From Coriobacteriia bacterium (lineage in GTDB: Bacteria > Actinomycetota > Coriobacteriia > Anaerosomatales > Anaerosomataceae): a stretch of DNA of 53,146 bases. Both the position numbers and the translations under genes were made by a program. Below the pieces are notes generated by a model. That model had not been told where the DNA came from. It worked only from the letters and a program-made list of their open reading frames with translations, and searched no databases. Below, one piece after another: positions 1-53,146 of the stretch; position 1 is the first letter of the stretch; each line of letters opens with the position of its first letter. The DNA lies in the NCBI GenBank assembly GCA_030655755.1, contig JAUSOQ010000021.1, positions 1 to 53,146 on the forward strand. Direction: 5' to 3'.

Positions 1-81
1 CAAGGACTTCGATCGTACCCGCTGTCGCAGCAGCTCAGCATCGTGCTCCGGCACCATGAGGACTTTCGTGTGATTGGCCAT
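1..81 (-). CDS. 5' fragment of a gene leaving the window, possibly IS630-type transposase
   Basis: The first 27 codons of a minus-strand gene that runs off the left edge. The start is ATG at 81; an in-frame TGA lies two codons upstream, so no longer N-terminus is possible. The peptide begins MANHTKVLMVPEHDAELLRQ and continues RVRSKSL. This resembles the start of the N-terminal helix-turn-helix region of IS630-type transposases, where a short strand is followed by a helix rich in E, L and R. The match is too short to be certain, and another HTH protein is possible. It has its own strong promoter immediately upstream. Confidence 0.4.
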   Translation of the reverse strand, partial: MANHTKVLMVPEHDAELLRQRVRSKSL

Positions 82-86
82 GGCTC

Positions 87-115
87 ATTATCCCAAACCA
101 CACACGAACCGTCAA
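87..115 (-). promoter_or_regulatory. sigma70-type promoter giving a probable leaderless transcript
   Basis: On the minus strand TTGACG (115-110) and GATAAT (92-87) are separated by exactly 17 bases. The ATG of the left-edge gene starts only 5 bases after the -10 box, so the expected transcription start falls at or next to the start codon. There is no room for a ribosome binding site. Confidence 0.6.
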
Positions 116-162
116 TATACTTCTGTTACGCGACACTAGAACTCCCGTGTCACAGATGACAT

Positions 163-191
163 GAAGGCCCGATCACTGTGATCGGGCCTTC
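163..191 (-). terminator. hairpin terminator downstream of tRNA-Arg
   Basis: A perfect inverted repeat, GAAGGCCCGATCAC / GTGATCGGGCCTTC, with almost no loop lies directly behind the 3' end of the minus-strand tRNA-Arg gene. It is not followed by a clear T run. Confidence 0.65.
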
Positions 192-204
192 ACCGTTTCT
201 GGAT

Positions 205-280
205 TGGTGCCCCCGACAGGACTCGAACCTGTGGCCTTCTGCTCCGGAGGCAGACGCTCTATCCGCTGAGCTACGAGGGC
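205..280 (-). tRNA. tRNA-Arg (anticodon CCG)
   Basis: The minus strand folds as a standard cloverleaf of 76 bases: acceptor GCCCTCG, D arm with AGCTCAGCGGATAGAGC, anticodon loop CTCCGGA (CCG in the middle), T arm with GGTTCGAGTCC, and an encoded CCA at 207-205. It reads CGG arginine codons, which fits a high-GC genome. A hairpin terminator follows. Confidence 0.95.
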
Positions 281-426
281 ATACGGTGCTCACCGCCCGA
301 GAACCGTAGCACAGCGCAGGGTTGTTTCCAAGCCGGGAGACGACCGCTATCCTGGGATGAGCGGCACGTCGTCGCACGTAGTGGAGCTTTCACCCCCGGC
401 GGCCCTGACAGGACCGAGGAGGTCCC

Positions 427-1332
427 ATGGCATTCCACAAGGCACTTGTGATCATCAACCCTGCTGCGCGCCACGGTGAGACCGCGCCACTCATACCCGT
501 GATCGAGAAACTTCTTGAGAGCACGGTCGCGCACGAGACGATACTCACCGAAAGGCCGGGCCACGCAGCACAGCTCGCCAAAGATGCGGTGGGGTTCGAC
601 CTCATCATCGCCGTGGGCGGAGACGGCACGGCGCACGAAGTTCTCAACGGCATCATGGCCCGCCCCGAGGGAGATCGTCCTGCAATGTCGCTCTTCCCTA
701 CCGGCTCGGGCAATGACTGGCGCCGGACCCTCGGCATCTCGACCGATCTGCCCACCGCTGTTCGCCAGGTGCTCTCCGGACATCTCAAGAAGGTCGATGT
801 CGGCGTGTGCAACGGGATCCACTTCGCCAACTCGTTGGCTATCGGACTGGACGCACGGGTCACGGCCAAGGCAGTCGAACTCAAGGTGACGACCGGCTGG
901 TCGGGCCTTGCCCTCTACGTCCGAGCGCTTATGTACGTGCTGTTCCATCAGTTCTACTCTCACCCGATACGTCTCAAACTCGATGACGGTCCGGTCGCCG
1001 AGCGCGACGTGCTCATCGTGGCGCTTACCAATGGTCCGACGTACGGGGGCGGCTTCCACATCACGCCTAAAGCCGTCGATGACGACGGACTGCTGGACAT
1101 GTGCATCATCGACAAGCTGTCCCTTCCGTCCGCACTGTGGCGTCTCCCCTTCGTCATCGCCGGCAAGCATGAGTGGATGTCGATGGTACACATGCAGCGT
1201 CACGCTCACGTAGAGCTGTGGTCCGATACTCCCGTGGCGGGTCAGGTCGACGGCGAGGTGCTCTTAGACGATCACTATGAGATATCCATCATCCCCGGCG
1301 GCATCGGAGTCATCGTTCCGAGGTCCGAATGA
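427..1332 (+). CDS. diacylglycerol kinase / YegS-type lipid kinase
   Basis: A 301-residue soluble protein of the diacylglycerol kinase catalytic family. It probably phosphorylates a lipid alcohol with ATP at the inner face of the membrane. The fold's markers are in order: NPAARHG near residue 10 (N-terminal strand of the domain), GGDGTAHEVLNGI near 60 (nucleotide-binding glycine loop and catalytic Asp region), and PTGSGNDWRRTLG near 90. The C-terminal half has the beta-sandwich typical of the family. ATG at 427 sits behind GAGGAGG at good distance. Its stop overlaps the start of plsY by 4 bases, so the two are translationally coupled and likely feed phosphatidic acid metabolism. Exact substrate unknown. 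Confidence 0.85.
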   Translation: MAFHKALVIINPAARHGETAPLIPVIEKLLESTVAHETILTERPGHAAQLAKDAVGFDLIIAVGGDGTAHEVLNGIMARPEGDRPAMSLFPTGSGNDWRRTLGISTDLPTAVRQVLSGHLKKVDVGVCNGIHFANSLAIGLDARVTAKAVELKVTTGWSGLALYVRALMYVLFHQFYSHPIRLKLDDGPVAERDVLIVALTNGPTYGGGFHITPKAVDDDGLLDMCIIDKLSLPSALWRLPFVIAGKHEWMSMVHMQRHAHVELWSDTPVAGQVDGEVLLDDHYEISIIPGGIGVIVPRSE

Positions 1333-2060
1333 TCGAGGGGCCGATGGCCGACGGAAGTCTCTTCGCTGCATCAGCAGCACTGCTGATCGCGTACCTCGTG
1401 GGGTCGTTCCCCAACGCATATCTCCTTGTGAGACGCATCACCGGTGAGGACATAACCACACACGGCTCAGGCAATGTCGGAGCCATGAATGTTAGACGTA
1501 CGACCGGCTCGTGGGGCTGGTTCGTCGTCGCCATGGCTGCAGACATCTTCAAAGGCTTTGCTCCCGTGGCAGCAGCCAAGCTCATCACGACGGGATCGGT
1601 CGCCCTGCTTGCGCGCCCGTGGGGAATGGTGCTCACCGCCGTGGGCCCTGATTGGTGGCGACATGCCGTCTACTACGTGCCGATGGCTGCCGTCGCGGGC
1701 GCCGTGCTCGGTCACAACTACTCCATATGGCTCGCCATCGCCAAGAAACACTTCATACGCACCGGCAAAGGTCTTGCTACGGGCGCGGGAGCGTTGCTCG
1801 CCTACGACTGGCGCTACTTCGTGGCAGTGGTAGGCGTCGGACTGGTGGTCATCGCCGTCACCCGCTACATGATGGCAGGCCAGGTCGCCGCCGCTCTCAC
1901 GCTCCCTGTCACTGCATTCACACTGCGCTCGCCTGAATGGACGTTCGCAACAGTGATGGGGCTGGTCGTCTACGCTGCGCACCACAGACGCTTCATGGGA
2001 CTCTTACGGGGTCAGGAACCGAGATTCTACATCCATGACCACCAGGGTCCGCGAGGGTGA
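1329..2060 (+). CDS. plsY: acyl-phosphate:glycerol-3-phosphate acyltransferase PlsY
   Basis: A 243-residue polytopic membrane protein that transfers acyl groups from acyl-phosphate to glycerol-3-phosphate, the first acylation in phospholipid synthesis. The three PlsY motifs are present: YLVGSFPNAYLL near the N-terminus, HGSGNVGAMNVRRTTG (substrate/phosphate loop) and GKGLATGAGALL (family GKGVAT). It is slightly longer than the usual 190-220 residues because of an extra segment around residues 85-115. Start ATG at 1329 overlaps the stop of the lipid kinase as ATGA; an alternative in-frame ATG is at 1344. The shared operon suggests both act on phosphatidic acid supply. Confidence 0.92.
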   Translation: MIEGPMADGSLFAASAALLIAYLVGSFPNAYLLVRRITGEDITTHGSGNVGAMNVRRTTGSWGWFVVAMAADIFKGFAPVAAAKLITTGSVALLARPWGMVLTAVGPDWWRHAVYYVPMAAVAGAVLGHNYSIWLAIAKKHFIRTGKGLATGAGALLAYDWRYFVAVVGVGLVVIAVTRYMMAGQVAAALTLPVTAFTLRSPEWTFATVMGLVVYAAHHRRFMGLLRGQEPRFYIHDHQGPRG

Positions 2061-2066
2061 GAACGA

Positions 2067-2097
2067 GTGAGGCCGGCCCCAGCGGGACCGGCCTCAC
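2067..2097. terminator. bidirectional terminator between plsY and a ferredoxin gene
   Basis: GTGAGGCCGG / CCGGCCTCAC forms a 10-bp stem with an 11-base loop in the 56-base gap between two convergent genes. It can serve both directions. Confidence 0.75.
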
Positions 2098-2116
2098 TAG
2101 CGTACATAGGCACGGG

Positions 2117-2293
2117 CTACTTGAGCTCGATCGCCTCGTTCGGGCAGACATCGGCACAGGTGCCGCACTCGGTGCAGTCATCGGGACGAGCCAGAACGGC
2201 GACGTCCTCGAGGTCGAGAGCGCTGGTCGGACACTCATCGACACAGATGCCGCAAGCGGTGCAGAGATCGGGATCGACGACAGGCTTACCCAT
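2117..2293 (-). CDS. 2[4Fe-4S] ferredoxin
   Basis: A 58-residue bacterial ferredoxin carrying low-potential electrons in the cytoplasm. Both cluster motifs are complete: CTACGICVDECP and CTECGTCADVCP, each CxxCxxCxxxCP, in the usual two-fold repeat. I chose ATG at 2293 (MGKPVVDPDLCTACG) because AGGATC lies 9-10 bases upstream and family members start here; an upstream in-frame start at 2362 would add 23 atypical residues. It lies just downstream of the BshC-like gene on the same strand, separated by about 77 bases, so co-transcription is possible. Partner enzymes cannot be told from the sequence. Confidence 0.93.
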   Translation of the reverse strand: MGKPVVDPDLCTACGICVDECPTSALDLEDVAVLARPDDCTECGTCADVCPNEAIELK

Positions 2294-2370
2294 TTCCAGT
2301 GATCCTTTCGACGTACCGGCGATTCCCTCGGAAGGGTTCAGCAATGATACCACTGCTCGCACGGTCTGGG

Positions 2371-3951
2371 TCAGCGCACCTTATCCATCACTTCGATCGG
2401 ATTCCATAGACAGTACGGATATGTCCTGTCGGAGAGGATCTCTGCGGTCTCACGCTGTGCACGAACGGCTTCCAGACGTTCAGCCGTTTCGGCCACCACC
2501 GGCGCCATGATGCGTGATAGCCGAGCATTCACCGCACGTATCCGTTCACCGACAGTCTTCTTGTCGACGTCCTTCTCGGCGATCTCCGTCACAAGCGCAC
2601 ACTTCTCGGCCACCAGGCGTTCCGCTTCAAGGCGCTCTCCAGCATCATCGAACTCGACCTCGTCGAGAAGCTGGTCCGGGTTGTGCTCAAGACGCTGCAA
2701 CCGCTGCTCCAAAGCCACGATCTCTTCATCCGTCACGACATGCTCCCCCAAAGGAAGGTGAAGCGTCATCGATGCGACGACGAAAGTCGGCGGCTCGACA
2801 CCGAAGTAAGAACGCGCAACGGCGTCCGTCACCCGGTCATAACGCCCGCCACCCACCCCGTGTATGAACAGATCGGCCACGAACATCCGGTTGAACAGCG
2901 TCAACGTCGCGGCACGTGGGACGAGCAGTGCGTCCGCTTTTTCCAGCACAGACATCACATCATCGACATCAGATGGCACATCGCAGACCGATCCGTCATC
3001 AGCAAGCAGCGCCGGTGCGTCACCCCTTGTCACGCGAGCTGGACGCCGTCGCCCACCCGAAAGAACCCAGAATGGCAACTCGATCGAACGCTCATCTATG
3101 CTGAGATCGGGGAAAGGCTGTACTTTGGAGCGTGTGCCGGTCCGCGTGCGGTATGCACGCAGCTCAGCGTTGAACACCGTGGCGAACCCCTCCGCGTCCA
3201 AGAGAAGTGCAGCTGCGAAGCGCCGAAACGCCGACGTACGGGCCTGACGCGAGACTCCAAGTTCAAGGTAGTCCGTCTTCGCTGGCGATTCGAAACGCCG
3301 GCGGGCTCCGGTGAGAGCCTGACCCAGATCATCCGCATGACCGATCGCATCCAGCAAAACGTCACAGAAGGTGTCGAAGTGCTTGCCGAGCGCTGGAGCC
3401 GGTAGTGTGGAAAGCGCATCGAGCCCAGCTTGGCGGAACATCTCCACATCACTGCATGTCGGAACCGGTGCGCATGCAAAGCACCCGCCTACGCCAGTGG
3501 TACCGAGCACGGCAGTGCAACGACCGACGGACGGGCGCGTGCAAGGCGTCCGAAGCTCCACGCGCTCGAAGGAGTCGGTGTCGACGACGAGATCGAGCGC
3601 CGCAGCACCCGTCTCATCAGCGAGACGCTGCAAAAGGAAGTCCTTGACCCATACACCTGGATGATAGAAGTCCGGCTGATGTCCGGTGACGAGGAGAAGT
3701 CGTGGCTCGACCGGCACCGTGGCAACATCTATCCCGATGCGCCGCGAGTAGGCGCCCGCCTCCGCCACGGTCTCCCGGCGCGCCAGCCGACGCAGCGCAA
3801 GCCCTGACATGCCGCCAATGGTGAAGCCCCAGTCAGAGACAGCTGCTGCATTCGCTTCGGCACGCTCGGCCCAAAGCTCATACGGGGGTTCTGCAAGGAC
3901 CTCGCCGTGGCCCACCGGTATCGCATGCCGGGCGCGAACCATCCGCGTCAC
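2371..3951 (-). CDS. BshC-like protein (putative cysteine-adding enzyme of bacillithiol-type synthesis)
   Basis: A 526-residue soluble protein with a divergent match to BshC, which joins cysteine to glucosaminyl-malate in the last step of bacillithiol synthesis. The family signature region TGHQPDFYHPGVWVKDFLL near residue 90 corresponds to the TGQQ...GPLYT segment of BshC and is followed by a VVDTDSFE strand. The C-terminal part is helical and charged, as in the BshC coiled coil. The GTG start at 3951 overlaps the stop of the BshB1-like deacetylase (GTGA), which strongly supports a joint pathway. Divergence from classical BshC means the exact amino acid or sugar acceptor may differ. Function is inferred from the family region and context. 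Confidence 0.55.
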   Translation of the reverse strand: MTRMVRARHAIPVGHGEVLAEPPYELWAERAEANAAAVSDWGFTIGGMSGLALRRLARRETVAEAGAYSRRIGIDVATVPVEPRLLLVTGHQPDFYHPGVWVKDFLLQRLADETGAAALDLVVDTDSFERVELRTPCTRPSVGRCTAVLGTTGVGGCFACAPVPTCSDVEMFRQAGLDALSTLPAPALGKHFDTFCDVLLDAIGHADDLGQALTGARRRFESPAKTDYLELGVSRQARTSAFRRFAAALLLDAEGFATVFNAELRAYRTRTGTRSKVQPFPDLSIDERSIELPFWVLSGGRRRPARVTRGDAPALLADDGSVCDVPSDVDDVMSVLEKADALLVPRAATLTLFNRMFVADLFIHGVGGGRYDRVTDAVARSYFGVEPPTFVVASMTLHLPLGEHVVTDEEIVALEQRLQRLEHNPDQLLDEVEFDDAGERLEAERLVAEKCALVTEIAEKDVDKKTVGERIRAVNARLSRIMAPVVAETAERLEAVRAQRETAEILSDRTYPYCLWNPIEVMDKVR

Positions 3952-4628
3952 ACCAGGTCCGTCACAGAGCGGATGCCGATGGGCTCTTGCGCGAAGAACG
4001 GCTCACCCGCCGACACGCCGATCAAAGTACCCCACATGTGTGCGGCGTCCTCCATCATCGGGATGATGCCACGGTTGCGCTCATTCGCATTGAACTGCGA
4101 TCCGTAGCAGCCCAGCGCCGTGAGTTTGGTGTCCAGCGTCTGCGAGATATCGACAACGAAAGACGGCTCGCGTACCAGCCTCATATGCACCGCCATGTAG
4201 TGGTAGACGCGCGCGGGATAGTGGGGCTCACCGGCCATGTCGGTCTTGGTGAACTTCGCGTAGAACCGCCCGGCACGGGCGATGGACGCAGCGGCGACAT
4301 GATCGGGATGCGCGTCTTCCGGATACGGTACGAACAGGACCCGTGGGCGCAGTTCCCTCAGTACCTCGGCAAGTTCGGTCCTCGCCTCCACGGTATCGAA
4401 AAGATAGCGATTGGGCTGGGAGAGCGTTCGACGACTCGCGCCGAGAATATCCGCTGCCCGCACTGCCTCGGCCATCCTCCGCTCGTGGGTTCCGCACGGC
4501 GTTGGCTCACCGTCAGTAAGATCGACGATCACAACATCGAGCCCCTGAGCGGTCATCCCCGCTACGGTGCCACCCATGCCGATCTCGACATCGTCCGGGT
4601 GTGCACCGATGCATACGACATCAGCCAT
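3948..4628 (-). CDS. BshB1-like N-acetylglucosaminyl deacetylase (LmbE family)
   Basis: A 226-residue zinc-dependent deacetylase. In bacillithiol synthesis the enzyme removes the acetyl group from GlcNAc-malate. Zinc motif AHPDDVEIGMGG is at residues 8-19 and the third ligand region PEDAHPDHVAA is near 107, both typical of BshB1; the C-terminal EPFFAQEP segment also matches that subfamily. ATG at 4628 is favoured because GGGGAG stands 5 bases upstream; a GTG at 4634 overlaps the stop of the upstream glycosyltransferase. Genes on either side overlap it, giving the order GT2, deacetylase, BshC-like. MshB or another LmbE deacetylase is the alternative, but the length and tail fit BshB1 better. 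Confidence 0.8.
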   Translation of the reverse strand: MADVVCIGAHPDDVEIGMGGTVAGMTAQGLDVVIVDLTDGEPTPCGTHERRMAEAVRAADILGASRRTLSQPNRYLFDTVEARTELAEVLRELRPRVLFVPYPEDAHPDHVAAASIARAGRFYAKFTKTDMAGEPHYPARVYHYMAVHMRLVREPSFVVDISQTLDTKLTALGCYGSQFNANERNRGIIPMMEDAAHMWGTLIGVSAGEPFFAQEPIGIRSVTDLV

Positions 4629-4630
4629 GC

Positions 4631-5359
4631 TCACTCCCCGTGCAGCGCGTCGGTCCAGACACGCATGTAGTAGTCGAAGCGTTTCTCCGGATCGTCCAGA
4701 TCCTCACCGAACGTCCGGTCGTTGTCGAAATATATCCGCTCAACCGGCGCCTCGGTCACGCGTAGACCGGCACGATACGCACGTGCCCAAAGCTCCATGG
4801 GCATCGCATAGCCAGGCTCTTTGAGCTCCAGCTTCGACAACGAGTCCATACAATATGCCTTGAAGCCACAGAATGCATCGGAGATACCCCAGCCCGTGAC
4901 ATCGTTGACCTCCGCAGTCACCCGCTCGTTGATCTCGCGTCTATTGAAGGGCGCGATTCCCGTCACGGGGCTTCCAGGCAGGTATCTGCTGCCACTCACG
5001 ATATCAACGCCTGTCTCATCAAGCGTCTGGAGCAGCGCCGGGATGCGAGCGGGCTCATGCTGTCTATCACAGTCGATCGTGACCAGGCGCCTCACTCCGC
5101 GCACGCGTGCGAGCGCAAAACCGTCAGCAAGCGTCCGTCCGTAACCTTCATTGTGGCCGTGTTCCAGCAACACGATATCGTCACGCGCCTTCAGAGCGTC
5201 ACGGGTGCCATCGGTCGACCCGTCGTCGACGACGATGACTGTACCGTCGAACTCTCCCAGCACTGCATCGAGCACGTCATTGACAGTCGTCGCCTCGTTG
5301 TAGACCGGAATGAGGACAGCATCTGCGCCTCCAGTGCAGGGCGGTACGGACTCAGACAT
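4631..5359 (-). CDS. family 2 glycosyltransferase
   Basis: A 242-residue cytoplasmic GT-A glycosyltransferase of the dolichol-phosphate-mannose synthase type. The N-terminal nucleotide-binding strand IPVYNEATTV, the VVDDGSTDGT motif near residue 43 and a metal-binding DCD in VTIDCDRQHEP near 95 are all present. There is no transmembrane tail. It overlaps OsmC by 8 bases and the BshB1-like gene by a few bases, so it is firmly inside the thiol-type operon. Classical bacillithiol synthesis uses BshA, a GT4 enzyme; a GT2 here would be a different chemistry or an unrelated passenger. Sugar donor and acceptor are unknown. Confidence 0.8.
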   Translation of the reverse strand: MSESVPPCTGGADAVLIPVYNEATTVNDVLDAVLGEFDGTVIVVDDGSTDGTRDALKARDDIVLLEHGHNEGYGRTLADGFALARVRGVRRLVTIDCDRQHEPARIPALLQTLDETGVDIVSGSRYLPGSPVTGIAPFNRREINERVTAEVNDVTGWGISDAFCGFKAYCMDSLSKLELKEPGYAMPMELWARAYRAGLRVTEAPVERIYFDNDRTFGEDLDDPEKRFDYYMRVWTDALHGE

Positions 5360-5789
5360 CGATGATGCGGTAGCTCGTCGTCACGGAGACTCCCGGTCCG
5401 AACATGCCCTTCACCGAGCAGTATTTGTCCTCGGATAAAGCAATCGCACGCTCGACGGCTGAGGACTTGAGATCTTTTCCGGTGAGAATGTATTCGATGT
5501 TGATGCGCTCGTAGTAGCGCGGCTGCTCGTCGCGTTGCTCACCGGTTATGTGCAGTTCAAAATCGCGTACATCTTGCCGCTGTTTTTCAAGGATCGCGAC
5601 GATATCGATCCCTGTACACCCACCCAGCGCGTACAAGACAAGCTCGGACGGGCGAGCACCACTGCCGTCACCTTTGTGTTCCGAGGCAGCGTCCATCACG
5701 ATCCCGTGCCCTGTCTCATCCCAGCCCACGAAACGGCGCCTGCCGTTCCATTTGACCTTCACCGTGTCCATCTCGCCCCTTTCGGACAC
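5352..5789 (-). CDS. OsmC/Ohr family protein
   Basis: A 145-residue OsmC-fold protein, a family of thiol-dependent peroxidases that reduce organic hydroperoxides. Both conserved cysteines are present: LGGCTGID near residue 58 and DKYCSVKGM near 126. The SEL segment before the first cysteine and the beta-rich N-terminus fit the family. A GTG at 5789 has AGGAG 8 bases upstream; an ATG at 5771 behind AAAGGGGCGAG is equally plausible and would give a more typical length. Position between REC-PilT and the BshB/BshC-type genes suggests that the low-molecular-weight thiol made by this operon could be its reductant. That link is inference. Confidence 0.85.
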   Translation of the reverse strand: MSERGEMDTVKVKWNGRRRFVGWDETGHGIVMDAASEHKGDGSGARPSELVLYALGGCTGIDIVAILEKQRQDVRDFELHITGEQRDEQPRYYERINIEYILTGKDLKSSAVERAIALSEDKYCSVKGMFGPGVSVTTSYRIIDV

Positions 5790-5800
5790 CGCGGACGCTC

Positions 5801-7348
5801 CTAGAGCTTGCGTCCCAACATCTGTGCGAGTTCCCGTGGCTCCTGGGCCTTGCTGATAGCCTCTTCAAAGGTGACCTTACCTGCCTGCAACAGTGCTTTA
5901 AGGTGTTGATCAAGTGTCTGCATGCCCATAGAGGCGCCGCCCTGGATGATGGTCGGCATCTGATGCGTCTTTCCTTCCCGGATGAGGTTGCTGATCGCAG
6001 GGATGCCAAGCATGATCTCCATAGCCATCACGCGGCTCTTGCCGTCAGTCGATCGCAACAGGACCTGCGAGAGTACACCTTCAAGCGTGCCCGAGAGCTG
6101 CATGCGTACCTGCTGCTGCTGGTGCGGCGGAAAGACATCTATGATGCGGTCGACTGTGGCTGGGCCGCCGGTAGTATGCAGGGTCGCGAGGACCAAGTGG
6201 CCTGTCTCGGCTGCCGTGATCGCCGCCGCGATAGTCTCTAAGTCGCGCATCTCACCGACAAGGATCACGTCAGGATCCTGACGCAGGACACGCTTCAGTG
6301 CCGAGGTGAACGAATGAGTGTCCTCGCCTATCTCGCGCTGGTTGACGTAGCACTTCTTGTTCTTGTGCATGAACTCGATAGGGTCTTCAAGTGTGATGAT
6401 ATGCATACACCGCGTGGAGTTGATGTGATCGATCATGGCAGCCAGAGTCGTTGACTTGCCCGAACCCGTAGGACCCGTCACAAGCACGAGACCACGGGGT
6501 CGCTCGGCCAGGAAGCGACAGACCTTGGGTAGTCCGAGGTCTTCAAGTGTGGGGATCTTGATCGGGATGACGCGGAAGACCGCACCCATCGAGTTACGCT
6601 GCTGGAAGACGTTGGCACGGAAGCGGGAAAGCCCGGGAATGCTGTACGCGAAGTCCAACTCGAGCTCGGTCTCGAAACGTTTGCGCTGCTCTTCTGAGAG
6701 CAGTCCGAGGATCATCTCCTGTGTGTCGCGGGGCGTAAGCACCGGGATGTTCTCAATGGGCAGCAGCTCACCCCGCTGACGAATACCTGGAGGGCTCCCG
6801 ACTGCGACATGGAGGTCGGACCCACCACGCTCGACCATCAACCGCAGCAAATCATCGACATGTACGCCCTCGTTGCGCCGCGGCGCAGCGGATGCCGCGC
6901 TCCGCGGCGCTGCAACGGTCACGGGCGTCGGTTGGACCGACATCGCTGGTTGAGTCTGTGCAACAATCGTATCTATCTTCGCGAGCGAGAGCACTTTCTG
7001 CACAAGCAACGCGGTGTCAGCGTTGGTCGGCATGTGTGCGGCCGCTCCCACCTGACGAGCCTTCAGGGCGGTCGCATCGTTGGGATTGGCCGACACGATC
7101 ATGACGGGGATATCCGAGAGATCGGCATCGGCCTTCAACTCCTGGGTGAACGCGAAGCCGTCCATCCCGACCAGGTCGCCGTCTACGATGATGACGTCAG
7201 GTGTGCGTTGTTTGGCCATGCCGAGACCACGCGGCGCAGAGATGGCATTGTAGAGCTCCGCGTCCGGCAATGCGCCTTTCATGGTGGCGCTTACCCTCTC
7301 GAAGTACGATGCGTCGTCATGGACGACGAGAACCTTGATACCTGCCAC
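5801..7348 (-). CDS. response-regulator receiver domain fused to a PilT-type retraction ATPase
   Basis: A 515-residue two-part protein. Residues 1-125 form a receiver domain with acidic pair D11/D12, phospho-acceptor D56 in IIVDGD and S86, but the invariant lysine is replaced (HMP instead of KP near 106). After a Pro/Ala linker, residues from about 165 form a complete PilT motor: Walker A GPTGSGKST, Asp box TLEDPIEF, Walker B VGEMRD, His box LATLHT and the retraction motif ISNLIREGK. PilT depolymerises type IV pili at the inner membrane. The usual PilT is about 350 residues and has no receiver. GTG start; the nearby GAGGAGG is rather distant. It heads the operon with OsmC. Confidence 0.88.
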   Translation of the reverse strand: MAGIKVLVVHDDASYFERVSATMKGALPDAELYNAISAPRGLGMAKQRTPDVIIVDGDLVGMDGFAFTQELKADADLSDIPVMIVSANPNDATALKARQVGAAAHMPTNADTALLVQKVLSLAKIDTIVAQTQPAMSVQPTPVTVAAPRSAASAAPRRNEGVHVDDLLRLMVERGGSDLHVAVGSPPGIRQRGELLPIENIPVLTPRDTQEMILGLLSEEQRKRFETELELDFAYSIPGLSRFRANVFQQRNSMGAVFRVIPIKIPTLEDLGLPKVCRFLAERPRGLVLVTGPTGSGKSTTLAAMIDHINSTRCMHIITLEDPIEFMHKNKKCYVNQREIGEDTHSFTSALKRVLRQDPDVILVGEMRDLETIAAAITAAETGHLVLATLHTTGGPATVDRIIDVFPPHQQQQVRMQLSGTLEGVLSQVLLRSTDGKSRVMAMEIMLGIPAISNLIREGKTHQMPTIIQGGASMGMQTLDQHLKALLQAGKVTFEEAISKAQEPRELAQMLGRKL

Positions 7349-7516
7349 TACGCTCGATGACCTCCTCGACGGGCATATGCCCGATGATGATCGCGGCTAC
7401 TCACCGCGGCAATCGACATTCCCCTACCTATCGGCGGGTGATCGTCTCCACTCAACAGCATACCTTAGACGTCGGTGACGTATGATGGTCGCCGACAGCA
7501 GCCGACAGGAGCATGC

Positions 7517-8809
7517 GTGGATCTCACGATTGAAAGCCTAGCATATGGCGGAGCCGGCATAGCGCGCGCCGAAGACGGCGCCACGATCTTCGTCGAAGGT
7601 TCTTGCCCCGGCGACGTCGTCCGTGCCAGCATCACCGAGGACCATGGCCGATTCCGTAAGGCCGTGATCGATGAGATCCTTGCACCCTCAAGCGAACGGG
7701 TGACCCCACGTTGTCCCTACTTCGGCGAGTGCGGAGGCTGCCAGTGGCAGCACATCGACTACGGCGTCCAACTCCAGTCGAAACGCCGTGCGGTCATCGA
7801 TGCGCTCGGGCGCATAGGGAGACTTAAGATACCCGTACGCGAGACACTCGGAAGCAAGAACTCCTACGGGTACCGCAACAAAGTCGAACTATCCGCAGCT
7901 TCAACACCACAGGGTCTGGTTCTCGGCTACTCCCGAGCGGGCTCCAACCACGTACTCCCGATCGAGCGCTGCCTGCTTCTCCCCAAGAGACTCGAACGCG
8001 CGCCGCGTTCTCTCACCGGTGCACTACGCTATCTCTCTTCACAAGGAGACGTGGCCGTAGAGCGGGTCGCCCTGCGCGTCTCGAGTACGGGCAGTGTCGA
8101 GGTCGACCTCTGGACGGCGCCTGGCCCGTTCCCCCGCCATCTCGCAGCCAAGATCATTACGGATGCAGTGGGCGCACGCACGGTAACGCGGGTGCTGTTC
8201 AAAGGCGAGCTCAAGACGCGCAACGTCACGAAGGTCGAGGTCCTTGCCGGCCCGGGTATGTGGGAAGAACGGCTGGACGACCACCGCTACCTGGTCTCGG
8301 CCCCGTCCTTCTTCCAGGTGAACAGCGCTGCGGCGCGCCGACTGCAACACACTGTCACCGAAGTGCTTGCACCGGATGGCACGGACCAGGTCATCGACCT
8401 GTTCGCAGGTGTCGGCACTTTCACGCTCCCTTTGGCCGAACTTGCCGGCAACGTCATCGCCGTCGAGTCATCCAAACATGCCCTCGCCGACCTGCGTCGA
8501 AACCTTGAGGTGAATGGGCTGTTCGCTGAGATCGAGCCCGGGGATGCCGATCGGGTGCTACCTGGACTCGGCCATGCCGACCTTGTCGTCGTCGACCCAC
8601 CGCGTGCCGGACTGGCCGAGAGCACCATCGCATCATTAGCAGCAACGGGGGCCCGCACGATCGCCTACGTCTCATGCGACCCGACTACGCTCGCTCGCGA
8701 CGCGGCGCGTCTGGTCGGATATGGATACAGGCCGACGGAAGCGATTCCCATTGACCTGTTCCCGCAGACATACCATATCGAAACGGTACTCGTTCTAAGC
8801 GCCGACTAG
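7517..8809 (+). CDS. rlmD: RNA (uracil-5-)-methyltransferase, RlmD/TrmA family
   Basis: A 430-residue SAM-dependent enzyme that makes 5-methyluridine in rRNA or tRNA. An N-terminal TRAM domain (DLTIESLAYGGAGIAR) is followed by the iron-sulfur motif CPYFGECGGC (Cx5Cx2C), the SAM motif VIDLFAGVGTF near residue 295, VVVDPPRAGL and the catalytic YVSCDPTTLARD near the C-terminus. I chose GTG at 7517 because AGGAG is 5 bases upstream and TRAM begins directly; an ATG at 7475 would add 14 residues. The exact target base (23S U1939 or another) cannot be read from sequence. It diverges from the pilT operon and overlaps the next gene tail to tail by 4 bases. Confidence 0.87.
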   Translation: MDLTIESLAYGGAGIARAEDGATIFVEGSCPGDVVRASITEDHGRFRKAVIDEILAPSSERVTPRCPYFGECGGCQWQHIDYGVQLQSKRRAVIDALGRIGRLKIPVRETLGSKNSYGYRNKVELSAASTPQGLVLGYSRAGSNHVLPIERCLLLPKRLERAPRSLTGALRYLSSQGDVAVERVALRVSSTGSVEVDLWTAPGPFPRHLAAKIITDAVGARTVTRVLFKGELKTRNVTKVEVLAGPGMWEERLDDHRYLVSAPSFFQVNSAAARRLQHTVTEVLAPDGTDQVIDLFAGVGTFTLPLAELAGNVIAVESSKHALADLRRNLEVNGLFAEIEPGDADRVLPGLGHADLVVVDPPRAGLAESTIASLAATGARTIAYVSCDPTTLARDAARLVGYGYRPTEAIPIDLFPQTYHIETVLVLSAD

Positions 8810-9033
8810 ACCAGCTTTCCCACTTCGGGGAAGTCAAGCACATGCTCGTCATGCGGTGCGCCCTCATGCGCCTCGGTCAGATCCATCCCTGCCGAGTGCA
8901 TACCCTCATGATCTCCGCCGCCCCACATCGCGCTCTCAGTCAGGTCGTAGACGACACCCATGAAGGCAACGTATGCAGGCTTGCCACTGCTGCCGTCGTA
9001 CTGCTTCAACTCCTCGATCGTGAACTCTTTCAT
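8806..9033 (-). CDS. cytochrome b5-like heme/steroid-binding domain protein
   Basis: A 75-residue soluble protein of the small prokaryotic cytochrome b5-like family. The sequence begins MKEFTIEELKQYDG, followed by the domain hallmark KPAYVAFMGVVYDLT, and has His residues in GGGDHEGMHSAG and APHDEH that could ligate heme, as in this family. ATG at 9033 has GGAGG 5 bases upstream; the longer GTG start at 9045 would overlap that site. The last 4 bases overlap the convergent methyltransferase gene. Whether it binds heme or a small hydrophobic ligand is unknown. Confidence 0.85.
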   Translation of the reverse strand: MKEFTIEELKQYDGSSGKPAYVAFMGVVYDLTESAMWGGGDHEGMHSAGMDLTEAHEGAPHDEHVLDFPEVGKLV

Positions 9034-9102
9034 CGCAACCTCCACACACCAGGAACGGACTTTTGGAGTTCATCCCCGTTCCGGCGCCGGACGCACCTCG
9101 CG

Positions 9103-9456
9103 CTAGTGCAGCACCTTGCGGATCTTGCCGATGACCTTCATCGCCGTTGCAGCCACACCAGAAGCAGCGACCAGACCGAAGATGCCGCCAACGGCGCCCT
9201 TATCATCCTTGCCACCAAGATCGATGTTCATCGAGCGCTCTTCACCCTCGACATCAAGGGTAAGCGTCGCGCCATCAGAGCCGAGATCGACGTCAGTGAT
9301 ACTGGAAACGATGCCCTTGGCGATCTCTGCGCCACTGACCGTCCCAACCTGGCGGTCGACGAGCACCGGCTCCTCTGCCAGTGCGGAGCCGACCGACAAC
9401 AGCAATACCGCCATAGTAAGTACGATGCCGATCGAGTATCGCATCATCCGCTTCAT
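9103..9456 (-). CDS. small secreted protein of unknown function
   Basis: A 117-residue protein with an obvious Sec signal peptide: KR at the start, a hydrophobic core IGIVLTMAVLLLSVG and an SALA-EE cleavage site near residue 28. The mature part is acidic and beta-prone (DLGSDGATLTLDVEGEERSM) and ends in a glycine/alanine-rich segment GAVGGIFGLVAASGVAATA that may be a second membrane helix, with a basic tail KVIGKIRKVLH. I took the ATG at 9456; a nearby in-frame ATG at 9447 is possible. I do not recognise a family. A helically phased repeat array lies 110-180 bases upstream. Confidence 0.6.
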   Translation of the reverse strand: MKRMMRYSIGIVLTMAVLLLSVGSALAEEPVLVDRQVGTVSGAEIAKGIVSSITDVDLGSDGATLTLDVEGEERSMNIDLGGKDDKGAVGGIFGLVAASGVAATAMKVIGKIRKVLH

Positions 9457-9568
9457 CCCGCTGCGCCCCTTCCATGCATGTAACTCATACACACAAGGGT
9501 ATCGACCGAGACTCTACGACAAGGCGTGACGGAAATCACAGAGCTGAGAAAGGCTAGACCAACGGTAG

Positions 9569-9635
9569 CCGTTTATCCCGTTATTCGTCCGTTTAGCTCT
9601 TGCATAAACCGTTAGTCATCACTAGCTTCCGTTAA
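9569..9635. repeat. phased array of five CCGTTWA repeats
   Basis: CCGTT followed by T/A-rich bases occurs at 9569, 9578, 9589, 9609 and 9629, all in the same orientation. The spacings are 9, 11, 20 and 20 bases, i.e. one, one, two and two helical turns. The last copy overlaps the stop codon of the Crp-type gene. It looks like a multimeric binding site for an activator acting on the minus-strand secreted protein gene. Confidence 0.5.
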
Positions 9636-10327
9636 TTGCTCTCAAGAAGTTGACCGAGCGCGAGCAGGTCAATGACTATCTTGCGACCCTTCGTGCCTAC
9701 TACCCCGTCTTTGCCGAGCTGTGAGATGACCCGGCTCGCAGTCTCACGAGAGGTGCCGGCCAGGGTCGCGATCTCGTAATGCGTAAGTCCTTCGATGATC
9801 GGCACACCGCTCGACTCATACGACGCGGTAGCCACATTGAGAAGCACCCTCATGACACGGTGCGTCGCGTCATGGAAGGCCATGTCCTCCAGCCGGGAGA
9901 TCATCTCCCGCACACGCCGCGAGAGCGTGCCGATGAGGGCCAATGCAAGCCTCGGCTGTAACTGAATAGCCGAGGAGAGATCCCGCGCATCGAGTGCGAA
10001 CGCCTCGACATCGGTCACGGCGATCACGTCTGCGGAACGGGGTTCAGCGTCGACCAGGCTCATCTCACCAAAATGTGCGGGAGCTTCGAGGTAGTTGAGC
10101 GCAAGTTCCTTCCCCTCGGGTGACGCAAGGGAGACCTTCACCCTGCCGGAGACGAGGAAGTACATAGCGACTCCCTGCTCGTTCTGCGTGAGGATGAAGG
10201 CACCCTTCGCATACCGTTTGAAGGTCATCATCTCGGCGAGGATAACTAGATCCTCGTCGGCAAGGTCTCCGAACATGGCGAAAGAGCGAAGCTTACCGGC
10301 TATGTATGCTCGTGATGGAGTACTCAT
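9632..10327 (-). CDS. Crp/Fnr family transcriptional regulator
   Basis: A 231-residue regulator with an N-terminal cyclic-nucleotide-type beta roll (residues about 15-125, including GRVKVSLASPEGKELALNYL and HFGEMSLVDAEPRSADVIA), a long dimer helix and a C-terminal Crp-type winged helix, HYEIATLAGTSRETASRVIS near 190. The N-terminal cysteine cluster of Fnr is absent, so an oxygen-sensing 4Fe-4S cluster is not expected. The ligand is unknown; the PRSADV segment resembles the phosphate-binding cassette of cNMP-binding proteins. It is flanked by terminators or repeats and is probably monocistronic. Confidence 0.9.
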   Translation of the reverse strand: MSTPSRAYIAGKLRSFAMFGDLADEDLVILAEMMTFKRYAKGAFILTQNEQGVAMYFLVSGRVKVSLASPEGKELALNYLEAPAHFGEMSLVDAEPRSADVIAVTDVEAFALDARDLSSAIQLQPRLALALIGTLSRRVREMISRLEDMAFHDATHRVMRVLLNVATASYESSGVPIIEGLTHYEIATLAGTSRETASRVISQLGKDGVVGTKGRKIVIDLLALGQLLESN

Positions 10328-10410
10328 GACTTCCTTATCGGTGTCATGCCGACTCGACTCAAGTCCGCCAGCGCGTCACTGTCATAACACTTCGTCAAGT
10401 AAACACGAAG

Positions 10411-10435
10411 GGCGGCGGGTTTGAAACCCGCCGCC
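10411..10435 (-). terminator. terminator of the FAD/Fe-S dehydrogenase gene
   Basis: GGCGGCGGGT / ACCCGCCGCC forms a 10-bp stem with a 5-base loop, 30 bases after the stop codon of the upstream minus-strand gene. It is followed on that strand by CTTCGTGTTT. Confidence 0.75.
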
Positions 10436-10465
10436 TTGTGAGATCATGCATCGGTGCCGATCGTT

Positions 10466-13400
10466 CTACAGCTCGTTCTTGATGTACCCAAGCATCTTCG
10501 GCACGAAGTCATCCATGATCAGCGGAAGCATATTCGGCAGCAGCGCGTCCATGGTCTGTGGCAGAAGGTCCGGCATGAGGACTTCCATGTCCTCCGGCAG
10601 CGGACCGACACGCCGCGAGACCTCGGCGAGCATCGCAGGCATGACCTTCGGCATCATCGCAGGCATCATTCCGGGCATCATTCCGGGCATCATCTTACCC
10701 ATCAGCGCAAGCCCACCAGGGATCGCGCGGGCCGCCTTCATCATCGGAACCATACCCGAGGGCATCGCCTTCATCATCTCTGGCAGCATTGTCACCATGA
10801 TGTCCGTCATCGACTCCGGCTTCATGAGCCAGATGAACTTCTCGAAGTAGCCCCACATCTCGCTGGCATACGCTGTCGGGTCGGGATGAGCGATGCCGAG
10901 GCCGTCCATCGCAAGGTGCGCAAGATCGACGACCTCCATCGGGATGCCCTTCTTGGCGATAGAGTCCCGGAACTGGACCTGACAGCACGGACACAGCGCG
11001 ACCATCGCATCGGCCTCGACGGCGACCGCCTCATCCAGCCGCATCTTCCCAAGCTCGGGAGCGACCGGCGTCTCGCCAATAAGGGTAAGCACCGAACCGC
11101 AGCACAGAGCATCTTCGTGGTTGTGCTCCATCTCCACGAACTCCACGCCTGGAATCGCCTTGATGATGTCTCGTGGCGGTTCATAGTTACCCTGCGCGCG
11201 ACCCATGTGACATGAATCATGGAAGGTGAGCTTCTTGTTGACCTCATGGTCGAACTGCAGTGAGCCATCAGCGATGGCGTCAGCCACCAGCTCCGAGTAG
11301 TGCTTGACCTCGAACTCGTACTCCTCACCCCGCTCCGCCGCGAGGCTGGCGTAAAGTTCCTTCCACACCAGTCCACACGCCGGGCAGGAGGTGACGATCG
11401 TCTTAGCGCCACGTTTCCGCGCCTCAGCGGTATTGTGCAGGTAGATCTCCTCGAAGACGTCCCAACGGCCCGCCACTTTCATCGGGATGCCACAACATGC
11501 CTCTTCATCGCCCATGTAGGTGAACTCGACACCGGAACGGTCGAGCAGCTCCACTGATGCTTGAGCCACGTCTGTATTGATGAGACTCGCGGTGCAGCCC
11601 GCGAAGTACAGGATATCGGCCTTCTCCTTGATCTTCGGCTTGATCTGCTCCGGTACCCAATCGGCGCGGTGTTCCTTCTTCGCAGCCCAGATGTTGCCCT
11701 CGCCACGCAGCGAGGCGGCCATCATCTCGAATGGAGGGAACGTCATGCGCCCCTCGTCTTGGATGAGCTTGCCGCGCATGGCCATCCATGAGTGCTCCAC
11801 GGGGAGTTGCAACTGGCAACGCGTGTTACAGACTTCGCAGGTCGTGCAGACGAGGAACGTGTCGACCATGTGCTGATCGAACTTCTCGCGACCCTCGATG
11901 ACCTCTTTGAGGTACGCGTACTTGCCGCGAGGTGAGTGGCTCATCCACCCGCGAACGGAGTACTCCTCGCATGTGGGAACGCAGTATCCGCACTGCGCGC
12001 AGGCGTACGAGTAGAAGGCCACATCGGCGGGTACGCCGTTCTTCTCCTTGGTACCGACCATGTCACCGGTCGGCACTTTCGCTGCGTTGGCGATGGGCCG
12101 CACGAGCGGTTCGAACGCAAGAGCAATGCCCATGAGGGCGTTCACGGCGCCGGTACCGAGGATCTTCTTCGGGTTCATGACACCCGCCGGGTCCTTCGCA
12201 CGCTTGTACGACTCCAACGCACCGATCTTCTTCTCACCAAGGACGCTCTTGGCCTCCTGACGGAAGAACAGACCCGTTGAGTACGCCCCACCTCGGTGCT
12301 GCTTGGCGATCTTGATGACTACCAGAGACAGCGCGAACGCCAGGTTGAAGGCAAGCGTACGCTCGTCATGCGGTATGAAGCCAAGCAGAACGACCTTGTC
12401 TCCCTTTCCGAGCATTCCCTCGAGAATGAACGGCTGTTTGACCCTCTTGTCGATCTCGGCGAGAACAGCGCCCAGCTCCTCGAGCGGAACGACGACCTCT
12501 GTCGGAACGATCGACGGACCGACGCGCTTGAGGCGCATCGGTGCGAAACGCTGCTCCCACTCGTGCTCGGCCGCCTCGGCCTCCATCTCGACCCCTCCGT
12601 TGGCAGCGAGTATCGCTGCCAACGCGGTATCGATCGCACCGCAACGAGACTCCGGATACGCGATGACTGCAAGGAAGGACTCGGGCAGGTCAGGCTCGTA
12701 GCCGAGGTGTTTCAACTCATATGGATGACCGTGGCGATGAGGGATCGTCTTCTTAAGACGCACCGACTCGGGGTTCAGGAACGTCAGCGACCAGATCGGA
12801 AGCTTCTGCATCGAGATCGCTGTGAGTGCGGACTGGAGCGCACCGATCGCCGAAAAGGTCAGTAGCCGGTGTACCTCGGGCTCCAGCTTACGCAGCGCGA
12901 TCGTCACCTCGGTGATGATGCCGGTGATACCCTCGGCATCTGCTACAAGTGTCTCGAGGCCATCTCCTGTGAACTCTGCCACACTACCGTCGGGCTCTAC
13001 GACTCGTGCACCCAGCACACTCTCTTTAAACAAACCATACTCGTAGCTGCCGAAACCCGCACCGCCCTGGGCAAGCCACCCGGCAACCGTAGAGGACGGT
13101 AGTGACGAAGGGTAGAGGCGCAGGTCGAGCCCAGCTTTGTTGAGTTTCTTCTGGAGCGGCTCCCACAGCGTCCCGCCTTGCACACGAGCGGTCATCGCCT
13201 CGGCATCGATCTTAAGAACGCTACCCATAGCCGACATATCAGCGACTATCGCTCCCGGAAGCGGCAGCACACCACCATAGCCGGATGTCGACATGCCGCG
13301 CGGAACCACCGACACTCGCTCGCTTCTGGCCAGGTTGACCAGAGCCACGACTTCAGCTTCTGTCGTTGGCCTGACCACGGCTCCCGCCACACCCGTAGGC

Positions 13401-13534
13401 ATCAGGGGTTTCACCAGCTTGGGCAGAGCGCCGATGTCCGTCGAGTAGAGCTTGCGTTCGACCCGATCGGTCCTGACCCGGTCGCCGAAGATCTCTTTCA
13501 GCTGCCGTTCGACGCGCTCGTTCACTACAGACAT
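10466..13534 (-). CDS. FAD-linked oxidase fused to a Fe-S CCG-domain reductase with a methionine-rich tail
   Basis: A 1022-residue fusion of GlcD and GlcF types, like large D-lactate or 2-hydroxyacid dehydrogenases. Residues about 40-220 form the FAD-binding PCMH domain (VVPRGMSTSGYGG, QGGAGFGSYEYG) and a FAD-oxidase C domain follows. Two [4Fe-4S] motifs, CAQCGYCVPTCEEY and CTTCEVCNTRC, precede two cysteine-rich CCG modules (ACCGIPMK and LCCGSVL, plus CPCC). It likely passes electrons from a hydroxyacid to quinone or heterodisulfide-type partners. The last 116 residues hold about 26 methionines in PGMMPGMMPAMMP-type repeats, unlike the usual family. ATG at 13534 has AAAGGA upstream. The promoter carries a CsoR-type palindrome. 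Substrate unknown. Confidence 0.88.
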   Translation of the reverse strand: MSVVNERVERQLKEIFGDRVRTDRVERKLYSTDIGALPKLVKPLMPTGVAGAVVRPTTEAEVVALVNLARSERVSVVPRGMSTSGYGGVLPLPGAIVADMSAMGSVLKIDAEAMTARVQGGTLWEPLQKKLNKAGLDLRLYPSSLPSSTVAGWLAQGGAGFGSYEYGLFKESVLGARVVEPDGSVAEFTGDGLETLVADAEGITGIITEVTIALRKLEPEVHRLLTFSAIGALQSALTAISMQKLPIWSLTFLNPESVRLKKTIPHRHGHPYELKHLGYEPDLPESFLAVIAYPESRCGAIDTALAAILAANGGVEMEAEAAEHEWEQRFAPMRLKRVGPSIVPTEVVVPLEELGAVLAEIDKRVKQPFILEGMLGKGDKVVLLGFIPHDERTLAFNLAFALSLVVIKIAKQHRGGAYSTGLFFRQEAKSVLGEKKIGALESYKRAKDPAGVMNPKKILGTGAVNALMGIALAFEPLVRPIANAAKVPTGDMVGTKEKNGVPADVAFYSYACAQCGYCVPTCEEYSVRGWMSHSPRGKYAYLKEVIEGREKFDQHMVDTFLVCTTCEVCNTRCQLQLPVEHSWMAMRGKLIQDEGRMTFPPFEMMAASLRGEGNIWAAKKEHRADWVPEQIKPKIKEKADILYFAGCTASLINTDVAQASVELLDRSGVEFTYMGDEEACCGIPMKVAGRWDVFEEIYLHNTAEARKRGAKTIVTSCPACGLVWKELYASLAAERGEEYEFEVKHYSELVADAIADGSLQFDHEVNKKLTFHDSCHMGRAQGNYEPPRDIIKAIPGVEFVEMEHNHEDALCCGSVLTLIGETPVAPELGKMRLDEAVAVEADAMVALCPCCQVQFRDSIAKKGIPMEVVDLAHLAMDGLGIAHPDPTAYASEMWGYFEKFIWLMKPESMTDIMVTMLPEMMKAMPSGMVPMMKAARAIPGGLALMGKMMPGMMPGMMPAMMPKVMPAMLAEVSRRVGPLPEDMEVLMPDLLPQTMDALLPNMLPLIMDDFVPKMLGYIKNEL

Positions 13535-13606
13535 CACATAGTCCTTTCCGTCGGACAGCTATGTCCGGCGCTCCGATACGGCATACCCCTCCCGCTGGTG
13601 TGTTTC

Positions 13607-13635
13607 ACAATACCCCCAGTGGTATTTCTCGTCAA
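13607..13635 (-). promoter_or_regulatory. promoter with CsoR/CstR-type operator in the spacer
   Basis: On the minus strand TTGACG (13635-13630), a 17-base spacer and TATTGT (13612-13607) form a good promoter for the FAD/Fe-S dehydrogenase. The spacer and -10 contain the inverted repeat AATACC...GGTATT (13609-13626), similar to those in front of the csoR-type gene (51916-51944) and ccdA (42552-42580). Confidence 0.65.
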
Positions 13636-13743
13636 CGTGATCATAGCAAGAGCCGTGCCGAGAATCCCACTATATCGAGTGCTATCATTCGCAAGACATA
13701 TGTGCCCTGCGAGTCTGTGTCTCTAGTCTTCCCAAGGAGCGCC

Positions 13744-14442
13744 GTGCGAGCCGTACTGTTCGATCTTGATGGGACTCTGCTCGATATCGACCTCGAGTCG
13801 TTCCTGCAGCGCTACTTCAGCGAACTGCAGGGCGTGGCGCAGTCACTCAAGACAGAGTTGGATGCCTCTGCGGTGATACAAGCCATCAAAGAATCAACCG
13901 GCGCTATGATGCGCCCGCACGTCGGCCTCACCAATCGGGAGGTGTTCTACGCCGATTTCATGCGACGCACGGGAATCGACCTGGATATGGAGTGGAGTGC
14001 GTTCGACCGGTTCTACACAGAGGTGTTCCCGACGCTCGGTCGACATTGCCGACCAGCCGAAGGCGCCCGAGTCGCTGTGGAAAGCGCTCTCTCTCTCGGT
14101 CTGCGTGTCGCTGTCGCCACCAATCCGATATTCCCGAGAATAGCCATCCAGCACCGCATCGCGTGGGCAGGGCTCGACGATCTCGGACTGGAGATCATCA
14201 CGAGCTACGAGACCATGCACGCATGTAAACCGCTGCCCGAATACTTCAGGCAGACCGCAGAGATGCTCGGAGTAGATCCGACAGAATGCATGATGGTCGG
14301 CGATGACCGGTTCTTAGACATGCCGGCCGCAGATACGGGCATGCAGACGTTCTACGTCGGATCAGACACAGATACCAGCGCTGACTACTGCGGCGATCTC
14401 GTCGCCTTGAGTGATCTGCTGCCCCGGATCATGGCGGACTAG
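13744..14442 (+). CDS. HAD superfamily hydrolase
   Basis: A 232-residue haloacid-dehalogenase-type phosphatase. Motif I is at the very start (VLFDLDGTLLD), motif II is in VAVATNPIF near residue 122, a conserved lysine is in MHACKPLPEYF and motif IV is MVGDDRFLD near 181. The cap domain lies between motif I and II, as in subclass I. I chose GTG at 13744, 4 bases after AAGGAG; longer in-frame readings add 61 residues without similarity and cross the upstream promoter region. The substrate is unknown. It overlaps the convergent DUF2249 gene by 4 bases. Confidence 0.85.
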   Translation: MRAVLFDLDGTLLDIDLESFLQRYFSELQGVAQSLKTELDASAVIQAIKESTGAMMRPHVGLTNREVFYADFMRRTGIDLDMEWSAFDRFYTEVFPTLGRHCRPAEGARVAVESALSLGLRVAVATNPIFPRIAIQHRIAWAGLDDLGLEIITSYETMHACKPLPEYFRQTAEMLGVDPTECMMVGDDRFLDMPAADTGMQTFYVGSDTDTSADYCGDLVALSDLLPRIMAD

Positions 14443-14699
14443 ACCAAGCGTCTACGGATCAGAGCCACCCAGGCGCCGTCGCGGCGCTGGTTCGTGTCGA
14501 ACTCGAAACTGCCACGCGACTCCCGCCTGAGATCCAGCTGATATCCCAGACCCGACGGATCATGATCACAGATGATGACCATGTTGTCGTGACAGTCGGT
14601 CTCAAGCATCTTGTCGACCACAGCAAACACGACAGGCCTCCGCATAGCGGGAGTCAGTCCTCGAAGATCCATGACCAAGCCATTCTCAGCGTTGCTCAA
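14439..14699 (-). CDS. DUF2249 domain protein
   Basis: An 86-residue protein made of one DUF2249 domain, which has a TusA-like fold. The family pattern is clear: LDLRGL-type strand (MDLRGLTPAMRRPVVFAVV), CDHDPSGLGYQLDLR and a final beta hairpin GAWVALIRR. The start is a TTG at 14699 with GAGGTGG 5 bases upstream; this reading places the domain start at residue 10. Such proteins often occur near nitrogen- or sulfur-oxide and redox genes, but the biochemical role is not established. It points away from the hydrogenase leader and shares that intergenic region. Confidence 0.75.
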   Translation of the reverse strand: MSNAENGLVMDLRGLTPAMRRPVVFAVVDKMLETDCHDNMVIICDHDPSGLGYQLDLRRESRGSFEFDTNQRRDGAWVALIRRRLV

Positions 14700-14900
14700 A
14701 CGTCCACCTCAGTACGACAAAAACGGCTCTCAGTCTCACGCGCGGGTTTCTCTTCACCTATCCCTTCCTGTACTCATTAGTCTTTCGTCCCCTGATTCCT
14801 GCCGACCGTCGCCAGATGAGTTCTGGGTAGCAGAGCGTAGTCTCAACCCCATAGGCCTTCCATGAACTTTTTTGCGAGTATTCCGTTTTTACGTTCACGG

Positions 14901-14932
14901 GCTGATACACTATGGTCACGTGCTGATATACT
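14901..14932 (+). promoter_or_regulatory. direct repeats and candidate promoter of the hydrogenase leader
   Basis: GCTGATACACT (14901-14911) and GCTGATATACT (14922-14932) are direct repeats exactly 21 bases apart, two helical turns. The second contains TATACT, a fair -10 box for a transcript starting near 14939, just before the structured leader. A convincing -35 box is missing, which would fit an activated promoter. Confidence 0.45.
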
Positions 14933-14939
14933 GTTTTAT

Positions 14940-15265
14940 TAGTAGGTTCACAAGAGAAGCCGAGAGGGCTATGGAAGTACGTCGGCGATGGCCGACCCTC
15001 GCAAGCGGGGAAGTGGAGCGCGACGACCGACTCGGTCATGCGTGCCAAGAAACCGTCGCTATGTCCCTCCCTCTGGCGAACCCTCCAGTCTTCAGCACTT
15101 GAGTTCCGCAAGGGGCAGGTCTGCCCCAGGACTCGGCGCCTCTGCGGCGACTTGTCCTTTCCCGCATCCACACTCCTAGTTCCCACAGTCGCGCCTCCAT
15201 CCTGGCGCGCCTATACCCCCACGTTAGCCTCGGGCCCGCGACACAGAGCCGGTCTACTGTCGCGG
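14940..15265 (+). ncRNA. structured leader RNA candidate upstream of the hydrogenase operon
   Basis: No credible gene fills 14700-15403. On the plus strand several stems nest. The outer stem pairs CCGAG..GCTA (14960-14971) with TAGCCTCGG (15225-15233). A long-range stem pairs GTGGAGCGCGAC (15013-15024) with GTCGCGCCTCCATC (15188-15201). Inside and beside them are local hairpins: GTCGGC/GCCGAC (14981-14996), one with a CAAG loop (14997-15010), GACCG/CGGTC (15025-15037) and GAGTTCC..GGGGCAG/CTGCCCC..GGACTC (15101-15134). A further stem CCGCGACA/TGTCGCGG follows at 15236-15265. I do not recognise a known riboswitch. It may be a regulatory leader or an independent RNA. Confidence 0.5.
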
Positions 15266-15403
15266 TGATCCCGTTCGAGGCGATAAGGAATCACGTCGAG
15301 ATACGGAAGGGAGGAGTGTGCGCTCAATAGTCGAGCAATAGGGCCCGACACCATGGTTTTTCTGCATTGTAGGTACCGTTATGACACCAAGGAGGTGTAT
15401 GGC

Positions 15404-16618
15404 ATGGCGCATGAGGGGCATAACGCGCTGCACGACCTGCTCGCGGTCCGCGGCGTGACCCGTCGTGACTTCCTGAAGTATTGCGGCAGTATTGCCGCAG
15501 CACTCGGATTGTCCGAAACGATGGCACCTCAGATTGCCGCAGCCCTCGAAGGGGCACCTAAACTTCTGCCCACTCTCTGGCTGAACGGTGGATCTTGTTC
15601 CGGTTGTACCGAGTCCATCGCTCAAGTGGACTCCCCCGACGTGGCAACGATCGTCCTCGATTACCTGTCGACCAACTACTTCGAGACGATCATGGCTGCA
15701 GCGGGCGAACAGGCCGAGAAACAGCTATCCGACACCATCGCAGCTGGCGGCTACCTCGTCATCTACGAAGGCTCCGTCATGACCGGCCAGGATGGCAACA
15801 CCCTGCTGGTCGCAGGCAAGAAAGGCACCGAGATCCTGTCTGAGGCAGCTGCAGGTGCTGCAGCTGTCATCGCAGTGGGATCGTGCGCGGTGGATGGTGG
15901 CTGGGTCTACGGTTACCCCAACCCTGCCGAAGCCACAGGCGTCCAGGCGTGGCTGAACCACGAAGGCATCACGACGCCCGTTGTCAACCTGCCCAGCTGC
16001 CCGGTCAACCCCGAGTGGATCGTCGCCATGGTCGTCCAGCTGCTGCTGGTCGCCGGCGGCGACGTTGCCACATTCGTGGAGAAGACCGAGTGGCTCACCC
16101 GCAGCTACACCGACCGCAAGTATGGCGCCGTCGATCTGCTCATGCCAAAGGGTATCTTCGGCCAGAGCATCCACGACAACTGCCCGCGTCGCGGTCACTT
16201 CGAGAACGGTGAGTTCGTCACCGAATTCGGCAGCAAGGAAGAGGCCATGGGCTACTGCCTCTACAAGATGGGCTGCAAGGGTCCGCAGACGTTCACCAAC
16301 TGCCCCATCGTGCGGTGGAACCGCCGGACAAGCTGGTGCGTCGAAGCAGGCAGCCCCTGCATCGGTTGTGGCGGCCTGAACTGGGTCGACAACAACGCTC
16401 CGTTCTTCCACAGGCTTTCCGACATGCAGATGGGCGATGCGCTGGGCAACGTCCAACCTGGCACCGTTGGCGCGGTCGTCGGCGGCGTCGCTGCTGCCGC
16501 TCTCGTAGCACACGGTCTTGGCATGAAGGCGGCCGGTCGCGTGGGCGACGGCCCTCCAATGGAAGAGATGAAAGCCTACGATCGTAAGCGTCTCGCGAAG
16601 AAGGGAGGCGATAAATAG
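15404..16618 (+). CDS. hydA: [NiFe]-type hydrogenase small subunit with Tat signal
   Basis: A 404-residue iron-sulfur subunit that moves electrons from the Ni site to the membrane. A twin-arginine signal (TRRDFLKYCGS, residues 20-30) shows export together with the large subunit. Proximal-cluster cysteines are in GGSCSGCTES, SCAVDGGW and SCPVNP. The distal cluster uses HDNC and two further cysteines. The medial site reads NCPIVRW..SWCVEAGSPCIGC: cysteine replaces the proline of standard enzymes, so three [4Fe-4S] clusters are expected, as in [NiFeSe] hydrogenases. A C-terminal hydrophobic segment (GAVVGGVAAAALVAHGL) anchors it. ATG at 15404 follows AAGGAGG by 8 bases. Its TAG overlaps the GTG of the large subunit by one base. 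Confidence 0.93.
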   Translation: MAHEGHNALHDLLAVRGVTRRDFLKYCGSIAAALGLSETMAPQIAAALEGAPKLLPTLWLNGGSCSGCTESIAQVDSPDVATIVLDYLSTNYFETIMAAAGEQAEKQLSDTIAAGGYLVIYEGSVMTGQDGNTLLVAGKKGTEILSEAAAGAAAVIAVGSCAVDGGWVYGYPNPAEATGVQAWLNHEGITTPVVNLPSCPVNPEWIVAMVVQLLLVAGGDVATFVEKTEWLTRSYTDRKYGAVDLLMPKGIFGQSIHDNCPRRGHFENGEFVTEFGSKEEAMGYCLYKMGCKGPQTFTNCPIVRWNRRTSWCVEAGSPCIGCGGLNWVDNNAPFFHRLSDMQMGDALGNVQPGTVGAVVGGVAAAALVAHGLGMKAAGRVGDGPPMEEMKAYDRKRLAKKGGDK

Positions 16619-18294
16619 TGACACGTGCAGTCATCGACCCGGTTACCCGAATCGAAGGTCACCTTCGCGTCGAATGTGAAGTCACGGATGGTGTCGTCAA
16701 AGACGCATGGGTTTCAGGACAGTTGTACCGCGGCATGGAGACGGTCATGCTTGACCGTCAGCCTGAGGACGCGTTCTACGTCACTCAGCGTATCTGTGGC
16801 GTCTGTCCGATCTCGCACAGCCACGCGTCTTCAATGTCCACTGAAGCCGCGCTTGGCATCGCGATTCCAAACAATGCACGCCTTATCCGTAACCTGCTTG
16901 AGGCGGCACAGTTCCTGCACAGCCACATCCTGTGGTTCTACACGCTGGCTGCTCTCGACTATGTGAGCCCGATCAATGCCCTATCCGCAGACATCGCTGA
17001 CACCTACGCACTTGCGCAGGCTGCCGGTACGCGTGTCGCGGACTTCGGTGCGATCGCCAAGCGGCTCACCGCGTTCGCCGAGAACGGCCAACTGTCGTTC
17101 CTGGGCGGTCACTACTGGGACCACCCCGGCTACGTGCTCCCGCCGGAGCTCGACCTCATCGCTACCGCTCACTACCTCGAGGCTCTTGAGATGCAGGCCG
17201 TGGCAAACGAGATCGTCGCCGTTATCGGCGGCAAGTTCCCGCACCCGATGACGTCGGTTCCGGGCGGCACAGCATTCGTGCCTACCGAGCAAAAGCTCGA
17301 TGACATCCTCTTCAACTTCATCAGAGTGAAGGAGTTCATCGACACTGCGCTCATCCCGGACACCCTCGCTATCGCGCCGTTCATTCTTGAGACCACGACG
17401 TACGGCGGAGGTTGCGGCAACTTCCTGAGTTGGGGCGTCTTCGAAGCTGCGGACATGGACGCGTATAACCGCTTCCTACCACGGGGCTTCGTCACCGGTG
17501 GCCTCAAGGTCGAAGAAGTCGGCCCTGACGACGTCACCGAGTACGTCGAGCACTCCTGGTATGACTCAGCCAGTGGCCTTAACCCCTCCAAGGGTGAGAC
17601 GCACGTCAAGTTCGATGAGTACAACACAGATGCAAAGTACACCTATGGCAAGTCCGCACGCTGTAAGGAGAAGCCGGCCGAGGTCGGTCCCCTTGCACGT
17701 ATGGTCAACGCCTACGTCTACGAAGCCGGCGGAAAGAGTCTGGTCCCCGATGAGTGGGCAGGCTCGGTCCGTACTCCAAAGGCGCTCATCGACCTCACAC
17801 TCGAGGCGCTGGGCGTCGCCGGCAAGCCGGAGATCCTCGTGTCGCTGCTTGGCCGCGTAGCAGCCCGCAACCTTGAGGCAGCATACGTGGCCGACCTTGC
17901 GTTGATGTGGGTGGGCGAGCTCGTTGGAGGCATCCAGGGTGGTGACTCCGAGTTCTTCAAGGCCCGCGAGACGTTCGATGGCGCAGGCTCAGGACTCTGG
18001 GAAGCACCTCGTGGCTCCGTCGGTCACTGGATCGACATCAAGGGCAACAAGATCAAGGGCTACCAGGTCGTCGCTCCGACCACCTGGGACATCGCTCCTC
18101 GCGATGCCGCCGGCGTCCTTGGCCCGATGGAGCAGGCTCTTGTCGGCGCGCCGGTCTTCGATGTCGAGCGACCGCTTGAGATGCTCCGAATCGCCCACAG
18201 CTTCGATCCTTGAATCGGTTGTGCTGTCCACGTGGTGGACACAAAGACCGGCAAGGAAAGCACTGTGATGTCGTCGCCGATGGGGGTGATGTAG
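16618..18294 (+). CDS. hydB: [NiFeSe] hydrogenase large subunit, selenoprotein with in-frame TGA at 18211
   Basis: The catalytic subunit of a periplasm-facing uptake hydrogenase. The N-terminal Ni-binding motif RICGVCPISHSHAS (C60, C63) is intact. The conventional reading stops after AHSFDP at 18210, exactly where the C-terminal motif DPCxxCxxH should stand. Reading TGA (18211-18213) as selenocysteine gives DP-U-IGCAVH and then a 20-residue tail ending at TAG 18292-18294, one base before the cytochrome gene. The tail has the normal size of the peptide removed by the maturation protease, which is encoded downstream. Total length is 558 residues with Sec532. The GTG start has GGAGG 9 bases upstream. 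Sec in this position defines [NiFeSe] enzymes. Confidence 0.92.
18211..18250 (+). promoter_or_regulatory. bacterial SECIS-type hairpin directing Sec at TGA 18211
   Basis: Immediately after the TGA, CGGT (18216-18219) can pair with ACCG (18247-18250), TGTG (18220-18223) with CACA (18240-18243), and TCCAC (18227-18231) with GTGGA (18235-18239), closing on a GTG loop. The loop starts 18 bases after the TGA and begins with G, within the known range for bacterial SECIS elements recognised by SelB. Confidence 0.75.
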
Positions 18295-18942
18295 ATGGGT
18301 TCTCACGCACACTATCGTGAGGCACATCCGCTGGTGTTCGTCATCACCCACTGGATCAACTTGATCTGCATGGTGATGCTCGCGTTCTCGGGCTTCTACA
18401 TCCACTTCCCGTTCTTCTCTGCCGGGTTCATGGGTGTCGCCCGCGGCATGCACTTCGTCGCGATGTATGTCATCCTCATCAACCTCGTCTTCCGCATCGT
18501 CGCCGCCTTCTTCGTGAAGACCGCGAACCAACTGGAGACCCGCGAGGTCGACACCGACATCAAGAACTGGCTGCCGCAGGCCGAGAACAAGCATCAGCTG
18601 GTTGAGACGCTCAAGTACTACCTGTTCTTCCGTAAGGAAGGCGTCATCTCGGGTAAGTACGGTTCGCTCCAGAAGATCGCGTATCTGGCGACCGTGCCGC
18701 TAACGTTCATCCAGGCCTATACCGGCTTCGCGATTTACGCCCCGTTTGCGGACGCAAGTTTCCTCGCAGCTGGTACCACCCTGGTCGGCGGTCCGATGAA
18801 CATGCGGATCATCCACTACTTCGGTATGTGGGTGTTCATCCTGTTCACGATGGTCCACGCTTACCTGGCAAACATCTACAACTTCGCTCCGAGCAAGATC
18901 ATCTTCCTTTGGAAGGAGACCTTGCCGGAGGGCAAGCACTAG
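18295..18942 (+). CDS. hydC: hydrogenase cytochrome b subunit
   Basis: A 215-residue membrane protein of the Ni/Fe-hydrogenase b-type cytochrome family, which takes electrons from the small subunit and passes them to quinone. Four hydrophobic segments are visible (about 18-38, 52-72, 124-145, 160-190). Candidate heme-ligand histidines lie in FVITHWINL, ARGMHFVAMY, RIIHYFGMW and TMVHAYLAN. The ATG directly follows the TAG of the extended large subunit; GGGGGTGA serves as ribosome site within that tail. This tight junction supports the read-through model of the large subunit. Confidence 0.92.
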   Translation: MGSHAHYREAHPLVFVITHWINLICMVMLAFSGFYIHFPFFSAGFMGVARGMHFVAMYVILINLVFRIVAAFFVKTANQLETREVDTDIKNWLPQAENKHQLVETLKYYLFFRKEGVISGKYGSLQKIAYLATVPLTFIQAYTGFAIYAPFADASFLAAGTTLVGGPMNMRIIHYFGMWVFILFTMVHAYLANIYNFAPSKIIFLWKETLPEGKH

Positions 18943-18956
18943 ATGTGATCCGGCTC

Positions 18957-18983
18957 GGAGGACCGGGCTTGCCCCGGTCCTCC
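18957..18983 (+). terminator. strong intercistronic hairpin after the cytochrome gene
   Basis: GGAGGACCGGG / CCCGGTCCTCC forms an 11-bp GC-rich stem with a 5-base loop. There is no T tract, so it may be a partial terminator or an mRNA-stabilising element separating structural genes from the maturation protease. Confidence 0.55.
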
Positions 18984-19067
18984 CCCGGATGATGTAGGGT
19001 CTTGGAGCGCAGACTTCAAGGCCCTACGGTTTTGCCCCCAAGACGTCCGCAACCGGAGAGGTTTCTC

Positions 19068-19640
19068 ATGTCCACGCCAGAACGTGTGCTCGTCCTCGGT
19101 ATCGGTAATCCCCTCATGCTTGATGAAGGCATCGGTGTCCGGGTGCTGGAGGAGATGGACCGCCACTACACGTTCGGCGACCAAACCGAACTGGTAGACG
19201 CTGGGACTATGGGACTCGGCATGATCAACATGTTCCGAGACATCGACTTCATGCTGATCATCGACGCCATCGACGGCACCGATCATCCCGCAGGTACTGT
19301 CGTGCGCGTCTCGCCGGAGGACTTCAGCCCCAACCAGGTCTTCCACGGCCTACATGACGTCCGCTTCGTTGATGTGCTGAATTCCGCCCGTCTCATCGGT
19401 ATCGAGTTGGACGCAGAATGTGTAGGCATCCAGGTGCAGGACATGAGTCCGAAAGAGCTCACCATCGGGCTATCCGCTCCTGTAGAAGCAGCTGTCCCCC
19501 GAGCAGTAGCCGCAGCACTCACACTACTCGATGAACGGGGGATCTCGTTTAAGGAAGTCGCCGATCCCGAGTACGCTTCATTCTTCGAGCTCGTCGCGAC
19601 CTCTTACGAGGAAATGCGCGATAAGCGCCGCACGCGCTAG
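19068..19640 (+). CDS. hyaD: hydrogenase maturation endopeptidase (HyaD/HybD family)
   Basis: A 190-residue protease that removes the C-terminal peptide of the large subunit after nickel insertion. The fold's start VLVLGIGNPLMLDEGIGVRV and the Ni-contact positions (Glu in DEGIG, Asp in IIDAIDG, His in FHGLHDV) are all there. Start ATG at 19068 follows GGAGAGG by 6 bases. An upstream in-frame start at 19002 would add 22 residues without similarity. A protease of this type is only useful if the large subunit has a C-terminal extension, consistent with read-through of TGA 18211. Confidence 0.92.
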   Translation: MSTPERVLVLGIGNPLMLDEGIGVRVLEEMDRHYTFGDQTELVDAGTMGLGMINMFRDIDFMLIIDAIDGTDHPAGTVVRVSPEDFSPNQVFHGLHDVRFVDVLNSARLIGIELDAECVGIQVQDMSPKELTIGLSAPVEAAVPRAVAAALTLLDERGISFKEVADPEYASFFELVATSYEEMRDKRRTR

Positions 19641-19644
19641 CGCA

Positions 19645-20781
19645 CTAGATATCCGCACGCGGCAACTCAAAACCGACCGTTGCGCCACCGCGCTTATCGC
19701 GTTCAGCGAACACACTGCCACCGTGGTCGCTGATGATGCGCTTGGAGATAGCGAGCCCAAGGCCACTGCCCCCGGTTCCCGCGGCCCTTGCAGCATCAGA
19801 ACGGTAGAATCGCTCGAACACGTACGGCAGGTCTGCCTCGGGAATCCCCTCCCCGGTGTCCACGACCGTCACGTGGATGCGATCACCCCTCGCTGCCACC
19901 GTCACGATAATGGAGCCTGACGCCGTGTGACGCGCAGCATTCGCGAGCAGATTGCGAAGCACCTGAGCGAGACGCATCTCGTCGGCCTTGGCCAACAGTG
20001 CACCTGTAGGACACTGCGCCATCATCTCTATGTTCTCATCAACCAGGGTGCGTGCACGATCGGTCTCACGCTGCACGAGTTCGCAAACGTCGAGCGTGGT
20101 GAAGTCGTAGCGCAGGCGACCCGCTTCGGCAACTGAGAGTTCCTGTAGGTCGTCCACCAGGTGCGAGAGGTGCGCCACATCATCAACGATCGAGGCCAAC
20201 CGCGCCTGGTCCAGCGGAAGCACACCTTCGGCGACACCTTCCGCCTGCGCACGCAATGCGGCGATGGGATTGCGCAGCTCGTGTGCGACGTCACTCACCA
20301 GACGCTTACGTAGTTCCTCTGACTCCTGCAAAGAACCCGCCATCTCATTGAAGGCGGCTGCCAGGTTCTGCAGTTCCCCGGGTCCCTCCGGTGTGACCCG
20401 GTGCTCAAGATCGCCGGCAGCCAGCGCCTCTGCGCCTGCCGTGAGTCGCAGCACCGGACGCGCGAGAAAACGCGCCAGCAAGATAGCCGCTACCGCCGCG
20501 ATCGCGATCCCCACCAGAGCAGAGATCATGATCCCTTGATCTGTAGCGTTCAGGAAGGTCCTCTCGGCGGTTCCAAGCATCATTCTGGCTATACCGCGTC
20601 CGGGACCCACCGCGGCACCGTCGAGCCCTCCGACATAGTCAGTGAATGCCGAGGAGAGCGCTGCACGTGCGATCAGACCTGTCGTCAGGATCGATCCTAA
20701 GGCGACCGCGACGATCGACACGAACGTCACCCAGACAAGGGAACCCCTAACGCCATCGTGAGTCTTACGGATCCGGCTCAT
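19645..20781 (-). CDS. sensor histidine kinase
   Basis: A 378-residue membrane kinase. Hydrophobic segments at about 17-39 and 90-112 frame a short external loop. A HAMP domain (about 112-165), a HisKA helix with VAHELRNPIAALRAQ (phospho-accepting His) and an ATPase domain with N box NLLANAARHT, G1 DTGEGIP and G2 GGSGLGLAIS follow. It overlaps the upstream response regulator by 4 bases. The sensor loop is small, so the signal is not obvious. The pair converges on the hydrogenase operon, but a functional link is unproven. Confidence 0.92.
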   Translation of the reverse strand: MSRIRKTHDGVRGSLVWVTFVSIVAVALGSILTTGLIARAALSSAFTDYVGGLDGAAVGPGRGIARMMLGTAERTFLNATDQGIMISALVGIAIAAVAAILLARFLARPVLRLTAGAEALAAGDLEHRVTPEGPGELQNLAAAFNEMAGSLQESEELRKRLVSDVAHELRNPIAALRAQAEGVAEGVLPLDQARLASIVDDVAHLSHLVDDLQELSVAEAGRLRYDFTTLDVCELVQRETDRARTLVDENIEMMAQCPTGALLAKADEMRLAQVLRNLLANAARHTASGSIIVTVAARGDRIHVTVVDTGEGIPEADLPYVFERFYRSDAARAAGTGGSGLGLAISKRIISDHGGSVFAERDKRGGATVGFELPRADI

Positions 20782-21464
20782 TCCGCATCCACCTTGTAGC
20801 CGACGCCGAACACCGTACGCACATACAGCGGTTCTCTGGGATCATCGCCGAGCTTCCTGCGTAGGTTCTTGACGTGCGCATCTATCGTGCGTTCATAGCC
20901 CTCGAACGCATCACCCGAGACGGACTCGAGCAGCTGCAAACGCGTGTACACACGTCCGGGGTGTGCGGCCATGGCTGCAAGGATGTCGAACTCCGTACGT
21001 GTCAACTCGACTGATGTCCCCGCCCTCCGCACATCGCGACGCTCTGTGTCGATCTCAAGATCACCAAGACGCATCACTCCACCGCTCAACGCCACACTGC
21101 CGTCGACACGGCGCAGTACGGCCTTCACGCGCGCTACGACCTCTCGGGGACTGAAAGGCTTGGAGATGTAGTCGTCCGCACCGATCTCAAGACCGATGAG
21201 TCGGTCGACCTCATCGGTCTTGGCAGTCACCAGGATCACCGGCAACCCGTACTCCCGCTGAAAGCGACGCGTGAGTTCTATACCATCGATGCCCGGCAAC
21301 ATGATGTCGAGTAACGCGATGTCCGGCCGACGTTCCTGGACCGCACTCACAGCGCCGGGACCGTCCGAGGCGGTACGCACATCGAAGCCCTCAGTCTTCA
21401 GGTACGCCGAAAGGACCTCGACGATCTTGGCGTTGTCGTCGACGACGAGGACATCACGGCCCAT
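20778..21464 (-). CDS. OmpR/PhoB-family response regulator
   Basis: A 228-residue regulator. The receiver has the acidic pair VVDDN, phospho-acceptor Asp in ALLDIMLPGIDG, Thr in VTAKTD and Lys in ISKPFSP. The C-terminal winged helix carries LTRTEFDILAAMAAHPGRVYTR and the ending YVRTVFGVGYKV typical of OmpR regulators. ATG at 21464 follows GGTGAG by 5 bases; a GTG at 21476 is an alternative. It precedes and overlaps the kinase gene. OmpR regulators bind direct repeats; the repeats upstream of the hydrogenase leader or the phased CCGTTWA array are possible targets, but this is only a suggestion. Confidence 0.92.
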   Translation of the reverse strand: MGRDVLVVDDNAKIVEVLSAYLKTEGFDVRTASDGPGAVSAVQERRPDIALLDIMLPGIDGIELTRRFQREYGLPVILVTAKTDEVDRLIGLEIGADDYISKPFSPREVVARVKAVLRRVDGSVALSGGVMRLGDLEIDTERRDVRRAGTSVELTRTEFDILAAMAAHPGRVYTRLQLLESVSGDAFEGYERTIDAHVKNLRRKLGDDPREPLYVRTVFGVGYKVDAE

Positions 21465-21611
21465 GCGTCTCACCACCCATCATTCCATGAACCAACGGAT
21501 CAATGATGCCCTGCACATGTGAAGGGCCCGTGAAGGAGCCGTGTAGAATTCTCTTGGCCAATCGACGAACCGCTACACTGAGGATACCCGAACATGCTGG
21601 AGGGAAGCGCC

Positions 21612-22421
21612 GTGGACTTGTACCTGGAGACCGCTATTGCCGCCGCACGCGCGGGCGGAGCCACACTCAACGCACGCGCAGGCGACCTGGGACGGGTGCG
21701 TACCAAGAGCAACCGCCTCGATATGGTCACCGAAGCTGACATCGCTTCGGGAGTGGCTGTGTGCTCTGCCATTGCCGAACGTCTCGAACAAGCTCGGTTC
21801 GTTGTGGAGGAACCCGAGGTCTACGACCTTGCCGGTGTGAGCCGAGGCTCTCTGCATGACGCCGATGTCTGGGTGATCGACCCTCTCGACGGAACCACTT
21901 CTTATGTACACGGTTACCCCTGCTACTCGGTGAGCGTAGCGCTACTGCATGCAGGTGAACCCGTGGTGGGCGTTGTTTACAATGTTCCAGCCGATGAACT
22001 CATCGCCGCATCTGTCGATGGCGGCGTCACCCTCAACGGCGTCCGAACCGCGTGTACGGGCACCGGAGCTATCGCTGACGCGCTCATCATCACCGGATTC
22101 CCCTACGACCGGGACGGTCTTCTCATGCAGCAACTCCCGGTATTCTCGGAGGTCATGCGCACGGTACATGGGATACGCAGGGACGGTTCCGCAGCTATCG
22201 ATTGCTGTCACGTCGCGACCGGTCGCGCCGACGCGTTCTGGGAGTTCGGCCTGCAACCCTGGGACACCGCTGCGGGTATTGTGGCATTGCGCGAGGCCGG
22301 AGCAATCATCACCGACCACGAGGGCCATGACTGGACGCCTGAGACACAGCATGTGGTCGCCGGCAACCCTGAACTGCACGCTGAGCTTCTGGAGCTCATC
22401 AAGCGAGTCAGAGAGCGTTAG
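21612..22421 (+). CDS. inositol monophosphatase family protein
   Basis: A 269-residue Mg-dependent phosphatase of the IMPase/FBPase fold. The metal motif VIDPLDGTTSYVHGYP near residue 94 and the second motif WDTAAGIVALREAGA near 215 are conserved; the first-site Glu is in FVVEEPE. The substrate may be myo-inositol-1-phosphate, fructose bisphosphate, histidinol-phosphate or a nucleotide phosphate; the motifs do not decide. I chose GTG at 21612 because GGAGG is 8 bases upstream; an ATG at 21594 would lie ahead of that site. Monocistronic, ending in a shared terminator with acs. Confidence 0.87.
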   Translation: MDLYLETAIAAARAGGATLNARAGDLGRVRTKSNRLDMVTEADIASGVAVCSAIAERLEQARFVVEEPEVYDLAGVSRGSLHDADVWVIDPLDGTTSYVHGYPCYSVSVALLHAGEPVVGVVYNVPADELIAASVDGGVTLNGVRTACTGTGAIADALIITGFPYDRDGLLMQQLPVFSEVMRTVHGIRRDGSAAIDCCHVATGRADAFWEFGLQPWDTAAGIVALREAGAIITDHEGHDWTPETQHVVAGNPELHAELLELIKRVRER

Positions 22422-22427
22422 AACGCA

Positions 22428-22461
22428 CGGAGGGCGGCGACCCTTCGGCCACCGCCCTCCG
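22428..22461. terminator. bidirectional terminator between the phosphatase gene and acs
   Basis: CGGAGGGCGG / CCGCCCTCCG gives a 10-bp perfect stem with a 14-base loop, placed in the 60-base gap between the two convergent genes. Confidence 0.75.
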
Positions 22462-22481
22462 CGAAAACATAGCGAGCGAAT

Positions 22482-24470
22482 CTACGCGTCCGGCGCAGTC
22501 TCCAGGATCTTTTGCACGATCGAGGGATCGGCAAGCGTCGAGATATCGCCCAATGCTTCCATGTCACGCTCCCCTCCCGCGATCTTGCGCAGGATACGGC
22601 GCATGATCTTGCCGGAACGGGTCTTGGGCAGCTCGGGCACGAAGTGGATGCGGTCCGGCTTCGCGATCGGACCGATCTCCTCGCGTACGTGACCAGAGAG
22701 CACCTTCTGCAGATCACTGCTCGCCTCGAAGCCCTGCCTCAGGATGACGTACGCGTAGATACCTTCACCCTTGATGTCATGCGGGTAGCCGACGACCGCT
22801 GCCTCGGCCACACTTTCGTGGCTCACGAGCGCGCTTTCAACCTCGGCCGTACCCATACGGTGCCCCGACACGTTGATGACGTCGTCCAAGCGGCCAAGCA
22901 GCCAGTAGTAGCCGTCCTCGTCCATCCGCGCGCCGTCACCGGTGAAGTACTTGCCGGGGAACGCCGAGAAGTACACCTCTTTGATCAGCTTGTTCTCGGG
23001 GTCTCCCCACGTGCCGCGCAGCATGCCTGGCCACGGTTTCGTGATACACAGACGGCCACCGGAACCGACAGGCGTGGGCGAACCATCCTCGTTGACGATC
23101 TCGAGTTCAATACCGAAGAACGGGCGTGTCGCCGAACCTGGCTTCATGGGTGTGGCGCCGGGGAGATTTGTGATGATGTGCCCGCCGGTCTCGGTCTGCC
23201 AGTAGGTATCGACGATGGGGACATTGTCGTGTCCGATGTTCTTGTAGTACCACATCCATGCCTCAGGATTTATGGGCTCGCCCACGGTGCCGAGCACACG
23301 AAGGGTGGACAGATCGTACTTGGCAGGCCACTCCTCACCTGACTTCATCAGGGCGCGAATGGCGGTCGGCGCGGTGTAGAACTGGTTGACGCCGTGCTTC
23401 TCGACGACCTCCCAGAAGCGACCCGGATCCGGGTATGTCGGTACACCCTCGAACATCAGCGACGTGGCGCCTACCGCGAGGGGACCATAGACGATGTAGC
23501 TGTGACCGGTGATCCAGCCGATGTCAGCCGTGCACCAGAAAACATCCTCGTCGTGATAGTCGAAGACATACCGGAACGTCGCAGCCGTGTACAGCAGATA
23601 GCCGGCCGTCGTGTGCAACACGCCTTTCGGCTTGCCGGTCGAACCCGACGTATAGAGGATGAACAGTGGGTCCTCGGCATCCATCCACTCGATGTCACAG
23701 TGACGGCTGATATCGGCCGCGCGTACTTCTTCGTGATACCAGTGGTCGCGTCCAGGCTCCATGTCTACTCGCGTGCGGGCACGGGAAACAACGATAACGG
23801 ACTCGACGGTAGGGCACTCATAGAGCGCTACGTCCGCCTCGGCCTTCAGCGGAACGACACGACCACCGCGGATTCCCTCGTCTGCCGTGATCAACATGCG
23901 CGCGCCACAGTCCTGCATGCGATCCCTCAGTGCCGCGGCGCTGAACCCGGCGAAGACGATCGAGTGGACCGCGCCGATGCGGGCACAGGCGAGCATGGAG
24001 ATTGCAAGCTCGGGGATCATCGGCAGGTAGATGGCGACGCGATCGCCCTTCTTGATGCCGTGCTTCTTGAGCACGTTGGCGAGTTTGCACACCTTGTAGT
24101 AGAGCGACTGATAGGTGTACATCTTCGTGCGGCCCTCGTCGGATTCCCAAATGATCGCTGCCTTGTTGCGCCGCCATCCCTGGAGGTGACGGTCGATGCA
24201 GTTGTATGTCACGTTCAGCTGAGCGCCTTTGAACCACTCGACGCGCGGCTCATGGAAGTCATAGTCCAAGACCTTGTCCCACTTCTTGTGCCAGTGGAGC
24301 ATCTCGTCGGCCATGTCGGCCCAGAACCCCTCGGGATCCTCGATCGATCGCTTATAGATCTCTTCGTACTCCTCCATGCTCTGGATGTGTGCGCGCTCAG
24401 TGACCCACGCCGGGGGCTGGATCACACGATACTCCTGGGACAGTGATTCGATAGCCTTCGAATCCGTCAT
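22482..24470 (-). CDS. acs: acetyl-CoA synthetase
   Basis: A 662-residue AMP-forming enzyme making acetyl-CoA from acetate, ATP and CoA. The adenylate motif [15 protein letters not shown] is near residue 265, [10 protein letters not shown] near 415, [18 protein letters not shown] marks the hinge, and [17 protein letters not shown] carries the lysine that is commonly acetylated to switch the enzyme off. Length and N-terminus match Acs. ATG at 24470 follows GAGGAGG by 7 bases. It would let the cell assimilate acetate, or run in reverse energetically with pyrophosphatase. A leader of about 230 bases with several hairpins precedes it. Confidence 0.96.
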
Positions 24471-24720
24471 GCTCTCGCCTCCTCATCTAGAGAAACAACC
24501 ACGGACAGCCCGTGGGCATCCGGGATGCGCCATTGGGCAGAAGTGGAGGACATAGCCGTCCTCCGCACCTATCGTATCGTCGCAACACGCAAAGACCGCG
24601 CTCAGCTCGGGTCGGCGGCTGCGATTTCTCGGTGGGCGGTACTGCCAGGAGCAGTACTGTCCCGGGCGGCATTGTAACAACTGTTGCATATGCCTCCCCC
24701 ATGCGTTAGCGTTTTAAATG
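24471..24720 (-). other. acs upstream region with inverted repeats, no gene seen
   Basis: No open frame here looks coding. The region holds three tight inverted repeats: GGAGGAC/GTCCTCC (24545-24564), GTACTGC/GCAGTAC (24639-24657) and GCATCC/GGATGC near 24518-24531. They could be leader hairpins or operators for acs. No promoter with both boxes is convincing. Confidence 0.4.
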
Positions 24721-24727
24721 AACGCAG

Positions 24728-24867
24728 ATTCCCTTCCCTGACGATGGCGCGCTGCGGAGAATCCGTCTCGCACCAGGTGTAGGTTCATCGCCGACCGGCA
24801 TCGTGATGAAGTGGCTCGCAAGAGCCGCTCAAGACCACAGAGACTCAGGGGTAACCAGGGAAGGAAT
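24728..24867 (+). ncRNA. structured RNA candidate between acs and the ferredoxin gene
   Basis: ATTCCCTTCCCTG (24728-24740) pairs over a long range with CAGGGAAGGAAT (24856-24867), one bulged base. Inside lie CGGA/TCCG with a GAA loop (24755-24765), TTCATC/GATGAA (24784-24810) and AGTGGCTC/GAGCCGCT with a GCAA loop (24810-24829). The last stem contains a T-G pair and a GNRA loop only when read on the plus strand, so plus is the likely sense. The hairpin at 24869-24900 follows at once and could end the transcript. No known family recognised. Confidence 0.45.
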
Positions 24868-24868
24868 A

Positions 24869-24900
24869 GAACGACCCCGGCCTGAAGACCGGGGTCGTTC
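24869..24900. terminator. terminator of the ferredoxin gene and/or the RNA candidate
   Basis: GAACGACCCCGG / CCGGGGTCGTTC is a perfect 12-bp stem with an 8-base loop. On the minus strand it lies 6 bases after the ferredoxin stop and is followed by TATTCCTTCC. Confidence 0.75.
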
Positions 24901-24905
24901 CACGT

Positions 24906-25208
24906 TCAGGATCGACTCATCGATGGTCTAACGATGCTGACTGGTCTCACAGTGACTGATGACTCGACCGTCAGTAGACATGCAAGGAATATCCCTTTCG
25001 GCATGCGTACGGCACGGACCGCCGGCAAGACAGGACCCGGTACTCCCTCAGTGATGCGCACGCCGCACTTCCCGCACGTCCCACGACCGCCACACGTGGC
25101 CATGATGTTGACTCCGGCTCTGTGAGCAGCCTCGAGCACGGTCGTCCCTCTCGGTACGGCAACACATTCGCCACCCGGTACGAACCTGACGGTCACAGTG
25201 TCAGACAT
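24906..25208 (-). CDS. small [2Fe-2S] ferredoxin-like protein
   Basis: A 100-residue protein with the plant-type ferredoxin fold. VTVRFVPGGECVAVPRGTT begins the beta-grasp; cluster cysteines are in ATCGGRGTCGKCGVRI, and the fourth in IFLACLLTVESS. The GGRGTCGKC pattern resembles the N-terminal domain of the corrinoid-activation (DUF4445) proteins rather than electron-transfer ferredoxins, but here it stands alone. ATG at 25208 overlaps the end of degV, so the two are translated together. The partner is unknown. A terminator follows. Confidence 0.75.
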   Translation of the reverse strand: MSDTVTVRFVPGGECVAVPRGTTVLEAAHRAGVNIMATCGGRGTCGKCGVRITEGVPGPVLPAVRAVRMPKGIFLACLLTVESSVTVRPVSIVRPSMSRS

Positions 25209-26055
25209 CACGACTCTCGAGAGGAATCAGCGCCACTCCCCATCCAGTGCCGGTGTGTGTAGATATCACAGGACCGGCCTTGACGACATGCATCTCCACG
25301 ACGTCATACATCGACGAGATGCGCTCACGGAGCCATTCGGCCTTGTCCGGAGACATCGCGTGCATCACGGCAAAACGACCGCGGCTGCAGTCACCCATCT
25401 TCTCGGTGACCCAGTCCATAGTCCCGTCGAGGGCGGCCTTCGCCCCACGGCTGCGCGCGACCGGCTCAAACGAGCCTTCCGCGTTCACGGTGAACAGGAT
25501 CCGCAGCTTCAGGATGCCGCCAAGGAACTGCGACACCTTGCCGATCCGTCCACCCTTCGCAAGGTTCTCCAGAGAATCGATGCCCACGATCATCTGCACG
25601 CGCTCGCGCACGCTCTCGACTGTCTTCACGACATCTTGCCAACTTGCGCCCCGTGCAGCCTCCCTCGCCGCTTCAATCACCTGCAGCCCCTCGCCCCAGC
25701 TCAGGTTCAGCGTGTCCACTACCTTGACCCGCTCCCCGAACTGCCGCGCAGCCTCTCGCGCGGACTCGATCGTGCCCGAGAGCTTGTTCGAGATGTGAAC
25801 GGATACGACCGTCTTCGCTCGCTCCAACTGCTGCTCGTACATCTCGACGAAAGCTCCCACTGACGGCTGGGACGTCTTCGGGAGTTCGCGAGATTTTGCC
25901 ATCTCGACGAAGAACTCCTCCTGCGTCAAATCGCCGTCAAGGTATGACTTGTCCCCCATGGTGAAGCCGAGCTTCACTACCGCGATGTCGTGCTCCGCAC
26001 AGATCTCAGGAGTAAGATCAGATGTGCTGTCGGTGACGATTACGACGTCTTTCAT
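25201..26055 (-). CDS. DegV family fatty-acid-binding protein
   Basis: A 284-residue DegV protein. These bind a fatty acid between two domains and, in some bacteria, present it to fatty acid kinase. The start VVIVTDSTSDLTPE with DSTSDL is diagnostic, followed by KTSQPSVG near residue 80 and VHISNKLSGT. ATG at 26055 has GGAGGAACG directly upstream; the open frame extends further into the HIT gene's end without coding sense. It follows the HIT gene by 16 bases and overlaps the small ferredoxin, so all three are one transcript. Confidence 0.92.
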   Translation of the reverse strand: MKDVVIVTDSTSDLTPEICAEHDIAVVKLGFTMGDKSYLDGDLTQEEFFVEMAKSRELPKTSQPSVGAFVEMYEQQLERAKTVVSVHISNKLSGTIESAREAARQFGERVKVVDTLNLSWGEGLQVIEAAREAARGASWQDVVKTVESVRERVQMIVGIDSLENLAKGGRIGKVSQFLGGILKLRILFTVNAEGSFEPVARSRGAKAALDGTMDWVTEKMGDCSRGRFAVMHAMSPDKAEWLRERISSMYDVVEMHVVKAGPVISTHTGTGWGVALIPLESRDV

Positions 26056-26071
26056 CGTTCCTCCGCTCGGC

Positions 26072-26428
26072 TCAGGAGTTCTCAGCAAAATTCACCATGC
26101 CATGCGACATCTGCCTGCCGCCGATGACATGGACATGCAGGTGGTTCACGGTCTGCGAGGCATCCCTACCAGAATTGATGATGACGCGGTAGCCCGAAGT
26201 ATCGATACCCTTGATTTCGGCGACGCGAACGACAGTGTCCATCAACCTGCCAAAGAGTTCAGTGGGGACCCCGTCACCAAGATCAGCGTAATGGTCCTTC
26301 GGGATAATGAGTGTATGCACTGGACCCTGTGGAGCGATGTCGTCGAATGCGAGCACCATCTCGTCCTCGAAGACGACCTTCGAGGGTATCTCCCTATTCG
26401 CCACCATGCAGAAGATGCATTCCGACAC
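26072..26428 (-). CDS. HIT family nucleotide hydrolase (HinT-like)
   Basis: A 118-residue histidine-triad protein. The N-terminal CIFCMVANREIPSKVV with its CxxC zinc pair and the catalytic triad NHLHVHVIGG near residue 97 place it in the HinT group, which cleaves purine nucleoside phosphoramidates. GTG at 26428 is preceded by GGAGGG at good distance; longer readings lack similarity. It lies between xseB and degV in a same-strand cluster, a common housekeeping arrangement without known joint function. Confidence 0.92.
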   Translation of the reverse strand: MSECIFCMVANREIPSKVVFEDEMVLAFDDIAPQGPVHTLIIPKDHYADLGDGVPTELFGRLMDTVVRVAEIKGIDTSGYRVIINSGRDASQTVNHLHVHVIGGRQMSHGMVNFAENS

Positions 26429-26472
26429 TGCGTTCCCTCCTTGTTGAATCCTGTTCTTCAGGACGACCAGCC

Positions 26473-26706
26473 CTATTCGTGGACCGGTTCGTCCTCCTCG
26501 ATCTCGCCTACGAGCATGGTCACACGCTGCTCGGCATCTGCCAACTTCGACTTGCACGTCCGCAGCAAAGCGACACCACGCTCGTAGCGCGCAAGGCTCT
26601 CTTCCAGCTCAAGCTGGCCACCCTCGAGCTCCTTCACGATCTGCTCCAGTTCGGCCAATGCGACACCGAACGACGGTTCCCCACTCGGCACATCTTCTAC
26701 GTCCAT
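26473..26706 (-). CDS. xseB: exodeoxyribonuclease VII small subunit
   Basis: A 77-residue helical protein, the small subunit of ExoVII, which degrades single-stranded DNA. SFGVALAELEQIVKELEGGQLELEESLARYERGVAL is the family core (residues about 9-45) as two antiparallel helices. The ATG follows the stop of xseA directly. Several small subunits bind each large one, and the shared message supports that stoichiometry only through translation efficiency. Confidence 0.95.
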   Translation of the reverse strand: MDVEDVPSGEPSFGVALAELEQIVKELEGGQLELEESLARYERGVALLRTCKSKLADAEQRVTMLVGEIEEDEPVHE

Positions 26707-28047
26707 CTAACTCTCCGATCTCACGGTATCCACAACACATCCGAGGGAACCCTCGGCAAGACGGACAGCGACGTGATCTCCGACCTTGACGTCGTCCGCT
26801 GAGTGCACCACCGTTCTGCCGGACTTCTCATAGCATACCGCGTATCCGCGCCTCAGTATCGCGAGTGGCGACAGGTCATCCAACCTGGCCACGTACCCGT
26901 CGACATCCCGGTGCGCCCGCTCGAGTATGCGCGGACCTGCCTCAGTCAGCCTGATAGTGTTATGGCGAAGGCGATCTCCATAACGATCAAAGAAACGCGC
27001 TCCGATGCGCAGTAATCCATCCGCATCATAACCGAGGGCTTCCCGATCACGCATGAGCCTGGCGGGCAGCGCTCGACCAAGGGCATCGGCGGCTAGATCC
27101 AAGGCCTGCAACCGCACGCTCAGCATACACACAGGATCACGCATGACGGAACGGTCCTGTAGCAACCGCAATCGATGCTCGTTACTTCGCACCATGTGAT
27201 ACAGCGCCCGACCGAGCAACCTCGATCTGCCGTCGAAGCGCTGCGCTAGTTCTTCCGATGATGGCGCAACAGCCTCAGCGGCTGCCGTAGGCGTAGACGC
27301 ACGGAGGTCAGCAACCATGTCGGCAATCGTCATGTCGGGCTCATGTCCGATGCCAGTGACGACCGGAACCGCACACGCGACCACGGCACGCGCGACCTCC
27401 TCGGCATTGAACGGCATCAGGTCTTCGTAACTGCCACCTCCCCGGCATAAGATGACCACATCGATACCGGACTCTGCATCCATCATGCGTAGCGCGTCTG
27501 CAATCGCCTGCGCCGCACCCTCGCCCTCGACCTTCACACCCGCGATCACCAGTTCCGCAACCGGATAGCGACGGCGCAGCGTACGGATAACGTCGTGAAC
27601 AGCCTTACCACGGGGCGAAGTCACCAGACCGATGCGCACAGGGAACTCAGGCAGCTGCCGCTTGCGCGCAGCGGCCATGAGCCCGGCCTCCTCAAGCCTG
27701 CGGGCGACAGCGGCGACCTGCAGACGCAAGACTCCCTCGCCTGCCGGTGCGATGGTCCGCACCTGGAACTGCATCCTCCCCTTCGGGGCATACACCGTGA
27801 ACGAGCCGCTGACTTCGACCAGGATGCCGGGACGTAGATCCAGACCGCTCGCAGTGTACGCATCGCGCCACATCAGACATGGCAACACCGCGAACTCATC
27901 GCCGATGGAGAAGTACACCGCCTTGTAACCGGGTTTCACAGTACACTCGGACACTTCGCCAAGAACACGCACCTGGATACGCTCAAGAGCACCCTTAGCC
28001 AGACGCATGGCGTCAGAGACGCTCAACGCATTGTTCTCGGCAGTCAC
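26707..28047 (-). CDS. xseA: exodeoxyribonuclease VII large subunit
   Basis: A 446-residue catalytic subunit. An N-terminal OB domain (VRVLGEVSECTVKPGYKAVYFSI, residues 20-45) is followed by the nuclease domain with TSPRGKAVHDVIRTLRRRYP, VVILCRGGGSYEDLMPFN, and VVTGIGHEPDMTIADMVADLRASTPTAAAE, all diagnostic. GTG at 28047 sits behind GAGGAGGGG; an upstream reading of 80 extra residues is not conserved. It is followed immediately by xseB. It likely works in repair and mismatch correction in the cytoplasm. Confidence 0.96.
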   Translation of the reverse strand: MTAENNALSVSDAMRLAKGALERIQVRVLGEVSECTVKPGYKAVYFSIGDEFAVLPCLMWRDAYTASGLDLRPGILVEVSGSFTVYAPKGRMQFQVRTIAPAGEGVLRLQVAAVARRLEEAGLMAAARKRQLPEFPVRIGLVTSPRGKAVHDVIRTLRRRYPVAELVIAGVKVEGEGAAQAIADALRMMDAESGIDVVILCRGGGSYEDLMPFNAEEVARAVVACAVPVVTGIGHEPDMTIADMVADLRASTPTAAAEAVAPSSEELAQRFDGRSRLLGRALYHMVRSNEHRLRLLQDRSVMRDPVCMLSVRLQALDLAADALGRALPARLMRDREALGYDADGLLRIGARFFDRYGDRLRHNTIRLTEAGPRILERAHRDVDGYVARLDDLSPLAILRRGYAVCYEKSGRTVVHSADDVKVGDHVAVRLAEGSLGCVVDTVRSES

Positions 28048-28105
28048 GACCCCTCCTCGATCCCCACAACATCGACCATAGCAGTCTGCCCCGACACCAA
28101 ATCTC

Positions 28106-29248
28106 TCAGCGTCGTTCCACGACGATCTCGCCATCAGCGATGTGCAACGATATCTCGCCGCGCGCAAGTGCTTCGAGCTCGACGCCGACGAGGGTATGAC
28201 GCCACCCTGCCATGAGAGGGCTACTGTCGCGTTCGCCATCGGCAAAGCTCTCAAGATCATCACGGGTCGCCAGAAGCGTCGGAGCAACCCCGTGGTCGCG
28301 AGCTCTCACCCTTACGAGTACTCCCATCAGATCCGCCAACTGTGCGGCCCCTTTGGCGGCCCTGCGTCGCTTTGGCAGACGCGGACGCTCGTCCTCTGGT
28401 ACGGCAAGCCCCTCGCGCACAGCCAAGACGATCCCGTCTCCGAAACGCCCGATCGCACGGTCACCGACACCTCGTATCGCGCTCAGGCTCGCGGCATCGA
28501 CAGGCACACGCCGGGCAACCTCCACAAGACTCTCATCCCCAAGGACCCACCGCTTCGGCAGATCACGCTTCTGTGCCTCACGCTCCCGCCACGCGGCTAC
28601 GCTTCGCAAAACAGCTAGTCCCTTTCGGTCAAGCGACGACGCGCGCTTCACGCGGCGCCACTGCTCTTCGGGAACGACGTCATAGGTGGCCGGGTCCGCC
28701 ATTCGCTCGAAGTCCTCCGCAAGCCACGCGAGCCTGCCATCGGCAACCAGCTGGTCGCGCAAACGTGTGTAGACCTCTGAGAGGTAACGTACGTCATTGA
28801 GCGCGTACTCGATCTGTGTGTCTTTCAAAGGACGAGCCGCCCAATCCGTGAACGTATCCCCTTTGTCCAGTTCGACGCCGAGCACCGAACGCACGAGCTG
28901 CCCGTAGCCGACCTGCGACGGATGTCCGGCCAACGTTGCGGCGACCTGAGTATCGAATACCGGAGCCGGCGTTCTGCCCATCTCGCGATACAATATCTCG
29001 ATGTCCTGACCACCCGCATGGAACACCTTCGTGACATCGGGACGTTCGAGCACACGCCACAGAGGACTCAAGTCAGAGATCGCCAGCGGGTCGACCGCTG
29101 CCGCCACATCGGCCGTACCCACCTGTATGAGACACAGCCGGGCGTAATAGGTCTTCTCGCGCATGAACTCCGTATCGATAGCGATAACTGGAGCGGTGAT
29201 GATTGAATCGATAAGCGATGCAAGACCTTGCGAATCGGTTATGTACAC
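28106..29248 (-). CDS. rnd: ribonuclease D-type 3'-5' exonuclease
   Basis: A 380-residue DEDDy exonuclease trimming RNA 3' ends. Exo I IDTEFMREKTYYARLCLIQ near residue 24, Exo II KVFHAGGQDIEIL near 75 and Exo III DVRYLSEVYTRL near 152 (with Tyr, hence DEDDy) are intact. An HRDC domain follows (AWREREAQKRDLPKRWVLGDESLVEVARR, about 215-290), and the C-terminal part resembles a second HRDC-like region. It sits 58 bases upstream of xseA on the same strand and diverges from a lipid kinase gene. Confidence 0.93.
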   Translation of the reverse strand: MYITDSQGLASLIDSIITAPVIAIDTEFMREKTYYARLCLIQVGTADVAAAVDPLAISDLSPLWRVLERPDVTKVFHAGGQDIEILYREMGRTPAPVFDTQVAATLAGHPSQVGYGQLVRSVLGVELDKGDTFTDWAARPLKDTQIEYALNDVRYLSEVYTRLRDQLVADGRLAWLAEDFERMADPATYDVVPEEQWRRVKRASSLDRKGLAVLRSVAAWREREAQKRDLPKRWVLGDESLVEVARRVPVDAASLSAIRGVGDRAIGRFGDGIVLAVREGLAVPEDERPRLPKRRRAAKGAAQLADLMGVLVRVRARDHGVAPTLLATRDDLESFADGERDSSPLMAGWRHTLVGVELEALARGEISLHIADGEIVVERR

Positions 29249-29354
29249 AGAACACCGAGCCTCTCGTCATGCGTCGCTGATGCCGTATCATTATGGGGTT
29301 CGAGTGTATCCCAAAGCCCGCCGGGCTTCGAGAAACACGACAACGGGGGGCACA

Positions 29355-30287
29355 TTGAACATCCTCATGGTCGCGAACATGCATTCAGGCTGGGGCGATC
29401 CCGGGCTCTATAGCTTCGTGCGCGACCTCGGCGAGGCCGGCACCGAAGTCACACTGCGCTTCCTCAACGAAGACGCTGACACCGCTCAGCTCGTGCGCGA
29501 TGCCGACCACTACGACCGCGTGGTCGCGGTCGGTGGCGACGGAACCGTCTCATCGATCGCGTACGCGCTGCGAGGAACCGGGATACCGATCGTGGCGTAT
29601 CCTGCCGGAACCGCCAACCTGCTCGCCCGAAACCTCAAACTACCACTCGAGGCTCACGAACTTGCCACGTTGACACTCGAGGGTACCGTTGTCCATATCG
29701 ACCTCGGAGAGCTCATCACCGCCGAGGGTACCGCCGAGGAACAACGCTCCGGCTTCGTCATCATGGCCGGTGCCGGCTTCGATGCTAACGTGATGGAGGG
29801 CGCGCGGGAGCTGAAATCGGTGATCGGTGAGGGCGCTTACATCATCAGCGCGATCCAGAATCTCCAGCCGACGGTTGCCGATCTCGAACTCGAGTTGGAC
29901 GGAGAGAAGATCAAGACTCAGGGCATCGCAGTCCTGTTCGTGAACCTCGCGCGGATACAGTTCGATCTCTCTGTCACTCACAGCAGCGATGCAACCGACG
30001 GTCTGCTCGAAGTCGTCATCGTGAAGACCAAGAGTATCGCGGGGCTCATTCCGGCCGTCTGGGCGGCCCTGCTCGACCGGATGGGACATCACCCGGCGCG
30101 ACCGGCACTCGAGATCCATACCGCACGCCACATCCGTGTGCTTGCCGACCCCGCGCTGCCGTTGCAAGCCGACGGCGACGCGCTCTCGCGCCTCACCCCG
30201 GTGGTCGCACGCGTACTTCCCGGTGCCGCAACATTCGTCGTGGAGTCCAAAGCCTTGTCGGAACTCGATCCGAGCACGTCGACCTGA
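29355..30287 (+). CDS. second diacylglycerol kinase family protein
   Basis: A 310-residue lipid kinase of the same family as the gene at 427-1332 but clearly different in sequence. NILMVANMHSG begins the domain, VVAVGGDGTVSSIAYAL is the nucleotide loop and YPAGTANLLARNLKLP the third motif. A TTG at 29355 is the best start because GGGGGG lies 5 bases upstream and the fold begins with it; other in-frame starts lie within the divergent rnd gene. The target may be diacylglycerol, a sphingoid base or another lipid. It meets the next gene tail to tail with no gap. Confidence 0.85.
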   Translation: MNILMVANMHSGWGDPGLYSFVRDLGEAGTEVTLRFLNEDADTAQLVRDADHYDRVVAVGGDGTVSSIAYALRGTGIPIVAYPAGTANLLARNLKLPLEAHELATLTLEGTVVHIDLGELITAEGTAEEQRSGFVIMAGAGFDANVMEGARELKSVIGEGAYIISAIQNLQPTVADLELELDGEKIKTQGIAVLFVNLARIQFDLSVTHSSDATDGLLEVVIVKTKSIAGLIPAVWAALLDRMGHHPARPALEIHTARHIRVLADPALPLQADGDALSRLTPVVARVLPGAATFVVESKALSELDPSTST

Positions 30288-32000
30288 CTACAGGCGTGTC
30301 TGCACCACTGTGCCGAGCGGGACCTGTGGGAAAAGCTCCAGCACATCACTGTTATAAAGACGGATGCATCCGTGAGATGCCTTGGTTCCGATCACCCACG
30401 GTTCGTTCGTTCCGTGGATCCCATAGGCCGTATAGACATAACTGCTCCCATACTTGCGGAACAGACGCATCTTCCGCGGACCGTACACGCCCAACGGGTT
30501 AGTATAGTACTTCGCAAGGATCTTCCACATCGCAACGGGCGTCTCCATGCTCCCGCGACCGATGGCGACAGGATAAGACTTGATGAGTTCGTCCGCCTTG
30601 ATCCAATAGAGACGGAAATCCGACTTATCGACCACGATACATGTACTCGCAGGATACGAGAGACGACGAATCGTGATCTCGTTGCCCGAGGATCGATCCT
30701 CCGGATTGGCGGCCACAACTCGCAGCTTCCCGCCGGTCTCAGGCATCAGTATCCTGCCGAAGTCCACCGTCGTGTAGGAAGACACGGTCTGGCTGGCCAC
30801 AAGTGTTTCCCCTACGTACAGGAGACACTGACTCGTGTTCACGCCGACATTCGTACTCACCCGCATGTACGTTGTTGCGGCGCCGTCTTGCTGAGGGTTC
30901 ACCATGACTGGACGTGCGGGCATGCCACGCAACTGTGAGAGGACATCGTCCAACACGACCGCAGGACCGCCGAACACGACGCACGAGACCATGCCATCCT
31001 CGTGGCCCTCCACGAATCGGGCCAGCTCCGGACTTACCTGGTTCCGCACGGTGTAGAGCAGCGGCATACCCGCCCTCGCTGACAACGTCGCACCGACCAG
31101 CGCATCCGGCGTGTTCGCGGCAACTCCGAACCCCTCAGCGCCAAACCAGCCCCGGCCAATACCTTTCTCGGCGATGGTCACAGCTGTTGCGTAACGGTTC
31201 TGGCCGAACCAGCGATCTGTCGCGCCGAGCGCCGCGTACGTCCTGGCGGACACCACAGCATCTCCACCAGCCACGATGATCTCGGAGGGAGCGATCTCTC
31301 GCAACGCCGCTGCAGTCGCTGGTGGTACTGCATCACGCATCACAAAGACTACTGGTGCACCCGTACGCGCACTCACACATGACAGCGCAAGTGCGTCGTA
31401 GTACCCACTCGATCCGTTGGCAACAAGCGCCACGTCAGGGCGGATCAGCAAGGGATCGGCTGCTGCAATAGCGCTCACACGCCTGGCGATCAACGCTGCG
31501 GTCGCATACCTGTCAGCGCCGGCAAATGGCCGCTCGACTCGCCCAACGCCTACGATCTGTTGGAGCAAGGTCATACAGCTGGCTGACACCGCGCTCGCGC
31601 CGCCCACGACCGTCACCGCCACTGTCGTGTTCATCGAGACGATCTCTCGAAGCGCGGCCTGTGTGGCACCTGGAACGCTCTTCCCGTCCACGAGCAACAA
31701 AGGAGCGTCATACGCCCAGCACAGCCCACCTGCGGCGAGCGGATCCGCGAGGGACCGATCCAGTCCGGAAGCGATGATCACGTGTGAGACATCTGTCCAA
31801 CCCGGGAACGCGGTCCGGGCGATGGCCGCCGCCGTGTCGTACCGCGTCGGACCGGAGATGCGTTCCACGTTGACGGCCACGCGGACGGATCCGTCGGGCC
31901 ACGGAGCCGTACGCGGATTCGCCAGGCCGATCGAAGGCGCTGCAAGAACGGCTCCGCACGTTACAAGCGTCATGACGATCCAGCTGATGCGACTCCTCAT
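30288..32000 (-). CDS. cell wall-binding (CWB2) repeat protein with L,D-transpeptidase domain
   Basis: A 570-residue exported wall enzyme. After a signal peptide (RSRISWIVMTLVTCGAVLAA) come three CWB2 repeats, each with its ISGPTRYDTA-type signature: RISGPTRYDTAAAIA, RPFAGADRYATAALIA and RWFGQNRYATAVTIA. CWB2 binds anionic wall polymers in S-layer-type proteins. The C-terminus is a YkuD domain with catalytic HGTNEPWVIGTKASHGCIRL, which makes 3-3 cross-links or attaches proteins to peptidoglycan. ATG at 32000 has GAGAGGG upstream; earlier in-frame starts would place residues before the signal peptide. Combining wall binding and cross-linking in one chain suggests local wall remodelling. Confidence 0.92.
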   Translation of the reverse strand: MRSRISWIVMTLVTCGAVLAAPSIGLANPRTAPWPDGSVRVAVNVERISGPTRYDTAAAIARTAFPGWTDVSHVIIASGLDRSLADPLAAGGLCWAYDAPLLLVDGKSVPGATQAALREIVSMNTTVAVTVVGGASAVSASCMTLLQQIVGVGRVERPFAGADRYATAALIARRVSAIAAADPLLIRPDVALVANGSSGYYDALALSCVSARTGAPVVFVMRDAVPPATAAALREIAPSEIIVAGGDAVVSARTYAALGATDRWFGQNRYATAVTIAEKGIGRGWFGAEGFGVAANTPDALVGATLSARAGMPLLYTVRNQVSPELARFVEGHEDGMVSCVVFGGPAVVLDDVLSQLRGMPARPVMVNPQQDGAATTYMRVSTNVGVNTSQCLLYVGETLVASQTVSSYTTVDFGRILMPETGGKLRVVAANPEDRSSGNEITIRRLSYPASTCIVVDKSDFRLYWIKADELIKSYPVAIGRGSMETPVAMWKILAKYYTNPLGVYGPRKMRLFRKYGSSYVYTAYGIHGTNEPWVIGTKASHGCIRLYNSDVLELFPQVPLGTVVQTRL

Positions 32001-32124
32001 GTAGTATGCCCTCTCATAAGTGTCAAGTCGTGACATAAGTATACCCAGGCTCAAGCAGATCAGGGGCAAAGTATTCCTAGCCTCCAAGCCGTCGTACATA
32101 GAATGCGATACAGATATACAAAGA

Positions 32125-32146
32125 GGCCCCGGCTTTCGCCGAGGCC
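32125..32146 (-). terminator. terminator of tRNA-Val
   Basis: On the minus strand GGCCTCGGC / GCCGGGGCC closes on a GAAA loop and is followed by TCTTTG, 11 bases after the tRNA 3' end. Confidence 0.75.
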
Positions 32147-32156
32147 ACGATTCATA

Positions 32157-32231
32157 TGGTGGGCGCTATAGGATTTGAACCTATGACCCCTTCCGCGTCG
32201 AGGAAGTGCTCTCCCACTGAGCTAAGCGCCC
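32157..32231 (-). tRNA. tRNA-Val (anticodon GAC)
   Basis: A 75-base cloverleaf: acceptor GGGCGCT, D arm AGCTCAGTGGGAGAGC, anticodon loop TCGACGC (GAC), T arm AGGTTCAAATCCT, encoded CCA at 32159-32157. It reads GTC/GTT valine codons. Confidence 0.95.
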
Positions 32232-32372
32232 TTGCATGCCACCCCATAGGACGGCGACGACTATTGTAGCAGGACGGAACGATTGCACCAGCCCCCTTTG
32301 CGGAGAGATATAGATGGCCTGTGAATTCCTCCTTGCACCACCCTATACCCATTGGTAGACTACCTTTTGCGC

Positions 32373-32448
32373 GCGGACGTGGCTCAGTTGGTAGAGCACA
32401 ACCTTGCCAAGGTTGGGGTCGCCGGTTCGAATCCGGTCGTCCGCTCCA
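32373..32448 (+). tRNA. tRNA-Gly (anticodon GCC)
   Basis: A 76-base cloverleaf: acceptor GCGGACG, D arm GGCTCAGTTGGTAGAGC, anticodon loop TTGCCAA (GCC), T arm CCGGTTCGAATCCGG and encoded CCA at 32446-32448. It is transcribed with the tRNA-Cys 92 bases downstream. Confidence 0.95.
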
Positions 32449-32540
32449 TCGACACTTCGGAGGTCGGCCCACGGGGCATTATGCAGGCCCTCCCAGGCTG
32501 ACCTTCTTTGATTGACAGGCGCGCTCAGCGCCAACCAGAC

Positions 32541-32614
32541 GGCGACGTGGCCAAGTGGCAAGGCAGGGGCCTGCAAAGCCCTTATCCCCGGTTCGAATCC
32601 GGGCGTCGCCTCCA
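32541..32614 (+). tRNA. tRNA-Cys (anticodon GCA)
   Basis: A 74-base cloverleaf: acceptor GGCGACG, D arm GGCCAAGTGGCAAGGC, anticodon loop CTGCAAA (GCA), T arm CCGGTTCGAATCCGG and encoded CCA at 32612-32614. A strong terminator follows. Confidence 0.95.
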
Positions 32615-32623
32615 GTAATGCAG

Positions 32624-32657
32624 AAGGACCCGTCCCTCGGGCAAGGGACGGGTCCTT
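32624..32657 (+). terminator. terminator of the tRNA-Gly/tRNA-Cys transcript
   Basis: AAGGACCCGTCCCT / AGGGACGGGTCCTT is a perfect 14-bp stem with a 6-base loop, starting 10 bases after the tRNA-Cys CCA end. Confidence 0.85.
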
Positions 32658-32751
32658 TACTCATGCGCGCGACTGTCGGGCGCTACCGCAACGAGGGGGA
32701 AGGAAGCGTGCGGCAGGGAGGGTACCCAAGAGCTTCACGCGCGTGGGGCCA

Positions 32752-32904
32752 TCAGACGCCGTACTTCACCTGGATCTGCCGTGCCTGGTCGAGACGATAG
32801 AGCCCAACCTCGAGGTCACGCTGATCAGAGATGTTCTCGAGTGCCCACTTCAGGATGTCACGGGGCACGAGTGGAAAGCGCTTTCGCGCCTGCGCCAGGG
32901 TCAT
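32752..32904 (-). CDS. small protein of unknown function downstream of ubiX
   Basis: A 50-residue, charged, helix-prone protein (MTLAQARKRFPLVPRDILKW to the end ...IQVKYGV). AAGGAG lies 7 bases before the ATG at 32904, a good start. A longer in-frame reading from 32997 would add a hydrophobic N-terminal segment (YLLAGSVVLVAVPVVAVVV) and make a small membrane protein; the ribosome site favours the short form. It is the last gene on the strand of the ubiD-ubiA-ubiX group, about 130 bases behind ubiX. No family recognised. Confidence 0.5.
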   Translation of the reverse strand: MTLAQARKRFPLVPRDILKWALENISDQRDLEVGLYRLDQARQIQVKYGV

Positions 32905-33035
32905 GGCGTTCTCCTTCTGTTCTACGACTACTGCTACGACTGGTACTGCTACTAAGACGACGGACCCGGCTAGCAAATAGATTGTCCTACCGAACACCGG
33001 TTCGCGTCAACCTTACGCGCTCTCGCGCGTCATGC

Positions 33036-33632
33036 TCATTCGCGCCAGCGTGGAAAGAGCTCATGCTCGATGCCGAGAACATCAAGAACCTTGCCGACGA
33101 CGAAGTTCACCATGTCATCGAGGCTCTCGGGACGCGGGTAGAACGCGGGCATTGCCGGAAGGATCACCGCACCGGCCTCGGCCAGTGTTGTCAGATTGCG
33201 CAAGTGGATGAGGTTCAGCGGTGTCTCTCTCGGTACGAAGACGAGCTGCCGACGCTCCTTGAGCATCACATCAGCAGCACGCTCGGCAAGATCGGAGGCA
33301 AGTCCCGAGGCGACCGATCCTACAAAACCCATTGAAGCAGGACACACGATCATGCCATCGATGGAGCTTGAGCCTGAAGCGACCGCATCGAACAGGTCAT
33401 CGATCGGAACGACTCTCAGCGGCAGGTCCGGTCGAACCTCCAGAAAGCGCACCACTGCGTCACGCGCACCAGTGTCAGGGAGCTTGAATCCCAGCTCATA
33501 CGCCGCTACCTCGGCGCCGGTCCGAGTGAAGATGAGCGTGACCTCGATTCCCGACACCAGCAACTGTTCCACAAGCCGCATGCCGTACGCGGAACCTGAC
33601 GCCCCTGTTATCACGACGATGTAGTGCTTCAT
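33036..33632 (-). CDS. ubiX: flavin prenyltransferase UbiX (MqnM-like)
   Basis: A 198-residue flavoprotein that joins dimethylallyl phosphate to FMN, making the prenylated flavin used by UbiD decarboxylases. The N-terminal FMN loop VVITGASGSAYGMRL, VCPASMGFVGSVASGLA near residue 98, VFVPRETPLNLIHLRNL and MPAFYPRPESLDDMVNF near 160 are all family marks. ATG at 33632 lies 13 bases after the end of the UbiA gene. With UbiD in the same operon, the cofactor and its user are made together. Confidence 0.95.
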   Translation of the reverse strand: MKHYIVVITGASGSAYGMRLVEQLLVSGIEVTLIFTRTGAEVAAYELGFKLPDTGARDAVVRFLEVRPDLPLRVVPIDDLFDAVASGSSSIDGMIVCPASMGFVGSVASGLASDLAERAADVMLKERRQLVFVPRETPLNLIHLRNLTTLAEAGAVILPAMPAFYPRPESLDDMVNFVVGKVLDVLGIEHELFPRWRE

Positions 33633-33645
33633 GCGCTTCCCTTCC

Positions 33646-34599
33646 TTACGCGAGCAAGCGATCGAGCAGCGCGCCGGTGAACACGATGACAGCGATCATT
33701 CCGTTCACGGTGAAGAACGCAGCGTTCACACGCGATAGATCCTCAGGCTTCACGATGAGATTCTCATACCCCAACAGCACGGCGGCGATCGTCACGCCAA
33801 CGTACCATGGCCAACCTGCCCCAGCCAGATAACCGCCGATGATGAGGAGCGCGACCGTCATCACATGAGTCACTCGTGTCTGACGAAGCGCCGACGTGAC
33901 GCCGATATCAGCTGGCATCGAATGCACGCCATCACGCACGTCGCATTCGACGTCCTGCGTGGCATATATGATGTCGAAACCTGCCGTCCATAAGGCGACG
34001 GCCAGCCCCAATACCCATGGCGCAGGATGAGTCACGGGAGCGCCGACCGCTACCCACGCGCCGATCGGCGCCAAACCGAGACAGATGCCCAGCCAGTAGT
34101 GGCACAGCGGTGTGAAGCGCTTGGTATACGGATAGACGACGAAGGCCGTCAGCACGATCGGCCAGAGCCAACGCGTTATCGGATGCAATTGCCAGACCGC
34201 GAACAGGAAGATCGCAAGCACGACACCCGAGAAGATCCAGAGCTCCCACGCCTTGATGAGACCTGCCGGTATCGCCCGACCTGCGGTACGAGGGTTGCGC
34301 GCATCGATCTCCCTATCCGCAGCACGATTGACGACGAACGCGAAACTGCGCGCACCTACCATGGCCACGGTGATCCACGCCAGGGCATGCCACGTCGGTG
34401 TTGATGCCGACAAGGGATCGGCGATATCCACAGATACCCATCGACCGTAGTCAAGGGGTATGCGCCATCCGAGACCGTGGTCCGCAAGAACTCTCGCCCC
34501 ATACAACGCCCCGATATAGGCGTACGGCAGCGCGAAGATCGAATGCTCGAACTTCACGAGCTCGAGCAGCACCTTGATCTTCTCGACGACCTTGCTCAC
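33646..34599 (-). CDS. UbiA-family polyprenyltransferase (MqnP-like)
   Basis: A 317-residue integral membrane enzyme with 8-9 helices that attaches a polyprenyl chain to an aromatic acid. The first Asp-rich region is present as FVVNRAADREIDARNPRTAGRAIPAG near residue 105 and the second as ATQDVECDVRDGVHSMPADIG near 215. The N-terminal FEHSIFALPYAYIGAL is typical of quinone-pathway members. GTG at 34599 overlaps the UbiD stop as GTGA. Together with UbiD and UbiX the set matches the late futalosine menaquinone steps (MqnP, MqnL, MqnM), although early futalosine genes are not in this window. Confidence 0.9.
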   Translation of the reverse strand: MSKVVEKIKVLLELVKFEHSIFALPYAYIGALYGARVLADHGLGWRIPLDYGRWVSVDIADPLSASTPTWHALAWITVAMVGARSFAFVVNRAADREIDARNPRTAGRAIPAGLIKAWELWIFSGVVLAIFLFAVWQLHPITRWLWPIVLTAFVVYPYTKRFTPLCHYWLGICLGLAPIGAWVAVGAPVTHPAPWVLGLAVALWTAGFDIIYATQDVECDVRDGVHSMPADIGVTSALRQTRVTHVMTVALLIIGGYLAGAGWPWYVGVTIAAVLLGYENLIVKPEDLSRVNAAFFTVNGMIAVIVFTGALLDRLLA

Positions 34600-36086
34600 A
34601 GGCCGATCTCGCCCCACATCGCATCCACGCGCGCCTTGACCTCAAGCGTCATCTTCATAGGCTCGGGCCATTCCCGTGTGTGGCCCTCACCCGGTAGCGG
34701 ACGAGTGGCGTCGATGCCCATCTTATAGCCGAAGCTCTCGTAGTTGGAAGAGTGGTCGAGCCGATCGAGCGGACCCTTGCTGATGAGGATGTCGCGGCTC
34801 GGATCGACGTTGTTGAAGCAGCGCCAGGCCACTTCTGAGTAGTTGTGGCAGTCGACCTCTTCGTCCACCACGATGATGTACTTGGTGAACATCATCTGCC
34901 CCATCGACCAGGCGAAGTTCATGATGCGGAACGCCTGACCGGCGAACTCCTTCTTGATCTGGAAGATCGCACAGTTGTGGAACACACCCTCAAGCGGCAG
35001 GTCGTAATCGACCACCTCGGGCATCATGGCGCGGATGACAGGCAGGAACAGCCGCTCGGTCGCCTTGCCCATATAGCAGTCTTCCATGGGAGGCTGACCG
35101 ACGATGGTAGTCGGATAGATCGCATCGCGGCGCATAGTGATGGCTTCGACGTGGAAGACCGGAAAGTCATCCGCGAGCGAATAGTAGCCCGTGTGGTCGC
35201 CGAAGGGGCCTTCCCACCGTGTCTCTCCAAACTCCACGTAGCCCTCCAGCACGATCTCAGCGTGTGCGGGTACGAGCAAGTCGTTGGTCACGCACTTCAC
35301 GACCTCGACGCTCTCCCCCCGAAGGATGCCGGAGAGTAGGTACTCGTCGATGATCGGAGGCGCCGGCGCCGTTGCCGAGAAGATCGTCGTAGGGTCGGCA
35401 CCCAGTGCGACAGAGACCGGCATGCGCGTTTCCCCTGCCGCCTGCCACTCGCGCATGTTCTTGGCGCCATCGTGATGCTCATGGATGTGCAGACCGGTGG
35501 TGTTGCGATCGAAGACCTGCAGTCGATACATCCCGACGTTCGGCTTCCCTTTCAAGCTGCGCGTCACAACGAGGGGAAGCGTAACGAACGGACCGCCGTC
35601 TTCCGGCCAGGTCGTGAGCACAGGCAACCTCGTCAGATCGACTTCATCACCCTTGAGGACGACCTGCTGGCACTCGGCCTTGGATGACTTGACCTCCCTG
35701 GCGCCAGCGCTGGCAAGGTCTTTGAGCCCCATCAGAGCATCAAGCTTGCCCTTCATCGAAGCAGGCAGGTCCAGGGGCAGCAGATCCATGAGCTGCTTGC
35801 CCTTCGCATCAAGGTCTCGCCATGTACCCGTCTCGGCATCCACGCCGAGCGCCCAGGCCATGCGGTCGTAACTGCCCATGAGGTTGATGACGACCGGCGT
35901 CGTGTAACGTTCCCCTGTCGCACGGTTCACGGGATTCTCGAACAGCAGCGCCGGACCAACGGCTTTACTCACACGATCGGTGATCTCGCCGATCTCAAGA
36001 TACGGATCGACCTCGGCGGTGATGCGTTTCAGCTGCCCCTTGCTCTCAAGCAGCGCAATGAAGTCGCGCAGATCGGTAAAGGCCAT
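34596..36086 (-). CDS. UbiD-family decarboxylase (MqnL-like)
   Basis: A 496-residue decarboxylase that uses prenylated FMN. Family marks: RDFIALLESKGQLKRI at the N-terminus, PVVINLMGSYDRMAWALGV near residue 70, TRSLKGKPNVGMYRLQVFD near 187 and the catalytic-region WEGPFGDHTGYYSLADDFP near 290 with its conserved Glu and Asp/His positions. ATG at 36086 follows AGGAGGG. It is first in the operon with the UbiA- and UbiX-type genes. The substrate is probably an aromatic acid in menaquinone synthesis; aromatic degradation is an alternative that the prenyltransferase neighbour makes less likely. Confidence 0.92.
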   Translation of the reverse strand: MAFTDLRDFIALLESKGQLKRITAEVDPYLEIGEITDRVSKAVGPALLFENPVNRATGERYTTPVVINLMGSYDRMAWALGVDAETGTWRDLDAKGKQLMDLLPLDLPASMKGKLDALMGLKDLASAGAREVKSSKAECQQVVLKGDEVDLTRLPVLTTWPEDGGPFVTLPLVVTRSLKGKPNVGMYRLQVFDRNTTGLHIHEHHDGAKNMREWQAAGETRMPVSVALGADPTTIFSATAPAPPIIDEYLLSGILRGESVEVVKCVTNDLLVPAHAEIVLEGYVEFGETRWEGPFGDHTGYYSLADDFPVFHVEAITMRRDAIYPTTIVGQPPMEDCYMGKATERLFLPVIRAMMPEVVDYDLPLEGVFHNCAIFQIKKEFAGQAFRIMNFAWSMGQMMFTKYIIVVDEEVDCHNYSEVAWRCFNNVDPSRDILISKGPLDRLDHSSNYESFGYKMGIDATRPLPGEGHTREWPEPMKMTLEVKARVDAMWGEIGL

Positions 36087-36165
36087 GTGCCCTCCTCGGC
36101 AGGTCGGCGCCGCACGGCGCGCTCCTCAGCATGATACCCCTGCCAAAAACGCGCGGCCACAGGGC

Positions 36166-36867
36166 TCAGAGCCCGAGCGCATCCTCGATGACGTCGAGAC
36201 TCCCTATCGGGCGCAGGCCGACCGGCAAGATCTCTCCGTCATGGCGGTCGATCAGAACCGCCTGCATGCCCACAGCACGCGCCCCGAGGACATCCGCATA
36301 GTGATGGTCCCCCACATGCGCAGCCTCGGCCGGTTCCACGCCCAGTTCCCTGCATGCGAGTTCAAAGATCCGTGGATCCGGCTTGCGCATGCCTGTATCC
36401 GCCGAGGAGATGACCGAGTCCAGATATGAGGCCAGACCAAGACCATCGACAAGACGTACCAGGCGTCGGTCCCAATTCGAGATGATACCGAGCTTGAGGC
36501 CACGATCGCGCAGCCGTTTGAATGCGGGTACGACATCTTCGTACACTCGCCACCGGTCCGCTCGGCCGAACTCGTCATAGACCCGTCTCGCCAAAATCAC
36601 AGCGCTCTCATCGATCCCGAGCTTCCGACACATGAGCGAGTACATACCGACCCAGACGTCTGACGTCTGTTCTTCATCGGTCCAGAACGTGTCATCCGCG
36701 CGATAACGATCCTCATAGTACGCGTCGACAAGGGGCATGAGGCTATCGATGACCTCGAGATCGTGAAGATGGCCTGCCTCGGCCAGTACCTGCCGGCAGA
36801 CCTCTGACACACCCGGATACGGGTAGAGCAAGGTGTTGCCGACATCGAAGAAAACCGCCTTGAGCAC
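36166..36867 (-). CDS. HAD superfamily hydrolase
   Basis: A 233-residue phosphatase of the HAD-IA type. Motif I is VFFDVGNTLLY, in which the second aspartate is replaced by asparagine (DVGNT instead of DxDGT). Motif II is GIISNWDRRL near residue 131, the lysine is in GMRKPDPRIFELA and motif IV is HVGDHHYADVLGA. DxxNT variants are common in the HDHD3/acid-sugar phosphatase group and are often still active. Start is GTG 5 bases behind the nitroreductase stop, so they share a message. Substrate unknown. Confidence 0.87.
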   Translation of the reverse strand: MLKAVFFDVGNTLLYPYPGVSEVCRQVLAEAGHLHDLEVIDSLMPLVDAYYEDRYRADDTFWTDEEQTSDVWVGMYSLMCRKLGIDESAVILARRVYDEFGRADRWRVYEDVVPAFKRLRDRGLKLGIISNWDRRLVRLVDGLGLASYLDSVISSADTGMRKPDPRIFELACRELGVEPAEAAHVGDHHYADVLGARAVGMQAVLIDRHDGEILPVGLRPIGSLDVIEDALGL

Positions 36868-36872
36868 TTGCC

Positions 36873-37442
36873 TCAGCGCAACCAGGTGACGACGTCAGTG
36901 CTGCGCTCTTGTTCCACCGGCTGCTCATCGGGGTAGCCGAGCACCATGATCGAGATCAGCTCGCGCCCCTCAGGCACATCGAACGCGCGCAGGAGCTCGG
37001 CAGCGACCCAGTGAGGAACAGTGAGGTTGCAGGCACCCAGACCACGCTCAGTGGCGAGCAATAGGAAGTTCTCGACACATGCGCCGATCGACAGACAGAT
37101 ATTCGTATGGTCGACCAGCGGATTCTCGATAAAGGGAGACGAGACGCCGATGACGGCCGGGGCACCACCAAGATCCGCATAGAAACGAGCCTCACGGTCG
37201 ACTGCCTCTGGTCCAAGCTTGTCGACATACTCTTGAAGGTACTGCGTCGTCTGCGCGATGACCTCGATCACAGCATCCCGGGATGCGCCGGTGGCCACAT
37301 GAAAGTGCCACGGTTGCAGATTGAACGTCGAAGGAGCCAGAGTGGCATACTCGATGATCTCTCGAACCACAGACTCATCCACAGGCGCGCTCGTGAAAGC
37401 ACGAACAGAGTGCCTGGCACGCAGTACGTCCTTGAGTTCCAT
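36873..37442 (-). CDS. nitroreductase family protein
   Basis: A 189-residue FMN-dependent oxidoreductase. The start MELKDVLRARHSVRAFTSAPV with its FMN-binding RHSVR, APSTFNLQPWHFHVATG near residue 40, and the C-terminal GYPDEQPVEQERS tail are standard for the family. GGAGG stands 5 bases upstream of ATG at 37442. Members reduce nitro groups, quinones or flavins with NAD(P)H; the real substrate here is not evident. Followed directly by the HAD gene. Confidence 0.9.
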   Translation of the reverse strand: MELKDVLRARHSVRAFTSAPVDESVVREIIEYATLAPSTFNLQPWHFHVATGASRDAVIEVIAQTTQYLQEYVDKLGPEAVDREARFYADLGGAPAVIGVSSPFIENPLVDHTNICLSIGACVENFLLLATERGLGACNLTVPHWVAAELLRAFDVPEGRELISIMVLGYPDEQPVEQERSTDVVTWLR

Positions 37443-37541
37443 CGATACCTCCGAAACACGGGACGACGGGGTGTCTTCACCAGAGCATACCTTTATCGCC
37501 ACCCAAACGCATCATGCTTCCAGGTGTGTCGAGCCATGCAC

Positions 37542-38330
37542 CTAGCGTACGGCCCCTGAGCCGTCCAGATGCTTGACGAGCGTCACGGAAGTGCCACCTC
37601 CGGTCACCGTGGAGAAGTCCACGCGATCCATCAGTGCGCGCATGAACATCACGCCTCGCCCGGAGGCGGCGTATAGGTCGTCACTGTCGCCGGGCGTACC
37701 ATCGAACCCGGCGCCGGAATCTGTGACCTGTATCGCGACACGGTCTTCATATGCCGAGACCATGACACGCACCATGTCCTCCCCGCCGCCCGGCGAACCA
37801 TGCCTGATAGCGTTGGCAAGGGCTTCGCCGACAGCGACACGCACGTCGAACAACGCAGCCTCGGACATGTCTATGCCATCCAGCAGTTCACATACCTGTG
37901 TACGGATGCCAGGGAGTTCTTCGATATCCGCCGCCAGCGAGAGCGAATCGGTCCAGAGAGGCTCGGCGCTTCGGTCGGACAAGTCGAGCCCGCTCACCGC
38001 CGAAGACACGTCCACAGCCGCGACTATCGTAGGAGCAAGCCCTATTAATCCCGAAAGCTCCAGGATGCGACTGACATCACGGTTCGCACCCGCAAGAACG
38101 AGCCTACCCTGTCGGGGACCGAGCAGACGGTCAAGCCAGACGACCAATCCGAGCGCGGAACTGTCCACATACGTCACCAACGCCAGGTCGAGCACGACGT
38201 TCGTGCACCCCGCGAACACCAGAGACTCGACCGACGAACGGACTTCCGGAACCGTTGACATGTCGATCTCACCGCGCATGCTTACGACGCAAACGGACGC
38301 GTCTCGACCATGCTCGATAGTCATCTCCAC
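37542..38330 (-). CDS. STAS domain fused to an RsbW-type anti-sigma kinase domain
   Basis: A 262-residue protein that joins both halves of a partner switch. Residues about 1-100 are a STAS anti-sigma-antagonist domain with the phosphorylatable serine site TYVDSSALGLVVW. Residues about 130-255 are a HATPase_c_2 kinase domain with N box VGEALANAIRHGSPGG, G1 QVTDSGAGFD and G2 ASGRGVMFMRALMD. Normally these are separate proteins, one phosphorylating the other. I favour GTG at 38330 behind GGAGG; ATG at 38324 or 38354 are alternatives. It lies 50 bases after the RsbU-like phosphatase gene, its logical counterpart. No sigma factor gene is adjacent. Confidence 0.85.
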   Translation of the reverse strand: MEMTIEHGRDASVCVVSMRGEIDMSTVPEVRSSVESLVFAGCTNVVLDLALVTYVDSSALGLVVWLDRLLGPRQGRLVLAGANRDVSRILELSGLIGLAPTIVAAVDVSSAVSGLDLSDRSAEPLWTDSLSLAADIEELPGIRTQVCELLDGIDMSEAALFDVRVAVGEALANAIRHGSPGGGEDMVRVMVSAYEDRVAIQVTDSGAGFDGTPGDSDDLYAASGRGVMFMRALMDRVDFSTVTGGGTSVTLVKHLDGSGAVR

Positions 38331-38380
38331 ACTGATGCCTCCGAATCTCGCCATCGTTCAAGTGGCTTCGTTCCCACAGT

Positions 38381-41300
38381 TCACGACTGCGAAACCGTAT
38401 CCGCCTTACTCAGGGGAAGTCGACGCACCGTCAGGATAGCCGCATCATCACGTAGCTCTCCGCCAGAGAAGCGTTGGACCTGCGCAAGTAGCCGCTGCGT
38501 GACAGCGGCAGCTGACCCTCCCAGCTTCAGAGCACGACGGACGCGCCCTTCACCGAAGAAACGGTTCTTGTTGCGCGCTTCGGTGACCCCGTCCGTATAG
38601 AGCAACACCACGGCATCCGACTCGACCTCGACTGTGTTCTGGTCGTACTCTGCAGTGGCCAGCGCGCCGAGCAGGGCGCCGGTGGTCGAGAGCCGATCGA
38701 GCCGTTTATCGGAGGGTTGCAGCAGCAGCGCCGGAGGGTGGCCACCATTCGCATATACAAGACGACCTCGCTCGATATCGAGAAAGCCTATCCAAAGCGT
38801 CACGATATTGGTGGCATCTTCAGAGTCAGTGAGCATCCGATTGATCTCGCGCAGGATCCCTGCAGGCTCAAGCCCTGCGACGACCATTCCCCGGATCGTG
38901 TACTTGATCATCGACGTCTTGGTAGCCGCCGCAACACCCTTTCCGCACACATCACCGATGGCCATGACGAGTCGTCCATCAGGCGCCTTGAAAAGATCGT
39001 AGTAATCGCCGCCTATCTCAGCTTCCGAGCCCGCAGGCAGATAGACACTGCGCGCTTCGACGCCTTCGATCATCGGTAGCTGAGACGGTAGGATGCTCTC
39101 TTGCAAGACGGCCGCCACGTGATGCTCGCGACTGAACATCCTCGCATTGTCGATCGCCAGTGCTGCTTGCGCAGCGAACGTGCGCAGCAGGTCCATCTCA
39201 TCGTCCCCGAACGCCGCCCTACCGCTGGCCAGCACGCTCAGGACTCCTATGCTCCTACCACGCGCAAGCAGCGGCACAAGAAGCACTGACTCGAGACCCT
39301 GCGCCCGAGCTACACCCGCCAGAAACGTATCGACGCCATCAAGTGAGTCGTATCGCTCAGGTTGCTTCGAGGCGAACACGCGGCCGGGCAGGTCCTCCCC
39401 CGGCGCGAATTCTACGTCCACCATGTCGCGATGCAACAGACCTCGCGCCATCGGCACCAGGAGCGTCTTACGATCAGTATCGTAGGTCATCAAGATCACA
39501 GCATCTGCCGAGAAGATCTTCTGCACGACATCGAGCACGCGATTGAGAACGACCTTGCTTTGCAGCGACGAGCTGACAGCCTGGCTGATCCGAAACACCG
39601 TCTCCAGGTTATCCGCCCTGCCCTTCGCCTGTTCGAACAACATCTCGTTCTGTAGCGCCAACGAGAGCTGGGTGCCGATGGCCTCGACCACGCGGATCTG
39701 ACGAGACGTCACGCGTACGACTGCCGCCTTTGAACCGACCATGAGAAGTCCCACGAGACGGTCGTCTATGACCAGAGGGGTCAGAACCATGCTCAAGACG
39801 CCCAGTGACTCCATGAAGGACCCGAGGCGCTCCTCGGCTGACTCACGCACCACATACATCGCGTGCGGTCCGAGAGGGGGGTCGACTGCACGACCGAACA
39901 GCGATAACCACGCTTCTGCCAGCTCGGATTCGAGACCGGGGTCCTCTGCCGGTGGAAACCCGTAGTCATCTCGATCGAGAACGACCACAAAGCTCCTAGC
40001 CATGCCAAGAAGCTCACACTGTATGTCGAGGACCTCGTCGATAGCCTCGGCAAGTGTCCCGGTCAGCGCGATCCGCTCGGCCACCATGAGCAGTACCTCG
40101 GCCTCACGCCGCGAGCGACGCTCCTCACCGAAGAGCCTCGCGTTGTGTACCGCCACAGACGACTGCGCCGCGAACGAACGCACCATCTCCACCTCGGCAT
40201 CGGTGAAACCACCCGGCCTATGGCTCACGACGACGATGAGACCGAGAGTCTCCAGGCCGACGACAAGGGGGACGGCAAGCGCATCCGCACCGTCACCGTC
40301 CTGTGCGTGATGCCTTAGAAGTACGTCCTCAGCGAAATCGCCATCGAAGTGAACCGCACCACCCCCACGGATAGCCTTGACGAGCCAACGCGATCCATCT
40401 CTCGGCAAACGCTTCCCTGTCTGCCCGGAAAGCGGGCCGACCGCCCGCGCAAGTTCGAACTCTCGTCCGTCTTCCGTCAACAACAAGACGTCTACATCAG
40501 CCCTCTCGAGCATGTGTCCTACAGACGAGAGAATGCCGTCGAGTACCTCCTTTGGTTCGGAGGAGCGCGCCAGCACTTGCGACACATCATGCATGCGGTC
40601 AAGTCGGGCGGCGACCAGGTTGAAGGCCTCCAACAGACGGCCGATCTCATCCCGACGGGTGACCTCTACGGGTTCAGTATGGGCTCCTCGAGCTACGGCA
40701 TTGACACGCCGTTCAAGGTCTCGGAGCGGGCGCACCAGCCATGTCACTATGCCCAGGGCGACGACCATCACGATGAAGACGGTCACGGCCCATATCAGTA
40801 CTGCTGGCCGCAGAGCCGCCCACGTCTCGATCACCGCCGTCTCTGAGGACTCCAGCACGACCACCCTCCAGCCGAGACCTCCGCTGAGCTCGGTATGGTA
40901 GCCGATGAAGCGGCTACCGTCGGGCAGACGTGCCGACACGACCCCCTGGGGATCACTCACCGGCTCGTCGAACGTAAGCTCCCCCTCGGAGAGTACCTCC
41001 TCATCACCAGCGATGAAGATCGTCGACCCTGATGCCGAGAGGACCGCAGCGATCGGACCTCCGGGTGCAGCCGCCACCTGCTGTAGTGCTGCGTCTATCG
41101 ACTCCACGTCCAAGCGTGCGAACAGGTAGCCACGGCCACCGGAATGGTAGACGAACGGTGTTATCTCCCAGAGCTGGCCGGTACCCTGCCCGGATTCCCC
41201 AGCCCATACAAGTCCCGGTCTTGCCTGACTCTGCATCTGAGCAGCCAGCGATTCGATCTGCCCCGCACCAAGCTCCGGCTCTCCAGGAAACGATGCTGCT

Positions 41301-41659
41301 ACCGTGCCCTTCACATCTGCGATGAACAGCAGCTCGACGTACTCGGAATTGTCCAGGACCGCGTCACCGAGCGCATCCTGCATAGACGTTTGGTCCCCGG
41401 AGAGGATCGCATCACGCGAGCGCAGGGTCGTGGCGACGCGCCGCGCCACAGTGAACCGGTTCTCGATCTGTTGAGTTGCGACATCGAGGTACGCGCGTTG
41501 CCGCGCCGATTCCTCGCGACGCGCCATCTTGTACACCCCGGAAGCCGCGGACAGGCCCAACAGTATGGTCGTCACGACAATCAGTGCCGCAATGAGCATG
41601 CCGAAGCGCTGCATCAGGCTCTGCGTGCTGGGTCGCAAGGACCGCATGGCATCATCCAT
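38381..41659 (-). CDS. RsbU-like PP2C phosphatase with extracellular sensor and GAF domains
   Basis: A 1092-residue membrane signal protein. An N-terminal helix (about 20-42) and a second (about 285-308) enclose a Cache-like external sensor of about 240 residues. A HAMP domain (WLVRPLRDLERRVNAVARG) leads into three GAF domains (about 355-500, 535-690, 700-845) and a C-terminal SpoIIE/PP2C phosphatase with GSEAEIGGDYYDLF, MAIGDVCGKGVAAA and VVLLYTDGVTEARN holding the metal-binding aspartates. It should dephosphorylate a STAS protein in response to an external signal, and the STAS-kinase fusion is encoded next. Ligand unknown. Confidence 0.9.
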   Translation of the reverse strand: MDDAMRSLRPSTQSLMQRFGMLIAALIVVTTILLGLSAASGVYKMARREESARQRAYLDVATQQIENRFTVARRVATTLRSRDAILSGDQTSMQDALGDAVLDNSEYVELLFIADVKGTVAASFPGEPELGAGQIESLAAQMQSQARPGLVWAGESGQGTGQLWEITPFVYHSGGRGYLFARLDVESIDAALQQVAAAPGGPIAAVLSASGSTIFIAGDEEVLSEGELTFDEPVSDPQGVVSARLPDGSRFIGYHTELSGGLGWRVVVLESSETAVIETWAALRPAVLIWAVTVFIVMVVALGIVTWLVRPLRDLERRVNAVARGAHTEPVEVTRRDEIGRLLEAFNLVAARLDRMHDVSQVLARSSEPKEVLDGILSSVGHMLERADVDVLLLTEDGREFELARAVGPLSGQTGKRLPRDGSRWLVKAIRGGGAVHFDGDFAEDVLLRHHAQDGDGADALAVPLVVGLETLGLIVVVSHRPGGFTDAEVEMVRSFAAQSSVAVHNARLFGEERRSRREAEVLLMVAERIALTGTLAEAIDEVLDIQCELLGMARSFVVVLDRDDYGFPPAEDPGLESELAEAWLSLFGRAVDPPLGPHAMYVVRESAEERLGSFMESLGVLSMVLTPLVIDDRLVGLLMVGSKAAVVRVTSRQIRVVEAIGTQLSLALQNEMLFEQAKGRADNLETVFRISQAVSSSLQSKVVLNRVLDVVQKIFSADAVILMTYDTDRKTLLVPMARGLLHRDMVDVEFAPGEDLPGRVFASKQPERYDSLDGVDTFLAGVARAQGLESVLLVPLLARGRSIGVLSVLASGRAAFGDDEMDLLRTFAAQAALAIDNARMFSREHHVAAVLQESILPSQLPMIEGVEARSVYLPAGSEAEIGGDYYDLFKAPDGRLVMAIGDVCGKGVAAATKTSMIKYTIRGMVVAGLEPAGILREINRMLTDSEDATNIVTLWIGFLDIERGRLVYANGGHPPALLLQPSDKRLDRLSTTGALLGALATAEYDQNTVEVESDAVVLLYTDGVTEARNKNRFFGEGRVRRALKLGGSAAAVTQRLLAQVQRFSGGELRDDAAILTVRRLPLSKADTVSQS

Positions 41660-41720
41660 CGGGTCGTCCGCCTAGGCTCTCATCCTAGTCCAACGCTGCC
41701 GACCCTAACAACGGACGAAC

Positions 41721-42467
41721 TCAGCCAAGTGTGTTCAAGAACGGGAAGATGTCGAGCAACAGCACCGAGAGGCGACCGAGCTGCCCGGTGAATATCAACA
41801 CACCCATGATGATCAGGATGACGCCGGCCGTCCGATTGATGGCGACCGAATGCCTCGTGAACCACTGCAACGTGCTGGTCATCTTGCCGAAGAACAGCGC
41901 TGTCAGCAGGAACGGCAACGCCAGGCCAGCAGAGTAGGCTGCCAGTAGGAGCGCCGCGCGCAACGTATCGCCGGTCTGGGCGGCAAGTCCGAGAATGACC
42001 GTCAATATGGGACCGACACAGGGCGTCCACCCGAAACCGAACGCCAGCCCCATGACGAACGCAGCACCCCTTCCAAAACGACGGGTCTTGCCCATCTCAA
42101 ACCGTGCTTCGCCGTAAAGCCACGGCACCTTGACGATGCCAAGCATGAACACGCCGATCAGCACCACCACGATACCAGCCGCATACTGCAGCACCTGATC
42201 GTAGCGGCTCAAGACGGGACCGAGCGTATGGCTCGCAAGACCTGCAGCCGCACCAATCAAGATGAACACGGAGGAGAAACCTGCAGCGAACAACAATGCA
42301 GGAACCATGATGCGTCCGGCTCCGACCTGGCCGTCCTTCAACTCGGCGCTTGAAAGCCCCGTCATGAACGAGAGGTAGCCTGGTATCAATGGCAGAACGC
42401 AGGGAGCCAGAAAGGAAAGAAGACCCCCTGCGAATGCACTCAGCAGGGTTATCGAACTCGCTTCCAT
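41721..42467 (-). CDS. ccdA: CcdA/DsbD-type membrane thiol-electron transporter
   Basis: A 248-residue protein with six transmembrane helices that carries reducing equivalents from cytoplasmic thioredoxin across the membrane. The two redox cysteines are in LAPCVLPLIPGYLSF near residue 22 and FGWTPCVGPILTVILG near 150. These supply cytochrome c maturation or periplasmic disulfide repair. ATG at 42467 follows GGAG by 6 bases. It has its own promoter overlapped by a CsoR/CstR-type palindrome at the end of copA, so it is regulated separately from the copper ATPase. Confidence 0.92.
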   Translation of the reverse strand: MEASSITLLSAFAGGLLSFLAPCVLPLIPGYLSFMTGLSSAELKDGQVGAGRIMVPALLFAAGFSSVFILIGAAAGLASHTLGPVLSRYDQVLQYAAGIVVVLIGVFMLGIVKVPWLYGEARFEMGKTRRFGRGAAFVMGLAFGFGWTPCVGPILTVILGLAAQTGDTLRAALLLAAYSAGLALPFLLTALFFGKMTSTLQWFTRHSVAINRTAGVILIIMGVLIFTGQLGRLSVLLLDIFPFLNTLG

Positions 42468-42551
42468 GTGCCGCTCCGATCGACAGGGGTTCGAACTGCC
42501 TGCGTGCGTGCCGCGAGGCCGCTAACGCGACCTCGCGATGTACATACCCTG

Positions 42552-42580
42552 ATTATACCGGTAGGGGTATACAAGTCTAA
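42552..42580 (-). promoter_or_regulatory. ccdA promoter with CsoR/CstR-type operator in the spacer
   Basis: On the minus strand TTAGAC (42580-42575), a 17-base spacer and a perfect TATAAT (42557-42552). The spacer and -10 contain TATACCCCTACCGGTATA, an inverted repeat like those at 51916-51944 and 13607-13635. It overlaps the copA stop codon. Confidence 0.75.
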
Positions 42581-44985
42581 TATCCGACTGGACGAAACCT
42601 CTTCAGTAGAAGCGAGTTCGTCACGACGCTCACACTTGAGAACGCCATCGCCGCGCCGGCGATCCACGGCGCTCCAGACAGGAGCCCTACAGCCGCCACA
42701 GGTATGCCGAGCGTATTGTAACCAAGGGCCCACAAGAAGTTGCCTCGTATCTTGCGCATCGTGGCACGGGAAAGTTGGATGGCCGTCACGACGTCTCTAA
42801 GATCGTTGCGGATGAGGACTACCCCTCCCGTCTCCATCGCGACATCAGTCCCGGCGCCCATGGCGATCCCGATATCCGCCTGCGCCAAAGCAGGGGTGTC
42901 ATTGATGCCATCTCCGACCATGGCCACGATCAGACCCTTCGCCTGTAGCGCAGCGACTTCCTCGGCCTTGTTCTCGGGCAAGACTTCAGCCAGAACGTGA
43001 TCCGGCGCGATACCGACCTGCATTGCGATCGCCTCGGCAGTCCTACGGTTGTCGCCGGTGACCATGAAGACTTCGACACCGATACCGCTGAGACGCTGAA
43101 CCGCCTCGGCGGAATGCTCCTTCACTGTGTCCGCGACCGCGATCAACCCGGCAGCCTTCTCGCGGTCCACGCCGACGATCATCACGGTCTTCCCCTGCGC
43201 TTCGAGCGCACGTATCCGATCCTCGTACGCCGCGACATCGATACCTTCACGCAGCATCAACTTGCGGTTGCCGAGAGCGACCCGCATTCCCATGACCGTA
43301 CCCTCGACCCCATGTCCGGGCACCGCCGCGAAACCCTCAACGGCCGGGATCTCGATCCCTTCGGTCTCGGCGTACTGCACTATGACCTCCGCCAGCGGAT
43401 GCTCACTGGAGCGCTCCAATGCAGCTGCCAACATGATCACGCGCTTGGTATCGTCACCATCGAGTAGCTCTGCGTCGGTCACGACGGGCCGCCCGTGCGT
43501 CAGTGTACCGGTCTTATCGAACACGATGGCGTTGACGCGGTACGCGGTCTCGAGCGCTTCGCCGCTCTTGATGAGGATACCGTTCTCGGCACCCTTGCCT
43601 GTCCCCACCATGATGGCGGTGGGCGTGGCAAGACCGAGTGCACAGGGACATGCGATGACCACCGTCGCCATGCCGGCCAGCAGGGCCGCGACGAACCAGC
43701 CGCTAGACGCGGCAGCCGTCAGGATCGGTTCGAAGACAGCTGGCCAGGCACCAGGGTTCGGCATGGCCCCGAATATGCGGGGACCGGCGAGAGACCAGAA
43801 CCCGAACGTCAGTGTGGCGATCGAGACGACTGCCGGCACGAACACGGCGGATATCCTATCGGCAAAACGTTGAACAGGCGCCTTGGAGCCCTGTGCCTCC
43901 TCGACCAGTCGTACGATCTGTGCGAGCGCGGTATCAGCACCTACCTTGGTCGCACGAAAACGGAGACTACCGAGACGGTTGATCGTGGCACCGATGACTT
44001 CGCCACCCTCCCGCTTCTCCACAGGAATAGACTCACCGGTCAGCATGGACTCATCGACAGATGATGCGCCTTCCGTGACGACGCCATCGACCGGTATCTT
44101 CTCTCCCGGACGAACGATGATCACATCCCCAACGACGACCGCTTCGATCGGCAGATCGACCTCAGCCCCATCGCGTACTACCCGCGCGGTCTTAGCCGCC
44201 AGCCCCATGAGCTTCTTGATCGCATCGGAGGTCTTGCCCTTCGCCCTCGCCTCAAGAGACTTCCCGAGCAGGACGAAAGTGATGAGTAACGCCGACGTCT
44301 CATAGAATACGGGCTGGTCATGCAGCCAGAATGTCGCTGCGAGACTGTAGACGAATGCGGCCGTCGTGCCTATCGCGACAAGGGTGTCCATGTTCCCAGC
44401 ACGCTGCTTGATGGCGTGCCAGAAACCGCGATAGTACTGCGCACCAGCGATGAACTGTACGGGGGCCGCGAGAGCAAGCATCAGCAGCTTGTGGATGAAC
44501 ATCACGCCTGACTCATCGGCAACACCGAACAGTCCGGCAACCCACCGGGGAACCACCATCATGAATGGTGGCACCATCGCTATGAGGAACAACGGGATCG
44601 CGAGTGAAGCGCTGAACACGAGCAGTCGGTGCTGATGATGCGCGAACGCCTCCTGGGCTTCTCGCTGCACGTCGACGCCACCACCCGTAGCGCCATGATC
44701 GACAAGAACCGTGGCGCCGTAACCGGCATCTTTGATCGCGCCGATCAGCTCCTCGGGACCAAGCTGCGTCGGATCGAATCCCACTGTCGCGGTCTCGGCC
44801 GCGAGATTCACTTGTGCTGAGTCGACTCCATCAAGCCTGCCGAGCACCTTCTCGATGACCGCTGCACACGACGTGCACGTCATACCAGTGACGGCGAATG
44901 CAGCGTCCTCCCGTGCAGGCACGTCCGGCGCATCGGATGGTAGCACCGGCGTGTATCGCCGATCGCGAGCGGTATCGATCGACAT
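42577..44985 (-). CDS. copA: copper-translocating P-type ATPase CopA
   Basis: An 802-residue P1B-type ATPase exporting Cu(I). One N-terminal heavy-metal domain has [18 protein letters not shown] near residue 34. Eight helices include the metal-site [13 protein letters not shown] near 450, preceded by the A-domain TGESIPV; the phosphorylation site is [10 protein letters not shown] near 495, and HP is in [12 protein letters not shown]-terminal YNTLGIP and [11 protein letters not shown] carry the residues that define Cu(I) transport. ATG at 44985 follows AGGAGG by 7 bases; the frame is open upstream but there encodes another small gene. It is third in a sigma-54-type operon. Confidence 0.96.
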
Positions 44986-44995
44986 ATCACGCCTC

Positions 44996-45097
44996 CTAGC
45001 GCACGTCGAGTCTGCCGAGCACCATGCGCATGCCGCACATCGCGACACAATGCACGCTCGTCGTAAGTCCGAGGACCAGGCAGGACCAGAAGTCCAT
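44996..45097 (-). CDS. 33-residue membrane-type peptide with HCxxMCG motif
   Basis: A very short gene just upstream of copA. ATG at 45097 has AGAGG 6 bases before it and the stop TAG overlaps the copA ribosome site. The peptide begins [20 protein letters not shown] and continues [13 protein letters not shown]. GLxxSxHCxxMCG matches the first-helix motif of SafE/TauE-type and heavy-metal membrane transporters, but here nothing follows. It contains three cysteines, one histidine and four methionines (counting the initiator), all possible copper ligands. It may be a real small copper protein, a leader peptide, or the relic of a transporter. Confidence 0.6.
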
Positions 45098-45122
45098 CGT
45101 TCGCCTCTTACCGGACGACTCG

Positions 45123-45476
45123 TTAGTGGGATCCAGACGCCTTGGTATCCGACGGCGGGTCCGGGTGCAGCATCATCCCGCAGTACGGGCACAGCCGCCA
45201 CTTACCGAGAACGTCACGACCACATGAAGGGCACGAAACGGCGCTTGATGCGCCGTGATCTTCACTGCGCGGCTCCTGGCTCAGCAGTATCCACGCCAAA
45301 CCGCCGATTATCGACGCAGCGAGTAATGGCGCCATCCAGCCGAAACGCATCGTTCCCGTGCAACCGGCGAATCCGGACTCAGCATTCACGAGAAACAGAA
45401 GGCCCAAGAGAGCCGCGACAATGGCGAATGCGCCCACAGCCGTAAGCGCCAGACTCCTTGCGCGTATCTTGGCCAT
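45123..45476 (-). CDS. two-helix membrane protein with C-terminal zinc ribbon
   Basis: A 117-residue protein with hydrophobic segments at about 9-30 and 48-64, and a C-terminal zinc ribbon [25 protein letters not shown] precedes the ATG at 45476. It is the first gene after the sigma-54 promoter and is followed by the 33-residue peptide and copA. The helices contain [16 protein letters not shown] facing outward. I recognise no family; a role as a metal-responsive membrane accessory is guesswork from position. Confidence 0.7.
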
Positions 45477-45517
45477 CTGGTCTCCTTGGTCAGTGCTACT
45501 TGCCGACACCTGATGAA

Positions 45518-45533
45518 TGCAAGCGTTGTGCCA
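45518..45533 (-). promoter_or_regulatory. sigma-54 (RpoN) promoter of the copA operon
   Basis: On the minus strand the sequence reads TGGCACAACGCTTGCA, an exact match to the -24/-12 consensus TGGCAC-N5-TTGCA with GG and GC 10 bases apart. The expected start near 45507 leaves about 30 bases before the ATG at 45476, with AAGGAG in place. rpoN and an NtrC-type activator are encoded immediately upstream. Confidence 0.88.
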
Positions 45534-45592
45534 AGAGACGTCGCAAGAAGACAAACGGGACGACACCCTCCTATCGAGCACGAATGAACCGC

Positions 45593-46942
45593 TCAGAGGC
45601 CGAACCTCTCCATCCGCGCCTGCAGTGTCTTCGCCGTAAGACCGAGGAGTTTGGCGGCCTTCGGGGCTGTGCCACCAGCGCGGTCGAGCGCCTGCTTCAC
45701 GAGATCGAGCTCGACCTCCTCAAGATCCACGCCGCCCTCGGGCAACACGAAGCAGCGAGCCCCTACCTCGCGGGTACGGATCCCTATCCGTACCTCAGCG
45801 GGCAGGTCCTCGACACCGATGACATCACTATGTGCAAGAATAGTGATCCGCTCGATGGTGTTCTCGAGTTCACGGATGTTACCCGGCCACTTGTAATCGA
45901 CCATCAGCTCCATCGCCTCGGACGTGATCGTCTTTCTGGAAGCCTCGAATTTCTCGAGAAAGTGCGCCACCAGCAGCGGGATATCACTCACACGCTGCCG
46001 AAGCGGTGGCAGCGTGATCGGCACGACATTCAGCCGGTAGAAGAGATCCTCTCGGAAAGCTCCGTCAGCGATAAGCTGCTGCAAGTCCTGATTCGTTGCG
46101 GCGACCACCCGAACGTCCACTTCGATAGACCGCGTCCCACCCAGACGTTCGAATCTGCGTTCCTGAAGCACGCGAAGGAGCTTCACTTGAACCGCCGGGG
46201 TGATGTCGCCCACCTCGTCGAGGAACAACGTCCCGCCATTGGCCATCTCGAAGCGTCCGGGCTTCGCAGCCGTGGCTCCCGTGAACGCGCCCTTCTCATA
46301 CCCGAAAAGCTCGCTTTCGAGTAGCGTCTCGGGCAAGGCGCCTGCGCTCACAGAAACGAACGGCTTCGCGGCGCGTGGGGACAACATGTGCAGCGCACGG
46401 GCCACAAGCTCCTTGCCCGTGCCCGACTCGCCGTAGATGATGGTCGTCGCGGCGGTGGGAGCGACCTTATGTACGGTCTCCAAAACGCCCAGCATCCCCG
46501 GATCCTGAGCCACGATCCCCTCGACATCGTAGTCTTTGTCGAGTTCCTCGCGCAGACGCGACACCTCAGCAGCGAGCGCACTCATGCGCAGCGCCTTCTC
46601 GATACTGAGCTTCAGCTCTTCAAGGTCGAAGGGCTTGGTGAGATACTCGCTCGCTCCGGCCTTCATCGCCTCGACGGCCGTCTGCACATTCCCGTGCGCA
46701 GTCAGCATGATGATCGGGAACGACTGCCCCTTCGCACGGATGCGGCGCAGTACCTCCATACCGTCAGGCGCGGGCATCTTATGATCGAGCACCATGAGGT
46801 CGGGAACCTGTTCCGCGATGGCCGAGAGGACCTCCTTGCCATCACGCGCCTCGACGACCTCGTACCCCTCAGCCTGCAGGGACTGGCCGAGTACCCACCG
46901 CATGTTCTTCTCGTCATCCGCGATCAAGACTCGCTTGTTCAC
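45593..46942 (-). CDS. NtrC-family sigma-54-dependent response regulator
   Basis: A 449-residue enhancer-binding protein. Receiver domain (1-120) with IADDE, phospho-acceptor in [11 protein letters not shown] and ITLTKPF-type lysine ([10 protein letters not shown]). The AAA+ domain has Walker [14 protein letters not shown] near 168, the sigma-54 contact loop GAFTGA near 217, Walker [12 protein letters not shown] and the arginine finger region. The C-terminal Fis-type helix-turn-helix ([21 protein letters not shown]) completes it. GTG at 46942 overlaps the kinase stop as GTGA and has GGGGAGG 7 bases upstream; an ATG at 46948 is too close to that site. Directly downstream is the sigma-54 promoter of the copper operon. 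Confidence 0.95.
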
Positions 46943-48459
46943 CGACATGCCTCCCCATCTTGTGACACAGGCAGAGACACAGTGAAACGCGTCCCCGTTC
47001 CCGGTTCACTTGCAACTTCGATATGCCCGTTGTGCTCATCGATGATCCTATGCACCATGGTCAACCCCAGACCCGTTCCTTCGTCACGTGTCGAGTAGAA
47101 CGGATCGAATACTTTTGAGAGGTCTTCAGTCTCTATGCCGGGTCCATCGTCTGTCACACTCACCGACACGAAGCCATCGCCAGCCTCCACGTCCACCTCA
47201 ATCGTACCGCCGGAGTCCTCCATCGCCTGTACCGCATTCGAGATCAGGTTCACGAAGACTTGCTTGAGCTGGTCCGGATCGGCCATCACTGTCGGCAGAC
47301 CTTCTGCATATCGCTCCTTGATACTCACTCGCGACTGACCAGCGAAGCGTCTCGTGAACAGCACGACATCTGCGAGCACGTCGCTCACCGTTGTCGGCAT
47401 GAGTGTGGGCTTGGAGGGACGTCCGAAATCGAGAAGTGCTTTGACGACACGATCCAACCGATCGATCTCCTGCTTGATCACCGTAGCAGCCTCATGCACC
47501 CTGACGGGTCCCGAATCGGGATCCTCAACGAGCTGGACCGACGCTCTGATGATGCCGAGCGGGTTCCGCACCTCATGTGCCACCCCTGCGGTAAGCTCGC
47601 CCATCGCAGCCAATCGGTCAGCCCTGATGAGCTGGTCGGTCAGTGCCTTGACTTCGGATACATCCTCCAGGGTCACGACTGCGCCGAGGATCCGACCGTC
47701 AGTGTCCCGCATGCGCGATGTGGAGAGCTGGACATGGAGCGTTCGCCCCGCACGAGAGACCATACTCGCGTCTCGCACCATGCGAGGCAGACGTCCCTCT
47801 AAGACCTTCTCCACATCCTGGTCCAGACCACCGTCATCCACGAACAGCACCCCGATCCGTCGGGGCACCATGTCCACCTCAGGTATGCCTAGCATGCGCT
47901 CGGCAGCGGGGTTCGCCGTGGCCACCGAGCCATCCGGCCCCACGGTGATCACGCCTGATGTGATCGAGCGCAGGATAGACTGCGTATAGTCCTGGACGTT
48001 GATGAGCTCGATCGCGCGCTCCTCGAGCTTCCGGTACGCCTCCTCGAGCTGACTGCTGACCTGCCGCAGATCGGCGGTCTTCGCCTCTTCGAGATCACGG
48101 AGCCAACCGAATAGAACACCAACGGCAAGGTACATGACGATCTCATAGAGATTGTCGATGTGAGCGCCGAAGAGTCCGCCCAGTGACAACTGGGCATGAA
48201 GCGCGAACAGCAGACTCGCCGCAAGCGCCGTGATGAATCCGCCACGGCGTCCGAATATGAAGCCCGCGTACATGATCGGAAGGTAGTAGAGACGTCGATA
48301 GAGCATGTGCATGCTCATGGCGTCGGGACTCGTCGTCGTGAACAAATGGAGTACGGTGACGATAGCGAGCAGTACGACGATCACCGCGACATCACGCGCG
48401 GTACTTCGTGGTCGAAGCCCCCGCACCTCACGTGTGGCGGCTGGTTCGCCCTCAGTCAT
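46939..48459 (-). CDS. NtrB/ZraS-type sensor histidine kinase
   Basis: A 506-residue kinase. Several hydrophobic helices in the first 120 residues (VAVIVVLLAIVTVLHLF, RLYYLPIMYAGFIFGRRGGF, FITALAASLLFAL) form a membrane input module without a large external domain. A PAS domain (about 165-265) precedes the HisKA site AGVAHEVRNPLGIIRASVQL and an ATPase domain with NLISNAVQAMEDSGG, DDGPGI and GTGLGLTMV. ATG at 48459 overlaps the rpoN stop (ATGA); a longer start at 48477 is possible. It should phosphorylate the adjacent NtrC-type regulator. Confidence 0.93.
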   Translation of the reverse strand: MTEGEPAATREVRGLRPRSTARDVAVIVVLLAIVTVLHLFTTTSPDAMSMHMLYRRLYYLPIMYAGFIFGRRGGFITALAASLLFALHAQLSLGGLFGAHIDNLYEIVMYLAVGVLFGWLRDLEEAKTADLRQVSSQLEEAYRKLEERAIELINVQDYTQSILRSITSGVITVGPDGSVATANPAAERMLGIPEVDMVPRRIGVLFVDDGGLDQDVEKVLEGRLPRMVRDASMVSRAGRTLHVQLSTSRMRDTDGRILGAVVTLEDVSEVKALTDQLIRADRLAAMGELTAGVAHEVRNPLGIIRASVQLVEDPDSGPVRVHEAATVIKQEIDRLDRVVKALLDFGRPSKPTLMPTTVSDVLADVVLFTRRFAGQSRVSIKERYAEGLPTVMADPDQLKQVFVNLISNAVQAMEDSGGTIEVDVEAGDGFVSVSVTDDGPGIETEDLSKVFDPFYSTRDEGTGLGLTMVHRIIDEHNGHIEVASEPGTGTRFTVSLPVSQDGEACR

Positions 48460-49850
48460 CGACGTTTCCTGGCCCATGAAGGATCGGCCCCCATCCCCTC
48501 GCGATACTTCGCGACCGTGCGACGTGCGACCGGGATACCGTCCTCAGCGAGTGCCTCGGCAAGCTTTTGATCCGATAATGGTTTGCGCGGATCCTCATCG
48601 GCGAGAATATCCTTGATCTTCTGCTTCACCGTCGTCGCGGCGACATCTACACCGGTCGACGTACGATAGCCGCCTGAAAAGAAGTGTTTGATCTCGAAGA
48701 GACCATATGGGGTCGCCATGTACTTGCCGGTCACCCCACGGCTCACAGTGGACAGATGCACTCCCAACTCCACCGCGACATCCTCAAGCCGAAGCGGTCG
48801 CAGATCACCTCTGCCGTCCTCGAAGAACTCGCTCTGGACCTCAAGCACGATCTCCGCGATACGACCCACTGTGTCCCGTCGACGATCGACGTTCTTCATG
48901 AACGATTCTGCGGACCGGACCTTGTCCTTGAGGTACTTGCGAGTCTCCTCGTCCACACTCGAGGTTGAGCGCAACATGGCACGATAGCGCGAGTTCACGC
49001 GAAGTGCGGGTATCGCTTCGTTGTTGGAGATCACCAGCCACTCATCGTCAAAACGACGCAGCGTGACATCAGGGAGTACGTAGGCAGGCGCCTGCCCGGG
49101 AGAGAAGGAACCTGCCGGTCTCGGGTTGAGTTGCTTGAGTTGCTCTACGGCAGCCCTCACCTCACCCTCGCTCATGCTCTCGGCGCGAGCGACCTTGAGG
49201 AAGTGACTCGCCGCAACATCGTCAAGGTGCCTGTCGATGATCACCAGGAGTAGCTCATTGTCGAAGCCGAGGTAGGCAGCCTGGATCCGTAGAGCCTCTT
49301 TCACGTTCCGCGCTGCGACGCCGGGTGGGTCGAGCTGCTGCACGACGCGCAAAGCCGCTTCGGCGGTCTGTCCACCGACACCGGTGATCTCCGCGATCTC
49401 AGCGCAGTTGCCCACGAAAAAGCCATCGTCATCCAAGGAGCCGACTATCGCCTGTGCAGCTCTGCCGACGTCCTCCTCGATGTCCAGCATGCCGAGCTGC
49501 TCTAGAAGGTAGTCGCCGAAGATCTGCACGCCGCCTACGAACTCCTCCGAGTTGATGTCCTCGGCATTGGGGTCTCTCGGGGTGACGGATTCGATATCAT
49601 TGAGATCTTCGTACTGGTCGAGCCACTCGTCCCATGCACGCTCTTCCTCCCGGTCCTCGAGACGCTCGTCTTCCCCCTCCGTGGGCTCGTCGTCGTACTC
49701 CTCCACCTCCAACATGGGATTCTCAAGGAGTTCCATCTCGATGAGTTGCCGCAGCTCCACAACGGGCATCGCAAGGATCGCCAGGCCTTGGTACACCTGG
49801 GGAGAAAGCGTCACCTTCTGTCGAAGCTCAGGGCGCTGGATCAGTCTCAC
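48456..49850 (-). CDS. rpoN: RNA polymerase sigma-54 factor
   Basis: A 464-residue sigma-54. Region I starts QRPELRQKVTLSPQVYQGLAILAMP with the usual Gln/Leu-rich helix, an acidic linker follows, then the core-binding and DNA-binding domains (LKQLNPRPAGSF, LRLEDVAVELGVHLSTVSRGVTGKYMATPYG) and the C-terminal RpoN box ARRTVAKYREGMG. GTG at 49850 follows GGAGG. It heads an overlapping three-gene unit with the NtrB/NtrC-type pair. Sigma-54 is rare in Actinobacteria, so this unit may be specialised. Confidence 0.96.
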   Translation of the reverse strand: MRLIQRPELRQKVTLSPQVYQGLAILAMPVVELRQLIEMELLENPMLEVEEYDDEPTEGEDERLEDREEERAWDEWLDQYEDLNDIESVTPRDPNAEDINSEEFVGGVQIFGDYLLEQLGMLDIEEDVGRAAQAIVGSLDDDGFFVGNCAEIAEITGVGGQTAEAALRVVQQLDPPGVAARNVKEALRIQAAYLGFDNELLLVIIDRHLDDVAASHFLKVARAESMSEGEVRAAVEQLKQLNPRPAGSFSPGQAPAYVLPDVTLRRFDDEWLVISNNEAIPALRVNSRYRAMLRSTSSVDEETRKYLKDKVRSAESFMKNVDRRRDTVGRIAEIVLEVQSEFFEDGRGDLRPLRLEDVAVELGVHLSTVSRGVTGKYMATPYGLFEIKHFFSGGYRTSTGVDVAATTVKQKIKDILADEDPRKPLSDQKLAEALAEDGIPVARRTVAKYREGMGADPSWARKRR

Positions 49851-49960
49851 TGCGTCCTCCGGACACTCAGCGAGCGGGTAACGCGATCGTGCCGCTTAGC
49901 AAACTGCGTACCAGTCTTCTATATTCTCGTTCCACTGTCTGCACTAACCGATCATCGCCA

Positions 49961-50959
49961 CTACCCGACCGGCGGAAGCACACCTTGCTGGCCAGCCGGC
50001 GTCTGTGCCAAAGCTATCGCGCCCATGACGAACGCGCCCCCCAGCAACTGGAACGGTGTCAGGACTTCGCCGAGAATCCACCATGCAGCGACGCCGGCTA
50101 TGACGGGTTCCAGAGTCGACGTGACCGAAGCTTTGGTCGCTTCGATATACTGCAACGCCTTCAGAAAAGCTCCGAACGGGATGATCGTGCCGAAGAGCGA
50201 GATGAAGGACACTGCCATGAACCCTTTCGGGTTCGAAAGCAGGACGCCCACATCGCGCGGGCCACCGAGGTATATCACCCAGAAGAGCGCTGCAAAGCCG
50301 AGACCATACACCAGCAGGGTCCAAGCGGAATAGCGAGTAGCAGCGTACTTGCCCATAAGCGTATATCCCGCGAAAAGGACAGCCGAAGAAAGGCCCCACG
50401 CAAGTCCTGCAGCGGGCACAACGACACCACCGTCTCCGAGTACCCCCACCATCAACGCACACCCGGACACTGAGAGCAGCACCGCACCCGGCAACGTCCA
50501 CGTAAGCCGCTCTTTCAAGAACGCCACCGAGAAGACCAGGACGACGATAGGTGCAAGGTACTCGAGCAGGATCGCAGTCGCGACCCCCGTCATCGAGATC
50601 GTCTTGAAGTAGGTGAAATGGACGAGCGCAAGACCGACCACGCCGAAGAACGCAAGAAACGGTATGTCTTGAAGACGCACTCTGAGCGCACGGCGGCGGC
50701 GCAGGATCAGATACGCGAGCAGCATCACGAATGCGAGCATGGCTCGTGCGGCCGAAAGCAACACCGGATCGACAACGAGCCCGAGGGGCGGGAACGGCCA
50801 GGTGGTGGTGGTCGCATCCACCGGCGAGAACAGCCACTTCGCCGCCAGACCACCCGTTGCCCACGCAGCTGCTGCCAGCACCGCGAGCGCATACCCTGTC
50901 AGCGGATGATGTGCACTATGTGAGGGATGTGGCGCCCTCTGAGGGCGAGATTCCGACAT
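49961..50959 (-). CDS. EamA/DMT family transporter
   Basis: A 332-residue membrane protein with ten helices in two EamA repeats (WATGGLAAKWLF in the first, GVAAWWILGEVLTPFQLLGGAFVMGAIAL at the end of the second). These are drug/metabolite exporters of broad range. ATG at 50959 is one base after the CDF stop; a longer reading would overlap that gene. Co-transcription with the CDF metal exporter is likely, but the cargo cannot be told. Confidence 0.88.
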   Translation of the reverse strand: MSESRPQRAPHPSHSAHHPLTGYALAVLAAAAWATGGLAAKWLFSPVDATTTTWPFPPLGLVVDPVLLSAARAMLAFVMLLAYLILRRRRALRVRLQDIPFLAFFGVVGLALVHFTYFKTISMTGVATAILLEYLAPIVVLVFSVAFLKERLTWTLPGAVLLSVSGCALMVGVLGDGGVVVPAAGLAWGLSSAVLFAGYTLMGKYAATRYSAWTLLVYGLGFAALFWVIYLGGPRDVGVLLSNPKGFMAVSFISLFGTIIPFGAFLKALQYIEATKASVTSTLEPVIAGVAAWWILGEVLTPFQLLGGAFVMGAIALAQTPAGQQGVLPPVG

Positions 50960-50960
50960 G

Positions 50961-51902
50961 CTAGACGAGGCCCTCGAATATCTGCTGTTCGGTCTTGTGC
51001 TGCTGATACTCATCGAGCGGCTCTAGATGCGCAATCACATCCACAACTTGGACGAAGCCGTCACACACGGCCTTCTCTACGGTCTCGGCGATCACGTGGC
51101 CCTCTGCAACTGACACACCGGGGTTCACCTGAATGTGTAGATCGACATACACCTCATTGGCAGTCCCTCGCGTGCGAATCTCGTGACACCCCAGAACTCC
51201 TTGGACCTCCAGCACAACACTGCATATGTCTCCGGATGGGATCCTTGCGTGATCAGACAGCGTAGCGTTTGCCGATTTGAACACTCTGATCGCCGCAACG
51301 ACGATCATCCCTGCAACAAGCAGCCCTACGATGGGGTCTGCGATAGGAAACCCCAGCTTAACGCCGACAAGACCAACGATGACCCCGAGGCTCACAAACA
51401 CGTCGCTTCCCGTGTGACTCGCATCAGCAATCAGTATCTCGCTCCTGAGTTCACGGCCAGCCCGCCGCTCGTAGGTGGTAACACCGATGTTCACCGCGAG
51501 CGTACCAAGCATGATGACGAACGAGAGTGTATCCACACGCGGCCCGGAGCCTGGAGCCATAAGGCGCTCGAATGCAGAAGATCCCACCCGCCATGCGGCC
51601 AGCAGCAGCATGACGGCGATGAGGGCGGAGGCGAAGGTCTCGTACTTCTGATGACCATACGGATGGCTCGCGTCGGCCGGCCTCCCTGCAATGCCCATAC
51701 CGAGCAGCCCGATGACATTGGATGTCCCATCAAACATCGAATGGAAGCCATCTGCGATCATGGCGACCGAACCCGTAACGATCCCATACCCCAACTTCGC
51801 TGCAGCAACCAAGAGATTCAAACCGAGGATGCCCCAGAGTATATGCTTGATAGACCGGATGCGGCTGCCGTCCACCGTGTCCTTCAGTTTGGAGTACCCC
51901 AC
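50961..51902 (-). CDS. cation diffusion facilitator (CDF) metal transporter
   Basis: A 313-residue six-helix exporter. The transport site uses ADGFHSMFDG in helix 2 and ADASHTGSD in helix 5, both HxxxD, giving a His/Asp site as in FieF-type Zn/Fe/Cd exporters. The C-terminal cytoplasmic domain (HEIRTRGTANEVYVDLHIQVNPG) is present, with its conserved DLHIxV strand. GTG at 51902 follows GAGG. It diverges from the CsoR/CstR-type gene with the operator in between, so that repressor may also control it. Confidence 0.93.
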   Translation of the reverse strand: MGYSKLKDTVDGSRIRSIKHILWGILGLNLLVAAAKLGYGIVTGSVAMIADGFHSMFDGTSNVIGLLGMGIAGRPADASHPYGHQKYETFASALIAVMLLLAAWRVGSSAFERLMAPGSGPRVDTLSFVIMLGTLAVNIGVTTYERRAGRELRSEILIADASHTGSDVFVSLGVIVGLVGVKLGFPIADPIVGLLVAGMIVVAAIRVFKSANATLSDHARIPSGDICSVVLEVQGVLGCHEIRTRGTANEVYVDLHIQVNPGVSVAEGHVIAETVEKAVCDGFVQVVDVIAHLEPLDEYQQHKTEQQIFEGLV

Positions 51903-51915
51903 GGCGCCTCACTTC

Positions 51916-51944
51916 TTGCTCTATATACCCCTAGGGGGTATATT
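51916..51944 (+). promoter_or_regulatory. autoregulatory promoter of the CsoR/CstR-type gene
   Basis: On the plus strand TTGCTC (51916-51921), a 17-base spacer and TATATT (51939-51944). The spacer and -10 form the near-perfect palindrome ATATACCCCTAGGGGGTATAT, the classical operator form for this repressor family. On the minus strand the same site can overlap a promoter for the CDF gene. Another TATAAT is at 51954-51959. Confidence 0.8.
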
Positions 51945-51999
51945 TGAGTAAACTATAATAGTGTACGCCAACCCATAGGCGACACAAGGAGACATCATC

Positions 52000-52299
52000 A
52001 TGGCCGACGTCGTGCAGAACGCGATCTCGAACGCGGATGAACGCCGCCGGATCATCAACCGCCTCAAACGTCTTGAGGGGCAGGTACGCGGTCTCCAGAC
52101 GATGATCGAGTCTGGTAAGGATTGTGAGGCGGTCCTAACACAGATCATGGCCGCCAAGAGCGCACTGAACCAGGTCGGTCTCCATATCATCGGTTACTCG
52201 ATGAAGACCTGCCTGGTGGATGAGGGAGACAAGAGTCGTGACGAGCTGATCGACGAAGCAATCGGCGTGTTCCTCAAGTACTCGAGCTGCGTGCAGTAA
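52000..52299 (+). CDS. CsoR/RcnR-family repressor with CstR-like ligand pattern
   Basis: A 99-residue all-helical DNA-binding protein. RIINRLKRLEGQVRGLQTMIE (helix 1) is the family signature. Copper sensors of this family use Cys-x24-His-x3-Cys. Here the same positions are C42, S67 and C71, so the histidine is missing while both cysteines remain. That is the pattern of CstR, which senses persulfides by linking the two cysteines. It has its own palindromic operator upstream and the same kind of site occurs at ccdA and the FAD/Fe-S dehydrogenase. A copper or other metal sensor with an altered site is the alternative. Confidence 0.88.
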   Translation: MADVVQNAISNADERRRIINRLKRLEGQVRGLQTMIESGKDCEAVLTQIMAAKSALNQVGLHIIGYSMKTCLVDEGDKSRDELIDEAIGVFLKYSSCVQ

Positions 52300-52683
52300 C
52301 TACACTCCGACGACCTCGTCAACAAGTCGTACGACCGACTCCTCAAGTGCGGCAGCTTCTTCTTGCGCCGCACTATCAGGAAAGACCTTGCTCATCATAG
52401 TCGGCCTGATCGCCGTGACATATACCACATCGTCTTCTATGTAGACGTGCAGTCGGCAGACGCTCACTAGGCCCTGCTCGCAATCCACCTGACGCTCCGC
52501 TTCAGGTCCAACCACGACCTCGAGGATCGTCAGCTGCTGGATCTGAAATCCTTTCGCGGCCAGAGTGGCCTTGAGATCATGGACACGACGCAAAACAAAG
52601 CCATGAGAGCGCGCAGTGCGCTCCACGGCTTCGACCGTCTCGTTGAAATCCTTCGTCCCCACCCGCTTGTAGGTGAAGTTCAT
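52300..52683 (-). CDS. DUF302 domain protein
   Basis: A 127-residue protein with one DUF302 domain: FNETVEAVERTARSHGFVLRRVHDL at the start, ILEVVVGPEAERQVDCEQ in the middle, and VYIEDDVVYVTAIRPTMMS, the typical final strand. ATG at 52683 follows GGAAGG by 7 bases; the frame extends upstream but overlaps other coding sequence. DUF302 proteins bind small molecules or are found in metal- and sulfur-related clusters; the real function is unknown. Its stop abuts the stop of the CsoR/CstR-type gene. Confidence 0.85.
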   Translation of the reverse strand: MNFTYKRVGTKDFNETVEAVERTARSHGFVLRRVHDLKATLAAKGFQIQQLTILEVVVGPEAERQVDCEQGLVSVCRLHVYIEDDVVYVTAIRPTMMSKVFPDSAAQEEAAALEESVVRLVDEVVGV

Positions 52684-52735
52684 TCTGCTGCCTTCCGCGG
52701 GAGTCCCGGGTCTCACGGACCCGTCCGGCTTACGC

Positions 52736-52910
52736 TCAACCGAAGCCACCCGAACTCGAACAGCTCGAAGTCGTGATTGGCGACGTCGACTTGATATAAC
52801 CCCCACCGACACCAGCGGTGACCTCATGCGACCCGCACAGCGGGCACACTTTGTCATCCTGACGCAGCAGCCTCGTAAAGAAGCGCTCGAAGCGGTTGGC
52901 CGCGCGCCGG
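52736..52910 (-). pseudogene. 5'-truncated FmdB-type zinc-ribbon gene
   Basis: The remaining peptide reads NRFERFFTRLLRQDDKVCPL and continues CGSHEVTAGVGGGYIKST, ending in SSCSSSGGFG. FmdB-type regulators normally begin MPTYEYRCxxCG and continue FE...D...CPxCGS, ending with a glycine/serine-rich tail. The second zinc half and tail are here, the first half is missing. The break coincides with the presumed end of the IS256-type element, so insertion most likely removed the start. It lies upstream of DUF302 in a different frame. Confidence 0.5.
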
Positions 52911-52937
52911 GGAGTGGTGTATGAAGCTCTCTGCCCC
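52911..52937 (-). repeat. probable terminal inverted repeat of an IS256-family element
   Basis: On the minus strand GAGAGCTTCATACACCACTC lies about 20 bases after the transposase stop codon. Its position and the TACACCAC core fit ends of IS256-group elements. The other end is outside the window, so it cannot be confirmed here. Confidence 0.45.
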
Positions 52938-52956
52938 GTCCTTCCGAGCATAGCAC

Positions 52957-53146
52957 TCAGCCGGCCATGAGCGCGGGCATCACCTCCTCCGTCTCGATCT
53001 CAAGCGCGGTCAGCGGCGGGCGCATGGCGACGGCGATCGACTCCACGGACATGTAGCGCCTTGAGACCTGCCACTCGTCGTGCTGTTCGGAGAGCACTGA
53101 GCCCACGAGACGGATCACGCTCGCGCGGTTCGGGAAGATGCCCACC
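52957..53146 (-). mobile_element. IS256 (mutator) family transposase, C-terminal part
   Basis: The last 62-63 codons of a transposase that enters from the right edge. [23 protein letters not shown] followed by [13 protein letters not shown] is the conserved C-terminus of IS256-family transposases. The rest of the gene, including the DDE residues, is beyond the window. It has probably interrupted the zinc-ribbon gene that follows. Confidence 0.88.

Follow-up and report, generated by a model that had tools for sequence, protein, structure and literature searches.

A predicted selenocysteine-containing lineage of group 1i-type hydrogenases in the order Anaerosomatales

An in-frame UGA codon in the hydrogenase large-subunit gene of a Coriobacteriia bacterium (Anaerosomatales, a little-known order of the subsurface) is, judging from sequence comparison, almost certainly decoded as selenocysteine (Sec), and the product would be a group 1i-lineage hydrogenase of uptake type, bound to the membrane and facing the periplasm. 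The codon, at position 18211 of the analyzed stretch of DNA (53,146 nucleotides, referred to as the window), had been assigned in an earlier note to a Sec residue acting as the terminal nickel ligand. This assignment is now backed by conservation of the codon, a covarying SECIS hairpin, a full set of sel genes, homologues with cysteine (Cys) at the same place and the lack of an alternative intact copy of the subunit in the genome. The window corresponds to contig C36 of an 81-contig genome of 2.13 Mb (100% complete, 1.9% contamination), whose closest named relatives are MAGs of Coriobacteriia and Actinomycetota. Hydrogenases containing Sec are valued because their product hardly inhibits H2 production and because they recover after exposure to oxygen; to our knowledge, only a small number have been described, from sulfate reducers and methanogens. 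The features of the window that bear on this reading are the following:

15404-16618, plus strand: hydrogenase small subunit (TIGR00391, 287 bits, above cut-off; TAT signal model above cut-off; PF14720 and PF01058)
16618-18294, plus strand: hydrogenase large subunit (PF00374, 503 bits over all 508 positions; one internal TGA)
18211-18213, plus strand: in-frame UGA predicted to encode Sec, first ligand of the C-terminal U-x-x-C nickel site (codon conservation)
18215-18251, plus strand: predicted bacterial SECIS hairpin (fold, pair conservation and compensation in 74 Sec sequences; position as in E. coli fdhF)
18232-18291, plus strand: coding sequence of the 20-residue tail that follows the conserved histidine (sequence; tail conserved in relatives)
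18295-18942, plus strand: membrane cytochrome b subunit, quinone side (PF01292, 86 bits, above cut-off)
19068-19640, plus strand: hydrogenase maturation endopeptidase of HycI/HyaD type (TIGR00072, 104 bits, above cut-off; PF01750)

The operon order is small subunit, large subunit, cytochrome b and maturation protease, the last of these being the C-terminal processing protease already recognized downstream in the earlier note. The small subunit carries a twin-arginine signal (RRDFLK) and, within the motif SWC, a cysteine that replaces the medial-cluster proline; its frame is open from 15353, with ATG 15404 as the likelier start. The cytochrome b subunit reaches 107 bits against TIGR02125, slightly below the cut-off of 121.5. 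Elsewhere in the window, positions 10466-13537 of the minus strand encode a 1023-residue fusion protein resembling glycolate oxidase or heterodisulfide reductase, in which an FAD-binding oxidase is joined to 4Fe-4S domains and to CCG domains rich in cysteine; a Crp-type regulator (9632-10327) lies next to it.

From its GTG start at 16618, the large-subunit frame runs for 531 codons to TGA 18211-18213, directly behind ...RIAHSFDP; this is the sole in-frame TGA of 16618-18294 and falls, exactly as the earlier note had it, at the first ligand of the nickel-binding motif DP-C-xxCxxH. Reading through gives DP-U-IGCAVH, the 20-residue tail and a TAG (18292-18294) adjoining the next ATG at 18295, in line with what had been noticed before, for a total of 558 residues with Sec as residue 532. 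The ribosome-binding site of the cytochrome b gene (GGGGGTGAT, 18282-18290) lies within the last tail codons. The N-terminal nickel-site motif RICGVC is intact, the full-length PF00374 match requires read-through of the TGA, and clear relatives with solved structures cover nearly the whole length of the subunit. Standard gene calling ends at TGA 18211, and automatic annotation would shorten the subunit, as had been foreseen.

Downstream of the UGA, the window forms a hairpin with an apical stem (18225-18231 paired with 18235-18241), a GUG loop (18232-18234) and a lower stem (18215-18220 paired with 18246-18251), so that the earlier claim of a hairpin at the right distance with a G in its loop holds both for the fold and for covariation across relatives. 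The minimum free energy of 18211-18260 is -17.6 kcal/mol, a value reached by 2 of 200 dinucleotide shuffles, and none of 500 codon-synonymous shuffles of the 36 nucleotides after the TGA was as stable (z = -3.4). With codon-synonymous shuffles, the main Sec clade has a median z of -1.7 and the Cys relatives one of -0.15 (Mann-Whitney p = 2e-6, a generous estimate because the sequences are related). At the gathering thresholds of Rfam, only tRNAs and no SECIS family were found in the window.

Pairing was compared across 74 distinct Sec sequences (46 + 12 + 13 + 3), with positions counted from the U of UGA. The 5' arm occupies nucleotides 15-21 and the loop G-U nucleotides 22-23 in 73 of the 74, and all 74 keep the five core stem pairs unbroken, either as 16-31 to 20-27 (register 47) or as 16-30 to 20-26 (register 46). 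Register 47 comprises the 46 main-clade sequences together with 13 of a second Sec type described below, and its two outer pairs display compensatory change: among the main-clade sequences, pair 15-32 is G-C in 32/46 and C-G in 14/46, and pair 14-33 is G-C in 19, C-G in 17 and A-T in 2. In register 46, which includes the window, 11 other sequences and HysA-like actinobacterial genes, the 3' arm is slid by one base. The valine codon of the stem is GTT in all 46 of 46 register-47 genes (14% in gene bodies) and GTC in all 12 of 12 register-46 genes. In most Cys relatives the core pairs are broken. The SECIS of E. coli fdhF shares the GGUU 5' arm and a loop G-U about 20 nucleotides past the UGA; by comparison, the stem described here has no bulged U, and its loop is GUG or CGUGNU.

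The selenium machinery is present in the same genome. Each of the components whose presence was to be checked according to the earlier note (selA, selB, selD and tRNA-Sec) was found above its cut-off, and selD, yedF, selA, selB and tRNA-Sec form one cluster (L017), with SelB at 384 bits and tRNA-Sec at 69 bits; SelA, SelD and YedF likewise exceed their cut-offs in family searches. SelD (L017:2712-3749, G000:C77) reads MGDLGEIRLTQLSTKSG-TGA-AAKW..., with the TGA at the UxxK position and a stable hairpin after it, and is thus predicted to be itself a Sec-containing selenophosphate synthetase; a plain open frame for selD would begin 42 codons too late. The alpha subunit of formate dehydrogenase, FdhA (G000:C76:48683-50692, L146), also contains one in-frame TGA and is a probable third selenoprotein of the genome. 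The ends of contigs C15 and C77 (L009 and L010) share an identical stretch of 141 bases starting 4 bases before tRNA-Sec, a length that looks like an assembler word length; tRNA-Sec may thus have two different neighbours upstream, through a second gene copy, variation between strains or insertion of an element at tRNA-Sec. Two tRNA-Sec matches each were also seen in G011, G014 and G035.

Any suppressor could account for a single read-through TGA; a rival reading is a genome-wide reassignment or suppression of TGA in which some other amino acid, for instance Trp or Cys, is placed there. Against it, TGA closes 17 of the window's 39 long frames, the gene of G008-G011 has one TGA at the Sec site and another that terminates the frame, the genome possesses tRNA-Sec and SelB, and the SECIS is confined to genes of Sec type; we give this reading next to no probability.

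By hand count, 62 of the 69 genomes of the order carry TGA at that codon, with 56-92% identity to the subunit of the window, and the same TGA recurs in 10/10 loci from an independent genome collection, a recurrence well beyond chance. The remaining seven genomes comprise two whose gene is cut by a contig end, two with the second Sec type only, one (G029) with a Cys form only and two with none. Conservation extends to the tail past the TGA, and in the window's own family most genes have the stop directly abutting the start of cytochrome b. In G008-G011, the hydrogenase gene (L051-L054) contains TGA twice, first as Sec with a SECIS and then as the final stop. A class-wide search revealed Sec forms in three further families (codes f17, f20 and f21) and Cys forms, with TGC or TGT at the Sec codon, in most other families with a match. 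Within the order, Cys paralogues occur in G017, G026, G046 and G029 and group with the Cys clade; the first three of these genomes hold Sec and Cys forms together.

Across the order, tRNA-Sec was found in 52/69 and selB in 51/69 genomes, and among the 62 genomes that carry the TGA gene, 52 have one or both. In the other 10 of the 62, mostly incomplete, neither selB nor tRNA-Sec was found, and three near-complete ones (G005, 96%; G025, 98%; G068, 96%) also yielded no selA. Since contigs of the window's own assembly break at tRNA-Sec too, a single 5-kb locus was probably lost from these genomes during assembly or binning. G029 (99% complete) has TGC in its hydrogenase gene, and no selA, selB or tRNA-Sec was found in it; Cys codon and sel absence together are the expected partner state.

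The same three near-complete relatives with a TGA gene, as well as the end point of standard gene calling, would fit a TGA that simply terminates translation and leaves a pseudogene or a shortened subunit lacking two of the nickel ligands. We regard this as very improbable, because a TGA shared by 62 genomes, an intact conserved tail and a covarying SECIS would not be preserved under decay, and because the genome contains no other copy of this large-subunit family. Use of a separate intact large subunit, a possibility raised in the earlier note, was checked by a PF00374 search of the genome, which recovered only this full-length group 1 subunit and no second intact member of its family. The other matches are two fragments of one 434-aa frame (a different hydrogenase type) and one weak match, leaving no same-family subunit as a substitute.

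A Sec-containing subunit in this organism raises the question of its relation to the established [NiFeSe] enzymes. HydDB separates group 1i (Coriobacteria-type) from group 1a, to which [NiFeSe] variants belong (PMC5037454), and a 2016 study recovered the [NiFeSe] enzymes in a single clade (PMC4730141). The large subunit of the window does match both NCBI [NiFeSe] models, and it shares the Sec position and the U-x-G-C pattern with HysA of D. vulgaris; these similarities would suit a canonical HysA-type family member acquired from sulfate reducers. Its scores lie below both cut-offs (410 vs. 780 bits for NF045518 and 494 vs. 600 bits for NF033181), as do those of the Cys forms. A tree was built from 54 large subunits after masking of the Sec/Cys position, the D. 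vulgaris and D. gigas entries being taken from alignments. It unites 22 Sec rows (98/95) and places beside them, as sister clade, 13 Cys rows of the class (100/99) of group 1i type, the two being joined at 100/100. D. vulgaris HysA falls into a separate clade (100/99) with HysA-like actinobacterial genes, both Sec and Cys, and grouping the main Sec clade with HysA is rejected (AU p = 1.2e-4). Moreover, the HysA-like Sec enzyme of other Actinomycetota is a separate lineage. Thus, the earlier placement among known [NiFeSe] enzymes is not supported, a HysA-type origin is very improbable, and we have high confidence that the lineage of the large subunit stands apart from HysA; the subunit is best placed as sister of the Cys-containing Coriobacteriia-type (group 1i) hydrogenases.

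With HysA-type enzymes, represented by the structures from D. vulgaris (5jsu) and Desulfomicrobium baculatum (1cc1), the enzyme of the window has in common Sec at the same ligand from an in-frame TGA, a maturation protease and U-x-G-C; it differs in its separate clade, its scores below the family cut-offs and a membrane cytochrome b in the operon. With group 1i [NiFe] enzymes it shares the gene order, the medial cysteine and the sister-clade relationship. Cys forms of group 1i elsewhere in the class have 49-56% large-subunit identity to it and, instead of Sec and SECIS, contain TGC or TGT with no conserved hairpin.

Substitution of the medial-cluster proline by cysteine had been cited as a further sign of a [NiFeSe] enzyme. 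The cysteine is indeed present in the small subunit; as evidence for selenium it does not stand, as it also occurs in Cys-type relatives (e.g., L083, L114, L138) and the proline is kept in some second-type Sec enzymes (L131-L133). The medial cysteine was accordingly rejected as a Sec marker and is best read as a mark of the clade.

Sec at this ligand is found in other actinobacterial enzymes as well. A second Sec-type group 1 hydrogenase in Actinomycetota (L096-L099, L126-L134; mostly DPUMACxVH, 44-53% identity) has the TGA at the same ligand and the same SECIS core of 18 nucleotides (GGUUCACGUGAUUGAACC), and some of its genes reside in genomes that also hold the first type; it differs in having U-x-A-C rather than U-x-G-C, in missing the TGK-type tail and in forming its own clade (100/99). 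Because the peptide V-H-V-x-E-P alone favours GTTCA...TGAAC, the identical core in the two clades could be convergent. Uniting the two actinobacterial group 1 Sec types in one clade is rejected (AU p 2.3e-9), as is a single clade of all Sec rows (AU p 2.3e-71). In addition, L139-L141, from an actinobacterial family (code f34), encode a HysA-like Sec hydrogenase whose nearest solved structure is the D. vulgaris [NiFeSe] hydrogenase; L139 scores 740 bits against the general NCBI [NiFeSe] model, above its cut-off of 600.

Parsimony on the tree needs four Sec/Cys changes, forced by the starred branches. L111 (G093), the only gene with Cys inside the main Sec clade, lies on a long branch, reads DPCVGCSIH and retains the glycine otherwise found with Sec (U-x-G-C vs. 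C-x-A-C); it looks like a Sec-to-Cys reversal. Overall, we consider it likely that Sec at the nickel site is an order-wide and old trait of the order's group 1i-type hydrogenases, gained or lost independently of HysA, that at least three Sec lineages exist in Actinomycetota, and that the Cys forms of other Coriobacteriia may have had a Sec ancestor, a possibility alongside which the Cys of L111 with its Sec-type glycine is to be placed.

As to how the enzyme may work, we infer selenium incorporation, tail cleavage, localisation and catalytic consequences along the following lines. At UGA 18211, SelB bound to the downstream hairpin would bring Sec-tRNA-Sec, and the ribosome would proceed to TAG 18292. 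By comparison with [NiFe] maturation, the protease would then remove the tail after the histidine and close the Ni-Fe site, the small subunit would take the subunit pair outward via the Tat route, and cytochrome b would move electrons to or from a membrane carrier. The uptake direction is proposed with moderate confidence. Functional expectations derive from E. coli, where exchanging the same ligand of hydrogenase-2 for Sec enhanced proton reduction relative to H2 oxidation and where the equivalent place in hydrogenase-1 is linked to O2 tolerance (PMC11212049). By this analogy, Sec may bias the enzyme to H2 evolution and accelerate its recovery from O2; our confidence in any specific oxygen phenotype, including the better tolerance suggested earlier, is low.

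The first Anaerosomatales isolates, Anaerosoma tenue and Parvivirga hydrogeniphila, have been described with group 1i [NiFe] hydrogenases, H2-dependent growth and a small-large-cytochrome b-protease cluster; that paper nowhere uses the word selenocysteine, and its passages with "selen" considered here concern selenate and selenite (PMC9686372). Accounts in the open literature either restrict [NiFeSe] enzymes to methanogens and sulfate-reducing bacteria or call the hydrogenase of the order a plain group 1i [NiFe] enzyme. What we describe is almost certainly a real selenium form of an already known group of hydrogenases, order-wide in distribution and apparently unreported in the open literature. 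If true, it would overturn this confinement and add an order-wide lineage of Sec hydrogenases, probably with cultivated hydrogen-growing members. Wherever gene calling treats the UGA as a stop, these widespread subsurface bacteria would seem to have a truncated main H2-oxidising enzyme, cut just before its active-site ligands. The Cys paralogues of G017, G026 and G046, together with the Sec-less sister genome G029, would provide a natural experiment on selenium at the nickel site.
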